A stretch of DNA of 52,029 nt from contig PLBE01000196.1 of NCBI GenBank assembly GCA_003134435.1, forward strand, positions 5,667-57,695, read 5' to 3'. Origin of the DNA: Acidobacteriaceae bacterium. Lineage in GTDB: Bacteria > Acidobacteriota > Terriglobia > Terriglobales > Acidobacteriaceae. A program made the translations under genes and the position numbers. The notes beneath the pieces were generated by a model. It was not told the DNA's origin and ran no database searches. It saw nothing but the letters and a program-made list of their open reading frames with translations. This document shows positions 1-52,029 of this stretch, in pieces; positions within the stretch are counted from its first letter, which is position 1; each line of letters begins with the position of its first letter.

Positions 1-449
1 AATTCGACAATCGTCAGTGCCGCCGCGGCCGGGCCCTTGGCGGTGCCGTTCACTCCTTTTTCCAGCTTGGTACGGGCATCCTCAAAGGGCTTGGCCCCAA
101 AGGGCAGAATATCGCCCGTGATGGCGCGCTTGCCATCGGAGCTCACCAGCAACCGGTTGGGATTCGAGCCCTGCGGGTTTGTAATCACGACCATGACCTC
201 GGCCAAGCCGGGAATCTCGGAAGGACGAATCTCATTGACCTTCCAGGTGATGGCGGGATCGTAGCCAAACGTCTGGAACAAGAATGAATTGACCGTGTCT
301 TCGCTGGGAAGGACTGTTTTAACTTCAGCCGATGGCGGGGGCGAAGCTGGTTTGGCGGCCGCTTTTGCCGGATGGGCGGTTTGGCTTTGAGCGATGGCGA
401 TACCCGTGAGCAAAAGGACAGCAAGCAAGGTGCGATGCATGGAGGTCAT
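1..449 (-). CDS. DsbA/thioredoxin-fold secreted protein, N-terminal part (runs off the window)
   Basis: The reading frame enters from the left edge and its start lies at 449 (MTSMHRTLLAV) or at the second Met, 440. Residues 4-23 form a signal peptide (LLAVLLLTGIAIA), followed by an Ala/Pro-rich linker and a soluble domain. The visible part ends in GPAAAALTIVE. In DsbA-family proteins this segment directly precedes the FSDFxCPxC active-site strand, which would lie just outside the window. I therefore infer a periplasmic thiol-disulfide oxidoreductase or DsbA-like fold. The active-site cysteines cannot be seen, so catalytic competence is unknown. No strong Shine-Dalgarno sequence distinguishes the two starts. 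It is transcribed on the same strand as nadE, about 107 bp downstream of it. Confidence 0.6.
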   Translation of the reverse strand, partial: MTSMHRTLLAVLLLTGIAIAQSQTAHPAKAAAKPASPPPSAEVKTVLPSEDTVNSFLFQTFGYDPAITWKVNEIRPSEIPGLAEVMVVITNPQGSNPNRLLVSSDGKRAITGDILPFGAKPFEDARTKLEKGVNGTAKGPAAAALTIVE

Positions 450-556
450 AGATGTGAATTCGATTGTTACAAAAACGGGCGGGCTTGTCATTTCCGAATA
501 CGCAAGAGGCGAGGTTTCGAACCGAGGGACGGGACGGCTGCTGTGTCTGTGCGGCG

Positions 557-2197
557 CTACAACTCCGACTTTGCGGCAATCGGGAATCTGCGTCCGTAGC
601 CGAAAGCCTTCGGGGAGATCTTGATTCCGGGGGCCGCCTGTTGCCGCTTGTACTCGCTGCGTTCCACCATCCGGATCACGCGGCGCACCAATTCCAGGTC
701 GAAATTGTGAGCGCCGGCAATCTGCTCCGCCGAGCGCGACTCCTCCACGTAGTCTTCCAGGATCACGTCGAGCACTTCGTATGGAGGAAGAGAGTCGGAA
801 TCTTTCTGCTCGGGGCGCAACTCCGCCGAGGGCGGTTTCTCGATGGTCGCCTCCGGAATCACTTGGCGCCGCGAATTCACGTATGCGCTCAGCCGGTATA
901 CCAGCGCCTTCGGTACATCCGAGATCACCGCCAGTCCGCCCACCATGTCGCCGTAGAGCGTGCAATAGCCAACCGCCAACTCACTTTTGTTGCCCGTCGA
1001 AAGTACCAGCGCACCCAGCTTGTTCGACATCGACATCAGCAATAATCCCCGGGCCCGGGATTGCACGTTTTCTTCCGTCACGTCGGCAGGCATCCCAGCA
1101 AAAATCGGCGCAAGCGTCCGCAGCGCAGCCTCGTAAATCTCCTGAATTGAAAGCAGTTCAAAACGTATTTTGAGGTTAATCGCCAGCGCGCGGGCGTCGT
1201 CGATCGATCCGCGCGACGAGTAAGGTCCCGGCATGCCTACGCCGATGACATTCTCCGAACCAAGGGCATCCACCGCGATCGAGGCGGTGAGCGCGGAATC
1301 GATGCCTCCACTGAGTCCGAGGATCGCCCGCTGGAAGCCACACTTATGAACGTAGTCCCGCGTGCCCAGCACCAGGGCTTCATAGGCGCTCGCTTCTTCG
1401 CCCGCGACCTGCGGATGCATGTCTCCGGTGAGTGCCTGCGAATCGAAATAGATCAGGTCTTCTTCGAAGGACTTGGCTTGGGCAATCACCCGCCCGTCGG
1501 GCGCAACCACCAGGCTCGATCCGTCGAAGACCAGGCTGTCGTTGCCCCCGACCTGGTTCACCATCGCGACCGGAACTTTCTGATTCCTGGCGATGGCGGC
1601 CAGCATATCCCGCCGCAACTCGCGCTTGCCCAGCCAAAACGGCGAAGCGGATATGTTGAGCACAAAGTTTCCGCCCCCCCGAACTAACTCTTCTACCGGG
1701 TCGACGCCGTACAAGCGCCGGTTCCAGAAGCGCTTGTCGTTCCAGGCATCTTCGCAGATGGTCAAAGCCATCTGCTGGCCGCACAAGTTAAATAGTTTCT
1801 GACTCTTGGCGGGAGCGAAGTTACGCATTTCATCGAAGACGTCATATGTCGGCAGCAGCATCTTCGACTGAATGAAGACGATGCGCCCGTCGCGCAGCAG
1901 CGCGGCGGAGTTCATTACCTTCTTGCCCGAGTCCGCTTCGGCCGCCGTCACCATCCCGCAGATCACGGCAATGCCTTGTGTTTCCACAGCGATTCTCTCG
2001 ACGGTCACGCGGTTGCGAGCCACGAAGGACGGCCGCTCAACCAAGTCCCGCGGCGGGTAGCCGGAAACGGAAAGTTCCGGAAATAGAATCAGGCCGGCAC
2101 CCGCGCTTCGCGCCCGCAGCGCAAACTGTATGATCTTGGTGGCGTTGCCGGAGAAATCCCCGACCGTGGGGTTGATCTGGCCCAGGGCTATCTTCAC
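557..2197 (-). CDS. nadE: Glutamine-dependent NAD+ synthetase
   Basis: Last step of NAD biosynthesis: ATP-dependent amidation of deamido-NAD+ with glutamine as nitrogen donor. The 546 residues hold two domains, as in the long bacterial form. The first is an N-terminal nitrilase-type amidase with Glu41 (FPELSVSGYPPRDL), a Lys in SKMLLPTYDVFDE and a nucleophilic Cys in LTICEDAWND. The second is a C-terminal ATP-pyrophosphatase synthetase domain with the P-loop GLSGGIDSALTAS and the STGNKSELAVGYCTLYGDM segment. The start is GTG at 2197, chosen because the protein begins MKIALGQINPTVGD as the family does. Length and motifs are complete. It stands alone, with the unknown secreted protein upstream on the same strand. 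Confidence 0.95.
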   Translation of the reverse strand: MKIALGQINPTVGDFSGNATKIIQFALRARSAGAGLILFPELSVSGYPPRDLVERPSFVARNRVTVERIAVETQGIAVICGMVTAAEADSGKKVMNSAALLRDGRIVFIQSKMLLPTYDVFDEMRNFAPAKSQKLFNLCGQQMALTICEDAWNDKRFWNRRLYGVDPVEELVRGGGNFVLNISASPFWLGKRELRRDMLAAIARNQKVPVAMVNQVGGNDSLVFDGSSLVVAPDGRVIAQAKSFEEDLIYFDSQALTGDMHPQVAGEEASAYEALVLGTRDYVHKCGFQRAILGLSGGIDSALTASIAVDALGSENVIGVGMPGPYSSRGSIDDARALAINLKIRFELLSIQEIYEAALRTLAPIFAGMPADVTEENVQSRARGLLLMSMSNKLGALVLSTGNKSELAVGYCTLYGDMVGGLAVISDVPKALVYRLSAYVNSRRQVIPEATIEKPPSAELRPEQKDSDSLPPYEVLDVILEDYVEESRSAEQIAGAHNFDLELVRRVIRMVERSEYKRQQAAPGIKISPKAFGYGRRFPIAAKSEL

Positions 2198-2292
2198 ATT
2201 GTTAGTGTAGAAGGGATTGAATCATTGTGTCATGGGGTCACGGCATCATGTCGCTGCAATGAAAAGCTGAAAGTGGGCAATCGGCCGATGGC

Positions 2293-3312
2293 TCAACGGC
2301 TCAACAAATTCGGCCCACTCCCCCCCGGCGGTGAAGGGTCGCCGAGCGGTGGTGGAGCGCGTGAACCGGCGGGATCAGACTCCGGCAGTTGTTCTCCGGG
2401 ACGCCGCAAAGTGGGCGCGACGGCCGGGCGTTCTTCCTGCTTCTTGGCAACGGCTCCGGCGCCCACATCGATTTCCTTTTCGGCGCGCACAATTTTCCGG
2501 CCGTCCACCTTCATGGTCTCGACCCGCACCACTTCGTCACCCACGAAGCGCACAAAATCCACGTCCTGTGGAGGCGTGCCGTAGATCCACTCTTCAAACT
2601 CCACTGCGTTGGAGGTCTCGCGCACTTTGTTTGGCGGACGTCCCTTGGCAAAGATCACCATCTCGTGGTTCATTCCCACCAGTACGTGGTGATTCTTAAT
2701 GGCTTCTTTCACTGGCGGAGAGACCGTTTCGAGGTACGCTTCGAGCGCGGACTTGGAGTTAAAGTCAAACACCGGACTCAGCAATTCTTTGAGTTCAGGC
2801 CCGGTCATCTCCGGCACATACTTGTCAAAATAGAGATCGACAAACGAGCCGCGGGCGTTGGCATTCGAATCCGAGGGCGCAATCGGCCCCCCGGCGTTCG
2901 CGCCTGAAACCTGGATGCGCTGATACCATTTCTGCTTCTTGATCGGCCCGCCATTGATCTCAAACCGGATATGATCTTCCTTGATGAGAACCGCGCTGAT
3001 GCGAGCGCGATCGCCCGGCTTCGCGGCAGGTCCCCAGAGCGCCATCAGACGCTGCAGTTCCAGGCCGTCGGGGCTCACGGCTCCGTTCTTCAGTTTCAGT
3101 CCCGTGTTGCCCATGGGGAAGGTTGCGCGGATATAGACCAGTTCCTCATCGAAGGCGTGCACAATCTCCTGCCGCGATTCCTTGGAAATTCTGGGCGCGG
3201 GGTTATTCTCTGCGAGAATCACGGACGAGAAGACCAGGGGTATCGCCCACACGCGATAATCCAAACGAAAAACATGGCAGGAAACACGGAGGAAAACTTG
3301 GAAGAACCGCAT
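2293..3312 (-). CDS. Secreted protein of unknown function
   Basis: I do not recognise a characterised family. The start was placed at ATG 3312 (MRFFQVFLRV) because an AAGGG sequence lies about 6 nt upstream; a longer reading from 3390 would overlap the preceding gene. The 339-residue product has a hydrophobic N-terminal segment (VWAIPLVFSSVILA, about residues 27-40) that looks like a signal peptide. A mixed alpha/beta domain (about 45-290) has several acidic and aromatic clusters and no obvious catalytic motif. The tail (about 300-339) is rich in Pro, Gly and Arg and probably disordered. It lies 71 bp downstream of the carrier-thioesterase gene and upstream of nadE on the same strand. Export is inferred; function is unknown. 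Confidence 0.6.
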   Translation of the reverse strand: MRFFQVFLRVSCHVFRLDYRVWAIPLVFSSVILAENNPAPRISKESRQEIVHAFDEELVYIRATFPMGNTGLKLKNGAVSPDGLELQRLMALWGPAAKPGDRARISAVLIKEDHIRFEINGGPIKKQKWYQRIQVSGANAGGPIAPSDSNANARGSFVDLYFDKYVPEMTGPELKELLSPVFDFNSKSALEAYLETVSPPVKEAIKNHHVLVGMNHEMVIFAKGRPPNKVRETSNAVEFEEWIYGTPPQDVDFVRFVGDEVVRVETMKVDGRKIVRAEKEIDVGAGAVAKKQEERPAVAPTLRRPGEQLPESDPAGSRAPPPLGDPSPPGGSGPNLLSR

Positions 3313-3383
3313 ACCGCACCCTTTGCTGCTGAGACTTATTTTATACCGAAGCATCGAAACGCGGAGCGTGCCGCTCAGGGTGC

Positions 3384-4541
3384 TCACCAACGGGATTCCA
3401 ATAGTTCCGCGTGAGCAGAATCGCGGTCGAGCGCCGCCGTTATATAACGAGTGAGCACCGAGGCCAGGCTTTCCACGTCGGTCGTGACCATGTCCAGATG
3501 ACCGCCAGGCACGACCTCAAATTCAAATTCGGCCGCCAAATGCGCCCAGACCGCAACCGGATTATCGGGGTAGTACTGGTCGCTCCCGCTCTTTACGAAC
3601 ATCATTTTGCCGTCGTAATACTGCGGCTGATAACGCGATAATGCGATATAGCCATTTTCCTTGACGCGAGAAGTGGCATGTTCAAGCGACAACCGCGGTA
3701 TCCTGGGACGATCAAAACCGCGCTCCCGAATTCTCGACACGTGCCATCCACGGTCCAGCCCCCGACCCATGCATGAAATTGCGCGGGTCAACCGCTGCTT
3801 GATTCCTTGGATCCGCATCGCCCTTCGCGCGACCAACCGGAGACGCTGACCGGGCGACAGAAACTGCAAATGCGGGTAGGAATCCACCAGGGCCAGTAAG
3901 GCGACTTGTTCCCTGTTGCTGGTGAGGCGCTGCGCCATCTCCAGCGCCACCAAACCGCCAAAGGAATAGCCGACCAAAACGTAGGGCCCGTTGGTTTGTA
4001 CCTCCCGGATCGAATCCAGATAGAGCGCGGCCATCTCTTCAACGCATGCCGACGGCTCTTCCAAGCCATCCAAGCCCTTCGCCTGCAGCCCATAAACAGG
4101 ATGTGCGGTTCGAAGGTGCGATGCGAGTTCAAAGAACGGTACCGTACCGGCAAGTCCGTGCACGATGAAAATCGGAGGTTGCTCGCGTGCCGCCTTAATT
4201 TGAACCAGCCGGGAAAAACGTGGAAGCGCGGGTTGTTCCAATAAGAAAGCCAGGTCGGCGATAGTTTGTGCGTGGTAGATGGTGGCGCCCGGCATTTCCC
4301 GTCCGAACTCCAGTTCGATGGCCGCAAACAAAGTGTCTGCCGATTGCAGCGTGCCTCCGAGACTGAAGAAATTCTCATCGACCGCGATCGGCGACCGTCG
4401 CAGGACCAACTCCCAGATGGGAGTCAGGCGCTCGATCATGGTGGGGACAGGGCGATAACTCATGCCGCACCCGCATCGGGTGGTGAAATGGCCGTGGAAG
4501 TTCGCATTGCCTGACAAAGCATAGCCCGGCAGATCCGACAC
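3384..4541 (-). CDS. Carrier protein-thioesterase fusion with a degenerate carrier domain
   Basis: Residues about 35-102 match an acyl/peptidyl carrier domain (VDENFFSLGG...FAAIELEFGREM...TIADLAFLLE). Residues about 120-370 are an alpha/beta hydrolase thioesterase of the type that ends NRPS/PKS lines. The thioesterase triad is intact: Ser193 in GYSFGG, Asp220 in LALVDSYP and His348 in GGHLDMV. The carrier lacks the phosphopantetheine serine: the usual LGG-x-S-L reads LGG-T-L-Q, so Leu65 stands where Ser should be. No adenylation, condensation or ketosynthase gene lies nearby, so this is a stand-alone unit. The GTG start at 4541 gives 385 residues; ATG 4463 (MSYRPVPTM) is a credible alternative and keeps both domains. 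It may hydrolyse acyl thioesters made elsewhere, with the carrier fold serving as a docking module. Confidence 0.75.
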   Translation of the reverse strand: MSDLPGYALSGNANFHGHFTTRCGCGMSYRPVPTMIERLTPIWELVLRRSPIAVDENFFSLGGTLQSADTLFAAIELEFGREMPGATIYHAQTIADLAFLLEQPALPRFSRLVQIKAAREQPPIFIVHGLAGTVPFFELASHLRTAHPVYGLQAKGLDGLEEPSACVEEMAALYLDSIREVQTNGPYVLVGYSFGGLVALEMAQRLTSNREQVALLALVDSYPHLQFLSPGQRLRLVARRAMRIQGIKQRLTRAISCMGRGLDRGWHVSRIRERGFDRPRIPRLSLEHATSRVKENGYIALSRYQPQYYDGKMMFVKSGSDQYYPDNPVAVWAHLAAEFEFEVVPGGHLDMVTTDVESLASVLTRYITAALDRDSAHAELLESRW

Positions 4542-4631
4542 TTAACACTGCAGTGACCGGCGGAGCGAGTACTTCCGTAACGGTGAGCTGTACCTTAAGC
4601 ACCTGAGGTCACCGCCGCCACCCAACCTAGA

Positions 4632-6518
4632 ATGGATGCAGGACGGAACGGCGCACCCCAGCGCCTGAGCCGACAGGATCGCCTTTTGCCTTTGAAGCTC
4701 TCGATTCCCGCGCGCATTCCACTGCTCTACGTCATATTGGGCGTGTTGTTGGCGATCAGTGTTCTGCCCATGTACTTTTACTCGGTGGAGATCGAGAACA
4801 TGAACCGGGAGCGTCTCAAAACCAACGAAATGCTTTTGCAAAACACAGTCACCCGCTCCCTGGCCGACGACATTTCCCAGCATCAGGACGCGCTGCATAT
4901 GATGCTGGCGAATCTGTCATCGTCCATTCAGGTGATGATGCTGGCCAATTCCAGTGGAAGTGATCTGAGCGCGCAGAAGCTTCTGACGCCGGAGTTGCGG
5001 GCCATGCTGGAAAATTTTGTTTCCTCGTCCAACGACATTGCCTATGCCACGCTGCTCAACGCCGACGCCAGAGGGATCTCGGCCGGACGCATTGAGCCCG
5101 ACGCCTTTCTGCAGAGGGAACTTGAACGCGCCTATCAAGCCGCCCGTGAAGGGCGCATCTACAGCGGTCAGCCGCTGGTGGTGGGCGCGGGCAAATCTGC
5201 CCGCACGGTTATGCTGGTGAGTTCTCCCATCCAGTATGGCGGACGTTTTCTCGGCATGATCGGTTCCGTGGTCGATCTGGATTACCTGATCCGCCGGTTG
5301 CAACAAGTCAGTCTAAGCGGACTCATGCCTTACGTGGTCGACAGCCGGGGGAGGCTGGTTGCCGGCGCGACCGCGCAGTATGCCACCGGACAGGACATGA
5401 GCCACTTCGAGATCGTCCGCAGCTTCGTTGATGAGGGTTCCAAAGCGCAGTTGGCGGCGACCCGCGAATTCACGGTTCAGGACGGCAAAAATGCGACCGA
5501 AATGTTAGGCACGTACAGTCCGGTGACCTCCCTGGAGTGGGCGGTGGTGGTGCAGAAACCGCGTGAAGATGCGTATCGCGGCATTACCGAGATGCAGAGC
5601 AAGGGGCGATTGCTGGCATTGCTGGCGGTGTTTGTAAGTGTTGGCCTGAGTATTGTATCGGCGCGGCGGATCACCAGTCCGCTGCAGGTGCTGGCACAGT
5701 CCAGCCGAGCCATTGCGCGCGGCGATTTCTCCCAGCGCGTGCACCTGAAGACGCGCACCGAGATTGGCGAACTGGCGACGACCTTCAACACCATGTCGGA
5801 CGACCTGGAACAGTTCGTCGAAGACCTGAAGCGCGCCGCCGAGGAGAACAAGAACCTGTTCATGGGTTCGATCCAGATGCTGGCCGGCGCGGTCGATGAA
5901 AAAGACCCATATACCCGCGGCCATTCCGACCGGGTTACGAAATATTCGCTGTTGATCGCGACGGAGATGGGCCTGGACGCCGGATTCCTGGAGGTTCTGC
6001 GCATCTCGGCGCAACTGCACGACGTGGGCAAAATTGGGATCGAGGACCGCATTCTGAAAAAGCCGGGAGCCCTGACACCGGAGGAATTCGAGATCATGAA
6101 AACCCATACCACGAAGGGCGCGAACATCCTCCGCCCCGTGCCCCAGTTGCGGGAGATGCTGCCCGGCATCGAACTGCATCATGAAGCCCTCAATGGGCGA
6201 GGATATCCATACGGCTTGAAAGGCGACGATATACCTCTGCTGGCCCGCGTCATAGCCGTGGCCGACACCTTTGACGCTCTGACCACCAACCGTCCTTACC
6301 AGAAGGCGCACGATGAGATCGACGCCCTGCGCATCATTGAGAACCTTTCCGGGCAGCGCCTTGATCCCAGGGCGGTAACCGCGCTGATGGCGGTGTTTTA
6401 CCGGGGAGACATTCGAATTCAGAAACAGCAGCCGCCAACCATCCCGCTGGAACCGGCCGCTATGGTCTCGCCCATCCCGTCGGTCGATCCGCTCACCGTA
6501 CAAACCACCCGCACCTGA
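4632..6518 (+). CDS. Membrane HD-GYP cyclic-di-GMP phosphodiesterase with sensory and HAMP domains
   Basis: Degrades c-di-GMP (HD-GYP class) in response to an extracytoplasmic signal. The 628 residues contain TM1 (about 25-50, IPLLYVILGVLLAISVLPMYF), a periplasmic Cache-like sensor (about 50-320), TM2 (about 330-350), HAMP (RRITSPLQVLAQSSRAIARGDFSQRV) and a C-terminal HD-GYP domain. The domain is intact: RGHSDRV, HDVGKIGI near residue 463, HHEALNGRGYP near 515-525 and DTFDALTTNRPYQ. The Pro/Thr-rich tail is probably disordered. It is divergent from the carrier-thioesterase gene, with about 90 bp between their starts. The start is ATG 4632; no strong ribosome binding site is visible. A PilZ protein (11127) and a YajQ protein (26158) elsewhere in the window could respond to the same nucleotide, but no link is shown. 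Confidence 0.92.
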   Translation: MDAGRNGAPQRLSRQDRLLPLKLSIPARIPLLYVILGVLLAISVLPMYFYSVEIENMNRERLKTNEMLLQNTVTRSLADDISQHQDALHMMLANLSSSIQVMMLANSSGSDLSAQKLLTPELRAMLENFVSSSNDIAYATLLNADARGISAGRIEPDAFLQRELERAYQAAREGRIYSGQPLVVGAGKSARTVMLVSSPIQYGGRFLGMIGSVVDLDYLIRRLQQVSLSGLMPYVVDSRGRLVAGATAQYATGQDMSHFEIVRSFVDEGSKAQLAATREFTVQDGKNATEMLGTYSPVTSLEWAVVVQKPREDAYRGITEMQSKGRLLALLAVFVSVGLSIVSARRITSPLQVLAQSSRAIARGDFSQRVHLKTRTEIGELATTFNTMSDDLEQFVEDLKRAAEENKNLFMGSIQMLAGAVDEKDPYTRGHSDRVTKYSLLIATEMGLDAGFLEVLRISAQLHDVGKIGIEDRILKKPGALTPEEFEIMKTHTTKGANILRPVPQLREMLPGIELHHEALNGRGYPYGLKGDDIPLLARVIAVADTFDALTTNRPYQKAHDEIDALRIIENLSGQRLDPRAVTALMAVFYRGDIRIQKQQPPTIPLEPAAMVSPIPSVDPLTVQTTRT

Positions 6519-6522
6519 CAAC

Positions 6523-6624
6523 AATTGGTAATTTGGTAATCGGGTAATTTCGTAATTGAGATCCAGTCGGCTCTGGGTTTGGAATCACCAAATTACAGAT
6601 TACAGAAATTACACGATTACAAAA
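6523..6624. repeat. Inverted array of GTAAT motifs with 8-bp spacing
   Basis: In the gap before ftsY, GTAAT occurs at 6528, 6536, 6544 and 6552, exactly 8 bp apart. Its complement ATTAC occurs at 6592, 6599, 6608 and 6616. The two arms are separated by about 35 bp and can pair imperfectly as a long AT-rich stem. Neighbouring intergenic sequence is GC-rich, so this block stands out. It resembles a dispersed intergenic palindrome or an array of protein-binding half-sites. It has no coding potential. Confidence 0.7.
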
Positions 6625-6667
6625 TCTCTTTCTCGTTGATTCTCTTATAATCAAGTCGGACCCCCTC

Positions 6668-7624
6668 ATGATTCAAACCCTTTTCGGCAGTCTCGACGAA
6701 GAACAGAAACCAAGTTTCATCGAACGCATGAAAGAGGCCGTTTCGCGCACCCGCGAGAATCTGGCCGAACGCATCGAAGACGTCGTCTCCATGGGGAAGG
6801 AGATCGACCGCTCCACGCTCGACGATCTGGAAGCCACGCTGATCGGGGCCGACCTCGGCATGACGACGACTCATGAAGTGCTGGAAAAACTACGGGACAA
6901 AGCCGATCGCAAGCAAATCAAGGATGTGAATGAACTCAAACGGCTGCTGCAAGAAGAACTGCTGGCGATACTGACAACGACCGGCAACCGGCCCGTGACC
7001 AAAGTGGACGGCGCACCCGAGGTGATCATGGTGGTGGGCGTGAATGGCGCCGGCAAAACGACCACCATCGGGAAATTGGCGCAGGTGTTTCGCGCCCAAG
7101 GTAAGACGGTGCTGTTGTGCGCGGCGGATACCTTCCGCGCGGCGGCGATCGAGCAGCTTGAGATCTGGGGACAGCGCACGGGAACGGAAGTGATCAAGAC
7201 AAAAGCCGGAGGCGATCCCTCGGCGGTGCTGTTTGACGCGCTACAATCGGCGACGGCCCATCACACCGATTACGTTATTGTCGATACTGCCGGACGGCTG
7301 CACACTAAACAAAACCTGATGCTCGAGCTGGAAAAAATGAAACGGACGGCGCAACGAATCGTGCCCGGCGCGCCGCACGAGACGCTGCTCGTCATGGACG
7401 CCACGACCGGGCAAAACGGATTGCAGCAGGCGCGGCAGTTCACGCAATCGTCGGGAGTCACCGGAATTGTCCTGACCAAACTCGACGGCACAGCCAAAGG
7501 CGGGGTGGTGGTCGCAATTTCGCGCGAGTTGGGGCTGCCGGTGCGATATGTAGGCGTCGGGGAAAAGGCGGGGGATCTGCTTCCGTTTGACGCCAAAGAG
7601 TTTGTGGAGTCGCTGTTCACGTAA
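6668..7624 (+). CDS. ftsY: Signal recognition particle receptor FtsY
   Basis: GTPase that docks SRP-ribosome complexes at the inner membrane for co-translational insertion. The 318 residues are essentially an NG unit without the long acidic A domain of E. coli FtsY. An N-terminal helical bundle (about 1-110) is followed by G1 GVNGAGKTTTIGKLA (about 124-138), DTFRAAA, G3 DTAGRLHTKQNLM (about 203) and G4 TKLDGTAKGG (about 270). The C-terminus is GDLLPFDAKEFVESLF. Short FtsY proteins of this kind are normal in many phyla. The start is ATG 6668, just after the GTAAT repeat. ribD follows 81 bp downstream on the same strand and may be co-transcribed. Confidence 0.96.
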   Translation: MIQTLFGSLDEEQKPSFIERMKEAVSRTRENLAERIEDVVSMGKEIDRSTLDDLEATLIGADLGMTTTHEVLEKLRDKADRKQIKDVNELKRLLQEELLAILTTTGNRPVTKVDGAPEVIMVVGVNGAGKTTTIGKLAQVFRAQGKTVLLCAADTFRAAAIEQLEIWGQRTGTEVIKTKAGGDPSAVLFDALQSATAHHTDYVIVDTAGRLHTKQNLMLELEKMKRTAQRIVPGAPHETLLVMDATTGQNGLQQARQFTQSSGVTGIVLTKLDGTAKGGVVVAISRELGLPVRYVGVGEKAGDLLPFDAKEFVESLFT

Positions 7625-7705
7625 CCTGGCATTAGCCTTGAGTTGTCCGCTCGTGACAGTGAGCAAGAACCGGATAGCAAAGCCCTGAAGACCGAAACGC
7701 GTCTT

Positions 7706-8857
7706 ATGACAACCGATGAACAACTCATGCGGAAGGCGCTGGAGTTAGCGCGGGCGGGCATCGGCCTGGTCTCGCCAAATCCGGCCGTGGGCGCGGTCTT
7801 GGTCGATGCGTCGGGGCAGGAAGTGGGCTCCGGCACGCACACGTATGAAGGAGTGAAACATGCCGAAGTGCTGGCTTTGGCGCAAGCGGGAAATTCCGCG
7901 CGCGGCGCGACTCTTTATGTGAATCTGGAGCCGTGCTCCCACCAGGGTCGAACGGGTCCCTGTGCGGATGCCGTAATTGCCGCCGGAATCAGCCGGGTGG
8001 TATGCGCAATGGAAGATCCGAATCCACTCGTAGCAGGCCGAGGAATTGCAAAATTACGCGCATCGGGGATCAGGGTCGAGGTTGGCTTGTTCGGATTGGA
8101 AGCCAGGAAGTTGAATGAAAGTTTTGCCAAGCACATCCGGCGCCACAAGCCGCTGGTTACCCTGAAATCGGCGATGACACTGGATGGGAAGATCGCTGAC
8201 GCCACGAAACCGGGCAGCGAGCGTGGCGCGGCTACACCGGCGACCGAGGGCGCGCGCAGCGGGTACCACTGGATCACGGGGCAGGTAGCGCGGGCTCACG
8301 TGCAGGAACTGCGGCATCAGCATGACGCCATCCTCGCCGGAGTAGGAACCGTGATGGCGGATGATCCGTTGCTCACCGACCGCAGCGGACGGCCGCGCCG
8401 CCGCAAACTATTGCGCGTGATCGTGGATTCCTACTTGCGCATTCCTCCGGCATCGCGCGTGATTCAGACGGCTGAGCACGATGTTCTGGTTCTGTGTTCG
8501 ACTGCCGATGAACATGCCCGGCAGGTTCTCGAAGCCCAGGGCATTCGCATCCAACGGATAGCCGCCACGCCGGACGGACGTCCCGACTTCGCCGCCATTG
8601 TGCAGACGCTGGGAGAAATGGAGATCACCAGCTTGCTGATCGAGGGTGGAGCGCTGGTCAACGGAGCGGCCCTGGCCTCGGGCGAAGTTGACAAGGTCTA
8701 TCTCTACTACGCCCCGAAGATTTTTGGCGGGAGCGCCGTCCCTTTCATTGCCGGTGAAGACTTGCGCGGGAAGGCACAGTGTGTCCAACGCTTCGAATTG
8801 CACCGCTTCGGCGAAGACTTCGCGCTGGAAGGTTATTTACGCGACCCATACGCGTGA
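7706..8857 (+). CDS. ribD: Bifunctional riboflavin deaminase/reductase RibD
   Basis: Second and third steps of riboflavin synthesis from GTP. The N-terminal cytidine-deaminase-like zinc domain carries HAEVLAL and PCSHQGRTGPC (His plus two Cys). The C-terminal reductase begins near TLKSAMTLDGKIAD and contains LIEGGALVNGAAL for NADPH/substrate binding. The start ATG 7706 (MTTDEQLMRKALELARAG) fits the family N-terminus; a longer reading from TTG 7643 adds 21 unlikely residues. Length is 383 residues, typical. ribE follows 46 bp downstream, so the two probably form an operon. No FMN riboswitch is recognisable upstream, and ribBA and ribH are not in the window. Confidence 0.96.
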   Translation: MTTDEQLMRKALELARAGIGLVSPNPAVGAVLVDASGQEVGSGTHTYEGVKHAEVLALAQAGNSARGATLYVNLEPCSHQGRTGPCADAVIAAGISRVVCAMEDPNPLVAGRGIAKLRASGIRVEVGLFGLEARKLNESFAKHIRRHKPLVTLKSAMTLDGKIADATKPGSERGAATPATEGARSGYHWITGQVARAHVQELRHQHDAILAGVGTVMADDPLLTDRSGRPRRRKLLRVIVDSYLRIPPASRVIQTAEHDVLVLCSTADEHARQVLEAQGIRIQRIAATPDGRPDFAAIVQTLGEMEITSLLIEGGALVNGAALASGEVDKVYLYYAPKIFGGSAVPFIAGEDLRGKAQCVQRFELHRFGEDFALEGYLRDPYA

Positions 8858-8903
8858 AATGGGTTTTGATGTGGAAGGAGTGGACCTTGGGAGGAGTAGA
8901 TCA

Positions 8904-9563
8904 ATGTTTACTGGCATCATCGAAGAAGTAGGCAGGGTCATAAAGATCGAGCAGCACGGTGAGAACCGCCGCATCACCATCCAGGCTCAGCATACCCCGA
9001 AAGCCCTGGCAACTGGCCACAGCATCGCAGTGAGCGGCGTTTGCCTGACGGCGCTCGACATCAAGCCACAATCATTCTGCGCCGACCTCGCGCCCGAAAC
9101 CTGGGTACGAACTTCGTTCTCCAGAATCCGCGAAGGCGCCCATGTAAATCTTGAGTTGCCCATGAAAGCGGATGGGCGTTTCGACGGCCACATCGTGCAG
9201 GGGCATGTCGATGGCGTGGGCAAGGTGATCGAGTTCGAGAGAATCGTCGACTCGGACGGAAGGGATTCCGAGAACTGGTGGCTGCACATTGCCATCCCGC
9301 CCGAGATCGAGAAGTACACGGTGTACAAGGGATCGATTTCGATCGAAGGCATCAGCCTTACGGTCGCCGAACTCGAAGGGATCCGCTGCACGATCGCCAT
9401 CATCCCGCATACCGTTGAACTGACCAACCTCGGATCGCTGAAGCCGGGGGACCCGGTGAACCTGGAAGCCGATGTGATCGCTAAGTACGTCGAGAAGATG
9501 ATGAAAGGCGCGCCCGCAGCGAGTTCCCTGAAAGTGGAGGAACTGGTCCGGCAGGGATTCTAG
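8904..9563 (+). CDS. ribE: Riboflavin synthase, alpha subunit
   Basis: Dismutates 6,7-dimethyl-8-ribityllumazine to riboflavin. The 219 residues show the two homologous lumazine-binding repeats: repeat 1 begins MFTGIIEEVGRV, repeat 2 begins near residue 98 with FDGHIVQGHVDGVGKV. ISIEGISLTV and NLEADVIAKYVEKM are also typical. The start at ATG 8904 is fixed by the MFTGI N-terminus and by GAGGAG at 8891-8896. The reading frame is open further upstream, into ribD, but that part is a shadow. It ends 83 bp before the convergent ABC ATPase gene, with an inverted repeat between them. Confidence 0.96.
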   Translation: MFTGIIEEVGRVIKIEQHGENRRITIQAQHTPKALATGHSIAVSGVCLTALDIKPQSFCADLAPETWVRTSFSRIREGAHVNLELPMKADGRFDGHIVQGHVDGVGKVIEFERIVDSDGRDSENWWLHIAIPPEIEKYTVYKGSISIEGISLTVAELEGIRCTIAIIPHTVELTNLGSLKPGDPVNLEADVIAKYVEKMMKGAPAASSLKVEELVRQGF

Positions 9564-9589
9564 TGGCGGGCTTTGCTACCAGGTTTCCA

Positions 9590-9641
9590 GTTCTCAGTTC
9601 TCGGAAAATCCGGCGGCCTCCGGGAACGGAGAACTGAGAAC
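9590..9641. terminator. Inverted repeat between convergent ribE and ABC ATPase genes
   Basis: GTTCTCAGTTCTC (9590-9602) is perfectly complementary to GAGAACTGAGAAC (9629-9641), a 13-bp stem with a 26-nt loop. The position between two convergent 3' ends suits a bidirectional terminator. There is no clear T-run, so a dispersed palindromic repeat is also possible. Confidence 0.5.
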
Positions 9642-9646
9642 AGCCT

Positions 9647-10414
9647 TTATGCTTCCAGTTTCAACTCATCCAGTTCCAGAAACTCCTTGATGATGGGATG
9701 GTTCGATTTCTCCATGTCCTGGTAGGGCCCGAAGAAAATCGCCCGGCCTTCGTAAAGAAAAACCAGGCGGTCGGCGAGCTTTTTCGCCAGTCGCATGTCG
9801 TGGGTAACCACCACTGAGGTCAAATGCAGTTGCAGTTTGAGCCGGGCAATGAGATCGCCCAGCAGATTCCCCATCAGCGGATCGACCATGGTAGTCGGTT
9901 CGTCGTAGAGCACACACTCCGGTTGCGCGGCCAGGGCTCGCGCGATCGCGACGGAACGCTTCATCCCGGTCGAAAGATCGGAAGGCAAGAGGTCGCGCAT
10001 CTCTTTGACTCCCACCATATCGAGCAGTCCGTCCACCACCTGGTAGATCTGCTCTTCTGAAAGCTCTCTTTTTTCGCGCAGGGGGAAAGCGACATTCTCG
10101 CCCACCGACAAGGAATCGAAGAGGGCGCCGTTCTGGAACACCATGGTGACTTTCTTGCGGATATCCTCCAGTTGAACCTCGTTGTAGTCCGTGATGTCCT
10201 GACCGGCGACCATCACCCGGCCCGAATCCGGCTTAAGGAAGCCCATGATGCTGTGCAGGGAGACCGATTTTCCCACTCCGCTGCGCCCCAGAATACAAAC
10301 CATCTCCCCCGGCAAGACTTCAAAACTGACATTCTGCAGAATGACCCGATCTCCGAAGGCTTTGGAGACGTCCTTGAACTCGATGTAGGGAGACAGGGTA
10401 CCGGCGGCAGCCAT
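9647..10414 (-). CDS. ABC transporter ATP-binding protein, MlaF/Mkl-like
   Basis: ATPase of the MCE/Mla class of lipid transporters. The 255 residues contain Walker [10 protein letters not shown] (about 42-50), Q-loop [22 protein letters not shown], signature [15 protein letters not shown], Walker [14 protein letters not shown] and the H-loop VVVTHD. The Q-loop and DEPTT-x-DP sequences are characteristic of MlaF rather than importer ATPases. The signature reads LSTGM in place of the usual LSGGM. No MlaE permease or MCE substrate-binding gene is adjacent in the window, so its partners must lie elsewhere. It is followed upstream (59 bp) by mobA on the same strand. Start ATG 10414. Confidence 0.88.
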
Positions 10415-10472
10415 GGCTATCAGAATGGCATGAGATGGCAGGCCGGCTCAAGTAAAAGGTAAACCGCCGAAT

Positions 10473-11111
10473 TCAGATTTCCCCGCATTCAGCCACCCGG
10501 CAGTCGTCCGGGGTATTCAGGTTGAAAAAATTCCGTCCGGAAAATCCCGCTGCGGACAGTTCGGCGGCTTCGATGACGCGCATGGGTAGGCCGGAAAACG
10601 CAGCATCGACTTTGTAGTTCCTAGCCCGCAGAGCCGACTCCGCGACCGTGGCGAACTCGCGCCGGTAGACGGCACAAAGAGGCTGGAGTCCGCGCCCGAT
10701 GCGAGGCACGGTCATCGTGGCGGCATGCTCCCCGGAAGCGGCTGTCGCGAGAAGAAAGGCGAGAAGTTGATGGGAGACGAAGGGCATGTCGACCGCGAGC
10801 ATCAGATTCAGTTCAGCCGGTGAACTGACAAGCGCGGCGTGAATACCGCCAAGCGGGCCGCAGCCGGAGAAAATGTCCGCTACCACCGGCCCGTAGCTGG
10901 TAGCTTCGTATATCGAAAACCGGGAAGGATCGCCGACGATCCGAACGCTGCCGCAGACGGCGCTCAGCACGCCGAGGGCACGGTCGAGCAGAGATTGGCC
11001 GCGAAATTCCAGAAACGCTTTGTCCACGCCCGCGCCCATCCGCGAGCTCTTGCCTCCGGCCAGCAGGAATCCCCGAGCTGACGATCCGATGTGCGCCATT
11101 TCGAAGAGCAT
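10473..11111 (-). CDS. mobA: Molybdenum cofactor guanylyltransferase MobA
   Basis: Transfers GMP from GTP to molybdopterin to make the MGD cofactor of DMSO-reductase-family enzymes. The nucleotide-binding loop LLAGGKSSRMG lies about 10 residues into the conserved core. GCGPLGGIHAAL and the metal-binding LAVDMPFVS follow, and the C-terminus ends in NLNTPDD. I start it at ATG 11111 because GAGG lies about 10 nt upstream; GTG 11132 or ATG 11099 are alternatives and do not affect the core. It is divergent from the PilZ gene, leaving almost no space for two promoters between the annotated starts. Confidence 0.88.
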   Translation of the reverse strand: MLFEMAHIGSSARGFLLAGGKSSRMGAGVDKAFLEFRGQSLLDRALGVLSAVCGSVRIVGDPSRFSIYEATSYGPVVADIFSGCGPLGGIHAALVSSPAELNLMLAVDMPFVSHQLLAFLLATAASGEHAATMTVPRIGRGLQPLCAVYRREFATVAESALRARNYKVDAAFSGLPMRVIEAAELSAAGFSGRNFFNLNTPDDCRVAECGEI

Positions 11112-11126
11112 AAGGCCTAAACCTCG

Positions 11127-11744
11127 ATGCACAAAGGTAACCTATTCAGAATCGCCCCGCCGCTGGAAGATAAAGGTGTCCGACCAACGGGGGCAGCACT
11201 CTTCGCCATGCCGCAAAAACTCATGGATGTTCTCATGCTAGGACGCTGTGCCCACCAGTTTTCGTGGCCCCGGCGGGCGGCCAACGGGGAGTATTACCAG
11301 ATCTGCATATTGTGCGCCGCCGCCTTCGAGTACGATTGGAAAGGAATGCGTCGCGGAGACCGAGTTAGCCAGCCGGAAGCGGAGACCACGCCCGCGCGCC
11401 GCCGCCGCTCCGGCGAAAATCATCCCGCATGGAAGCCACGCGCCCGGCGCGTCCATTTGAAGATTCCGGTTCGATATCGAGGGAAAAATCTGAGTACCTG
11501 GTACGCCGGCGTGATCCAGGACATCAGTCAATCGGGCATATTGTTTCACGGCCCCCAACAGTTACCCGCCAACTCCATGGTGGAGCTCATCTTCCAGATG
11601 CCCGAAGAAATTTCCGGACAGAGAAATAGCAACGTGCTGTGCGAGGGCAAGTTGATTCGTATCAAGGACGCGGTCAGCAATGCGGAAAACGCTTTCGGTT
11701 TCGCGGCCTCCATTCTTGACTACAAGTTTCTTAATCAGGACTGA
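11127..11744 (+). CDS. PilZ-domain protein with a Cys-containing N-terminal segment
   Basis: Residues about 105-200 form a PilZ beta-barrel (RRVHLKIPVRYRG, then DISQSGILFHGP), the fold that binds c-di-GMP. The DxSxxG half of the ligand motif is present. The upstream Arg motif is irregular: KPRARRV lacks a clean RxxxR. The N-terminal part (about 40-75) has Cys residues in RCAHQF and QICILCAA with a conserved-looking WPRRAANGEYYQ stretch, perhaps a small metal- or structure-stabilised module. The start is uncertain: 11127 lies only 15 bp from the divergent mobA start, so ATG 11208 or 11223 may be the true one. It is a cytosolic c-di-GMP effector candidate; binding is not proven. Confidence 0.78.
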   Translation: MHKGNLFRIAPPLEDKGVRPTGAALFAMPQKLMDVLMLGRCAHQFSWPRRAANGEYYQICILCAAAFEYDWKGMRRGDRVSQPEAETTPARRRRSGENHPAWKPRARRVHLKIPVRYRGKNLSTWYAGVIQDISQSGILFHGPQQLPANSMVELIFQMPEEISGQRNSNVLCEGKLIRIKDAVSNAENAFGFAASILDYKFLNQD

Positions 11745-11943
11745 CTGGCGAAACATAGGCCCGCGAACCAGCCTCAATTCCGACAGCTCGAGCGTAGGGA
11801 TCCCCTTTAGCGCGCCTGACCGACAACACTACTTTCGTATTCAGGCACTGAGACGTCACCTGCGATGGTTGCCGCGCGCGCCGGGTGCTGCTAGAGTTTC
11901 TCTGGAACTTGAAAGCAGATGAGCGTGCTCGCCTTGGCTTAAG

Positions 11944-11988
11944 GCAGCCTGCTTTAACGCAGCCTGGTTTGACGCAGCCTGGTTGAAC
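11944..11988. repeat. Three tandem copies of a 15-bp unit
   Basis: Units GCAGCCTGCTTTAAC (11944-11958), GCAGCCTGGTTTGAC (11959-11973) and GCAGCCTGGTTGAAC (11974-11988) lie head to tail just upstream of the histidine kinase. The 283-bp gap between the PilZ gene and the kinase holds nothing else I can identify. The repeat may be a slippage product or a set of binding sites. Confidence 0.7.
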
Positions 11989-12027
11989 ACCGCCAACCCG
12001 CGGGCAGAGCCGGCGATCTTTCAGCCC

Positions 12028-13479
12028 ATGTCTGGAGTCTTGACCAATCTGAAGAGTTGGGTTGCGCGCAATCGCTATTGCGCAGTCGTGGAATACGGAG
12101 GCGCCGTGCTTGCGGTCTGGGTGGCGCTCGGCTTCTGGACTCTTCCCGGCGTGCCGCATCGACACCTCTTCGTGCTTCTGCTGGCGGCCGTGCTCTTCAC
12201 CGCTCGCTACCTCGGCTTTGGTCCCGCCGTTTTCTGTTCGCTCCTGGCAACCGCGTGCCTGGACTTCTTCGTGATTCCTCCCTATTTAAGCTTCGGTATC
12301 CGAACCAGCGCCGAGCTCGAGCGCCTGGCCGTTTTCCTGGCCATTTCGGTGTTTGCGGGAACCATGGCCCGCCAGAAGACGCTGGCGGAGTCGCGCGCCG
12401 ATCACACCATGCGCGAGATGGCTGCCATCGTGGAATATTCGAGCGACGCGATTTACAGCACCCATCCCGACGGCACGATCACCAGTTGGAATCGCGCCGC
12501 CGAGCAGCTCTATGGCTACAGTTCGGAGGAAGCCGTGGGGTCGCCGGTGGCCCGTCTGGCTCCACCGGAACGCGGCGACGAACTGGAACAAAATCGCAAG
12601 ATACTCAATGGCGGCGGTCACGTGGCCTCCTATCGCACCGAACGCATGCGGAAAGACGGCACCCGCTGTCCGGTACTGCTTTCGGTGTCGTCGCTGCGCA
12701 ATGCGCGTGGCGAGATCGTGGGCGCTTCGGCCATCGCACGCGACATCTCGGCCGAGAAACAGTCCGAAGAAGCCGTCCGGCGCAGCGAGAAGCTCGCCAC
12801 CACCGGCCGGCTGGCCGCGTCCATCGCGCACGAAATCAACAATCCGCTGGAGGCCGTCGTCAACCTTCTTCACCTGGCCCGCCATGACTCCAGCCATGCA
12901 GGAGAGTATTTGACGATGGCCGAGCAAGAGGTGGGCCGGGTAGCTCGTTTAGCGCAGCAGACCCTGGGATTTGTCCGCGATGCCAGTTCTCCGACTGCCA
13001 TGGATCCTGCCGCGATCATGGACGAGATTCTGCAGCTGTATTCCCGCAAACTGGACGGTCGCCAGATTCGCGTGACCCGGCGCTATCGCAACCATAGCCA
13101 GATCAGCGGCTATTCTGGCGAGTTGCGCCAGTTGCTGGCCAATCTGCTAGTGAATGCGGTCGATGCCATGCCGGAGGGCGGCACCCTGCAGCTCCGCGTG
13201 GCCACGAGCCGCGATTGGTCCAGCGGGAATGAGGGAGTCCGGATCACGGTAGCGGATAGCGGCAGCGGCATCCCGCGCCAGCATCTGCCCCAGATCTTCG
13301 AGCCTTTTTACACCACGAAGAAAGAGACCGGCACCGGCCTGGGATTGTGGGTGTCGCGGGGCATTGTCCAGAAACACGGCGGATCAATTCGCGTCCGCAG
13401 CCGCACCGAAGGCGACTCTACCGGAACGGTATTCTCGATTTTCCTGCCCCAGCGACGCGAAATAAGCCGGGTAGCGTGA
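12028..13479 (+). CDS. Membrane histidine kinase (DUF4118-like membrane domain, PAS, HisKA, HATPase)
   Basis: Sensor kinase of 483 residues. An N-terminal membrane block (about 20-115) with several hydrophobic helices resembles the KdpD-type DUF4118 domain, including DFFVIPPYLSFGI. A PAS domain follows (about 130-240, YSSDAIYSTHPDGTITSWNRAAE). The phosphoacceptor helix is AASIAHEINNPLEAVVNLL, with His near 267. The ATPase domain has the N box LLANLLVNAVDAMPEGG, G1 VADSGSGIP, F box FEPFYTTK and G2 GTGLGLWVSRGIV. All catalytic boxes are present. ATG 12028 is preferred to TTG 11983, which lies inside the tandem repeat. No response regulator gene adjoins it, so it is an orphan here. Confidence 0.9.
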   Translation: MSGVLTNLKSWVARNRYCAVVEYGGAVLAVWVALGFWTLPGVPHRHLFVLLLAAVLFTARYLGFGPAVFCSLLATACLDFFVIPPYLSFGIRTSAELERLAVFLAISVFAGTMARQKTLAESRADHTMREMAAIVEYSSDAIYSTHPDGTITSWNRAAEQLYGYSSEEAVGSPVARLAPPERGDELEQNRKILNGGGHVASYRTERMRKDGTRCPVLLSVSSLRNARGEIVGASAIARDISAEKQSEEAVRRSEKLATTGRLAASIAHEINNPLEAVVNLLHLARHDSSHAGEYLTMAEQEVGRVARLAQQTLGFVRDASSPTAMDPAAIMDEILQLYSRKLDGRQIRVTRRYRNHSQISGYSGELRQLLANLLVNAVDAMPEGGTLQLRVATSRDWSSGNEGVRITVADSGSGIPRQHLPQIFEPFYTTKKETGTGLGLWVSRGIVQKHGGSIRVRSRTEGDSTGTVFSIFLPQRREISRVA

Positions 13480-13673
13480 GGGGCTGCAAAACTCGTGCGA
13501 TGCTGTGAAGCGAAAGGTGCCTGCAGGGCCTTCGCTCTGAGCTAATCGGACCATTTGCTCATTCCCTGCAATAACTTACAGTCGGCAGAGGTACAGTGAC
13601 CTTCGTACTTAGAAGGCCCCAGCGATGCCGCTTATAATCAAGAAATCCAGCAGATTGAGCGCTTAGCCGACGT

Positions 13674-14663
13674 TTGAACAACGTTCTTAACAACGTGGAA
13701 CCCTTTCTCGCACTTGCGATCTTCGCCTACGGGCTGTGCTTCGGCAGCTTCCTGAACGTGTGTATCTACAGGATGCCCCGGGGTCAGTCGGTGGTAAAGC
13801 CTCGCTCGGCTTGTCCGCGATGCGGCGATCCAATCCCGCTTTACCACAACCTGCCGGTGGTGAGCTGGCTGGTTCTACAGGGTAAATGCCGCGCCTGCAA
13901 AGAACCCATTTCTCCGCGTTACCTGGTGATCGAAGTCCTCACCGGTTTGCTTTTCCTCGGCTGCTACACCCATTTTGGATTGACCTTGGCGGCGCTGAAA
14001 TGCGCCGTCCTCGGCTACCTGCTGCTCGGATTGGTCTTCACCGACGCGGAAACCAAGCTGCTTCCCGATGCCCTGACTTTGCCCGGCCTCGCGGTTGGTG
14101 TCCTGTTCAGCCTGGTGGTTCCAGTCAATGATCTGGCTTCACGCATCATGCCCGGCCTGGTATCGACCGCCATGCGCAGCGAGATTTCGTGGCGCCTGTG
14201 GTCCCTCTCGGACTCGTTGCTGGGAGCGGCGGTCGGCTCATCGTTTCTCTATGGCGCTGCGGCCATCTATCTGAGAACTCGCGGCGTCGAAGGCATGGGG
14301 TTTGGCGACGTCAAGCTGATGGCCATGATCGGCGCGTTCCTTGGAACCAAGCTCACCGTCCTGACCATCTTTGCGGCATCGCTGGCCGGCTCGCTTTTCG
14401 GACTTGGCACGGTGCTGGCGATCTGGATCAAACGCCTGCGCCGGATTGAGGCGCGCCGCGCGGCTTCGCGCATTTCATCCGGCTATTCTCCGGGCATTTC
14501 GGCGGGTAACTCGCCGGGATACTCGCGCCGCCGGGCATGGCAGTCCGCCCGGCTCGCGCTGCGCTATTACGAGATGCCGTTTGGCGTATTTCTCGGCGGC
14601 ATGGCGCTCTTGTCCTTCCTGTTCGGCAACCGCCTGCTGCACTGGTATTGGAGGGCGCTGTGA
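13674..14663 (+). CDS. pilD: Type IV prepilin peptidase / N-methyltransferase
   Basis: Cleaves and N-methylates type IV pilins or type II secretion pseudopilins at the inner membrane. The N-terminal domain has FGSFLNVCIYR and the zinc-binding pairs CPRC and CRAC, followed by EPISPRYLVIE. The two catalytic aspartates are in GLVFTDAETKLLPD and GMGFGDVKLMA. The 329 residues include an insertion near 262-285 rich in Ser, Gly and Pro (SGYSPGISAGNSPGYS), which is longer than usual. The start is TTG 13674 or GTG 13695. TATAAT at 13633-13638 could be a -10 box, but no good -35 is seen. Its stop overlaps the next start by 4 bp. Confidence 0.93.
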   Translation: MNNVLNNVEPFLALAIFAYGLCFGSFLNVCIYRMPRGQSVVKPRSACPRCGDPIPLYHNLPVVSWLVLQGKCRACKEPISPRYLVIEVLTGLLFLGCYTHFGLTLAALKCAVLGYLLLGLVFTDAETKLLPDALTLPGLAVGVLFSLVVPVNDLASRIMPGLVSTAMRSEISWRLWSLSDSLLGAAVGSSFLYGAAAIYLRTRGVEGMGFGDVKLMAMIGAFLGTKLTVLTIFAASLAGSLFGLGTVLAIWIKRLRRIEARRAASRISSGYSPGISAGNSPGYSRRRAWQSARLALRYYEMPFGVFLGGMALLSFLFGNRLLHWYWRAL

Positions 14664-15526
14664 AGCTGCTGATGAATCCGATGCTGCTGCGCATGGCCCT
14701 GCTCTTGTTCATCTCCGTTGCGGCTTTCGGTTTAGGCCTGTTTACCATTCGACGCCTGCGCCAGAATCTGGTGCCGGGAGCCGAGTCCCTGCAACATTCC
14801 CCGCTGGCTGCGGAGGGCTTACCGGTTCATGCCTATCACGCGGTCATTCAGCAGTTGAAACAGCAAAAACATGAACTCGCCGCCCAGCACCTCTCCGAAC
14901 GTAGAAAGGCCAAAGCCTCCGACAGCCTGAGCACAACCATACTGGCCAGTCTTTCCTGCGGCGTTCTTTTCCTGAATACCAGCGGCCTGGTGCGCCAGGC
15001 GAATGCCACGGCGCGCAAGTTGCTTGGATTTGCTTCGCCGGTAGGCTTGCACGCTTCCGATCTTTTTCGCACTGCGACGCTGCGTCCAGACCAAGACGGC
15101 GCGGTCTCCGAACCAAGTGTTGAGCAAGCCCTTGCGCCCGCTCTGGCCGGGAAGGCGGCGGTGCGGGGACTGGTAGTGAATTACTTCACCCGCGACGCAG
15201 AAAACCACGTTCTCGAGGTCACCGCGTCTCCGGTTCTGGCCGAAGACGCGAGTCTGCTGGGCACGACTCTTGTGCTCACCGACAAGACCGATCTGGAGCG
15301 CATCCGGCACGATCAAAAAACGCGTCAGGAGATGTCTTCGGAACTCGCGCTCACCTTGCGCCATTCTCTAGGCACGATCACGGGATATGCGGAACAACTG
15401 GCGTCCAACCGCGACCCTGAAACGGCGCTTCGATTGGCCGACGGCATCACTCGCGAGACGGCGCAACTGGATCGTACGATCGGCAGTTTCCTGGGAGGCT
15501 CCCGGGCTGCCACCACGGTTTCTTGA
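14660..15526 (+). CDS. Membrane PAS protein with a HisKA-like helix but no ATPase domain
   Basis: The start is GTG 14660, which overlaps the pilD stop (GTGA) and has GGAGGG about 5 nt upstream, so translation is probably coupled. The 288 residues have one TM near the N-terminus (LLRMALLLFISVAAFGLGLFTI), a short helical linker, and a PAS domain (about 95-225, ILASLSCGVLFLNTSGLVRQANATARKLLG). The C-terminal helix is LTLRHSLGTITGYAEQLASN. This helix aligns with the dimerisation/phosphoacceptor helix of histidine kinases and keeps the His, but the protein ends about 40 residues later, with no N, G1, F or G2 boxes. It may be an accessory or phosphotransfer partner, perhaps linked to pilus control. 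Function is inferred only. Confidence 0.75.
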   Translation: MKLLMNPMLLRMALLLFISVAAFGLGLFTIRRLRQNLVPGAESLQHSPLAAEGLPVHAYHAVIQQLKQQKHELAAQHLSERRKAKASDSLSTTILASLSCGVLFLNTSGLVRQANATARKLLGFASPVGLHASDLFRTATLRPDQDGAVSEPSVEQALAPALAGKAAVRGLVVNYFTRDAENHVLEVTASPVLAEDASLLGTTLVLTDKTDLERIRHDQKTRQEMSSELALTLRHSLGTITGYAEQLASNRDPETALRLADGITRETAQLDRTIGSFLGGSRAATTVS

Positions 15527-15580
15527 CATTAGCGATTGCGGGCCGCGATCAGAATCGCGAGCCGGTGAAAGGATGATCCA

Positions 15581-16150
15581 ATGAAGCACACAAAACTTAT
15601 CGCCATGGCCACTCTTCTCCTGCTCGGGGCAAGCGGCGCTGTCGGTCAATCACTGGGTGATGCCGCGCGGGCCGCTCGCAAGAACAAGCCCGAGTCAACC
15701 TCGGCCACCCGCCATTACGATAATGACAACCTTCCAACCAACGACGGACTGAGCGTGGTCGGACCGCCGCCGGGCGGCGATGCCTCCAGCGCAGCGCCCA
15801 AAACGGCGGCTGCCAATAGCCCGGCCGATCACCAGAAAGCGGCGGACGAGTGGAAGGACAAGCTCGACAAGCAGCGAGAGAAGATCGAGTCTCTGAACCA
15901 CGAACTCGATCTCGAGCAGCGGGAATACCGCCTGCGCGCGGCCGCCATGTATGCCGACGCCGGCAACCGCCTGCGCAACGCTGTCCAGTGGGATAAGGAC
16001 GACGCGCAGTACAAGAGCGACGTTGACGGAAAACAGAAAGCCCTCGAAGCCGCCCGCCAGGAACTCTCGGAAATGCAGGAACAGGCCCGCAAGGCCGGAC
16101 TCACGGAAAAGGACCAGGAAAAAGAGAGCAACAGCCCGGATAAGAGGTAG
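15581..16150 (+). CDS. Secreted coiled-coil protein of unknown function
   Basis: A signal peptide (MKHTKLIAMATLLLLGASGAVG, cleavage before QSLGD) is followed by SLGDAARAARKNK and DNDNLPT, motifs I associate with a small secreted family common in Acidobacteriota. A low-complexity Ala/Pro linker (about 55-85) leads to a long charged helix (about 85-180, many Lys/Glu/Gln heptads) predicted to form a coiled coil. There are no cysteines and no catalytic motif. It is likely periplasmic and structural, but the role is unknown. The start is ATG 15581. It lies downstream of the PAS protein with a 54-bp gap. Confidence 0.7.
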   Translation: MKHTKLIAMATLLLLGASGAVGQSLGDAARAARKNKPESTSATRHYDNDNLPTNDGLSVVGPPPGGDASSAAPKTAAANSPADHQKAADEWKDKLDKQREKIESLNHELDLEQREYRLRAAAMYADAGNRLRNAVQWDKDDAQYKSDVDGKQKALEAARQELSEMQEQARKAGLTEKDQEKESNSPDKR

Positions 16151-16166
16151 GCCGACCGTGTGGATG

Positions 16167-16201
16167 CGGGGCTCTGTCCTGCTTGGGCGGGGCGAGCCCC
16201 G
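16167..16201. terminator. GC-rich inverted repeat between convergent genes
   Basis: CGGGGCTC (16167-16174) pairs perfectly with GAGCCCCG (16194-16201). It sits between the ends of the coiled-coil protein gene and the DinB-like gene. There is no T-run, so terminator function is tentative. Confidence 0.4.
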
Positions 16202-16236
16202 TCCCCAAACCGAGGCTCTTTCCGTACACCTGTGGA

Positions 16237-16758
16237 TCAGCCTGCCATCCTGGATTGAACCTTCCCCATCCGTTCCCGAATCTGCCGCGCGTGATGGCGC
16301 CCATGCACCCAATGGAACTTGCGCCACTGCCCGGCTGTTAAGGGTCCAATGATCGGATGGTCCATGATCTTCGTTGCCGCCCCAAACTTTCGTTCGCAAT
16401 CGTCCAACCCCGCGCTCATTTTCTGGAGCTCAGTCAGGACAGCCGGCCGAACTTCCTCCGCCGGCCTCCCTTGCGGCACAGCGCGTTCGGGCGCCTTGCG
16501 CCCGTTTGGGAGATATCCGAAGTTCACCACCAGCAGGGTAGCCACGCGATCCTTGAGCGTAGCCCGAGTCGCCAGCGGAACCCCGTGTTCCATACATTTC
16601 GCCATCCCTCGATTGGTGGCCTCGTAGGTCAGCAGAAGGTGCTCCAGTATCTGAGCTGCATTCCATTTTCCAACTGGAGCCCGCTTCAGGTCGTTTAAGC
16701 TGGCTCCTCCCGCCGCTTCTTCGAGTTCTCGCCGCAGACGTTCAAGATAAGAATTCAT
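16237..16758 (-). CDS. DinB/DUF1569-like four-helix-bundle protein
   Basis: The 173-residue protein has the layout of the DinB/YfiT metal-binding superfamily. An N-terminal helix (MNSYLERLRRELEEAAGG) is followed by a His-containing helix (KWNAAQILEHLLLTYEATNRG), a central helix pair and a C-terminal WVHGRHHARQIRERM with clustered His. The three His positions could bind a divalent metal. Members act as thiol transferases or are uncharacterised; no substrate can be named here. Start ATG 16758. It is divergent from the lipoprotein gene at 16869 and convergent with the coiled-coil gene. Confidence 0.7.
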   Translation of the reverse strand: MNSYLERLRRELEEAAGGASLNDLKRAPVGKWNAAQILEHLLLTYEATNRGMAKCMEHGVPLATRATLKDRVATLLVVNFGYLPNGRKAPERAVPQGRPAEEVRPAVLTELQKMSAGLDDCERKFGAATKIMDHPIIGPLTAGQWRKFHWVHGRHHARQIRERMGKVQSRMAG

Positions 16759-16868
16759 AGCACCGTCTAGTTACCGTTATTCAGTTACAATGGTCGGCGA
16801 ATCGACGGCTGAACTGTCAGGGGGAACCTGATCGGGAAATCGGCGCCAGAACGTCGATCAAAACAAAT

Positions 16869-17468
16869 ATGACAAGAAAACTCTTCGTCGCCATTTTAGC
16901 AGCGGGATTGATGTCCGCCTGTTCTTCGGAGCCGAGCAAGCCCACGACCACGGAGACGCCGCAACCGAAGGCCCCCGAAGCCATCACGGGCAGCAGCGCC
17001 TTCTACAAATGCTACATCTCGGCCCGCGGCTGGGCCGCCGATGCGCAACCCTATCGCGTGGAATCACAGCCCACCACGGATTCCAAGGGCCGCGACGGTA
17101 AAGCGGGAGAGTGGCGCGCCGGATTCGCCTCAGCCGCGCAGCACACGACGAGGCCGTACACCTGGGCCAACGGCGATGTTTCGCACAGCGTCGAAGACAG
17201 CTACAGCCCAAGCAATTCCAGCACCCAGGTTTTCAATGTCCAGTTCCTGAAGACAGATACCGATAAGGCCTTTGCCATTGCCCAGCAACACGGTGGAGAC
17301 AAACTCCTGGCCAAGGACCCGGACACGCCAGTTTTTTATTTACTGGATTGGAACCGCCAGACCAACGAACTTCTCTGGCACGTTATTTACGGAGCCGATC
17401 GCGACACCGCCAAATTGCGGGTGGCCGTGAACGCCTCCACCGGAGAGTTTTCGAGGGTGGAAAAGTAA
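16869..17468 (+). CDS. Putative lipoprotein of unknown function
   Basis: The 199-residue product begins MTRKLFVAILAAGLMSACSSE, a lipoprotein signal with Cys18 as the probable lipidated residue; the -3 residue is Met, slightly unusual. A Thr/Pro/Lys-rich linker follows. The mature domain (about 40-199) includes YKCYISARGWAADAQPYRVES and a C-terminal LLWHVIYGADRDTAKLRVAVNASTG that resembles PepSY-type beta strands. No enzymatic motif is visible. It probably sits in the periplasm anchored to a membrane. It is convergent with the TPR-protein gene, 54 bp apart. Confidence 0.65.
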   Translation: MTRKLFVAILAAGLMSACSSEPSKPTTTETPQPKAPEAITGSSAFYKCYISARGWAADAQPYRVESQPTTDSKGRDGKAGEWRAGFASAAQHTTRPYTWANGDVSHSVEDSYSPSNSSTQVFNVQFLKTDTDKAFAIAQQHGGDKLLAKDPDTPVFYLLDWNRQTNELLWHVIYGADRDTAKLRVAVNASTGEFSRVEK

Positions 17469-17522
17469 GGACAATTTGTCGGCCGGGCGCTGCCGCCCTC
17501 ACCGCTATGAGACCGGAGTCCC

Positions 17523-18125
17523 TCACTGCGCTTTCGCGAGCCGGTCCAGCGAAGCACGCGCATCCTTCGCCAGCGGGCCATCCGGCAGAACCTTGAGATA
17601 CTGTTGGAAATATTTCTTCGCCTCGGACTTGTCTCCCAGCTTTTCCTGGCACAGAGCCAGCCGAAAGCTCGCAACCGCATCGCCGTCCTTGTAATAAAGC
17701 GCTTCCTTGTAGCGTTCGAGCGCGGCTTTGTAGTTCTTCCGCTTGAAGTAGAAGTCCCCAACCTCGATGTCTTTGAGCGCCTTCATCGGGTTCCAGGGAT
17801 GGAATTCCTGCACATCGGAGGTGGCGGAGGAGGTGTCGGACGAAGCGCTCGCCGATGTTCCCGGTCTGTCCGCGGCGTCTGGAACCAGGTCGGCAACCGC
17901 ATCCTGGCTGCCCGGGTGGTTCCTGGCATCGTCTTTCGGCGGGCTGATATCGATTCGGGTATCGCGACTTGAGCTTTCCTCGGCTTGAGGCGGGGAGACG
18001 GCAGAATCGTCCGCGGCGGACGTATCCGGAGCGGGCTTATCGGGTGCCGGCTTATCCGTAGCATTCTGGGCCAGCGAAACGGCTGTCAGCAGCGCCAGCA
18101 AAACAATCAGAAATCGAATGCGCAC
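17523..18125 (-). CDS. Secreted TPR-repeat protein
   Basis: The start is set at GTG 18125 (VRIRFLIVLLALLTAVSLAQ, signal peptide). The upstream in-frame ATG at 18203 lies in the loop of the terminator of the preceding gene and is unlikely. After a long Ala/Asp/Ser/Pro-rich linker (about 22-115) come two to three TPR-like helical pairs: DFYFKRKNYKAALERYKEALYY, then AVASFRLALCQEKLGDKSEAKKYFQQYLKV. TPRs mediate protein-protein contacts; periplasmic examples often serve envelope assembly. The partner is unknown. It lies on the same strand as the OmpA-type lipoprotein gene but is separated from it by an intrinsic terminator. Confidence 0.7.
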   Translation of the reverse strand: MRIRFLIVLLALLTAVSLAQNATDKPAPDKPAPDTSAADDSAVSPPQAEESSSRDTRIDISPPKDDARNHPGSQDAVADLVPDAADRPGTSASASSDTSSATSDVQEFHPWNPMKALKDIEVGDFYFKRKNYKAALERYKEALYYKDGDAVASFRLALCQEKLGDKSEAKKYFQQYLKVLPDGPLAKDARASLDRLAKAQ

Positions 18126-18180
18126 GCATTTATTGTATCGCTTCTCAGGGTTCGGAAAGCAGGCGTGGCCGTCAGGATTC

Positions 18181-18218
18181 AGCAAAAAAGTCAGGCCGCC
18201 CATAGGGAGACGGCCTGA
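18181..18218 (-). terminator. Intrinsic terminator of the OmpA-type lipoprotein gene
   Basis: Read on the minus strand, TCAGGCCG (18218-18211) pairs perfectly with CGGCCTGA (18198-18191) across a 12-nt loop. CTTTTTTG follows at once. It lies 38 bp after the stop at 18256. Confidence 0.85.
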
Positions 18219-18255
18219 TCTGGCAAAATCCTCCGGGGAGGAGGAAAACTTATCT

Positions 18256-18999
18256 TCACAGAGACGGCGGATTCGCAGTGGCTGTCGGGTTCGCGGGCGC
18301 CTGTGTCGGGGTCGTTCCTGCCCCCGTATTGGTCATCAGGCGAATATCCACGCGGCGATTCTTGGCCCGGCCGTCGGCCGTCTTATTGGTCTCGACCGGC
18401 TTGTCTTTGCCGAGTCCGATTAAGTAGATCTTGTAGGCCGGGACGTTTTTCTCGGCGGCCAGATACTGAATGACCGCATTCGCGCGGCGCTGGCTCAGAT
18501 CGTAGTTGTACTCCGCGCCGCCCACCGAGTCAGTCGCGCCTTCGACCGTGATGATGTATCCCTTCGTAGTGGCAACGCTCGCTGCCAGTTGGTCGATGGC
18601 TTCTTTGGCGTCCTTGGTCAGGTTGTCTTTATTGAAACCGAAATGCACCGCCGTTTCCACGACCGGGCGGTAGTTATCAAGGTTGACCACGGCATTGGTC
18701 AAGACGTCGACGCGCTGGGTGGCGCCATTCGCTGACAGTTGCGCCTTGTCCGCTTCGCTATTCGCAGCTATTGCCTTCTGGTCCGCCGCTGCGGCCTGGG
18801 CCTGCACGCCCTGGATTCCCGCCTGAGCGCGCTGGTCGACATCCTTGATGTCTTTCGAATTTTTCGCGGTCAAATCGTCGAGTTCGTTGGTCTTGTTGAT
18901 CAGCGGCGTGGTTTGCTCGCGCACGTAATTCTTGGTTGTACATCCGATCGATGCGGCCACTGTCGCCGCCAGCATGAGGGTCAGTAAAGTGCGATTCAT
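18256..18999 (-). CDS. OmpA-family outer-membrane lipoprotein
   Basis: Peptidoglycan-associated lipoprotein that tethers the outer membrane. The signal MNRTLLTLMLAATVAASIGC has a good lipobox (SIGC, Cys20). Residues about 30-110 form an Ala/Gln/Asp-rich helix like Lpp/OmpA-associated coiled coils. Residues about 125-225 are the OmpA C-terminal domain, with VHFGFNKDNLTKDAKEAIDQLA, GATDSVGGAEYNYDLSQRRANAV and GRAKNRRVDIRL. The tail is Pro/Thr/Ala-rich. No Tol genes adjoin it, and the coiled-coil insert separates it from a minimal Pal. A possible sigma-54 promoter lies about 100 bp upstream and an intrinsic terminator downstream, so it is a single-gene transcription unit. Confidence 0.9.
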   Translation of the reverse strand: MNRTLLTLMLAATVAASIGCTTKNYVREQTTPLINKTNELDDLTAKNSKDIKDVDQRAQAGIQGVQAQAAAADQKAIAANSEADKAQLSANGATQRVDVLTNAVVNLDNYRPVVETAVHFGFNKDNLTKDAKEAIDQLAASVATTKGYIITVEGATDSVGGAEYNYDLSQRRANAVIQYLAAEKNVPAYKIYLIGLGKDKPVETNKTADGRAKNRRVDIRLMTNTGAGTTPTQAPANPTATANPPSL

Positions 19000-19336
19000 A
19001 AGGTTAGGGGGCTCCCTTGCCCAACTATTGCTTTGGTATCCAAAATCGATTCCAGATCCTGACAGCTTCTTACAAAGTGGACCTGATTGGTATCAATGCA
19101 CGACGAGTGCCATCTCGCGTTCCAAAAATAATTCCTTAACCGCTTGTATATCAGCATCTTGGAGTCGTACTGTGGGAAATACTCCCAGCCTCGACCCAAG
19201 CAATCACGTTCTAAACCATAGAATTTTTATACGGTATCGATTTCTTCCAAGGAAGTATAAAGGTTGGCACCCGGGTGGATCGTAGCGAATGAAATCCCCG
19301 GCACTTCTTCTCGCGTCTCCTAGATGCTGGCGTCTC
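19000..19336. other. 337-bp intergenic region between argS and the lipoprotein gene
   Basis: It holds no credible gene. It is more AT-rich than its surroundings, contains the sigma-54-like site at 19097-19112, and has a run of AT-rich sequence near 19200-19260. The left part is the promoter and leader region of the lipoprotein gene. The right part is the 3' flank of argS; no clear terminator hairpin was found there. Confidence 0.6.
19097..19112 (-). promoter_or_regulatory. Possible sigma-54 (-24/-12) promoter of the OmpA-type lipoprotein gene
   Basis: On the minus strand the sequence is TGGCAC-TCGTC-GTGCA. It keeps the invariant GG-N10-GC spacing and matches the consensus TGGCAC-N5-TTGCA at all but one position. 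It lies about 98 bp before the start codon. No enhancer site was identified. Confidence 0.4.
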
Positions 19337-21367
19337 TTACATGACCGACGGCACGCCGATCCCCATCGTTCTCAAGATGCGAATCAGTTCGCGGCGAACC
19401 ACGGCCGCCGTTGTCAACAGGAACTTCTTCCTTCCCTCGTCTGCCTCGCTCAGGATCGGGTAGCGATGATAAAAGGTATTGAAAAGCTGCGCCAGTTGGA
19501 AGGCATGCTTGGCCAGATAGGCAGGCTCAGTGGTCGCGATGCACTGGCCCACAACATAAGAAGTCTTTGCCGCTGCCAGCCACAACTCCCAAATGTCATT
19601 GCCCGATTCGCCATCGAGAAACCTGGAGAAATCTTCAGCAGATAATTTGTTTCCCGCATCTTCACCAAACGCGTCCGCATCCAAACCGCCCTTGCGGAAA
19701 ATATTGGAAGCGCGGACGACGGCGTATTGCGCATAGGGACCCGTGTCACCCTCGAAGCTCAACGCTTCCTTAAAGTCAAATGCAATCACCGAAGGCTTGG
19801 TGTACTTCAGCATGAAGTAGCGGAGCGCGCCGACGGCGATCTGGGTCGCAATGCGGCCACGCTCGGTTGCGCTCAACTCGGGATGCCGGCCATCGACTTC
19901 CCTGCCCGCGGAGGCGATCAGCGCATCCAGCAGGTCGTCCGCCTTCACTCCAAAACCCTTGCGCCCGGAAACCTCGATCCACGATCGCGCTTTGTCGTCT
20001 TCGCTCAGTTCGTACCCGAGTTCGGCGGCGCAGCGCGGTGTGAGCGCGACCATTTCGTAGGAGAAATGGGTATAGCGATCGGCGGCCTCTCCATGGCCAA
20101 GTCCGCGCAAAGCATCGATCACCGTATTCTGCGCCTCGGATTGCCGCGCATCGATCACGTTGTAGACCTCCGCCACATCTCCGAAGTGCGGATGATCCTT
20201 CTCGCCCTCCACGGTTGAGATCCAGCAGTCGTGAGTATTGGGATAGCGAAAGAATTTTCGATAGCCGAAATCGCGCCCCAGCAGCCCGAACTTCCACATG
20301 TGGTAAGCGATATCCTTACCGACGTAGCCGACCGTCCCGTTAGAGCGGACAATCACTTTCTGGTCTTCTTCCGTGATCTTTTCGGCGGTGATCTCCACGC
20401 CCTCGAGGGCTGGAGTGTTGGCAGAGGAGGTTCCTGCCCGCCGCATCACCCAGCATCCTGAATTCTTGCCTTCAGTCTCGTAGATCAGCACCCCCGCATC
20501 CTTAAGCTTGGCAAAAGCCGATTCCCAAAAATGCAGATGCAGGATCTCGCTCTCGCGCGGCAGGAAGTCGTACTCGATGTCGAGCCGGTCCATGGTTTCG
20601 AGATGGCGCTTTAGCACCGCCAACGAAATCAGTTCCGCCACCGCCGCCACTTCGTTATTGCCTTCTTCAATCGAGCGCAGTACTGCCGATCGAGCCTCCC
20701 GATTCGACTTGTGTTCGTCATACCACTGCGAGACGCGCGCGTAGAGATCCCAGCACAGGTAATCAAATCGCGTTCCGGCCGCCAGCGCTTCAATCTGCGC
20801 CCGTGACTTCTGCTCAATATGCAAGAAACCCACCACTACGTCGGCTACCTGCACTCCGGTGTTGTCGATGTAGTTCTGGACGTCGACTTCCCTGCCCGCA
20901 AAGCGCAGCAACCGAACAAACGTATCGCCGAGAATCGCGTTGCGCAGATGCCCGATATGCGCCGCTTTGTTGGGGTTGATGCTGGAATGCTCCACCAGCA
21001 CCTTGCCCGCCGGAACATCCACGGCAGCAGGCTGATCCTGGCGAGAGTGGTCATCCTGAGGAAGATCCGCGGCCAGCGCCCGAGCCAATTCCGCGCGGTT
21101 GACACGGACATTGATATATCCGGCGCCGGCAACTTCAAGTTTTTCAAAGCCCGGAATGGCCCCTACCCCGGCCACGACCTCTTCGGCTATTTTGCGCGGA
21201 GCCTGGCGCAGTTTCTTGGCCAGTTCGAACGCAAGCGGCAGCGCGTACTCGCCGAATGCAATTTTGGGCGGTTGCTCGACCACGATGTTCGCGATGTCCA
21301 GGTTGTAGGTGCGGCGCAAAAACGCGCGCAGATGTTCGACTAGCCGGCGTTCCAGATATCGGTACAA
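19337..21367 (-). CDS. argS: Arginyl-tRNA synthetase
   Basis: Class I synthetase charging tRNA-Arg. The 676 residues begin with the Arg-tRNA synthetase N-terminal (additional-1) domain (MYRYLERRLVEHLRAF...). The HIGH-type motif is SSINPNKAAHIGHLRNAILGD (about 129-149), and the KMSKS-equivalent region reads EVSGRKGFGVKADDLLD. The DALR anticodon-binding domain forms the C-terminus, ending RELIRILRTMGIGVP as typical. It is longer than E. coli ArgS (577) because of extra sequence in the catalytic region. Start ATG 21367. It is divergent from larC with 213 bp between the starts. Confidence 0.95.
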   Translation of the reverse strand: MYRYLERRLVEHLRAFLRRTYNLDIANIVVEQPPKIAFGEYALPLAFELAKKLRQAPRKIAEEVVAGVGAIPGFEKLEVAGAGYINVRVNRAELARALAADLPQDDHSRQDQPAAVDVPAGKVLVEHSSINPNKAAHIGHLRNAILGDTFVRLLRFAGREVDVQNYIDNTGVQVADVVVGFLHIEQKSRAQIEALAAGTRFDYLCWDLYARVSQWYDEHKSNREARSAVLRSIEEGNNEVAAVAELISLAVLKRHLETMDRLDIEYDFLPRESEILHLHFWESAFAKLKDAGVLIYETEGKNSGCWVMRRAGTSSANTPALEGVEITAEKITEEDQKVIVRSNGTVGYVGKDIAYHMWKFGLLGRDFGYRKFFRYPNTHDCWISTVEGEKDHPHFGDVAEVYNVIDARQSEAQNTVIDALRGLGHGEAADRYTHFSYEMVALTPRCAAELGYELSEDDKARSWIEVSGRKGFGVKADDLLDALIASAGREVDGRHPELSATERGRIATQIAVGALRYFMLKYTKPSVIAFDFKEALSFEGDTGPYAQYAVVRASNIFRKGGLDADAFGEDAGNKLSAEDFSRFLDGESGNDIWELWLAAAKTSYVVGQCIATTEPAYLAKHAFQLAQLFNTFYHRYPILSEADEGRKKFLLTTAAVVRRELIRILRTMGIGVPSVM

Positions 21368-21580
21368 GGATGCCCTCTAACTGATTGAAGAAAAAGTGAT
21401 TCTAACAAACTTGCGACAAGCGGCGGGTTTGACGGAAGGGGAAAGCGTTCCCTATGATGAAAGTTCGATGCGTCCGCGACGAAAATTCTAACCACCGAGG
21501 GTGCTGGGGCACACAAGGCAATCGTTCTCGATTTTCCCTGTGGTTCTCCGCGTCCCCCTATGGTTAAAGCTGTTGAGCTT

Positions 21581-23002
21581 ATGCGCATAGCCTACCTGGA
21601 GTGTTTCTCCGGCATCAGTGGCGACATGTTTTTGGGCGCGCTGGTGGATGCCGGTGTGTCTCCAAACCTTCTGGAAGACACGGCCGCGGCACTCGATATC
21701 GGGGCGCGGCTGGAGATCAAGCGAGTGATGCGCGGTGGGATTTCCGCGACCAAAGTGGATGTCTACTCCAAGCACGAAAAAGATCTTCCGCGCGGAGTAT
21801 TCGAGGAACAGCAGAGACAGGGGCAGCAGAGACACGATCACGCGCACGCTCACAAGCATGATCACGCCAAGACCGTGTCGGGGCGGGATTCCACTGCGCC
21901 CGAAACGGGGCAGAGCGCCGTCTCCGCACCGCACGAACACGGTCGCCGGCTGGCTGACATTCGCGAGATCATCGAAAGAACCGCACTCTGCAGTGGCATC
22001 AAGAAGACGGCCATCAAAATCTTCGAGGCGCTGGGTGAGGCCGAGGCCGAGGTCCACAATACTTCCATCGACCAAATCCACTTTCACGAAGTCGGAGCCG
22101 TCGATGCCATGGTTGATATTGTCTGCGCCGCCGTGGGAGCCGAATCTATTAAGGTCGAACGATGGATGTGCTCGCCGCTGAACGTTGGCGGTGGGACCGT
22201 CCAGTGCGTCCATGGAACGCTTCCCGTGCCTGCGCCGGCAACGCTGAAGCTGCTGCGCGATGCCCCGGTTTATTCTTCCGGACCTCAGGTTGAATTGGTG
22301 ACGCCCACGGGCGCGGCCATCGTGAAAACGTTGTGCAGCGGTTTCGCGCCGTTTCCCGCGATGAAGGTTGACAGAGCCGGATACGGCGCGGGCACACGAG
22401 ATTTTCCTCAGCACCCGAACCTGCTGCGCCTGACCATCGGAGAGGCCGAACCCGGAAGCTTTTTAGAGGCGAGTTCTTTAACTGAGCGGATTACCGTCCT
22501 CGAAGCGAATCTCGATGACCTGAGCCCGCAGGTGCTCGCCTACGCCATGGAGCGGGCGCTGGCGGAAGGGGCGCTCGACGTCTTCAGCGTTCCCGCGCAG
22601 ATGAAAAAGAACCGGCCTGGCGCCTTGCTCACCGTGTTGGCAAGAATGGAAGACGCGAATCGACTGACCGAGCTGATCTTCGCGGAAACCTCGACTTTAG
22701 GTGTGCGCCGCCGCGAGGAACAGCGCCAAACGCTCTCGCGACACTGGGAAACGGTGGACACGACATGGGGCCCAGTGCGAATCAAGATTGCCAACATGAA
22801 TGGCGCGGTTTCCAACTACGCACCGGAATACGAAGATTGCCGGGCGCTGGCGGAGGCTAAGCATGTGCCGCTGCGGACCGTCATGCAGGCCGCAATCCAG
22901 CAATATCTACAAGCCGAGCAACAGACTTCTGCGAGATTGGATACAGAAGCCTCGATCCAACAGCGAAGAGCCAAGAGCGAAAAGCGGTTTTCGAAATCAT
23001 GA
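21581..23002 (+). CDS. larC: Nickel-pincer cofactor cyclometallase LarC (DUF111)
   Basis: LarC inserts nickel into the pyridinium-dithiocarboxylate nucleotide to form the NPN cofactor of lactate racemase and related racemases. The 473-residue protein starts MRIAYLECFSGISGDMFLGAL (the family N-terminus) at ATG 21581. It contains IHFHEVGAVDAMVDIVC, LNVGGGTVQCVHGTLPVPAPAT, LVTPTGAAI, an EANLDDLSPQVLAYAMERAL segment and a C-terminal domain (KIANMNGAVSNYAPEYEDC). A His-rich loop (HDHAHAHKHDHAK, about 88-100) may collect nickel. Both domains are in one frame, with no programmed frameshift needed. larA, larB and larE are absent from the window. Its stop overlaps the metG start (ATGA). Confidence 0.9.
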   Translation: MRIAYLECFSGISGDMFLGALVDAGVSPNLLEDTAAALDIGARLEIKRVMRGGISATKVDVYSKHEKDLPRGVFEEQQRQGQQRHDHAHAHKHDHAKTVSGRDSTAPETGQSAVSAPHEHGRRLADIREIIERTALCSGIKKTAIKIFEALGEAEAEVHNTSIDQIHFHEVGAVDAMVDIVCAAVGAESIKVERWMCSPLNVGGGTVQCVHGTLPVPAPATLKLLRDAPVYSSGPQVELVTPTGAAIVKTLCSGFAPFPAMKVDRAGYGAGTRDFPQHPNLLRLTIGEAEPGSFLEASSLTERITVLEANLDDLSPQVLAYAMERALAEGALDVFSVPAQMKKNRPGALLTVLARMEDANRLTELIFAETSTLGVRRREEQRQTLSRHWETVDTTWGPVRIKIANMNGAVSNYAPEYEDCRALAEAKHVPLRTVMQAAIQQYLQAEQQTSARLDTEASIQQRRAKSEKRFSKS

Positions 23003-25032
23003 GCAAAACGTTTTACATCACGACCCCGATCTACTACGTCAATGCGCATCCGCACATCGGACACACCTACACCACGATTGTCTGCGACATGATGGCGCGG
23101 CGCCATCGCATGTTGGGGGACGACACCTGTTTCCTGACCGGCACCGACGAACACGGTCAGAAGATCGAGCGCGCCGCCCAGGCCGCGGGCAAAACGCCGC
23201 AGCAGTTTACCGATGAAATCTCAGCGGAATTCCGCGCTCTTTGGGACCGTATGGGTCTCACCTACGACGATTTCATCCGCACCACTTCCGAGCGCCACAA
23301 ACAGGGCGTGCAGGCCCTATGGCGAAAACTTCGCGATAACGGATACATCTACAAGGGTACCTACACCGGCCAATACTGCGTTTCCGACGAGCTTTACGTC
23401 GATGCGGTCGGACCGGGCGCGCCCTGCCCCGACTGCGGCCGCCCCACCGAAACCGTCCACGAAGAGAATTACTACTTCAAGCTGTCGGCTTTCCAGGACC
23501 AGTTAATCCGCCTCTACACCGAGCAACCGGATTTCATCCGCCCCGAAACGCGGCGCAATGAGGTGCTGTCGTTCGTGCGGAGTGGACTGCGCGACCTTTC
23601 CATCAGCCGCTCTACATTTACCTGGGGTATTCCGGTCCCGGACGATCCCAAGCACGTGGTCTACGTCTGGCTGGACGCACTCGCCAACTACATTACCGCG
23701 CTCGGCTATGGTTCGGCCGACGCCAGCAAATTCGACAAATACTGGCCTGCCGATGTGCACATGATCGGCAAAGAGATCGTACGCTTCCACTGCGTCTACT
23801 GGCCGGCGTTCCTGTTGGCGGCGGGTTTGCCCTTGCCCAAGGGCATCACCGCTCACGGCTGGCTGCTGTTCGAGGAGAGCAAGATGTCGAAGTCGCGCGG
23901 CAACGTCGTGCGCGCCGGAAGCATCATCGACGTTCTCGGCAGCGACGCCCTGCGCTACTTCCTGCTGCGGGAAGTCGTCTTCGGGCAAGACGGATCATTC
24001 AGCTTCGATGCCCTGGTGCAGCGCTACAATTCCGATCTCGCCAATGGGCTCGGCAACCTCGCCAGCCGCACTCTGACCATGATCACGCGCTATTTCAAAG
24101 GGGAGGTTCCCTACCCGTCCAACGCAGCCCACACGCCGGCCGATGCTGCCATTGTGGATTCTGCAAAGAAGGCAATCGCCGATTTCGCCACATTGTTTGA
24201 CCAGTTCCAATTCTCGCGGGCACTTGAGACGGCCTGGGCGCTGGTTGCCGCAGTAGACAAATACATTGTCGAAAACGAGCCCTGGGCGCTGGACGAGAAA
24301 AAGGATGAGGAAAGCCGCGGACGATTGGCAACCGTGCTCTACACCAGCGCCGAGGCTCTGCGCATCGTGACCGCCCTGGCCTATCCCGTAATGCCCGATG
24401 CCACCGCCAGGATCTGGTCCCAGATGGGCCTCGGAGATATCACGAAATTCGACCTCGCCGAATTGCATTGGGGACAACTGCCCCTGGGCACCAGGCTAAG
24501 CGAAGTGCAAGCCGTGTTTCCCAGGGCCGATAAATCCGCGGTCGAGAGGATGCAAAAGATGGAAGAACAAACTGCCATCGTGGGGGCGGAAGCCTCGCCC
24601 AGCCCGTCGAGCGAAGTTCGGCAGCCCGCCAGCGTGCCTGCCGGTCCAATTGCGCCGGCGAAACTGGCCGTGCCAACGCCCAAACCAGCCGCGACTCCTC
24701 CCGATGGCAAGATCAGCATCGACGATTTCGCGAAAGTGGAGTTGCGCGTAGCGCAGGTCAAGAGCGCTGAGCGCGTAAAGGGTGCCGACAAACTGCTGCG
24801 CCTCGAAGTCGATCTAGGCACGGAGGTCCGCCAACTGGTGGCCGGCATTGCCGAGGCCTATGCGCCCGAAGCCCTGATCGGACGCAAGGTGGTAATCGTG
24901 GCCAACCTGGCGCCCCGTAAACTGCGCGGCTTGGAATCCAACGGCATGATCGTCGCCGCCTCGCCCGAAGGCGGCAAGCCGGTGCTGGCCGGCTTTCTTG
25001 AAGATGTGCCGGTCGGCACGCGGCTAAAGTAG
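22999..25032 (+). CDS. metG: Methionyl-tRNA synthetase with C-terminal tRNA-binding domain
   Basis: Class I synthetase for initiator and elongator Met-tRNA. The 677 residues contain YYVNAHPHIGHTYTT (HIGH), the WGIPVPDD segment, KMSKSRGNVV and, after a Pro/Ala-rich linker near 540-570, an EMAP/Trbp-type OB-fold dimerisation domain (SIDDFAKVELRVAQVKSAERVKG). The zinc knuckle reads YCVSDELYVD then CPDC, so one of the usual four Cys is Asp. It overlaps larC by 4 bp (ATGA), implying coupled translation. Length and domain order match the long bacterial form. Confidence 0.96.
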   Translation: MSKTFYITTPIYYVNAHPHIGHTYTTIVCDMMARRHRMLGDDTCFLTGTDEHGQKIERAAQAAGKTPQQFTDEISAEFRALWDRMGLTYDDFIRTTSERHKQGVQALWRKLRDNGYIYKGTYTGQYCVSDELYVDAVGPGAPCPDCGRPTETVHEENYYFKLSAFQDQLIRLYTEQPDFIRPETRRNEVLSFVRSGLRDLSISRSTFTWGIPVPDDPKHVVYVWLDALANYITALGYGSADASKFDKYWPADVHMIGKEIVRFHCVYWPAFLLAAGLPLPKGITAHGWLLFEESKMSKSRGNVVRAGSIIDVLGSDALRYFLLREVVFGQDGSFSFDALVQRYNSDLANGLGNLASRTLTMITRYFKGEVPYPSNAAHTPADAAIVDSAKKAIADFATLFDQFQFSRALETAWALVAAVDKYIVENEPWALDEKKDEESRGRLATVLYTSAEALRIVTALAYPVMPDATARIWSQMGLGDITKFDLAELHWGQLPLGTRLSEVQAVFPRADKSAVERMQKMEEQTAIVGAEASPSPSSEVRQPASVPAGPIAPAKLAVPTPKPAATPPDGKISIDDFAKVELRVAQVKSAERVKGADKLLRLEVDLGTEVRQLVAGIAEAYAPEALIGRKVVIVANLAPRKLRGLESNGMIVAASPEGGKPVLAGFLEDVPVGTRLK

Positions 25033-25127
25033 CTCGGTTTGTGTGGTGAGGGGCCTTTGGCCCATTCACGCGGGGCGGAGTTCGGCGCCCTCAAACGAGC
25101 AACAATGACGGGCCACGTCCAACGAAA

Positions 25128-25949
25128 ATGTTCATCGACTCCCACGCCCATCTCGAAGGCAAGCGCTACGACAGCGATCGTGGCCAGGTTCTGGCGCGTG
25201 CAAAACAGAATGGGATTGAAGCCTATCTGGCGATTGGCAACGGCGACGGGCCGGACACCGCCGACTGTGGGATTCGGCTGGCCGAGGAATACGACGGGAA
25301 GCCGGAATGTCCGCGAATCTGGGCGAGCGTGGGAGTCCATCCCCACGAAGCCAGTCTGGCCAACGAAGCCGCTGATTCTCAATTGCTGGAATGGGCGCGC
25401 CATCCCAAGGTTATCGCCTGGGGAGAAATTGGGCTCGACTATTTTTACGATCACTCGCCCCGGGAAACGCAAAAGGCGGTATTCCAAAAGCAGATGGAAT
25501 TGGCGCGCGCGGCAAAATTGCCCATCGTCATTCATTGCCGCCCCTCCGACAACACGGAGAACGCCTGGGACGATTGCCTGGGTCTGATCGCTGAACACTG
25601 GGGCAACAGCGGGTTCGGCGGCATTCTGCACTGTTTTACTGGAAGCATCGACCAGGCGCGCCGCGCGCTCGACCTCGGATTCATGATTTCCTTCGCGGGC
25701 AACATCACCTTCCCCAAAGCGCAAGTCATCCGCGACGCCGCGCAAATCGTTCCCCTTGACCGCATGCTGATTGAAACTGACTCGCCCTACCTCGCCCCCA
25801 TCCCGCACCGTGGCCAGCGCAACGAACCAGCCTTCGTGCGCGAGGTCGCCCGCCAGATCGGCGACCTCCGCGGCCTCTCCCCGGAAGAAATCGGCTCCCA
25901 AACCACGCGGAATTTCTACAGATTTTTTCAACTACCAGTTCAAATCTGA
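25128..25949 (+). CDS. tatD: TatD-family metal-dependent DNase
   Basis: A TIM-barrel amidohydrolase-type nuclease. All metal-binding positions of the family are visible in 273 residues: FIDSHAHL near the N-terminus, GEIGLDYFYDHS, PIVIHCRP, ILHCFTGS and LIETDSPYLAP. The start is ATG 25128 (MFIDSHAHLEG), the family's usual N-terminus; an overlapping frame from 25039 is a shadow. It follows metG by 95 bp on the same strand, a frequent bacterial neighbourhood (metG-tatD). The role is inferred as 3'-5' exonuclease/AP endonuclease in DNA quality control. Confidence 0.93.
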   Translation: MFIDSHAHLEGKRYDSDRGQVLARAKQNGIEAYLAIGNGDGPDTADCGIRLAEEYDGKPECPRIWASVGVHPHEASLANEAADSQLLEWARHPKVIAWGEIGLDYFYDHSPRETQKAVFQKQMELARAAKLPIVIHCRPSDNTENAWDDCLGLIAEHWGNSGFGGILHCFTGSIDQARRALDLGFMISFAGNITFPKAQVIRDAAQIVPLDRMLIETDSPYLAPIPHRGQRNEPAFVREVARQIGDLRGLSPEEIGSQTTRNFYRFFQLPVQI

Positions 25950-26157
25950 CCGCAAAACATCGTCTTTCCGTGGCGGTCCCAGGGAAAATGAGGCCTGGCG
26001 ACTGCGCGAACAACGCCTCTTCTGTTAGTCTCAGCAGTACATGTCTGGGGTGTGCGCTTACAGCTGCTCGAGTTCTCGCGACCAATCCCCGGCATGTCCA
26101 ATCAAATAATCAGAGTTCTGTCGTAGTTTGTGAGAGCAGCATTGCGAGTGACATTCC

Positions 26158-26655
26158 ATGCCCGATAACAGTTTCGACATCGTCAGCAAAATCGACCTGG
26201 CGGAAGTTGCCAATGCCATCCAGCAAGCGATGAAGGAAGTGAGCACGCGCTTCGATCTGAAAGATTCGAAATCGCTCATCGCCATGGAGGGGACCGACGC
26301 GATCCTGCTGCACTCCGCCGACGAATTCAAGATGAAGTCGGTGAACGACGTGTTCCAGCAGAAACTGGTGAAACGCGGCGTTCCCCTGAAAGGCTTAACC
26401 TACGGCCCACTGGAACCAGCCGCCGGAAGCACGGTGAAGCAGAAGATTACGCTGCAGCAGGGCATCCCGATCGAAAAGGCGAGAGAGATCGTGAAGCTGG
26501 TCAAGAATTCGAAGAAGAAAGCACAGGCCTCGATTCAGGCCGACGTAGTGCGGATCAGCAGCAAGGATCGCGACACGCTGCAGGAAATCATCGCGCTGGT
26601 CAAGCAACAGGATTTCGGCATCGACTTGCAGTTTACGAATTACCGGAGCAATTAA
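26158..26655 (+). CDS. yajQ: YajQ-family nucleotide-binding protein
   Basis: 165 residues with the complete YajQ signature: NSFDIVSKIDLAEVANAIQQA at the N-terminus, TRFDLKDSK, and KKAQASIQADVVRISSKDRDTLQEII at the C-terminus. The two alpha/beta repeats bind nucleotides, and some members bind c-di-GMP and act as transcriptional effectors. Start ATG 26158. The gap from tatD (208 bp) contains no recognisable gene. The polyprenyl synthase gene begins 5 bp after its stop, so they are probably co-transcribed. Confidence 0.92.
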   Translation: MPDNSFDIVSKIDLAEVANAIQQAMKEVSTRFDLKDSKSLIAMEGTDAILLHSADEFKMKSVNDVFQQKLVKRGVPLKGLTYGPLEPAAGSTVKQKITLQQGIPIEKAREIVKLVKNSKKKAQASIQADVVRISSKDRDTLQEIIALVKQQDFGIDLQFTNYRSN

Positions 26656-26660
26656 GGGCC

Positions 26661-27650
26661 TTGGGTACGACGACGTCCATCAACGGGAAAGAGATCTTTG
26701 ACCTGCTGCGCGACGACATTGCCGCGATCGAAGAACAATTCGGTCACGACACCGTCTCGAACGTCGCTGCCATCACGGAGATCGGCGAATACCTGCGCGC
26801 GGGAGGAGGCAAGCGCATCCGTCCCGCGCTGCTGCTGCTCTCCGCAAAACTCCTGGGCTACCAGGGCGATGGCGCAGTCAAACTGGCTTCCGTGGTCGAG
26901 ATCATCCACACCGCAACCCTCGTGCACGACGACATCATTGACGAAGCCCAGATCCGCCGCGGCCGTCCCGCCGCTAACACGCAGTGGGGTAACTCGATGT
27001 GTGTGCTGGCCGGCGACTGGCTTTACATGCAAGCTTTCAAAATCGCGGTGCAGCAGCGTAATTTCCGCATTCTCGACGTGCTCATCGAACTCACTCAGCA
27101 GATGGTCGAAGGCGAACTGCTCCAGATGGAGAAACTCGGCAAGCTGATTTCGCTGCAGGAGCATCTCGACCTGATCTATCGCAAAACCGCCTGCCTGTTT
27201 TCGGTGTGCATGCGGGTCGGAGGCATCCTGGGCGGCGCCACCGAGCAACAGGAAGAACGCCTTGGCCTTTACGGGCGGGACCTTGGTCTAGCTTTCCAGA
27301 TCGTAGACGACGTTCTCGACCTTACCGCGTCAGAAAGTGTGCTGGGCAAGCCCGTAGCCAGCGATCTCCGCGAAGGCAAGGCCACCATGTCCGTGATTCA
27401 CGCGCTCGAACGCTGCACTCCCGCCGAGCGCCGTCAAATCGAAACCATCCTCCACGACCGCGCCTTCAATGGCGTCACCCACGCCGACATTTTGACGATT
27501 CTCAACCGCTACGCTTCCCTCGAATTCGCCTCCAAAGAGGCCGCGCGTTATGCCGAGGCTGCCCGTCAAGCCATCTGCATATTTCCCGACTCGGAGTTTA
27601 AGCGCGCCCTGCTCTGGGCGCCGGAGTTCGTGGTCGCACGAGAGAAATAG
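26661..27650 (+). CDS. Long-chain trans-polyprenyl diphosphate synthase
   Basis: Elongates FPP/GPP with IPP to make the side chain of respiratory quinones (IspB/HepT-like). The 329 residues have GGGKRIRPAL, the first aspartate-rich motif LVHDDIIDEAQIRRGRP, QMVEGELLQ and the second motif FQIVDDVLDLTA. The residues before the first motif (IIHTATL) are small, consistent with long products. Product length cannot be fixed from sequence alone. The start is TTG 26661, 5 bp after yajQ, and GGGCC is the only purine-rich sequence upstream. Confidence 0.92.
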   Translation: MGTTTSINGKEIFDLLRDDIAAIEEQFGHDTVSNVAAITEIGEYLRAGGGKRIRPALLLLSAKLLGYQGDGAVKLASVVEIIHTATLVHDDIIDEAQIRRGRPAANTQWGNSMCVLAGDWLYMQAFKIAVQQRNFRILDVLIELTQQMVEGELLQMEKLGKLISLQEHLDLIYRKTACLFSVCMRVGGILGGATEQQEERLGLYGRDLGLAFQIVDDVLDLTASESVLGKPVASDLREGKATMSVIHALERCTPAERRQIETILHDRAFNGVTHADILTILNRYASLEFASKEAARYAEAARQAICIFPDSEFKRALLWAPEFVVAREK

Positions 27651-27754
27651 GTAGTTCAGACCAATCCCTGCGCGAACCCGTCAACCATGCGGAATCGTGT
27701 CCTCGTCAAGGAGTGGTGTCGTGGCAAGATTGTTATACTAAGGCAACGCCCCCA

Positions 27755-28726
27755 ATGAACGATCTTCTTTCCCTGATTTCGCATCACGGATACCTGCTGC
27801 TGGCGCTCATCTGCTTCGCCGAGGCGCTCGGCCTTCCCTTGCCCGCCGCCATCGCCATCCTCACCGCCGGTGCGGTAGCAGCCTTTGGCAATTTGCATTT
27901 CTATCTCGTCTTCGGCATCGCCGTGCTGGCGCTGGTCAGCGGCGACTTCATTCTCTATTTCGCTGGCCGAGTCAGTGGATGGGCGCTGCTCGGCCTCCTC
28001 TGCCGCCTTTCCGCCAATCCGGAAACCTGCATCCTACGCTCGGCCGAATATTTTTACCGCCGCGGCAAGCAGACTTTGCTGTTCGCCAAGTTCATTCCCG
28101 GCATCAACACCATGTCTCCACCCCTGGCCGGCAGCATGAAAATGCGGCTTGGAGATTTTCTACAATTCGATGCCGCCGGAGCCGCTCTCTACGCGGGCGC
28201 CTACTCCCTCGCAGGATACGTGTTCAGCGACGCGCTGCGCGCCATCACTCGAGGACTGCGCTCGGTTGGCTTTGCGGCCGAGGTCATCTTCGCCGTTGGG
28301 TTTACCGCCTACGTGATCTACCGCATATGGATTTACCGCAAGTATCGCCTGCTCGACGTAATTCCGCGCGTCCGCGCCGAGGAACTGGCCAAGAGACTGG
28401 CTTCCGATGCGGCTCAGAACATGCTCATCGCCGATGTCCGCAGCCACGGGTACTACGACGCCGACTCCGAACGCATTGCCGGATCGATTCGCATCGAGCC
28501 CAACAATCTGGTCGAGGAAGTCAAGAACCTCCCGAAGGATCGCGAGATTTATCTCTACTGCACTTGAGCACGCGAAGCCACGAGCGCCCGGGTGGCGCGC
28601 CAATTACAGGATCTGGGATTCAAAGTATTCGTGATCGCCGGTGGCCTGCGCGCCTGGCGCAAGGCCGGACACCCGGTCGAACGCGTTCCCAACGACGACC
28701 TCGTCAAACTCCCGACTTTCAACTGA
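27755..28726 (+). CDS. DedA-rhodanese fusion, candidate selenoprotein (in-frame TGA at 28565-28567)
   Basis: Residues about 1-205 are a DedA/VTT membrane protein: EALGLPLPAAIAILTAG, then FAKFIPGINTMSPPLAGSM, with several TM helices. Residues about 205-323 are a rhodanese domain (LIADVRSHGYYD...). The frame is broken by TGA exactly in the active-site loop, reading YLYCT-TGA-AREATSARVA. It then stays open for 52 codons that encode a proper rhodanese end (FKVFVIAGGLRAWRKAGHPVE) to a TGA at 28724. Counting back from the SAR motif, codon 271 (the TGA) falls on the catalytic Cys of a six-residue loop, next to Cys269 (CTU). A hairpin follows. Selenocysteine is my preferred reading; a Cys-to-stop mutation or base error is the alternative. 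Without read-through the product ends after 270 residues. Start ATG 27755. No selABCD genes are in the window. Confidence 0.72.
28568..28600 (+). promoter_or_regulatory. Candidate bacterial SECIS hairpin directly after the TGA
   Basis: Two mutually exclusive folds exist. Fold A pairs GCG (28572-28574) with CGC (28598-28600) and GCCAC (28577-28581) with GTGGC (28592-28596), with a 10-nt loop starting with G at 28582. Fold B pairs GCGCC (28584-28588) with GGCGC (28594-28598) around loop CGGGT, 21 nt after the TGA. Known bacterial SECIS elements are hairpins just after UGA with a G early in the apical loop. Confidence 0.45.
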
Positions 28727-28807
28727 GCACAGTCAGCCTAGGTGTCCAGTCGCTTCCTTGACAGGCCGCTCCTTGGCAGAGGTCGCGCAGTTTGCTATCG
28801 TGCCCTT

Positions 28808-29443
28808 ATGGGGCGCATCTCGAGCCTGTGCGGAGTCATTCTTGCAGCCGGCGAGTCTTCGCGCATGGGACGCGATAAGGCGCAGATGCCCTGGCCTCCG
28901 TCATCCACGACCGAAACGTTTCTCTCCGCTGCCATTCGCCTGTTCTTTTCCTACGTCGACGTGGTGCTGGTCGTAGTCGGCAAGAATGAAGCGGACCTGA
29001 CTCCCACCGTGTATGCCAATGGCGCGGCCCTGGTGGTCAACCCCGATCCGACGCGCGGTCAGTTCAGTTCGTTGCGGGTGGGACTGCAGGAGGTTCTCAA
29101 TCGCGGCAGCGATGCGGCCATGGTCACCTTAGTCGATCGCCCGCCTGTTCGCGCGGAAACCATCGCGACGCTGGAGGCCGCGTTCGAACAAGCGACCATG
29201 CAAAGAAGATGGGCCGTGATCCCTGAGTATCAGGGTAAGCACGGCCATCCCATCCTGTTCGGCCGCGAGCTTCTGGAAGCGTTCCTAAGAGCTCCAGAAA
29301 CGTCCGACGCCCGGGCCGTTGAACACGAGCACCAGAGCAAGATCGAGTATCTCCCGGTGGACGATCCGTTGACCGTTCTCAACGTGAACACGCCCGAAGA
29401 GTATGCGGCTTTGAATTTGCAGTCGCCGCTTTTGCCCAGTTGA
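28808..29443 (+). CDS. MocA-like molybdenum cofactor cytidylyltransferase
   Basis: Nucleotidyltransferase of the MobA/MocA superfamily, 211 residues. The N-terminal loop GVILAAGESSRMGRDKAQMPW is of the MocA type (LAAG-x-S-x-RMG-x-x-K), not the LAGGxSxRMG of MobA. VTLVDRPPV is the metal-binding Asp segment, GHPILFGRE is typical of MocA, and the end is VLNVNTPEEYA. It would make molybdopterin-cytosine dinucleotide for xanthine-dehydrogenase-type enzymes. Start ATG 28808; the frame upstream of this is open but not conserved-looking. The HAD gene follows 23 bp downstream. Confidence 0.82.
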   Translation: MGRISSLCGVILAAGESSRMGRDKAQMPWPPSSTTETFLSAAIRLFFSYVDVVLVVVGKNEADLTPTVYANGAALVVNPDPTRGQFSSLRVGLQEVLNRGSDAAMVTLVDRPPVRAETIATLEAAFEQATMQRRWAVIPEYQGKHGHPILFGRELLEAFLRAPETSDARAVEHEHQSKIEYLPVDDPLTVLNVNTPEEYAALNLQSPLLPS

Positions 29444-29466
29444 TTCCCTCCAAGGCCCGACCTCTC

Positions 29467-30183
29467 ATGACGCATCTCACACCCCGGCAAAACAGATTCA
29501 TCGAGTCCGTACTCCGCCTGCAACCGCAAACCGCCACCTTTGACTGCGACGGCACCCTCTGGTCCGGAGACGCTGGCGAAGGATTTTTTTCCTGGGAACT
29601 GGCCCTGCCACCGAAAGAAAGGCTGGTGCCGGAAGAAATCGCGCAATGGGCCCGCGCCCGCTATGGCGACTACAAAGCCGGCAAAGTAGCGGAAGAGGTC
29701 ATGTGCGGAGAAATGGTGACGCTGCATCGCGGACTACCCGAAAACGCAGTGCAGCAGGCGGCCGACACCTACTTCGCCCAGGCCATCGCGGGAAATATTT
29801 TTCCCGAGATGCGCGAACTGGTCGAGCGCCTGCGCGCCTCCGGATGCGACGTCTGGGCCGTTTCCTCCTCCAACCAGTGGATCATCCGCTCCGCCATGAA
29901 ATTCTTCGGCATCGCGCAGGATCACATCCTCTCCGCCGAAGTGGCCGTAAAGAATGGCACAATCACCGACCAGCTGATCCGAGTTCCCAGCGGCCCCGGC
30001 AAGCCGGAAGCAATCCGATCCGCTCTGAAATCCCAGCCCGACTGTGCCTTCGGCAACGCCATCTGGGATCGCGAGATGCTAGCCCTGTCCAAGCACGCTT
30101 TCGCGATCAACCCCAATCCCGACCTGAAAGAAATCGCCATGGCCAGCAACTGGACCGTATATCAGCCCGGACAAAGCGATTAG
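29467..30183 (+). CDS. HAD-superfamily phosphatase (SerB-like)
   Basis: The 238-residue protein has the four HAD motifs: motif I ATFDCDGTLWSGD, motif II VWAVSSSNQW, a Lys in motif III (GPGKPEAIR) and a weak motif IV near FGNAIWDREML. A helical cap lies between motifs I and II (about 35-110), the subclass I layout of phosphoserine-phosphatase relatives. The motif IV acidic pair is less clear than in SerB (GNAIWDRE instead of GDxxxD), so the substrate is uncertain. The start is ATG 29467; TTG 29440 would overlap mocA's stop. Its 3' end overlaps the convergent IscU-like gene by 4 bp. Confidence 0.8.
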   Translation: MTHLTPRQNRFIESVLRLQPQTATFDCDGTLWSGDAGEGFFSWELALPPKERLVPEEIAQWARARYGDYKAGKVAEEVMCGEMVTLHRGLPENAVQQAADTYFAQAIAGNIFPEMRELVERLRASGCDVWAVSSSNQWIIRSAMKFFGIAQDHILSAEVAVKNGTITDQLIRVPSGPGKPEAIRSALKSQPDCAFGNAIWDREMLALSKHAFAINPNPDLKEIAMASNWTVYQPGQSD

Positions 30184-30545
30184 CAGTCTGTTGAAAGACC
30201 GCGCAAAAGCGCCGCCAGCGTGTCGATCGCGAGGTGACTGGCATGGGTCGAGGCTTGCGGAAGACCTCCGAGTTTGCCGATCAACTCTTCCCGGCTGACC
30301 CGGCGTGCTTCGTCCAGACTTTTGCCGATCGCCAACTCGGTGATGGCCGAGCCGCACGCGATGGCCGGAACGCAGCCTTTGGCGCGAAAGCGAATCTCCC
30401 CAATACGCTTCCCTTCCAGCTTCGCGGTGAGTTCGAGAACATCGCCACAAACCGGGTTTTCCAGTTGCACGGCGGCGTCGGGAGTTGCAATCCTTCCGGC
30501 GTTGCGTGGGTTCTCGAAATGATCCAAAAGCGCGGTGGAATACAT
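30180..30545 (-). CDS. IscU/NifU-N-like Fe-S scaffold protein with a missing ligand cysteine
   Basis: The 121 residues align with IscU/NifU N-terminal domains: YSTALLDHFENPRNAG at the start, then NPVCGDVLEL (first Cys with the conserved Asp) and KGCVPAIACGSAITEL (second Cys plus an extra Cys). The third ligand region reads THASHLAIDTL, where canonical scaffolds have HC, so Ala replaces the Cys. A Cys lies at the very C-terminus (STDC). It may assemble or carry clusters with altered ligation or act in another transfer role. Start ATG 30545; GTG 30578 is possible. It is isolated, with no iscS, sufB or iscA nearby. Confidence 0.8.
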   Translation of the reverse strand: MYSTALLDHFENPRNAGRIATPDAAVQLENPVCGDVLELTAKLEGKRIGEIRFRAKGCVPAIACGSAITELAIGKSLDEARRVSREELIGKLGGLPQASTHASHLAIDTLAALLRGLSTDC

Positions 30546-30654
30546 CTTGCGATTGTAATGCGCTGGCGGCACTTGCACGTCAGCCCCGGAAAATGCCGAC
30601 CTTCAGCGGCATAGTTGACGCCATTCGTTGGCGCAATAGTTTAGGATTGTCTTC

Positions 30655-31143
30655 ATGTCCAACTCGTCCGCTCCTGGCAAGATCGACGAAGTGCGCAAGG
30701 AAGTCGACCGCTTGTATTCGAAAGCGCTGTCAGCTGATGAACTGATGCGAGGCATCACGGTTCTGTTGAATCAACACATGCTGAAGTACAACTGGGTAGG
30801 CTTCTATATGCTGGAAGCCGGAGCCAATCCGCCCCTGCTAGTTTTGGGACATTACCAGGGAGCCATGACTCCGCACACGCACATTGGTCTGCACGAGGGG
30901 ATCTGCGGCGCGGCTGCGTCGTCAGGTAAGACGGTAGTGGTGGACGACGTAAAGCTCGATCCGCGCTACCTTGCCTGCTCCCTCGAAACCAAATCCGAAA
31001 TCGTAGTTCCGGTCTTTGTCAAGGGCAAGGTGGTCGGCGAACTCGACATCGACAGCCACTTCCTGGCGGCCTTCGCCGAGGAAGACCGCAAACTCGTCGA
31101 ATATTGCGCGGAACTCGTAGGCAAGCGACTGGAGAAGGCCTAG
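30655..31143 (+). CDS. GAF-domain protein related to free-Met-(R)-sulfoxide reductase
   Basis: A single GAF domain fills the 162 residues (NWVGFYMLEAG...LVLGHYQG...HEGICGAAASSGKTVVVDDV...YLACSLETKSEIVVPVF...GELDIDS). This order is that of the YebR/MsrC fRMsr family. Two of its three redox Cys are present, in GICGAAA and YLACS. The third, in the segment after GHYQG, is absent (AMTPHTHIG). It could still reduce free methionine-R-sulfoxide with two Cys or act as a ligand-binding GAF. Start ATG 30655. The NUDIX gene begins 48 bp downstream on the same strand. Confidence 0.8.
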   Translation: MSNSSAPGKIDEVRKEVDRLYSKALSADELMRGITVLLNQHMLKYNWVGFYMLEAGANPPLLVLGHYQGAMTPHTHIGLHEGICGAAASSGKTVVVDDVKLDPRYLACSLETKSEIVVPVFVKGKVVGELDIDSHFLAAFAEEDRKLVEYCAELVGKRLEKA

Positions 31144-31191
31144 GACCCATACCAAGACCGGTTGCTGGACAGCCAGAGGCATGTTGCACCC

Positions 31192-31584
31192 ATGAAACGA
31201 GTCGTCGCCGCGTTGATCCTGAAAGATGACCTCATCCTCGCCTGCCAGAGGACGCGGCACCAGCCCATGCCCCTCAAATGGGAATTTCCCGGAGGAAAAA
31301 TCGAGGAAGGTGAACAGCCTCGCGATGCCATGCGCCGGGAGTTGGAGGAAGAACTGGGAATCGTCGCCGAAATCGGAGTCGAGGTCGCCCGCATTGTGCA
31401 TGAATATCCGGGCGGCGGCTCGGTAGAACTTCGATTTTTCGAAGTGCGAAAATACCAGTGTGAAATTGAGAACCGGATTTTTCGCGAAATCCGCTGGGTA
31501 ACGCGACAGCAACTGCTGGAACTGGATTTTCTCGAAGCCGACCTGGGCCTGGTCAAGGATCTGGCGGCGGGGAAGATCATTTGA
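31192..31584 (+). CDS. MutT-like NUDIX hydrolase
   Basis: 130 residues with a complete NUDIX box GGKIEEGEQPRDAMRRELEEELGI (GX5EX7REUXEEXGU). VAALILKDDLILACQR at the N-terminus and PLKWEFPGGK before the box are characteristic of MutT-type 8-oxo-dGTP diphosphatases, so sanitation of oxidised nucleotides is likely. The start is ATG 31192 (MKRVVAALILK). Some MutT relatives carry an extra domain; none is present here. It ends close to the convergent transporter gene, with a GC-rich inverted repeat between them. Confidence 0.88.
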   Translation: MKRVVAALILKDDLILACQRTRHQPMPLKWEFPGGKIEEGEQPRDAMRRELEEELGIVAEIGVEVARIVHEYPGGGSVELRFFEVRKYQCEIENRIFREIRWVTRQQLLELDFLEADLGLVKDLAAGKII

Positions 31585-31603
31585 GAGTCAGCGAAAAGCA
31601 AGC

Positions 31604-31630
31604 GCGGCGCGTCCTGGCCCGCCGCGCCGC
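31604..31630. terminator. GC-rich inverted repeat between convergent NUDIX and transporter genes
   Basis: GCGGCGCG (31604-31611) pairs perfectly with CGCGCCGC (31623-31630) across an 11-nt loop. Pyrimidine-rich sequence follows on the plus strand but no true T-run. Confidence 0.5.
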
Positions 31631-31652
31631 TACTCCTAATCCTTCTCTATCT

Positions 31653-32912
31653 TCACCCCGCCCCGCCGCTCAGCTGTCCGTACACCAGCAGGGCGGTCAG
31701 CAGGATCATGATCGCGGTGGTCGCCCAGGCGATGATGTTGAAGGTAGGTTGGTTCACGTACTCGCCCATCAGTTCTTTCTTATTGATGAGCAGCAGCATG
31801 AAAATCAGCACGAAGGGCAAGACGGCGCCGTTGACGACTTGCGAAAACACGGTGATCTTCACCAGCGGAATCCCCGGTATCAGAATCACCGCTCCTCCGG
31901 CGACGATGAGCGCGGTATAAAGCCAGTAGAAGGCGGGGGCCTCGGAAAACTTTCGCCCCACTCCCGACTCGAAGCCTAGTCCTTCACAGACCGTGTAAGC
32001 CGTGGAAAGCGGCAGAATCGACGCGGCAAACAGCGACGCATTAAAAAGCCCCAGGGCAAACAATATGTAAGCATAGTCGCCCGCCAGCGGCCGCAGCGAC
32101 TGGGCGGCATCGGCGGCGTCGCGAATGTCACGATGACCATGCACATAGAGCGTGGCGGCACAGGCAACAATGATGAACCAGGCCACCACGTCCGTGAAAA
32201 TGCATCCCACAATCACGTCGAGCTTCGAGGTTTTGTACTGTCGCCGGGTTACTCCCTTTTCGACGATCGATGACTGGAGGTAGAACTGCATCCAGGGCGC
32301 GATGGTGGTTCCAACCACACCGATCACCATGTAAAGATACGAGTTCTGCCTGAAAGCCGCGATCTGCGGCGGCTTGATGGTTGCCTTCATGGCCTCGATC
32401 CAAGCCGGCTTGGCAATCACTCCGGCGAATATATATGTGAGATAGAAGAAAGAAGCGGCCAGGAAAATCTTCTCAACGCTTTTATACTGTCCTTTCACGA
32501 CGATGAGCCAGACGATCACGGCGCAGACCGGCACCGAATAGTACTTTGAGATACCAAAGAGTTCCATGCTCCCGGCGATACCGGCAAATTCCGCGATTAC
32601 GTTTCCGAAATTCGTAATCAGAATGCCGAGCATCATGAGGAACGTAATCCGCAAGCCGAATTCTTCGCGGATCAGGTCGCTCAGGCCCTTGCCTGTAACC
32701 GCGCCCATGCGGGCGCACATTTCCTGCACCACGATCAGAGCCACGGTGATAGGGATCATCGTCCACAGCAGCGTGTAGCCGAACTGAGCGCCCGCAGCAG
32801 AATAGGTGAAGATGCCGCCGGCATCGTTGTCGACATTCGCGGTGATAAAGCCCGGACCCACTACCGCAAAAAACAGCAGGAGCCGGACCTTCCAACTTCT
32901 CAGGAATTTCAT
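31653..32912 (-). CDS. NRAMP-family transporter with a non-canonical metal site (NRMT-like)
   Basis: Secondary transporter of 419 residues with about 11 TM helices in the LeuT-like NRAMP fold. In classical NRAMPs, helix 1 carries DPGN and helix 6 carries A-x-x-MPH. Here helix 1 reads ANVDNDAGG (about 26-33) and helix 6 reads GTTIAPWMQF (about 200-209). The Met that favours soft transition metals is therefore Ala. Such changes are described for NRAMP-related magnesium transporters, so Mg2+ or another hard divalent ion is a better guess than Mn2+/Fe2+. The gene upstream, on the same strand, encodes a PRC/MgtE-N/CBS protein, which supports magnesium. Start ATG 32912. Confidence 0.85.
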   Translation of the reverse strand: MKFLRSWKVRLLLFFAVVGPGFITANVDNDAGGIFTYSAAGAQFGYTLLWTMIPITVALIVVQEMCARMGAVTGKGLSDLIREEFGLRITFLMMLGILITNFGNVIAEFAGIAGSMELFGISKYYSVPVCAVIVWLIVVKGQYKSVEKIFLAASFFYLTYIFAGVIAKPAWIEAMKATIKPPQIAAFRQNSYLYMVIGVVGTTIAPWMQFYLQSSIVEKGVTRRQYKTSKLDVIVGCIFTDVVAWFIIVACAATLYVHGHRDIRDAADAAQSLRPLAGDYAYILFALGLFNASLFAASILPLSTAYTVCEGLGFESGVGRKFSEAPAFYWLYTALIVAGGAVILIPGIPLVKITVFSQVVNGAVLPFVLIFMLLLINKKELMGEYVNQPTFNIIAWATTAIMILLTALLVYGQLSGGAG

Positions 32913-33058
32913 GCGCGCAGGCTACCGGTACGATTCAAGTCGGGAAGCGATTGCCCAGAATAAATGCAGAACGCGGAGTCTGGATAGTTGAATTTGCACA
33001 ACCGCGGAACTTTTGGCGGGACAGGGGCGAATCAGGTTCACTGGAGAGACGATCCGGC

Positions 33059-34300
33059 CTACAATTTCGCGCGCAGCATCGCGATCACGTCGTCAGGCGT
33101 GATGACGCCGGTCAGTTGATTGTGCTCGTCGATCACCGGCAAGGTCAGCAGGTTGTACTTGTCAAACAGTTCCGCGAATTCCTTCTCCTTGGCATCTTCG
33201 TGACAGGAAATCAGGGGTTCCTGGGCCAAAGCCAGGAGCGGCGTGGAGGCGGGGGCGAGCACGATTTTGACCAGGGGAACGGAACCCGCCAGCGTCCCGC
33301 GAGAATCGGTCAGGTAAATCGTGCTCATGTTTTCCATGCGGCCTTCGAAACTGCGCATCGCCTCGATGGCCTGTTGGGCCGTCGCCGCCACTGGAAGGGC
33401 AATGAACTCAGTGGTCATGCGACCGGCGGCCGAATTTTCTTTGAACTCCAGTAAATCGGTGACTTCCTGACGCTCTTCGGGCTGCATCTGCACCAGGATT
33501 TCCTCGGTGCGCTCATGGGACAGGTCGCCCAGAAGGTCGGCAGCCGCGTCCGGTTCCATCTCCTCGACGATGTCGGCAGCGCGGTCGGAATCAAGCGACT
33601 CCAGGACGGCTCTCTGAACCTTGGGTTCGAGTTCCTCCAGCGCGCCGGCAGCCACGCCCTCGTCGAGCGTCTCGAACACCGCTTCCCGCTCATCGGGAGC
33701 GAGATCTTCCACAATGTCGGCAATATCGGCAGGATGGAGCTTACCCAGGCGCTCGTTGGAGATCTTGAGCTTCACGCGACGGGCCGGATCAGTCTCGACA
33801 ATATCGACAAAGTCCCACGGAATATCGCGAGGAGGAATGCGCAGCAGCAAAGCGCGAAGAGCCGCGGCCGGCACCATCCCTTGGAGCAGGCGGCGAACCG
33901 CGCCACGCGCGCCCACGTCCACGCCGCCCACCCTCAGGACGGAACGATTCTGGGCGCTGTCGTGGTGAAAATCGACGTCATTCACGCGCACGACTTTGCG
34001 GCCATGGACGTCAATCACCTGCTGATCGAGCAGATCTCGGCTGAGCAGCAGCAGGCCTTCGGAGCCATCGGCAGCGACCCAATCCGTCGCGGAGGTAGAG
34101 GCCCGAATCCCACCATTAATGGCGGAGACAGCGGTTAGGGGAAGCACGCGGTTCCCCGCCGGCGTCTTTACGATGAGAAGCGAAACGCGGGAGCGATCCT
34201 CCTGCGGGGCGAGTGCCACCTCGCGAACTCGGCCACTAGCGGCGCCGGACGCGTCGTAGACGGTCGAGCCCAGCAATTCGCTCAAGGAGACGGTGGCCAT
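33059..34300 (-). CDS. PRC-barrel/MgtE-N/CBS protein without a channel domain
   Basis: The 413 residues resemble the cytosolic sensor half of the MgtE magnesium channel without its TM half. Two PRC-barrel-like stretches (about 5-80 and 85-150) precede an MgtE-N superhelix (about 185-285; repeats such as LHPADIADIVEDLAPDEREAVFETLD and DRAADIVEEMEPDAAADLLGDL). Two CBS domains follow (about 290-413; AAGRMTTEFIALP..., ending NLLTLPVIDEHNQLTGVITPDDVIAML). In MgtE these domains bind Mg2+ and gate the pore. With no TM domain, it probably regulates the neighbouring transporter in trans, 146 bp downstream. The start is ATG 34300; TTG/GTG codons just upstream are alternatives. Confidence 0.85.
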   Translation of the reverse strand: MATVSLSELLGSTVYDASGAASGRVREVALAPQEDRSRVSLLIVKTPAGNRVLPLTAVSAINGGIRASTSATDWVAADGSEGLLLLSRDLLDQQVIDVHGRKVVRVNDVDFHHDSAQNRSVLRVGGVDVGARGAVRRLLQGMVPAAALRALLLRIPPRDIPWDFVDIVETDPARRVKLKISNERLGKLHPADIADIVEDLAPDEREAVFETLDEGVAAGALEELEPKVQRAVLESLDSDRAADIVEEMEPDAAADLLGDLSHERTEEILVQMQPEERQEVTDLLEFKENSAAGRMTTEFIALPVAATAQQAIEAMRSFEGRMENMSTIYLTDSRGTLAGSVPLVKIVLAPASTPLLALAQEPLISCHEDAKEKEFAELFDKYNLLTLPVIDEHNQLTGVITPDDVIAMLRAKL

Positions 34301-34387
34301 CACCAAGAGAATACTGAAGAGTGCCTGCGGATGCCAGATGAATGAACGCGATCTCGAAAAAATTCAAACTCTTCTGCTAGCCATGGT

Positions 34388-36529
34388 TCACCGGACTCCC
34401 GCAGCCGCCAGCGCTCGTTGGGTGGCTTCCAGCAAGGCCTCTGGGCCTACGGGGCGGCCGGTGGCATGTTCCATCCACCGATCGGGAGTCACCCGACCCA
34501 TCCTGGCCATGCGCTCGAATTCAGGACCAATCGCGCCCGTCTTTTTCATTTGCTCTTCAATCTGAAAGGCGATCATGTGGCCAATCGGATAATCGGGCAG
34601 GTATAGAAACGCGTCGATCATGTGCGAATAAATTCCCAGCAGCACCACATCGTTTTTATGGAAAACGGGAGCGTAGTACCGGTTCCAGATGTCTTTCGAG
34701 ATCTGTACCGTGGCTTCATTGAGCTGCCGGGGCGTGGCTTGCGGGTGGTCATACATCCAGTGCCACACCGCCGTATCGACCAAAGCAACGCCCGCAATTT
34801 CATACGTGCCCCAGAAGTCATTCAAGGTCTTTTCGGCCTCACTCTTCGCGTCGGGAGCAGGCAGCCCGAGCAGTTCGAGATCATGACCTTGAAACACAAA
34901 GGCCAGCGCCTCGGTAAATGCCGTGTTGGGCACTCCCTGCAGCAGTGTGTAGTCGACATCATTAAGCGAAAACGTCTGTTCCACGTTGTGTCCCATTTCA
35001 TGGACGGCGATGTTGTAGCCCTTGTAGTTCATTCCGGTTTTCTCGACGCGGGTGCGCAGGTGGGCCTTTTCGGCTCGCATTTGCGACCCCATCGCGTGGC
35101 CGGATCCGCGGGCCGGATCGACGATGATGTTATTGGCTACATACCTGGCGCGTTCCGGGGAGAAGCCGAGTTTCATCAGCAGATTGGGAATGTCTTTCTG
35201 ATACGCCTCGGCCGTGGGATATTTCTTCGCCACCATCTCATCCAGTTTGGCTTCCGTGTATTGGCTGCCGGGGCGAAATCCGTTGTACCAGACGTCAAAC
35301 GGTTCCAGCGGCCTTCCCAGGCGCGATTCGATCAGTTTGGCGGTCTGGGGCACCAGGGGCGAAGTCAAGGTCTGTTCCAGCATCGCTTTCAAACGCACTT
35401 CGGGGATCTCGCGGTCTTCGTTGAAGCGACGATCGATCAGGGTGGGAGCAGTCGGAGAATAGGCGTCGACCCGCCGGGAAACGTTGAAATCCTTGAGCAG
35501 CACGGCGTAGCGCGTATCGGGCTCGCGGGTATTCGTGATCGTGGTTCCGGCGGAATTCTCTTTCGCGGGCCCGTCTATGTCTTTTTCACTGGCCGCCTTC
35601 ACCTCGTTGGTGTAGGGATTCCAATCCACGCCCGGATTGTTCACCACAATTTCGGGGATGGTCTGAGTCACAATGCGATCCATCACCTGCTGGATCATGC
35701 GCTGTTTGGCGCGACCGTTCTCGGTGTCGGCATAGTTCGCTTTGATTTCGTCACGCAGGTTCCAGTGGCTGAGCAGACGCATTTTCGGTGGAAAGAGCCG
35801 CTGGCCTTGCGGGTCCAGCAGGTGGTACATCCAGATGTTGTATTCCGAGACGTATTGCGCCGCCTCGGCTCCCGCCTGAGCGATGGCCAGGTTCACGTTG
35901 GAGGGGATGCGTTTGCCAAAGCGCTGCGCCAGGCGAACTTCGGCCCACTGGCGGCGACTCCAGGCGCCTCCGTCTTTCAGGCATTCGTCGAGGGTCGCGA
36001 GGGGGAAGTTCAGCAAAACCGTGAAGGCCAGCTTATTCTGAAAAAAATCGTCGATAACATGGGCGGACGGATCGTAGCCCGCGAAAAGTTCATCGAAGGG
36101 AAGCACTGGGCCCAAATCGAGATCGGACTGTTGATTAAACTCGCGGCTGATCTCGTGCATGTGGCCATCGATCTGTTCCAGCAAGCGCTGAAAGCGGTCG
36201 AACATGGTGTCGAGCGTGGCTTGATCACCGGCAAAATTCGCCGCCACGAACGCCTCGAACGCCGCCGCATCGCCGTCCTCGGCACGCCAAAACTCGGCTA
36301 CCTGGCGCAGCCCGCGCTCGGCTCGCATTCGTTGGTGGTCGCCATACTTTACTACCAGTTCCCTTTGCAACTTCGCGGCCGTGTCTTTCATCCATCCTGG
36401 TTGCAGACTGGCGGCGGTGGTTTCGGAGTGAGCGGACGAAGAGCTTTGCATCGAGATTTCCTGGGCTGCAAGTGGTAGCGTAGTCGCAAAGCAGATCACG
36501 AACAAGAAGAACCGATGAATGCAACGCAC
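34388..36529 (-). CDS. Secreted zinc metallopeptidase (HExxH, M3-like)
   Basis: 713 residues with a signal peptide (MRCIHRFFLFVICFATTLPLAA). The zinc motif HEMGHNVEQ lies near residue 520 (His, Glu, His), and an ALAFVFQGHD segment follows about 30 residues later, in the place of the third-ligand glutamate helix of gluzincins (TEALAFVFQ). The overall helical character recalls M3/M2-type peptidases, but I cannot assign a family with certainty. The function is inferred as periplasmic or extracellular peptide degradation. Start ATG 36529. It is divergent from rbsK. A 618-codon open frame on the opposite strand is a composition artefact. Confidence 0.82.
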   Translation of the reverse strand: MRCIHRFFLFVICFATTLPLAAQEISMQSSSSAHSETTAASLQPGWMKDTAAKLQRELVVKYGDHQRMRAERGLRQVAEFWRAEDGDAAAFEAFVAANFAGDQATLDTMFDRFQRLLEQIDGHMHEISREFNQQSDLDLGPVLPFDELFAGYDPSAHVIDDFFQNKLAFTVLLNFPLATLDECLKDGGAWSRRQWAEVRLAQRFGKRIPSNVNLAIAQAGAEAAQYVSEYNIWMYHLLDPQGQRLFPPKMRLLSHWNLRDEIKANYADTENGRAKQRMIQQVMDRIVTQTIPEIVVNNPGVDWNPYTNEVKAASEKDIDGPAKENSAGTTITNTREPDTRYAVLLKDFNVSRRVDAYSPTAPTLIDRRFNEDREIPEVRLKAMLEQTLTSPLVPQTAKLIESRLGRPLEPFDVWYNGFRPGSQYTEAKLDEMVAKKYPTAEAYQKDIPNLLMKLGFSPERARYVANNIIVDPARGSGHAMGSQMRAEKAHLRTRVEKTGMNYKGYNIAVHEMGHNVEQTFSLNDVDYTLLQGVPNTAFTEALAFVFQGHDLELLGLPAPDAKSEAEKTLNDFWGTYEIAGVALVDTAVWHWMYDHPQATPRQLNEATVQISKDIWNRYYAPVFHKNDVVLLGIYSHMIDAFLYLPDYPIGHMIAFQIEEQMKKTGAIGPEFERMARMGRVTPDRWMEHATGRPVGPEALLEATQRALAAAGVR

Positions 36530-36698
36530 GGGAATTCCTCCAAAATTCTAAAGGTTCAGCGGAAAAGTCTTTTCTTTGTTTGGACGGGTCATTCTACACT
36601 GCGGCGTCGACACCGGGGCTTCTTCCGAGATTGTCGCTGGCGAAGCTGATTTCCACCAAGCGCAGAAAGGTACCCTCATCGAGGTGTGCGATTGGCGG

Positions 36699-36728
36699 TT
36701 GACACGCAGGGAATCGACTGACTACACT
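36699..36728 (+). promoter_or_regulatory. Putative sigma-70-type promoter of rbsK
   Basis: TTGACA (36699-36704) and TACACT (36723-36728) are separated by 18 bp, a near-consensus pair. The start codon lies about 61 bp further on. The rest of the 260-bp divergent gap shows nothing recognisable. Confidence 0.5.
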
Positions 36729-36789
36729 CTGCCTTCCTTACTTCAAGTTGGCATCCGCTGTTTAGCACGCTGGCGAAAACTGGAAAATT

Positions 36790-37725
36790 ATGACAAAGCG
36801 TCCTCGCATCGCGGTAGTGGGCAGCGCCAACGTGGATTTGACCACATTTTCGGACCAATTCCCGAAGCCCGGAGAAACGATCCTGGGCCAGAAGTTTAAC
36901 CTGGGATTCGGCGGCAAAGGCGCGAATCAAGCAGTTGCCGCCCGGCTCTGTGGGGCGGAAGTTTTCATGGTCGCGCGCGTCGGCGACGACCTGTTCGGTC
37001 CATCCACCATCAAGAACTTTGAAACCCTGGGGATCAATGCCACGCATGTGCGCCAGGTAACCGGAGCATCCAGCGGTGTCGCGCCGATCTTCGTCGACCC
37101 CTCTGGGCAGAATCGAATCATCGTCGTCAAGGGCGCGAACGACGAACTGAAGCCGGCCGACGTGGACGCTGCGGCGGATGTGCTGAAGAGGGCCGATTGC
37201 ATTGTGCTGCAATTCGAGATTCCGCTGGAGACCGTGTTCTACACCATTCAGTTTGCGCGGCAAAACGGCATCCAGTGCATCTTGAATCCCGCGCCCGCAC
37301 AGGCCATCGACCTGCAAGCCATTGCCGGTCTTGACTACTTTGTTCCGAACGAGACCGAGGCAGAGGCAATTTCCGGCATGCCGGTGCGCAATCTCGACGA
37401 CGCCAAGGCTTGCGCAACGAAACTGCTTGCCAGTGGCGTGCGGCGCGTGATGATCACTCTGGGCGCAAACGGATCGCTGCTGGCCGGAAGTGACGGCATG
37501 GAGCATGTGCCCGCATTTGCAGTGAAGAGCGTCGATAGCACCGGAGCCGGTGACGCTTTTATTGGCAGCTTTGCGACTTTCCTTGGCGAGGGTTTGCCCG
37601 AGCGGGAAGCGGCCCGGCGCGCCAACCTCTATGCGGCCCTTTCAACCACAGGCGTGGGCACCCAGAAATCTTTCTATGACCGGGCGCGCTTCGACGTCGA
37701 GTGGAGCGCAAGAGGCAAGGGCTAG
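36790..37725 (+). CDS. rbsK: Ribokinase (PfkB family)
   Basis: Phosphorylates D-ribose at O5 with ATP. The 311 residues carry the sugar-binding VVGSANVDLTTFSDQFPKPGET, the GGKGANQAVAA signature, NPAPAQ and NETEAEAI segments, and the ATP/catalytic-base motif DSTGAGDAFIGSFA. These fit ribokinase better than fructokinase or adenosine kinase. Start ATG 36790. No rbsD or ribose transporter gene adjoins it, so the ribose source is unknown; nucleoside salvage is possible. It is convergent with pyrR, about 58 bp apart. Confidence 0.9.
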   Translation: MTKRPRIAVVGSANVDLTTFSDQFPKPGETILGQKFNLGFGGKGANQAVAARLCGAEVFMVARVGDDLFGPSTIKNFETLGINATHVRQVTGASSGVAPIFVDPSGQNRIIVVKGANDELKPADVDAAADVLKRADCIVLQFEIPLETVFYTIQFARQNGIQCILNPAPAQAIDLQAIAGLDYFVPNETEAEAISGMPVRNLDDAKACATKLLASGVRRVMITLGANGSLLAGSDGMEHVPAFAVKSVDSTGAGDAFIGSFATFLGEGLPEREAARRANLYAALSTTGVGTQKSFYDRARFDVEWSARGKG

Positions 37726-37783
37726 GCTGAACTGCGCTTGGCTTTGGACGGGCCCATTTCCCGTCTCCACCAGAAACCGGACT

Positions 37784-38356
37784 TCACCTCTCCATCAGCA
37801 GAACTTTCTCCGCATCGTCGATTTCGGTTAACTTCACTTCGATCACTTCATTGTCGGTGGTCTGCACCACGCGGCCAATGAACGTGGCCTCGACCGGCAA
37901 TTCGCGATGGCCGCGGTCGATCAGCACCAGCAACTGTACGCGGCTCGGGCGGCCATGCGAAAACAGCGCGTCGAGGGCGGCGCGGGTAGTGCGCCCGGTA
38001 TAAAGCACGTCGTCAACCAGCACTATTTTCTTGCCCTCAATGGAGAAGCCAATTTCCCCCTGCTGCACCACGGGCTTGGGACCCAGCGTCGAAAGGTCAT
38101 CGCGATAGAAGGTAATATCGAGCGTGCCGACGGGTACCTTCTTTTTTTCGACCTGCTGAATCATCTTGCCCAAGCGCTCGGCGATAGGGACTCCACGACG
38201 CCGGATCCCGACCAGTCCCAAGCCTTCGACGCCGCCGTTCTTTTCCAGGATTTCGTGAGCCAACCGCACCAGCGTGCGTTCAATCTCGGAACCCGACATC
38301 AATTGCGCTTTTTGCCGGAGCGCAGTCTTGCGGACCGCGCTCTCCTTATTTTTCAT
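37784..38356 (-). CDS. pyrR: PyrR: pyrimidine-operon attenuation regulator / uracil phosphoribosyltransferase
   Basis: 190 residues in the type I phosphoribosyltransferase fold. The PRPP motif is VLVDDVLYTGRT, preceded by GLVGIRRRGVPIAERL and LDITFYRDDLS, which are PyrR-specific. PyrR binds pyr mRNA and has weak UPRT activity. The start ATG 38356 has GGAG about 9 nt upstream; an open extension to 38458 is not conserved-looking. pyrB or pyrC do not follow in this direction (rbsK is convergent), so any pyr target lies elsewhere. Confidence 0.93.
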   Translation of the reverse strand: MKNKESAVRKTALRQKAQLMSGSEIERTLVRLAHEILEKNGGVEGLGLVGIRRRGVPIAERLGKMIQQVEKKKVPVGTLDITFYRDDLSTLGPKPVVQQGEIGFSIEGKKIVLVDDVLYTGRTTRAALDALFSHGRPSRVQLLVLIDRGHRELPVEATFIGRVVQTTDNEVIEVKLTEIDDAEKVLLMER

Positions 38357-38590
38357 GCGTGAGCACTCCGTCTTCAATTGTTTTGGATCGCGGAAATTGC
38401 ACCTCTGGCCGGACCAATCCCGGCACTGAATGTAGTAGAGTCTTCTCCCGAACGTCAAGCGCGCATGGTGGCGGTCAATTCCGCCCGGGCTTGCTCAGCA
38501 GCAACTGTAAGGCGACAACCATCGGGATTGAAACGGGGCGGTTGGCGGACCCGGGGCAACTACCGCCATGTGATCTCACGCTCTCTCACG

Positions 38591-38606
38591 TGTGATACAT
38601 GTCACA
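38591..38606 (+). promoter_or_regulatory. CRP/FNR-family operator upstream of the Nfn-VOR operon
   Basis: TGTGATACATGTCACA matches TGTGA-N6-TCACA perfectly. Its centre lies about 42 bp before a likely start point if GACAAT (38629-38634) is the -10 box, the class II activator spacing. GGAG precedes the ATG at 38656. The 299-bp gap back to pyrR holds no gene; a partial site GTGATCTCAC lies at 38570. Confidence 0.6.
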
Positions 38607-38655
38607 GCCGCTTGGCTCCCCTTTTCGGGACAATGAGTTGTAAGCGACCGGAGAC

Positions 38656-39549
38656 ATGTTCAAAATCCTGCACGCCGAGTTCCTGGCGCCCGGCATCAAG
38701 CGGTTTGTCATTGAGGCGCCGCGCATTGCACAGAAACAGAAACCGGGACAGTTTGTAATTCTGCGTCTCTACGAACACGGCGAACGGATCCCGATCACCA
38801 TCGAGCATTCCGACCCTAAAGCCGGAACCATTCGCATCGTCGTCCAGTCCATCGGCAAGACCACCAACCTGCTCAATTCCCTCAACGCGGGTGACAGCAT
38901 CCTGAACGTGGTCGGGCCTCTGGGCAAACCGTCCGAGATCGAGAACTTCGGCACGGTGGTGGTGATGGGCGGCGGGGTGGGTACGGCGATGGCGTATCCG
39001 ACGGCGGCGGCGCTGAAAAATGCCGGAAACCGGGTCATCTCGATTGTCGGCGCGCGGAATAAGGAACTGGTCATTCTGGAGCGCGAACTGCGCGAGACCA
39101 GCGACGCGCTGATGATAACGACCGACGATGGCAGCTATGCCGACAAAGGCTTTGTCACAGACAAACTGCGGCAGTTGATCGAGAACGGAACGCGCATCGA
39201 TCTGGTGCTGGCCATCGGACCGATCCCGATGATGCGGGCGGTGGCGGAAATGACCCGCAAAGAGAAGATTCGCACCATCGTCAGCCTCAACCCGATCATG
39301 ATCGACGGTACTGGCATGTGTGGCGGCTGCCGCGTGCTGGTCGACGGCAAGAGCGAATTCGCCTGCGTGGACGGACCGGAATTCGACGCGCACCGGGTGG
39401 ACTTTTCCGTGCTGGTACAGCGCAATTCCATGTACCGGACCGCCGAACAGAAGTCGATGGAAGAATTCCAGCACGATCCCAAGTCGCAGATTGAAGCCGT
39501 TCATGCCGAGCAGCCGGGCGCATGCGCGCTGGAAGGAGGCCGCCAGTGA
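38656..39549 (+). CDS. Ferredoxin:NADP+ oxidoreductase subunit alpha (NfnA/SudB-like)
   Basis: The FAD/NAD(P)- and [2Fe-2S]-carrying subunit of the NfnAB/sulfide dehydrogenase type. The 297 residues include a flavin-binding barrel (PGQFVILRLYEHGERIPITIE), a nucleotide-binding GGGVGTAMAYP segment and the C-terminal cluster motif GTGMCGGCRVLVDGKSEFACVDGPEFDAH, with three close Cys plus the Asp. It shuttles electrons between ferredoxin and NADP(H). Start ATG 38656 with GGAG 4 nt upstream. The nfnB-like gene starts inside its stop codon region (GTGA), so the two are coupled. Confidence 0.88.
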   Translation: MFKILHAEFLAPGIKRFVIEAPRIAQKQKPGQFVILRLYEHGERIPITIEHSDPKAGTIRIVVQSIGKTTNLLNSLNAGDSILNVVGPLGKPSEIENFGTVVVMGGGVGTAMAYPTAAALKNAGNRVISIVGARNKELVILERELRETSDALMITTDDGSYADKGFVTDKLRQLIENGTRIDLVLAIGPIPMMRAVAEMTRKEKIRTIVSLNPIMIDGTGMCGGCRVLVDGKSEFACVDGPEFDAHRVDFSVLVQRNSMYRTAEQKSMEEFQHDPKSQIEAVHAEQPGACALEGGRQ

Positions 39550-41003
39550 CCGAATCCTCGAAGCCTCCCCTGTTGAACGTTCTGCCGCTCAAGGAGCGGA
39601 TGAAAATTCCGCGGCAGCACATGTTGGAGCAGCCGGCGCTCGAGCGGGCCACGAACTTTACCGAAGTAAACCTGGGCTATTCCGAAGAACTGGCGCGGCA
39701 GGAAGCGGCGCGCTGCCTGGAGTGCGCCAATCCGAAATGCACCAACGACTGTCCTGTAGGCGTCAAAGTGAAAGACTTCGTGCGGTTGATCGTGGCCGGC
39801 GACTTCATGGGCGCGGCGGCGAAGATTCGCGAAGATAACGTGCTACCGGCGATCACCGGGCGCGTATGCCCGCAGGAAGACCACTGCGAAGGCGGCTGCC
39901 TGATGGGCAAGAAGGTTCAGCCGCTGGGCATTGGATATCTGGAGCGCTTTGTCGCCGACTACGAGCAGCGCCATCTGGATACCAGCAAATTGCCGAAGGC
40001 GCCGCCCACCGGCAAAAAAGTCGCCATCGTGGGCAGCGGTCCATCCGGTCTGACCGCGGCGGGCGACCTTATCCAGAGGGGACACGAAGTCCACGTGTTC
40101 GAGGCGCTGCACACGCCGGGCGGTGTTCTGGTGTACGGTATTCCGGAGTTTCGATTGCCCAAACAGATCATCCGCGAGCAGATCGATTACATGCGCGCCA
40201 TGGGCGTGGTGTTCGAAACCGACGTCGTGGTCGGAAAAACCGTGACCCTCGATGAATTGATGCATGAGGAAGGCTATGACGCCGTGTTTATTGGAACTGG
40301 CGCGGGGTTGCCGCAATTCATGAACATACCGGGCGAACATCTCAACGGCGTTTACTCGGCGAACGAATTTCTGACTCGCATCAACCTGATGCACGCATAC
40401 GAGTTTCCCAAGTATGACGAGCCCATGCTCGATCTCCATGGCAAACAAGTGGCGGTGATTGGCGGCGGCAACACCGCGCTCGACGCGATTCGCTCGGCGC
40501 TGCGCCTGGGGGCAAGCAAGGCATATGTGATCTATCGCCGCAGCGAGGCGGAGATGCCGGCGCGCAAGGAAGAAGTGGAGCACGCCAAGCAGGAGGGCAT
40601 CGAGTTTCGGGTGCTGACCAACCCCATCGAGTTTCTCTCCGACGGCAAGGGTTGGTTGAACGCGGTGCGCTGCATGAAGATGGATCTGGGCGAGCCCGAC
40701 GCGTCGGGACGCCGGCGTCCGGTGGCAGTCGAGGGCTCGGAATTCAACCTGCCGCTATCGGTTGCGGTGATCGCCATTGGGACGGGGGCGAATCCGCTGA
40801 TCCAGAGCACGACGCCGGGCCTGAACACGAACAAGAAGAATTACATCGAGGCCGATCCCGTCACCCAGCGCACCTCGCGAAGAGGCGTTTTCGCCGGCGG
40901 CGACATCGTTACTGGAAGCGCTACGGTGATACTGGCGATGGGAGCGGGGCGACGCGCGGCACAGGCGATTCACGAGTATCTGAGCACATGGTGCGAGTGG
41001 TAA
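39546..41003 (+). CDS. Ferredoxin:NADP+ oxidoreductase subunit beta (NfnB/SudA-like, GltD family)
   Basis: 485 residues starting at GTG 39546, where AGGAGG precedes the start and the GTGA overlaps the previous stop. The N-terminal Fe-S domain has CLECANPKCTNDCPVGV and, further on, CPQEDHCEGGC, the paired clusters of GltD-type proteins. The FAD site is VAIVGSGPSGLTAAGDL and the NADPH site VAVIGGGNTALDAIRSALRLG. The C-terminal FAGGDIVTGSATVILAMGAGRRAA is typical of the family. With NfnA it forms a ferredoxin/NADPH unit; here it most likely accepts electrons from the neighbouring 2-oxoacid oxidoreductase. Glutamate synthase large subunit is not adjacent, so GltD function is unlikely. Confidence 0.88.
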   Translation: MTESSKPPLLNVLPLKERMKIPRQHMLEQPALERATNFTEVNLGYSEELARQEAARCLECANPKCTNDCPVGVKVKDFVRLIVAGDFMGAAAKIREDNVLPAITGRVCPQEDHCEGGCLMGKKVQPLGIGYLERFVADYEQRHLDTSKLPKAPPTGKKVAIVGSGPSGLTAAGDLIQRGHEVHVFEALHTPGGVLVYGIPEFRLPKQIIREQIDYMRAMGVVFETDVVVGKTVTLDELMHEEGYDAVFIGTGAGLPQFMNIPGEHLNGVYSANEFLTRINLMHAYEFPKYDEPMLDLHGKQVAVIGGGNTALDAIRSALRLGASKAYVIYRRSEAEMPARKEEVEHAKQEGIEFRVLTNPIEFLSDGKGWLNAVRCMKMDLGEPDASGRRRPVAVEGSEFNLPLSVAVIAIGTGANPLIQSTTPGLNTNKKNYIEADPVTQRTSRRGVFAGGDIVTGSATVILAMGAGRRAAQAIHEYLSTWCEW

Positions 41004-41197
41004 CCGACGGCGCGAGCGCTAAGAAGCAGAGCAGCAATGACTTAGCCGCCGGATTGCATGTGACGCCTGGCACCAAGGCGGGTGCCTAAGATCACCGCTG
41101 CGACAATGGGCGAGGGTTTTAATTGGAGTGGCAAGCTACGCGCCAGCCGAGATTTAGAGGCCGCAACGCAGCAGGCGAGTTTCGCAAGAGGTGGACC

Positions 41198-41482
41198 ATG
41201 GCGGTGCAAGCACGCGGTAAGGTCACGGTCGATGTCGAAGAATGCAAGGGTTGCGGGCTATGTGTCGAATGCTGCCCACCCAAGTGCCTGGAACTGGAGC
41301 CGGAGTTGAACGCTTATGGGGTTCATCCGGCGCATTACACGGGGGAGTGCTGCACGGGCTGCGGGATCTGTTTTTATTGCTGCCCGGAACCGGGCGCGAT
41401 TACGGTCTACCGTACCAGGGCGAAAGCGGCGAAAGCCAAGACGGCTGCGCCGCAGGAGGGCGAACATGCGGCAACTCTGTAA
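41198..41482 (+). CDS. 2-oxoacid:ferredoxin oxidoreductase, delta (2x[4Fe-4S]) subunit
   Basis: 94 residues holding two [4Fe-4S] motifs: [15 protein letters not shown] and [15 protein letters not shown], as in KorD/VorD delta subunits. The start is ATG 41198 ([11 protein letters not shown]), with GAGGTGG just upstream; a frame extending to 41123 has no good start signal. A Lys/Ala-rich tail follows. It passes electrons from the TPP subunit toward ferredoxin. Its last 17 bp overlap the alpha subunit gene. The gap of about 194 bp before it contains no recognisable gene. Confidence 0.9.
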
Positions 41483-42530
41483 GGGCAACGTGGCCGTAGT
41501 CAAGGGTGCGATCCTCGCCGGATGCCGCGGTTACTACGGATATCCAATCACTCCAGCCAGCGAAATCGCCGAGGCCGCCGCACTTTACTTCCCGCAGGTG
41601 GGCGGAACATTCATTCAAGCGGAAAGCGAAGTGGCCGCCATCAACATGGTCTACGGAGCATCTGCGGCTGGCGTCCGCGTCATGACGGGTTCCTCCGGAC
41701 CCGGACTCAGCCTCATGCAGGAAGGCATGTCCTACCTCGCGGGCGCGGAACTGCCCTGCGTGATCGTCGATGTGATGCGGGGCGGCCCGGGACTGGGCAA
41801 CATCGCGCCCGAACAAAGCGACTATTTCGCCATGGTAAAGGGCGGCGGCCATGGCAACTACCGTAATCTCGTGCTCGCTCCCGCCTCGGTACAGGAGATG
41901 GCTGAGTTCACCATGCTGGCTTTCGAACTAGCCGACAAGTATCGCAATCCGGCGGTGGTGCTGACTGACGGCTTCGTCGGGCAAATGATGGAGCCGCTCG
42001 AACTGGAGGATCGCGAGATTCAGCCGCCTGAAAAGCCATGGGCGGTCAAGGGAACCCCTGAGACGCGCGCCAACCTGATCAGTTCCATTTTTCTCGAAAG
42101 CGATGAACTGGAAGAACACCAGCGCCAGATGGAAGCCAAGTACATCCGCGCCCAGGAAGCCGAGCCGCGCTGCGAGCTCTGCCACACCGAGGACGCTGAA
42201 ATACTGCTGGTCGGCTACGGAATCGTGTCCCGAGTATTGCTTTCGACGGTGGAAGCCTTGCGCAAGCAAGGCGTGAAAGCCGGGCTGTTCCGTCCCATCA
42301 CGCTGTGGCCCTATCCTTCGAAAGCGCTGGTGGAGGCGGTTTCTAACCGAGGAAGCAAGGTCCAGAAGGTTCTGGTCGTCGAGTTGAGTAACGGACAGAT
42401 GGTGGAAGATGTGCGGCTGGCGCTGAACGGCAGCGTGCCAGTCGAGTTCTACGGGCGGGTGGGCGGGAATGTGCCCTCGGTCCGGGAGTTACAAGAACAA
42501 GTGTTGTCACGCATCGCCGTGGCGGTCTGA
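41466..42530 (+). CDS. vorB: 2-oxoacid:ferredoxin oxidoreductase, alpha subunit (VorB-like)
   Basis: 354 residues in the VorB/KorA class. [15 protein letters not shown] and the [37 protein letters not shown] segment form the TPP-pyrimidine-domain signature, followed by [19 protein letters not shown] and a C-terminal domain ([13 protein letters not shown]). The sequence is closest in my memory to the branched-chain 2-oxoacid enzyme (VOR), so 2-oxoisovalerate and related acids are likely substrates; 2-oxoglutarate cannot be excluded. Start ATG 41466, with GGAGGG upstream, overlapping the delta gene. It works with the following fused beta-gamma protein. Confidence 0.88.
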
Positions 42531-42571
42531 AGCCAGGTCCACGACGACCTGGTTGAAAGAGGACAACGAAT

Positions 42572-44197
42572 ATGGCAAATGAGCGCGGGGTCAGCGTAGC
42601 CGACCAGGAACTTAAAGTAAAAGTTGAGACTGAAGTCAAGTTGGACGTGAATTCAGAAGCCAAGCCCGAAGCCAACCCGCAAGCCCTTCCCGAAACGAGC
42701 CTCCAAGTCACCAACCCGGTCACAAACGACGACTACGAAGCGATCCACTCCAAGTCGCCGCTGTTTTATGACCTGTACGAGCGTAAATCCGAGCTCAAGC
42801 ACCAGACCCACTATTGTCCCGGCTGCGGGCACGGCGTGGTTCACAAGCTGATTGCCGAAGCATTGCAGGATCTCGGAGTGCAGGACAAGACGATCTTCGT
42901 CAGTCCGGTGGGCTGCTCGGTCTTTGCATACTATTATTTTGACGTGGGCAACGTGCAGGTCGCGCATGGTCGCGCGCCGGCTTCGGCCACGGGCATTAAG
43001 CGGTCGTGCCCGGACAAGATCGTCATCTCCTACCAGGGAGATGGCGACCTGGCGGCGATCGGGACGGCTGAGATCGTCCACGCCGCCAACCGCGGCGAAA
43101 AAATCACAGTCTTTTTCGTTAACAACGGAATTTACGGCATGACCGGGGGACAGTTGGCGCCGACCACTCTCGTCGGAATGAAGAGCACCACCTCCCCCTG
43201 GGGCCGGAGGCCGTCCAATGAAGGCTTCCCGCTGCATATGGCGGAACTTCTCGCCACTCTCGAAGCTCCGGCTTATATCGAACGCGTGGCGCTCTCGGAC
43301 AGCAAAAACATCATGAAGGCGCGGCGGGCGATTCGCAAAGCGCTTGAGATTCAGCGCGATGGCGCGGGCTTTTCGTTCGTCGAAATCCTGTCGCCCTGCC
43401 CGACCATCTGGGGCAAGGATCCGGTGGAAGCGCGGCGCTGGGTGCTGGAGAAGATGACACCGGCGTTCCCGCTGAATGTTTTCCGCGATCATCGACCGGA
43501 AATGCCCTCTGGCAGTCAGGCCGAGAAGGTGCCACCACATCACTCGGTGGCCGAAGTGCTGGGCATTGCGCCGAAAGTCACCACAGGCGACGTTTCTAAA
43601 GCGAAACACGCTCACCGGTTCAAGGACGTGAAGATCAAGATCGCGGGCTTTGGCGGCCAGGGCGTGCTGCTGCTCGGACAACTGCTCATCGAAATGGGCA
43701 TGCGCGAAGGGCTGGAAGTCAGTTGGCTGCCGTCGTATGGTCCGGAGATGCGATCGGGCAGCGCGCACTGCCATGTCTGCCTGTCAAAAGAGCGCATCGG
43801 CACGCCCCTGGTGTCACACCCCGATGTGCTGGTGGCAATGAATGAATATTCGCTCAAGAAGTTTGCCCACGAAGTAGTGAGCGGGGGAGTCATTCTCTAT
43901 AACGGTTCCAGCCTTCCCGCCGACTTTAGCGCGCCGGAACTGCAAGTGGTCTGCATTCCAGCAGCGGAGATTGCGGATAAACTCGGTTCGACCAAGGCAA
44001 CCAACATCGTGATGATGGGAGCCCTGCTGGAAGACACCGAGTGTCTGGCTCCTGGAACTGCCTTGAGTGTGCTGGAAGACAAGGTCAAGAAGCTTGATCT
44101 GCTGGAGATCGATCGCAAGGCGCTGGCTGCGGGCCGCCTGTTTATCGACGAACAAGCTCACATCGGCGCAGTCAGTCAGCCCGACGGCTTCGCTTAG
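42572..44197 (+). CDS. 2-oxoacid:ferredoxin oxidoreductase, fused beta (TPP) and gamma subunits
   Basis: 541 residues joining two normally separate subunits. After a charged low-complexity N-terminus (about 1-50, Lys/Glu/Val/Pro), the beta domain (about 75-330) has HYCPGCGHGVVHK, the TPP motif GDGDLAAIG...VNNGIYGMTGGQ and NIMKARRAIR. A linker near 330-352 leads to the gamma domain (about 352-530): IKIAGFGGQGVLLLGQLL, SYGPEMRSGSAHCHV and STKATNIVMMGAL. Both parts look intact. The fusion fixes their stoichiometry in the complex with the alpha and delta subunits. Start ATG 42572, 41 bp after vorB. Confidence 0.9.
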   Translation: MANERGVSVADQELKVKVETEVKLDVNSEAKPEANPQALPETSLQVTNPVTNDDYEAIHSKSPLFYDLYERKSELKHQTHYCPGCGHGVVHKLIAEALQDLGVQDKTIFVSPVGCSVFAYYYFDVGNVQVAHGRAPASATGIKRSCPDKIVISYQGDGDLAAIGTAEIVHAANRGEKITVFFVNNGIYGMTGGQLAPTTLVGMKSTTSPWGRRPSNEGFPLHMAELLATLEAPAYIERVALSDSKNIMKARRAIRKALEIQRDGAGFSFVEILSPCPTIWGKDPVEARRWVLEKMTPAFPLNVFRDHRPEMPSGSQAEKVPPHHSVAEVLGIAPKVTTGDVSKAKHAHRFKDVKIKIAGFGGQGVLLLGQLLIEMGMREGLEVSWLPSYGPEMRSGSAHCHVCLSKERIGTPLVSHPDVLVAMNEYSLKKFAHEVVSGGVILYNGSSLPADFSAPELQVVCIPAAEIADKLGSTKATNIVMMGALLEDTECLAPGTALSVLEDKVKKLDLLEIDRKALAAGRLFIDEQAHIGAVSQPDGFA

Positions 44198-44243
44198 CGT
44201 CGATTGTTGTTGGCAAAAGCGCTTTTCACGGGGAGGACTTTTC

Positions 44244-45506
44244 ATGTCGACTGCCTGGACATCGCGTTACGCACTGCGCACCAAGGGGATTACCAGTTCT
44301 CAGATCCGCGAGCTGTTAAAGGTTACCCAGAAACCAGGAATGATCTCCTTTGGCGGCGGCCTCCCCGCGCCTGACGTCTTCCCGGTCCAACGCTTCGAGG
44401 AAGCCTGCCACAAAGTGCTCACCGAGCAAGCCCCTTCCGCCTTGCAGTATGGAGCCACCGAGGGTTACGAGCCTCTGCGTGAGCTGGTTGCCAACAACAT
44501 CTCGCGCTACGGGATCAAGGCGAAAGCGGAGAACGTCCTGATCACTTCCGGCTCGCAGCAGGCCCTGGATCTGATCGGCAAGCTTTTTATCAATCGCGGA
44601 GACCGCGTGCTTGTGGAAGCGCCGACCTATCTCGGCGCGCTGCAGGCGTTCAACGTCTATGGCGCGGAATATGTCTCGGTTCCGAGCGACGATAACGGTT
44701 TGCGCACCGAGCTTTTGGAGGCGCCACTGCGTTCCGGTCCCAAGTTCATGTATGTACTGCCCAACTTTCAGAATCCCGCCGGGACCACATTGTCGGAAGG
44801 CCGCCGTCACGAACTCGTGCTGCTGGCGGACCGCTACGGTATTCCGATTGTCGAAGACGATCCCTACGGCCAGTTGCGGTATGAAGGCGAACACCTCCCG
44901 CCGCTAGTGGTGCTCGACCGCGAAAACCTGCGCCGCGACGACGGTTATTCCATTGGCAACGTCATCTACCTGAGTACATTCTCGAAGACGCTGGCACCCG
45001 GGCTTCGTCTGGGATGGATCGTCGCTCCGCCGGATGTGATTGGCAAGCTGGCGCAATTGAAACAGGGCGCCGACCTGCACACTTCGACCTTCACTCAGTT
45101 CGTGGCCTACGAAGTCGCCCGCGACGGCTTCCTCGACAAACACGTCAGGCTGATCCGCCAGATCTACCGTGAACGCAGAGACGTGATGTTGCAGGCTCTC
45201 GAAGAGTGCTTCCCACCGGAAGTCACCTGGACTCATCCTCACGGCGGGCTATTTCTGTGGGTGACTTTGCCCGCAGGAATCGATATGAAAGCCGTCTTCG
45301 AGTCGGCTATTGAACAGAACGTGGCCTTCGTCCCCGGCGATTCCTTCTACGCCAGTGATGTCCGCGAGGGCTCGCGGCACATGCGCTTGAACTTCTCGAA
45401 CGCCGCTCCCGAGCAAATCCGGGAGGGCATACGGCGTCTGGCGGCGGCGGTAAAGAGCCATCTGACGGCTGGAACTCTGGGAGCGTACGCGCCACTCGAG
45501 GTATAG
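44244..45506 (+). CDS. PLP-dependent aminotransferase, LysN/2-aminoadipate-transaminase-like
   Basis: Class I/II fold aminotransferase of 420 residues. ITSSQIRELLKVTQKPGMISFGGGLPAPDVFPV is the typical N-terminus of the 2-aminoadipate/aromatic aminotransferase group. The PLP lysine lies in STFSKTLAPGLRLGW, with NFQNPAGTTLS and VEDDPYGQLRYEG as substrate- and PLP-binding stretches. The start ATG 44244 is preceded by GGGAGG. Its position after the 2-oxoacid oxidoreductase genes (46 bp) suggests it supplies the 2-oxoacid from an amino acid. The exact substrate (branched-chain, aromatic or 2-aminoadipate) is unknown. Confidence 0.9.
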   Translation: MSTAWTSRYALRTKGITSSQIRELLKVTQKPGMISFGGGLPAPDVFPVQRFEEACHKVLTEQAPSALQYGATEGYEPLRELVANNISRYGIKAKAENVLITSGSQQALDLIGKLFINRGDRVLVEAPTYLGALQAFNVYGAEYVSVPSDDNGLRTELLEAPLRSGPKFMYVLPNFQNPAGTTLSEGRRHELVLLADRYGIPIVEDDPYGQLRYEGEHLPPLVVLDRENLRRDDGYSIGNVIYLSTFSKTLAPGLRLGWIVAPPDVIGKLAQLKQGADLHTSTFTQFVAYEVARDGFLDKHVRLIRQIYRERRDVMLQALEECFPPEVTWTHPHGGLFLWVTLPAGIDMKAVFESAIEQNVAFVPGDSFYASDVREGSRHMRLNFSNAAPEQIREGIRRLAAAVKSHLTAGTLGAYAPLEV

Positions 45507-45621
45507 AAATACCCCGATCAATCCCTGTTCCGGAACTCTGTCCCGGCGCTTGCCAGAATCAGGCGCGTCCACTATAGTTGGCCCGCTTTCCCATCCCACC
45601 AATTCACAAAGGAGAATAAGA

Positions 45622-46131
45622 ATGCGCAAGCCCTTTCTGGTTGCATTGCTTCTGCTTGTGTCTGGCTCCATCGCCATGGCCCAGAACAAGATTGACACCA
45701 AGTGGCATTGCCCAAAGCCCACCGCCGACCACAAATTTGATGTGGGCGACGTGACCGATCACGTTTATTGGATTGGGCAGGGCGCCTGCGAAGCTGCCTC
45801 GAGCGAAGGCGACCTGAAGGAAAAGACGGGCAAGTACACAGAATTCCACGACGCCTGGAAAGCGACCTTCAACTTCCACGGCTACTTTATCGCCACCGGA
45901 GATGATGGCGACAAGGTCAACTACACCTATGAAGGTTCCGGTTCCACCGACCCTACGAAACCGGGCGCGAACAAATGGAAAATCGTAGGCGGTACCGGAA
46001 AACACAAAGGGATCAAGGGTTCGGGAAGTTGCGCCGGAAAGCCCAATGCGGATGGCTCCTTCGACTGGGAGTGCACCGGAACGTATTCGATGGGCATGGG
46101 CAAAATGGAGAAGATGGATAAGATGAAGTAA
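45622..46131 (+). CDS. Secreted protein of unknown function (beta-rich, Gly/Lys-rich)
   Basis: A signal peptide (MRKPFLVALLLLVSGSIAMA) precedes a 149-residue mature domain. The start ATG 45622 has AAAGGAGAATAAG in front, a strong ribosome site. The mature part contains four Cys (WHCPKP, GACEAA, GSCAG, WECTG) that could form two disulfides, and a GGTGKHKGIKGSGSC stretch resembling the GGTGxY/FxGxxGxG element of allene-oxide-cyclase-like beta barrels. The end is Met/Lys-rich. I infer a small periplasmic barrel protein; I do not know its ligand. A strong hairpin terminator follows. Confidence 0.65.
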   Translation: MRKPFLVALLLLVSGSIAMAQNKIDTKWHCPKPTADHKFDVGDVTDHVYWIGQGACEAASSEGDLKEKTGKYTEFHDAWKATFNFHGYFIATGDDGDKVNYTYEGSGSTDPTKPGANKWKIVGGTGKHKGIKGSGSCAGKPNADGSFDWECTGTYSMGMGKMEKMDKMK

Positions 46132-46210
46132 CGGCATGGTCTAGAACTGGCGCGGCAGGTTCTACTGCAGCGTCGGGGGCTGGCAGTTTTGCGGGAGCCC
46201 CATCATGAAA

Positions 46211-46237
46211 AGGGGGTGGCCGTCGCGGCCACCCCTT
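46211..46237. terminator. Bidirectional terminator between convergent genes
   Basis: GGGGTGGCC (46213-46221) pairs perfectly with GGCCACCCC (46227-46235) across a 5-nt loop, with A-rich and T/C-rich flanks extending the stem by two pairs. It lies between the secreted-protein gene and asnA. Confidence 0.75.
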
Positions 46238-46269
46238 CTACTGGAACAAAGCGCGCGAAACAACCGTGC

Positions 46270-47424
46270 TCACTCCAGCACGAAGATATTCTTTCCCGCG
46301 CAAATCTGCTTGAGAATCTTCGGCCACACCGTAACACTGACCTCTCCAAGATGTGCTTTGCGGAGTAGCAGCATCAGCGTTCTCGACTGCCCGATTCCAC
46401 CGCCGATCGAAAGCGGAATCTGGTCGTTCAAGATCGCCTGGTGATAGGGCAGTTGCAGGAAGTCCAACTGCTTAGCCATGGTAAGTTGCTTTTTGAGAGA
46501 CTCGGCAGTCACCCGGATGCCCATGGACGTCAGTTCGTGACGCCGCCTGGTTACGGAATTCCAGACCAGAATGTCGCCGTTCAGTCCGTGAGTATCTTTG
46601 CCGGTCTGATCTTGAGTTGGAGTGACCCAGTCGTCGTAATCGGCGGCGCGCATTTCGTGGGGATAGCCATCCTGCAACGGCCAGCCAATCCCAATAATGA
46701 AGACGGCAGGATACTTCTGCAGCACCGCCGTCTCGCGCTGCTTGCGTGGCAGGTCGGGATACAGATCCAGAAGCTCTTCCGCGTGCAGGAACGTCAACTC
46801 CGCCGGCAGGTCGGGGTAGCGCGAATCCTTCAACTGCGGGAAGAGGTTCTGCGCGAACTTCTCCGCGCCCACGATTACCTTCCAGATCTTGCTGACAATG
46901 GCTTTCAGAAAGTCGAGATTGCGCTGCTCGGCGGTGATGACGCGCTCCCAGTCCCACTGGTCGACATAGGCGGAATGGTCGTGATCGAGGAAGTAGTCCT
47001 TGCGAACCGCCCGCATGTCGGTGCAGATGCCCTCGCCGACCCGGCAATCGAATTGCTTGAGCGCAACCCGTTTCCACTTCGTCGCCGCCTGCACTACCTG
47101 CGCGTCGACGGGATGCAGGTTGTGATCGTTCGAAATGTGGAACTGAATGGGCGTGCGCGAACCGTCGCGATCGAGCATGTCGTTGACGCCGCTCTGCACA
47201 TCCACAATCAGCGGTACTTCGACCATCATCAGATTAAGTTCCCGGCACAGGCTGTCCGCGATATAGCGTTTCACCTGGTGGAGGGCCTGCTGCGTCTCTT
47301 TGGGAGTCAGCAGAGAGTGATATCCCAGCGGCAGAATTTTTTCGAGCTCTTTGTAATCTCCGATTCCGGGCCCAGCCAGGTCGGCTTTCTTATCTTTCGT
47401 CGAATCGAGCACCAGCGCACTCAT
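46270..47424 (-). CDS. asnA: Ammonia-dependent asparagine synthetase AsnA
   Basis: Aspartate-ammonia ligase related to class II aminoacyl-tRNA synthetases. The 384 residues show the family signatures: LNLMMVEVPLIVDVQSGVNDMLDRDGSRTP, KRVALKQFDCRVGEGICTDMRAVRKDYFLDHDHSAYVDQWDWE and the C-terminal GGGIGQSRTLMLLLRKAHLGEVSVTVWP. It is about 50 residues longer than the E. coli enzyme (330), mainly at the N-terminus and in a central insertion. The start is ATG 47424 (MSALVLDS) with AGGAGA upstream; an open extension to 47490 is not supported. The small membrane protein gene lies 74 bp upstream. Confidence 0.93.
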   Translation of the reverse strand: MSALVLDSTKDKKADLAGPGIGDYKELEKILPLGYHSLLTPKETQQALHQVKRYIADSLCRELNLMMVEVPLIVDVQSGVNDMLDRDGSRTPIQFHISNDHNLHPVDAQVVQAATKWKRVALKQFDCRVGEGICTDMRAVRKDYFLDHDHSAYVDQWDWERVITAEQRNLDFLKAIVSKIWKVIVGAEKFAQNLFPQLKDSRYPDLPAELTFLHAEELLDLYPDLPRKQRETAVLQKYPAVFIIGIGWPLQDGYPHEMRAADYDDWVTPTQDQTGKDTHGLNGDILVWNSVTRRRHELTSMGIRVTAESLKKQLTMAKQLDFLQLPYHQAILNDQIPLSIGGGIGQSRTLMLLLRKAHLGEVSVTVWPKILKQICAGKNIFVLE

Positions 47425-47498
47425 GTAGGTTCTCCTTTGGCGGACGGATGCGTGCTGCCGCGCCGTCGCTACGCGGTCCAACTGAATCAAGGTCTAAA

Positions 47499-47669
47499 TC
47501 AAACTTTTGGATGTAGGGTCGGGGCAGAACCTGAAATCACGGGGTTAGCGGGATTGCGCTTGATTTTACGCTTGAGTTTGGACTGCTCCATGATTACCGC
47601 GGCGGTCAGTAAAATTCCAATTAGACCAAATACGACCAACGCGAGCAGAGCCATTAGGAGGATTGGCAT
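47499..47669 (-). CDS. Small single-pass membrane protein
   Basis: A 56-residue product with one hydrophobic helix (MPILLMALLALVVFGLIGILLTAAVIM) followed by a basic tail (SKLKRKIKRN). The start is ATG 47669 with GAGGTG about 7 nt upstream; the frame is open further upstream but has no better start. It has no named family. It precedes asnA on the same strand and may be co-transcribed. It could be an assembly or regulatory micropeptide; function is unknown. Confidence 0.5.
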   Translation of the reverse strand: MPILLMALLALVVFGLIGILLTAAVIMEQSKLKRKIKRNPANPVISGSAPTLHPKV

Positions 47670-48007
47670 CGCTACACCTCGCTGCTGCGATGGATTGTCT
47701 CTCTCGATGGCGGGAGACGCTGTGACCGCAGTCACCAGTCTGGGTGACTGTCCGAATTTTCCGCGCGCGGTCCATACTCGCACCGCTCTCGCTGCAAGTC
47801 ACGGGTGAGGGTGACCTGGATCACTGCGGCGTTTCCCTCAAAACGTTGAAACTCTCAACTAGGCAGCAAGCAAGCTGCTGAGTTTTGCTACGTCTGGCTA
47901 TTAATAAGGGTTTTGCCAGTGGTTACTTTCGCAACACTCATAGAACCGCGTCAAGAACCGCTGATCTCATCGGGTTCCACAAATTTGACAAGGAGAAAGA
48001 CAAAATC
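47670..48007. other. Intergenic region with an 8-bp hairpin
   Basis: No gene is recognised. CAGTCACC (47729-47736) pairs perfectly with GGTGACTG (47743-47750) across 6 nt; it may be an operator or part of a leader. Smaller inverted repeats lie near 47840-47880, including GCAGC/GCTGC. GGAG lies 10 nt before the cytochrome start at 48008. Confidence 0.4.
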
Positions 48008-48322
48008 ATGAAGACGACAAAGTTAGTGGTACTGGTAATGACAATCGCAATGGCCCTGTTCATTCTGATGCCCAGTCTGTCCTGGGCTGACGATGGAGCC
48101 ACTCTTTACAAAGCAAAGTGTGCCATGTGTCACGGCGCGGACGCGGCGGGCAAACCGGCAGCCAAGATTCCGAGCCTGATTTCGGATGAAGCGAAGAAGA
48201 TGTCCGACGCCGACCTGTCCAAGGCCGTCGCGGAAACCGCAAAGCACCCCGGCCCGGTAAAGAGCCTGAGCGCTGACGACGTGAAAGCGGTCGTAACGTA
48301 CGTTCGCAGCCTGCAGAAATAG
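48008..48322 (+). CDS. Periplasmic monohaem cytochrome c
   Basis: 104 residues: a signal peptide (MKTTKLVVLVMTIAMALFILMPSLSWA) and a class I cytochrome c fold with one haem motif CAMCH in LYKAKCAMCHGADAAG. The C-terminal helix is ADDVKAVVTYVRSLQK. The usual sixth ligand Met (in a KMPxF-like loop before this helix) is not seen; that segment reads KHPGPVKSL. A His there or the Met in KKMSDADL could serve instead. It is probably an electron carrier for the Fe-S/NrfD module that follows. Start ATG 48008 with GGAG upstream. Confidence 0.9.
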   Translation: MKTTKLVVLVMTIAMALFILMPSLSWADDGATLYKAKCAMCHGADAAGKPAAKIPSLISDEAKKMSDADLSKAVAETAKHPGPVKSLSADDVKAVVTYVRSLQK

Positions 48323-48736
48323 TCGTTCGCTGCCGTTTTAACTGTAGTTCCGGCTGTTCCTCTTTGCGCGTAGCCGCTGTCACGTAAACGCGGGCAGCGA
48401 CTGAGGAAGGCGTTATGGTGAGTCGAGAAGTCTCAGGTTCATTTCGGCGGACGGAACGGAGCACTGGCCGATCCGCAACTGACCGGAGAGCTTCTCTCCC
48501 ATTCGCCTTCCCTGCTCCTTCTCTCTCAAAGAGGACAGCCCGGCCGGGTCCGGGTGTCCACCTCTCCGGGCTCGGTTCTTTTTTTCTAGTCAGACCGCCA
48601 GATACCTCCTGCAGGGCTCCTAAATCCGTTCCAACCGCACGCACTCTTACTTCCTATTACTTCATTCCATTGGAACGGAAGTCCCGCCTGGGAACAATCT
48701 GGGGAGCGATATTTGGAACCTCGAGGAGCGACTCCC
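48323..48736. other. 414-bp gap with a long leader between cytochrome c and the Fe-S/NrfD operon
   Basis: No credible gene is present. It contains GC-rich paired segments, a pyrimidine-rich stretch (48490-48530) and a strong T-tailed hairpin at 48537-48587. GAGGAG at about 48720 is the ribosome binding site of the Fe-S gene. I could not match the upstream part to any riboswitch class I know. Confidence 0.5.
48537..48587 (+). terminator. Intrinsic terminator in the leader before the Fe-S/NrfD operon
   Basis: AGCCCGG (48537-48543) pairs with CCGGGCT (48566-48572); a T-rich run (TTCTTTTTTTCT) follows within 5 nt. It lies 214 nt after the cytochrome stop and about 150 nt before the next start, so it may end the cytochrome mRNA, a small RNA, or act as an attenuator. 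Confidence 0.75.
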
Positions 48737-49519
48737 ATGAGTAAGGCCCTGCTCTATGACGCGACCATGTGCATTGGTTGCAAGCAGTGCGAAGGCGCGT
48801 GCGCACAGCAGAACAAGCTGCCGTACGACGACAAGGTAGCTGCCGAGTCGGTGCAATCGGCGCACAAGTACACCGTCGTGATGACCAAGGACGACAAATT
48901 CATGCGCCGCCTGTGCATGCACTGTGAGCATCCCGCGTGCGCCTCGGTTTGTCCCGTAGGCGCATTTCACAAGACGGCTGCGGGTCCGGTTGTATATGAC
49001 GTCTGGAAATGCATCGGATGCCGCTACTGCATGGTGGCTTGCGCATTCAACCAGCCGAAATACGAATGGCAGTCGCTGAATCCGCGAGTCCGCAAGTGCA
49101 TCATGTGCCCGGACCGCATCGCCTCCGGCAAACCGACGGCCTGCGCCGAGATCTGCCCTACGGGCGCCACCAAGTTTGGCGAGCGTGACGACCTCATTCA
49201 GGAAGCGCAGCAGCGCATCAGTCAGAGTCCGTCGACTTACCTGCCCCGCATTTACGGCCTGCACGAAGTGGGCGGCACGTCGGTGCTGATCCTCTCCAGC
49301 AAGAAGGTGGAAGAGTACGGTTACCCGTCCTCGGAGAGGGTTGGCGAAACTCCGATGCCGGAATATACAGGGCGGGTCATGGAGAAGATTCCGGACTTCA
49401 TTCCGGTGTGGGCGCTGGTATTGGGAGGTGTTTACTGGGTCTCTCATCGGCGGGACGAAGTTGCAGCGGCTGAGGCGGAACAGAAAAACGGAAACAATCG
49501 CAACGGGGGTGCGAAGTGA
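48737..49519 (+). CDS. Four-cluster ferredoxin-type electron transfer subunit (HybA/DmsB-like)
   Basis: 260 residues with four [4Fe-4S] motifs in order: CIGCKQCEGAC, CMHCEHPACASVCP, CIGCRYCMVAC and CIMCPDRIASGKPTACAEICP. A C-terminal TM helix (IPVWALVLGGVYWVS, about 222-240) anchors it, as in HybA. There is no obvious Tat signal at the N-terminus (MSKALLYDATMCIGC), so either it faces the cytoplasm or export relies on a partner. Start ATG 48737, with GAGGAG upstream. Its stop overlaps the NrfD-like start by 4 bp. It transfers electrons between a catalytic subunit (not in this window) and the quinone-reactive membrane subunit. Confidence 0.92.
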   Translation: MSKALLYDATMCIGCKQCEGACAQQNKLPYDDKVAAESVQSAHKYTVVMTKDDKFMRRLCMHCEHPACASVCPVGAFHKTAAGPVVYDVWKCIGCRYCMVACAFNQPKYEWQSLNPRVRKCIMCPDRIASGKPTACAEICPTGATKFGERDDLIQEAQQRISQSPSTYLPRIYGLHEVGGTSVLILSSKKVEEYGYPSSERVGETPMPEYTGRVMEKIPDFIPVWALVLGGVYWVSHRRDEVAAAEAEQKNGNNRNGGAK

Positions 49520-50697
49520 AGATCAAACTGACCTTCTGGAAGATCGTATTCCTGGTGATTATGGCCCTCGGCCTCTACTCCACCTTCGTTCGCTATTACT
49601 ACGGACTTGGCGCCATCTCGAACATGACCGACCAGTTTCCCTGGGGACTCTGGATCGGATTCGACTGCCTCTGTGGAGTGATGCTGGCGGCGGGCGGTTT
49701 CTGCATGATCGGCGCAGTCTACCTGTTTAACGTCGAGCGCTTGCACAGCGTAGTGCGTCCGGCCGTATTGACGGCCTTCCTGGGATATCTGCTGTTCATC
49801 GTAGGACTGTTGTTCGACCTCGGCCGCCCCTGGTACATCTGGCACCAGCTCATCTACATGAATCCACACTCGGTCATGTTCGAGGTGGGAATGTGCGTGA
49901 TGGCTTACACCACCGTGCTGTTCTTCGAATTCCTTCCCAATGTGCTGGAGCGCTTCCACCTGAATGCTCCCATCAAATGGATCAAGAAGATCTATCCGGT
50001 GTTGATCGTGCTGGGTATCCTGCTCTCGACCCTGCACCAGAGTTCACTGGGATCGCTCTATCTGATCATGCCCAGCAAGCTGCATCCTTTCTGGTATACG
50101 CCCGCGCTGCCGTTCCTTTTTTTTGGATCGGCGATTGCCGTCGGCTTGGCCATGACCATCTTCGAATCCACCCAGAGCGCAAAAGCCTTCGGCCGCCACC
50201 TGGAACTACCGGTGATCGTCGAACTGGGCGGCGCTTTGCTGGTCGCTCTCTGGGTCAATGCCCTGCTGCGCTTTGAGGATTACTTTCATCGCGGCATGTT
50301 GGGACAGATCATCAAGCCCAGCTACGAAGCTTATTTCCTCTGGCTCGAACTGACGCTGGCCTTCGTGATTCCCATTGCCATGCTCAGCTTCAAGAAAGTC
50401 CGGATGTCGCCCCAAGGTTTATATCTTGCTTCCATTTTCACGGTGCTGGGATTCATCACCAACCGCCTGAATATTGCGCTCACCGGCTTTGAGACCTATG
50501 TTGGGCATCACTATCTGCCCAAGTGGACCGAATTCTCGGTCACTCTCATGATTATCGCCATGGGTTTTGCCCTGTTTGGAGTAGCCGCCAGGTATTTGCC
50601 CATCTTCCCGGAAGAGGAACATGCGGTGCAGCAAAGCCCGCGAATCGAACCCGGCCCTGTATCTGTGACTGCGGTATTAGGTCATGCGGGAGACTGA
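49516..50697 (+). CDS. NrfD/HybB-like membrane subunit, quinone-interacting
   Basis: 393 residues with about ten TM helices of the NrfD family. LTFWKIVFLVIMALGLYSTFVRYYYGLGAISNMTDQFPWGLWIGFD is the family N-terminus, and GRPWYIWHQLIYMNPHSVMFEVG and LSTLHQSSLGSLYLI are characteristic of HybB-type proteins. It binds quinone or quinol and passes electrons to or from the Fe-S subunit, without carrying haem. The start is GTG 49516 (GTGA overlap, GGGGGT upstream). Catalytic partners (hydrogenase, reductase or multihaem cytochrome) are not visible. The sensor kinase gene begins inside its 3' end (14-bp overlap). Confidence 0.92.
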   Translation: MKIKLTFWKIVFLVIMALGLYSTFVRYYYGLGAISNMTDQFPWGLWIGFDCLCGVMLAAGGFCMIGAVYLFNVERLHSVVRPAVLTAFLGYLLFIVGLLFDLGRPWYIWHQLIYMNPHSVMFEVGMCVMAYTTVLFFEFLPNVLERFHLNAPIKWIKKIYPVLIVLGILLSTLHQSSLGSLYLIMPSKLHPFWYTPALPFLFFGSAIAVGLAMTIFESTQSAKAFGRHLELPVIVELGGALLVALWVNALLRFEDYFHRGMLGQIIKPSYEAYFLWLELTLAFVIPIAMLSFKKVRMSPQGLYLASIFTVLGFITNRLNIALTGFETYVGHHYLPKWTEFSVTLMIIAMGFALFGVAARYLPIFPEEEHAVQQSPRIEPGPVSVTAVLGHAGD

Positions 50698-52029
50698 ACC
50701 AAACCGACGCGAACTAAGCTGGAAGCGGCTGACTTACAGCATCAGCGCAAAATTAATTGGTTCCCTGCTGGTATTAATGGTCGTCATTTTCGCGCTTCTC
50801 GGATACCTGACGATCCGATTGCATCGGCAACACCTCGAAGCGGCCACCCTGAGCAGCGCCGAACGGGTCAGCGATGTCATCAAGCGCAGCACTACTTACT
50901 ACATGATGCATAACGATCGCGAGGGACTCTACCACGCCATTCAAACCATGGCGGATGAGCCCGGCATGGTTAAGGTGCGCATCCTCGACCCCGAGGGGCG
51001 GGTCAGTTACTCGACCGATCCAGCCGAGGTCAGCCACATTCTGGACAAGACGGCGGAGGCTTGCTATGGCTGCCATACTCAATCGCAACCACTGGCCCGC
51101 CTGAATCGACCCGATCGCTTTCGCATTTATCGCATTGGCGGCGGGCAGCGCGTGCTGGGCATCATCACCCCCCTGGAGAATCAACCGAGTTGCTCCAACG
51201 CTGAATGCCATGCCCATCCTGCCGGCCAGCAGGTGCTGGGCGTGCTCGATACAAATTTGTCCCTGGCGACAACCGACGCACAACTCGCAGTCAGCAGCGC
51301 CCGCATGAAGTATTACACCGCGGGAGCTTTGCTGATCGTCGCTGTATTGAGCTGGCTCTTCGTCTGGCGCGTGGTATACAGACCGATCACGGCGCTCAAG
51401 CGGGGCACCGAACATCTGTCGCGAGGAGAACTTGGGTACCAGATCGAAGTGCAGTCCGAGGACGAAGTGGGGGAACTGGCTCATTCCTTCAACGGCATGA
51501 GCCTGGAGTTGCGCGCCGCCAATGAAGAAATCGTGAACTGGGCCAGGACTCTCGAAGATCGCGTCGAGCAGAAAACCAACGAACTCAATCGCGCCCACGA
51601 TCATGTTCTGCATGTCGAAAAAATGGCTTCCATTGGAAAAATGGCTGCCGTGGTCGCGCACGAGGTAAATAACCCGCTCTCCGGCATTCTGACCTACGCC
51701 AAGCTGATTCGGAAGTGGGTTGCCTCAGGCCAGACCGAGCATGAAAAGCACGAGGAAGCGATCGAGTGTCTCGAACTGATCGCCGCCGAAAGCAAGCGCT
51801 GTGGCGACCTCATCAAGAACCTGCTGTCGCTTTCCCGGACCGCGCCTATGAATGTGCAGTCCACCAACCTGCATGCGGTCATCGATCGTTGCCTGATGCT
51901 GGTGCGGCATCAACTGGAACTGGTTGGAGTCGAACTGCAACTGCAGTTTGCGAGCGACCTGCCGCCGGTCCCCTGCGATCCGGCCCAGATCGAACAAGTC
52001 CTGATCGCGCTGATTATGAATGCCATCGA
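50684..52029 (+). CDS. Sensor histidine kinase with two c-type haem motifs (runs off the window)
   Basis: 448 codons are visible from ATG 50684. TM1 (about 17-42) is followed by a periplasmic sensor domain (about 43-205), TM2 (about 207-228), HAMP (RPITALKRGTEHLSRGELGYQIEV) and a coiled-coil linker. The phosphoacceptor helix is VVAHEVNNPLSGILTYAKLI (His about 326); the frame ends in the ATPase N box (LIMNAI). The sensor domain contains CYGCH (Cys127, Cys130, His131) and CSNAECH (Cys170, Cys175, His176), a normal CxxCH and an unusual CX4CH site. Haem attachment would make it a redox or gas sensor. Its overlap with the NrfD gene suggests it regulates or monitors this respiratory module. The rest of the kinase lies outside the window. 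Confidence 0.9.
   Translation, partial: MRETEPNRRELSWKRLTYSISAKLIGSLLVLMVVIFALLGYLTIRLHRQHLEAATLSSAERVSDVIKRSTTYYMMHNDREGLYHAIQTMADEPGMVKVRILDPEGRVSYSTDPAEVSHILDKTAEACYGCHTQSQPLARLNRPDRFRIYRIGGGQRVLGIITPLENQPSCSNAECHAHPAGQQVLGVLDTNLSLATTDAQLAVSSARMKYYTAGALLIVAVLSWLFVWRVVYRPITALKRGTEHLSRGELGYQIEVQSEDEVGELAHSFNGMSLELRAANEEIVNWARTLEDRVEQKTNELNRAHDHVLHVEKMASIGKMAAVVAHEVNNPLSGILTYAKLIRKWVASGQTEHEKHEEAIECLELIAAESKRCGDLIKNLLSLSRTAPMNVQSTNLHAVIDRCLMLVRHQLELVGVELQLQFASDLPPVPCDPAQIEQVLIALIMNAI

Follow-up and report, generated by a model that had tools for sequence, protein, structure and literature searches.

A predicted selenocysteine-containing DedA–rhodanese fusion protein in Acidobacteriota

The DedA–rhodanese gene and its interrupted reading frame

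The window, by which we mean the whole 52,029-nucleotide stretch of DNA that was analysed, from a soil bacterium of the Acidobacteriaceae, carries on its forward strand (27755–28726, stop codon included) a frame of 270 codons, an in-frame TGA at 28565–28567 (codon 271), 52 sense codons and a terminal TGA stop, which would encode a 323-residue selenoprotein with the internal UGA read as selenocysteine (Sec). The letters around the internal TGA translate as ...REIYLYCT-TGA-AREATSARVARQL..., and re-reading the sequence returned the frame as the original prediction had given it, with YLYCT before the TGA and the further codons and stop behind it. The fusion of a DedA domain to a rhodanese, also part of that prediction, holds in family searches, where both domains score above their Pfam cut-offs: the VTT/DedA domain (VTT_dom, PF09335; residues 33–155, 27851–28219, forward strand) with 40.7 bits against 33.9, and the Rhodanese domain (PF00581; residues 208–303, 28376–28663, forward strand) with 47.6 bits against 22.2. 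Codon 271 falls inside the rhodanese match, and the open reading frame that ends at this TGA (27713–28567) contains the complete DedA domain.

The active-site pair of the rhodanese is C269-x-Sec271, or C-x-C in other members, with the C269 codon at 28559–28561 on the forward strand. Alignment to the solved rhodanese 6mxv places C269 on the cysteine at the end of the strand, followed by a two-residue insertion, and counting back from the helix, by comparison with GlpE, points to residue 271. Either residue may thus hold the classical nucleophile position, which the original prediction assigned to the TGA within a six-residue loop. An AlphaFold model ends the strand at residue 268 and starts the helix at residue 272; its mean pLDDT is 69 for residues 271–280, which makes the loop one of moderate confidence, and 55.9 overall, with the DedA half (residues 1–176) under 50 and 15 close sequences available. 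The best fold matches of the model are rhodaneses, some of them plain, and include parts of CoA-persulfide reductase, NADH-dependent persulfide reductase and a persulfide dioxygenase fusion.

The gene is flanked on the same strand by a polyprenyl-synthase-like gene and a nucleotidyltransferase-like gene, both named by reading their sequences rather than by family search. Because the flanks available differ in length, neighbor counts are lower bounds: the downstream nucleotidyltransferase-like gene is present in at least 12 of 14 named Acidobacteriota loci, and the upstream polyprenyl-synthase-like gene in at least 9 of these 14 and in at least 2 of 19 stretches around less related or Cys-type fusions. 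This gene order is thus shared by close relatives and was seldom recovered around less related fusions, and it says little about function.

Codon 271, the downstream hairpin and the selenocysteine machinery

A search of 396 genomes of the phylum gave 70 with a match at an E value of 1e-40 or better, at 92 places, and a scan of contigs gave the 14 named loci, whose best segments are 56–88% identical; outside the phylum, homologues were sought in plasmid records. Codon 271 was read at 90 of the 92 places and at all 14 named loci, 104 loci in total, of which 103 span the codon; one locus without a rhodanese part (L121) is excluded from every codon-271 count, and two others (L132 and L133) were read separately and enter neither the tree nor the codon and hairpin counts. 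The original prediction had asked whether homologues carry Cys or TGA at this codon, and they carry both: TGA in 46 frames (32 places and the 14 named loci), TGC or TGT in 53, and Ser or Arg codons in 4, so that Cys accounts for 53 of the 57 frames without TGA. Its estimate that a random nonsense change would hit the codon about once in 300 was the predictor's own and is superseded by these counts. Codon 269 is TGC or TGT in all 103 frames, also where residue 271 is Ser or Arg. The codon-271 TGA is the sole in-frame stop of the aligned stretch in 45 of the 46 TGA frames, the remaining frame (L122) having three more TGAs far downstream, where the alignment overran the end of the rhodanese. On the tree, five changes between Sec and Cys are needed, at least three of them forced, on starred branches, with the bootstrap not settled, and the four Ser/Arg271 rows form a single clade. 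The possibility that TGA has been reassigned as a sense codon was set aside, as the same gene ends at TGA and 57 of the 103 homologous frames do not have TGA at the site.

Several genomes hold more than one fusion. The genome of the window has a second one with Cys at 271 (L099, contig C248), and a pair of Sec-type fusions occurs in each of two others (L031 and L123 in G257, L116 and L122 in G188), so the family has paralogues. Five further DedA–rhodanese paralogues (L126, L127, L129, L130 and L133) have Ser or Arg at 271 (Ser in L133) and keep C269, and one of them, L126, carries an in-frame TAG. At L132 (1709–2600 of its stretch, in genome G221, which has selB), the DedA and rhodanese parts of a fusion with Cys at 271 lie in different frames, which represents an assembly error or a broken gene.

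The stretch behind the TGA evolves as coding sequence. In codons 272–322, comparison of the window with the 14 named relatives gives 58, 25 and 261 differences at codon positions 1, 2 and 3, and of 289 codon changes 217 are synonymous; for codons 1–270 the corresponding figures are 638, 314 and 1587, with 1254 of 1966 changes synonymous. Judged by these substitutions, constraint after the TGA is at least equal to that before it.

A conserved hairpin also occupies the place expected of a bacterial SECIS, making it a candidate element of this kind. Its predicted core (28584–28598, forward strand) is a 5-bp stem, GCGCC/GGCGC, around the five-base loop CGGGU, and it begins 16 nt past the TGA, with positions 20–24 pairing with 30–34 when the T of the TGA is counted as 1; it thus lies just 3′ of the UGA and has a G in its apical loop, both features of SECIS elements. 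When synonymous codons were resampled within each gene, 2.4 of the 46 TGA frames were expected to keep all five pairs, and 38 do, whereas among the distinct Cys frames (51, two of the 53 rows being duplicates) 2 keep them against 2.3 expected, although the rows are related and these counts are therefore not independent events. The loops in TGA frames are CGGGU in 20, CGUGU in 18, CGGGC in 5 and three others once each, and one frame (L047) has a compensated stem pair, C-G having become U-A. Codon choice at Arg279 is likewise distinctive, with CGG or CGT in 44 of the 46 TGA frames and CGC in none, whereas in Cys frames CGC leads the Arg codons at this position (7 of 13). Folding of the window sequence itself did not recover the hairpin: a 61-base stretch does not fold into it (z-score 0.89), and a 41-base stretch has a lower energy for another fold; among eight sequences folded, L047, L100 and L125 do show it. 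A scan of the whole window against Rfam at gathering scores gave no match.

The machinery for Sec insertion, whose absence the original prediction had named as a refutation, is encoded in the same genome. It has selB (385 bits, cut-off 242), two selA genes (529 and 499 bits, cut-off 268), two selD genes (363 and 361 bits, cut-off 125) and tRNA-Sec (68 bits, cut-off 47), the last of which is also called by ARAGORN as tRNA-SeC with anticodon TCA. Among 14 named control genomes, selB passes the cut-off in 2, selA in 1, selD in 2 and tRNA-Sec in 5, so the tRNA-Sec model is weak evidence by itself. Across the 70 genomes with a homologue, selB is above its cut-off in 29 of the 30 with a TGA form (the exception being G055) compared with 4 of the 40 without one (G394, G221, G043 and G068), an association with a Fisher p of 2.7e-14 that is not corrected for kinship; a kinship-aware test has three independent pairs only, and its sign test is not significant. 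One selD of the window's own genome (L024, contig C99, about 20589–21653) has an early in-frame TGA in the context AAG-U-ASKLSP, and its SelD is therefore probably a selenoprotein itself. A short contig of the same genome (C3, 3011 bases; L022/L023) bears the end of a selB together with selA and selD, besides the sel genes on other contigs, and is perhaps a second Sec gene set or contamination, which is given as 4.42%.

Taken together, the TGA and Cys homologues, the hairpin, the sel genes and the co-occurrence with selB argue for a selenoprotein gene rather than an error, and on this sequence evidence recoding of the in-frame UGA to Sec appears nearly certain. The selenoprotein reading of the original prediction is thereby supported at three points: the sel genes, the Cys residue in the great majority of frames without TGA, and the conserved hairpin. 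If the TGA had instead arisen from a Cys codon by recent nonsense mutation or by miscalling of a base, making the gene a pseudogene or a sequencing artifact, one would point to the window being one assembled sequence and to the Cys-type fusion elsewhere in the genome, which could cover the loss; yet a TGA in one column of 46 of 103 frames, coding-type substitution beyond it and the hairpin all speak against this reading, recurrence in many genomes excludes a base-call error, and we reject it as having almost no probability. A functional truncation, in which the UGA is a real stop in part or at low selenium, yields, as a second product, a DedA protein that stops short of the rhodanese active-site helix and so serves as a selenium-sensor codon, is improbable. 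UGA acts as a stop when Sec decoding fails, and the frame that ends there retains an intact DedA domain, both of which favor such an arrangement, but the repeated exchange with Cys forms, which cannot truncate, counts against it.

The loop cysteines and a possible redox role at the membrane

The DedA half of the fusions has two conserved cysteines, C83 (codon at 28001–28003, forward strand) and C92 (28028–28030, forward strand), which sit in a stretch resembling LC[RK]xSxxPExC. All 46 Sec rows have both; C83 is also present in 52 of 53 Cys rows and 4 of 4 Ser/Arg271 rows, and C92 in 53 of 53 and 1 of 4, respectively. L133 has neither cysteine, so that C92 is absent from four of the five Ser/Arg271 frames (three of the four rows and L133), and since these rows are one clade the joint loss of C92 and of residue 271 may be one event. 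For comparison, VTT proteins were surveyed in the window's own genome and ten others (49 places listed, loci for 30), and a DedA part was readable in 30 of 34 loci, 24 alone and 6 fused, the others being L165, L174, L186 and L190. Both cysteines are present in all six fusions recovered and absent from all 24 stand-alone DedA proteins, where absence means no aligned residue in the rows with a gap at column 83 (7 rows) or column 92 (4 rows). At the basic positions, 17 of the 24 stand-alone proteins have Arg at both, compared with Lys and no Arg in the fusions.

Four residues of YghB, E39, D51, R130 and R136, are named for undecaprenyl-phosphate flippases in the accessible part of PMC10127716. 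In the fusions, the equivalent of E39 is Glu in 43 of 46 Sec rows and 39 of 53 Cys rows, that of D51 is acidic in 1 of 103 rows and Ala in the window protein, that of R130 is Lys in 100 of 103 rows and Arg in 3, and that of R136 is never Arg. Neither the acidic nor the basic set is complete, leaving the fusions without most of the flippase signature, and with the D51 and R136 equivalents missing and R130 replaced by Lys, the flippase label should not be extended to them by default.

That many relatives retain the TGA speaks for a redox step at the membrane that depends on selenium. A Sec form implies redox or chalcogen chemistry that is worth the cost of selenium, and a selenoprotein gene with a redox role for its C-x-U pair is, from the sequences compared, a very likely reading. 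Arg and Lys abound in both the loop and the linker, and by eye this suggests that the two segments share one cytosolic face. That the fusions have C83 and C92, which stand-alone DedA proteins do not, and that the flippase signature is mostly missing suggest a thiol/selenol relay between the C83/C92 loop and the rhodanese; a relay linking C83/C92 to Sec271 is our preferred but tentative proposal, which we would hold somewhat less probable than its absence, and the fusion-linked loop cysteines offer a testable partner for the active site.

In the mechanism that we propose, SelB and tRNA-Sec would decode the in-frame UGA, aided by the hairpin 16 nt downstream, producing a membrane protein in which a rhodanese bearing Cys269-x-Sec271 follows a DedA-like domain. 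The rhodanese would lie on the cytosolic face, where Cys269 and Sec271 might be joined as a selenenylsulfide or bear a persulfide, and might exchange electrons or sulfane sulfur with C83 and C92 of the DedA loop on the same face, and the membrane domain could then be redox-controlled or persulfide-driven rather than a plain undecaprenyl-phosphate flippase. In its fullest form, which we consider speculative and on balance unlikely, the protein would be a selenium-dependent membrane redox switch in which exchange between Cys269/Sec271 and C83/C92 gates or drives transmembrane passage of a lipid or of a sulfur or selenium species, and DedA–rhodanese fusions in general would form a class of DedA proteins under thiol control, with Sec members throughout Acidobacteriota. 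A simpler arrangement, to which we give a substantial chance that falls a little short of even, accepts the selenoprotein and makes its rhodanese a plain membrane-anchored sulfurtransferase or selenotransferase, with the DedA domain as an anchor or an independent flippase and C83 and C92 serving the DedA fold or a metal. Rhodaneses as a class are sulfurtransferases, plain rhodaneses are among the fold neighbors of the model, and the E39 equivalent and a Lys at the place of R130 occur in most frames, all of which agree with it; a C-x-U or C-x-C pair in place of a single nucleophile, loop cysteines that accompany the fusion and occur in none of the 24 stand-alone proteins examined, and the missing equivalents of D51 and R136 fit it less well.

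Relation to known selenoproteins, rhodaneses and DedA proteins

Both halves of the protein are known separately, and their combination in a Sec-containing DedA–rhodanese is apparently unreported, though an earlier listing may exist. Full-text literature searches, which leave most subscription papers and supplements outside their reach, returned no report of a Sec rhodanese joined to DedA, and the word DedA does not occur in the accessible parts of the selenoprotein papers PMC13188914 and PMC9312934, nor in PMC5029168, PMC1794560 and PMC2398784. The original prediction had taken the coupling to a DedA domain to suggest a membrane-linked sulfur/selenium or redox function that its author had not seen described; the fusion as such is already in print, fusions of COG0586 with PF00581 being described in the accessible part of PMC10127716 and PA1209 being named as a DedA–rhodanese fusion in that of PMC12893004, and three of our plasmid hits are named "DedA family protein/thiosulfate sulfurtransferase GlpE" by PGAP. 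The link between the rhodanese and the DedA transporter is called unclear in what is accessible of PMC10127716. DedA has also been linked to selenite in Cupriavidus metallidurans, as cited through the accessible parts of PMC2744661 (as Ledgham 2005) and, with a different citation, PMC11422209; this could concern a fused or an unfused DedA and is not used here as evidence.

The Cys-type DedA–rhodanese fusions share the domain order of the window protein, and in the proteobacterial plasmid fusions, C83, C92 and C-x-C are present in all five examined out of 22 matched records. They differ in having Cys rather than Sec as the second residue of the pair, and the 22 matched plasmid records are 30–35% identical to the window protein. 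The COG0586 undecaprenyl-phosphate flippases, such as YghB, belong to the same VTT/DedA fold family and share the E39 equivalent, but the fusions do not have the D51 and R136 equivalents, have Lys for R130, and add two loop cysteines. TsoB (NF045694) is a rhodanese/DsbD fusion-like selenoprotein according to NCBIfam and the accessible part of PMC13188914, and it is similar to the window protein in that a rhodanese is fused to another part, here DsbD-like, within a selenoprotein; its motif is UxxxxU, with two Sec residues, and the window protein scores 25.3 bits against its cut-off of 805.

The closest described relatives on the selenoprotein side are CxU rhodaneses, catalogued as "Rhodanese-like form 3, CxU" in the accessible part of the review PMC13188914 and also present in that of PMC9312934. 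The NCBIfam model NF041203 (rhodanese_LYCAU, "rhodanese-related (seleno)protein") describes a rhodanese with C-x-U after LY, and among NCBIfam models it ranks first for 10 of the 11 proteins scored and for the window protein. It differs in its 126 positions, which include no DedA part, and in its motif, which is LYCTU in the window protein, and all 11 proteins tested score 58.4–91.0 bits, below its cut-off of 115. An annotation gap follows on two sides, in that the protein stops short of its rhodanese helix when the UGA is read as a stop, and the proteins tested fall below the cut-off of the available CxU rhodanese model.
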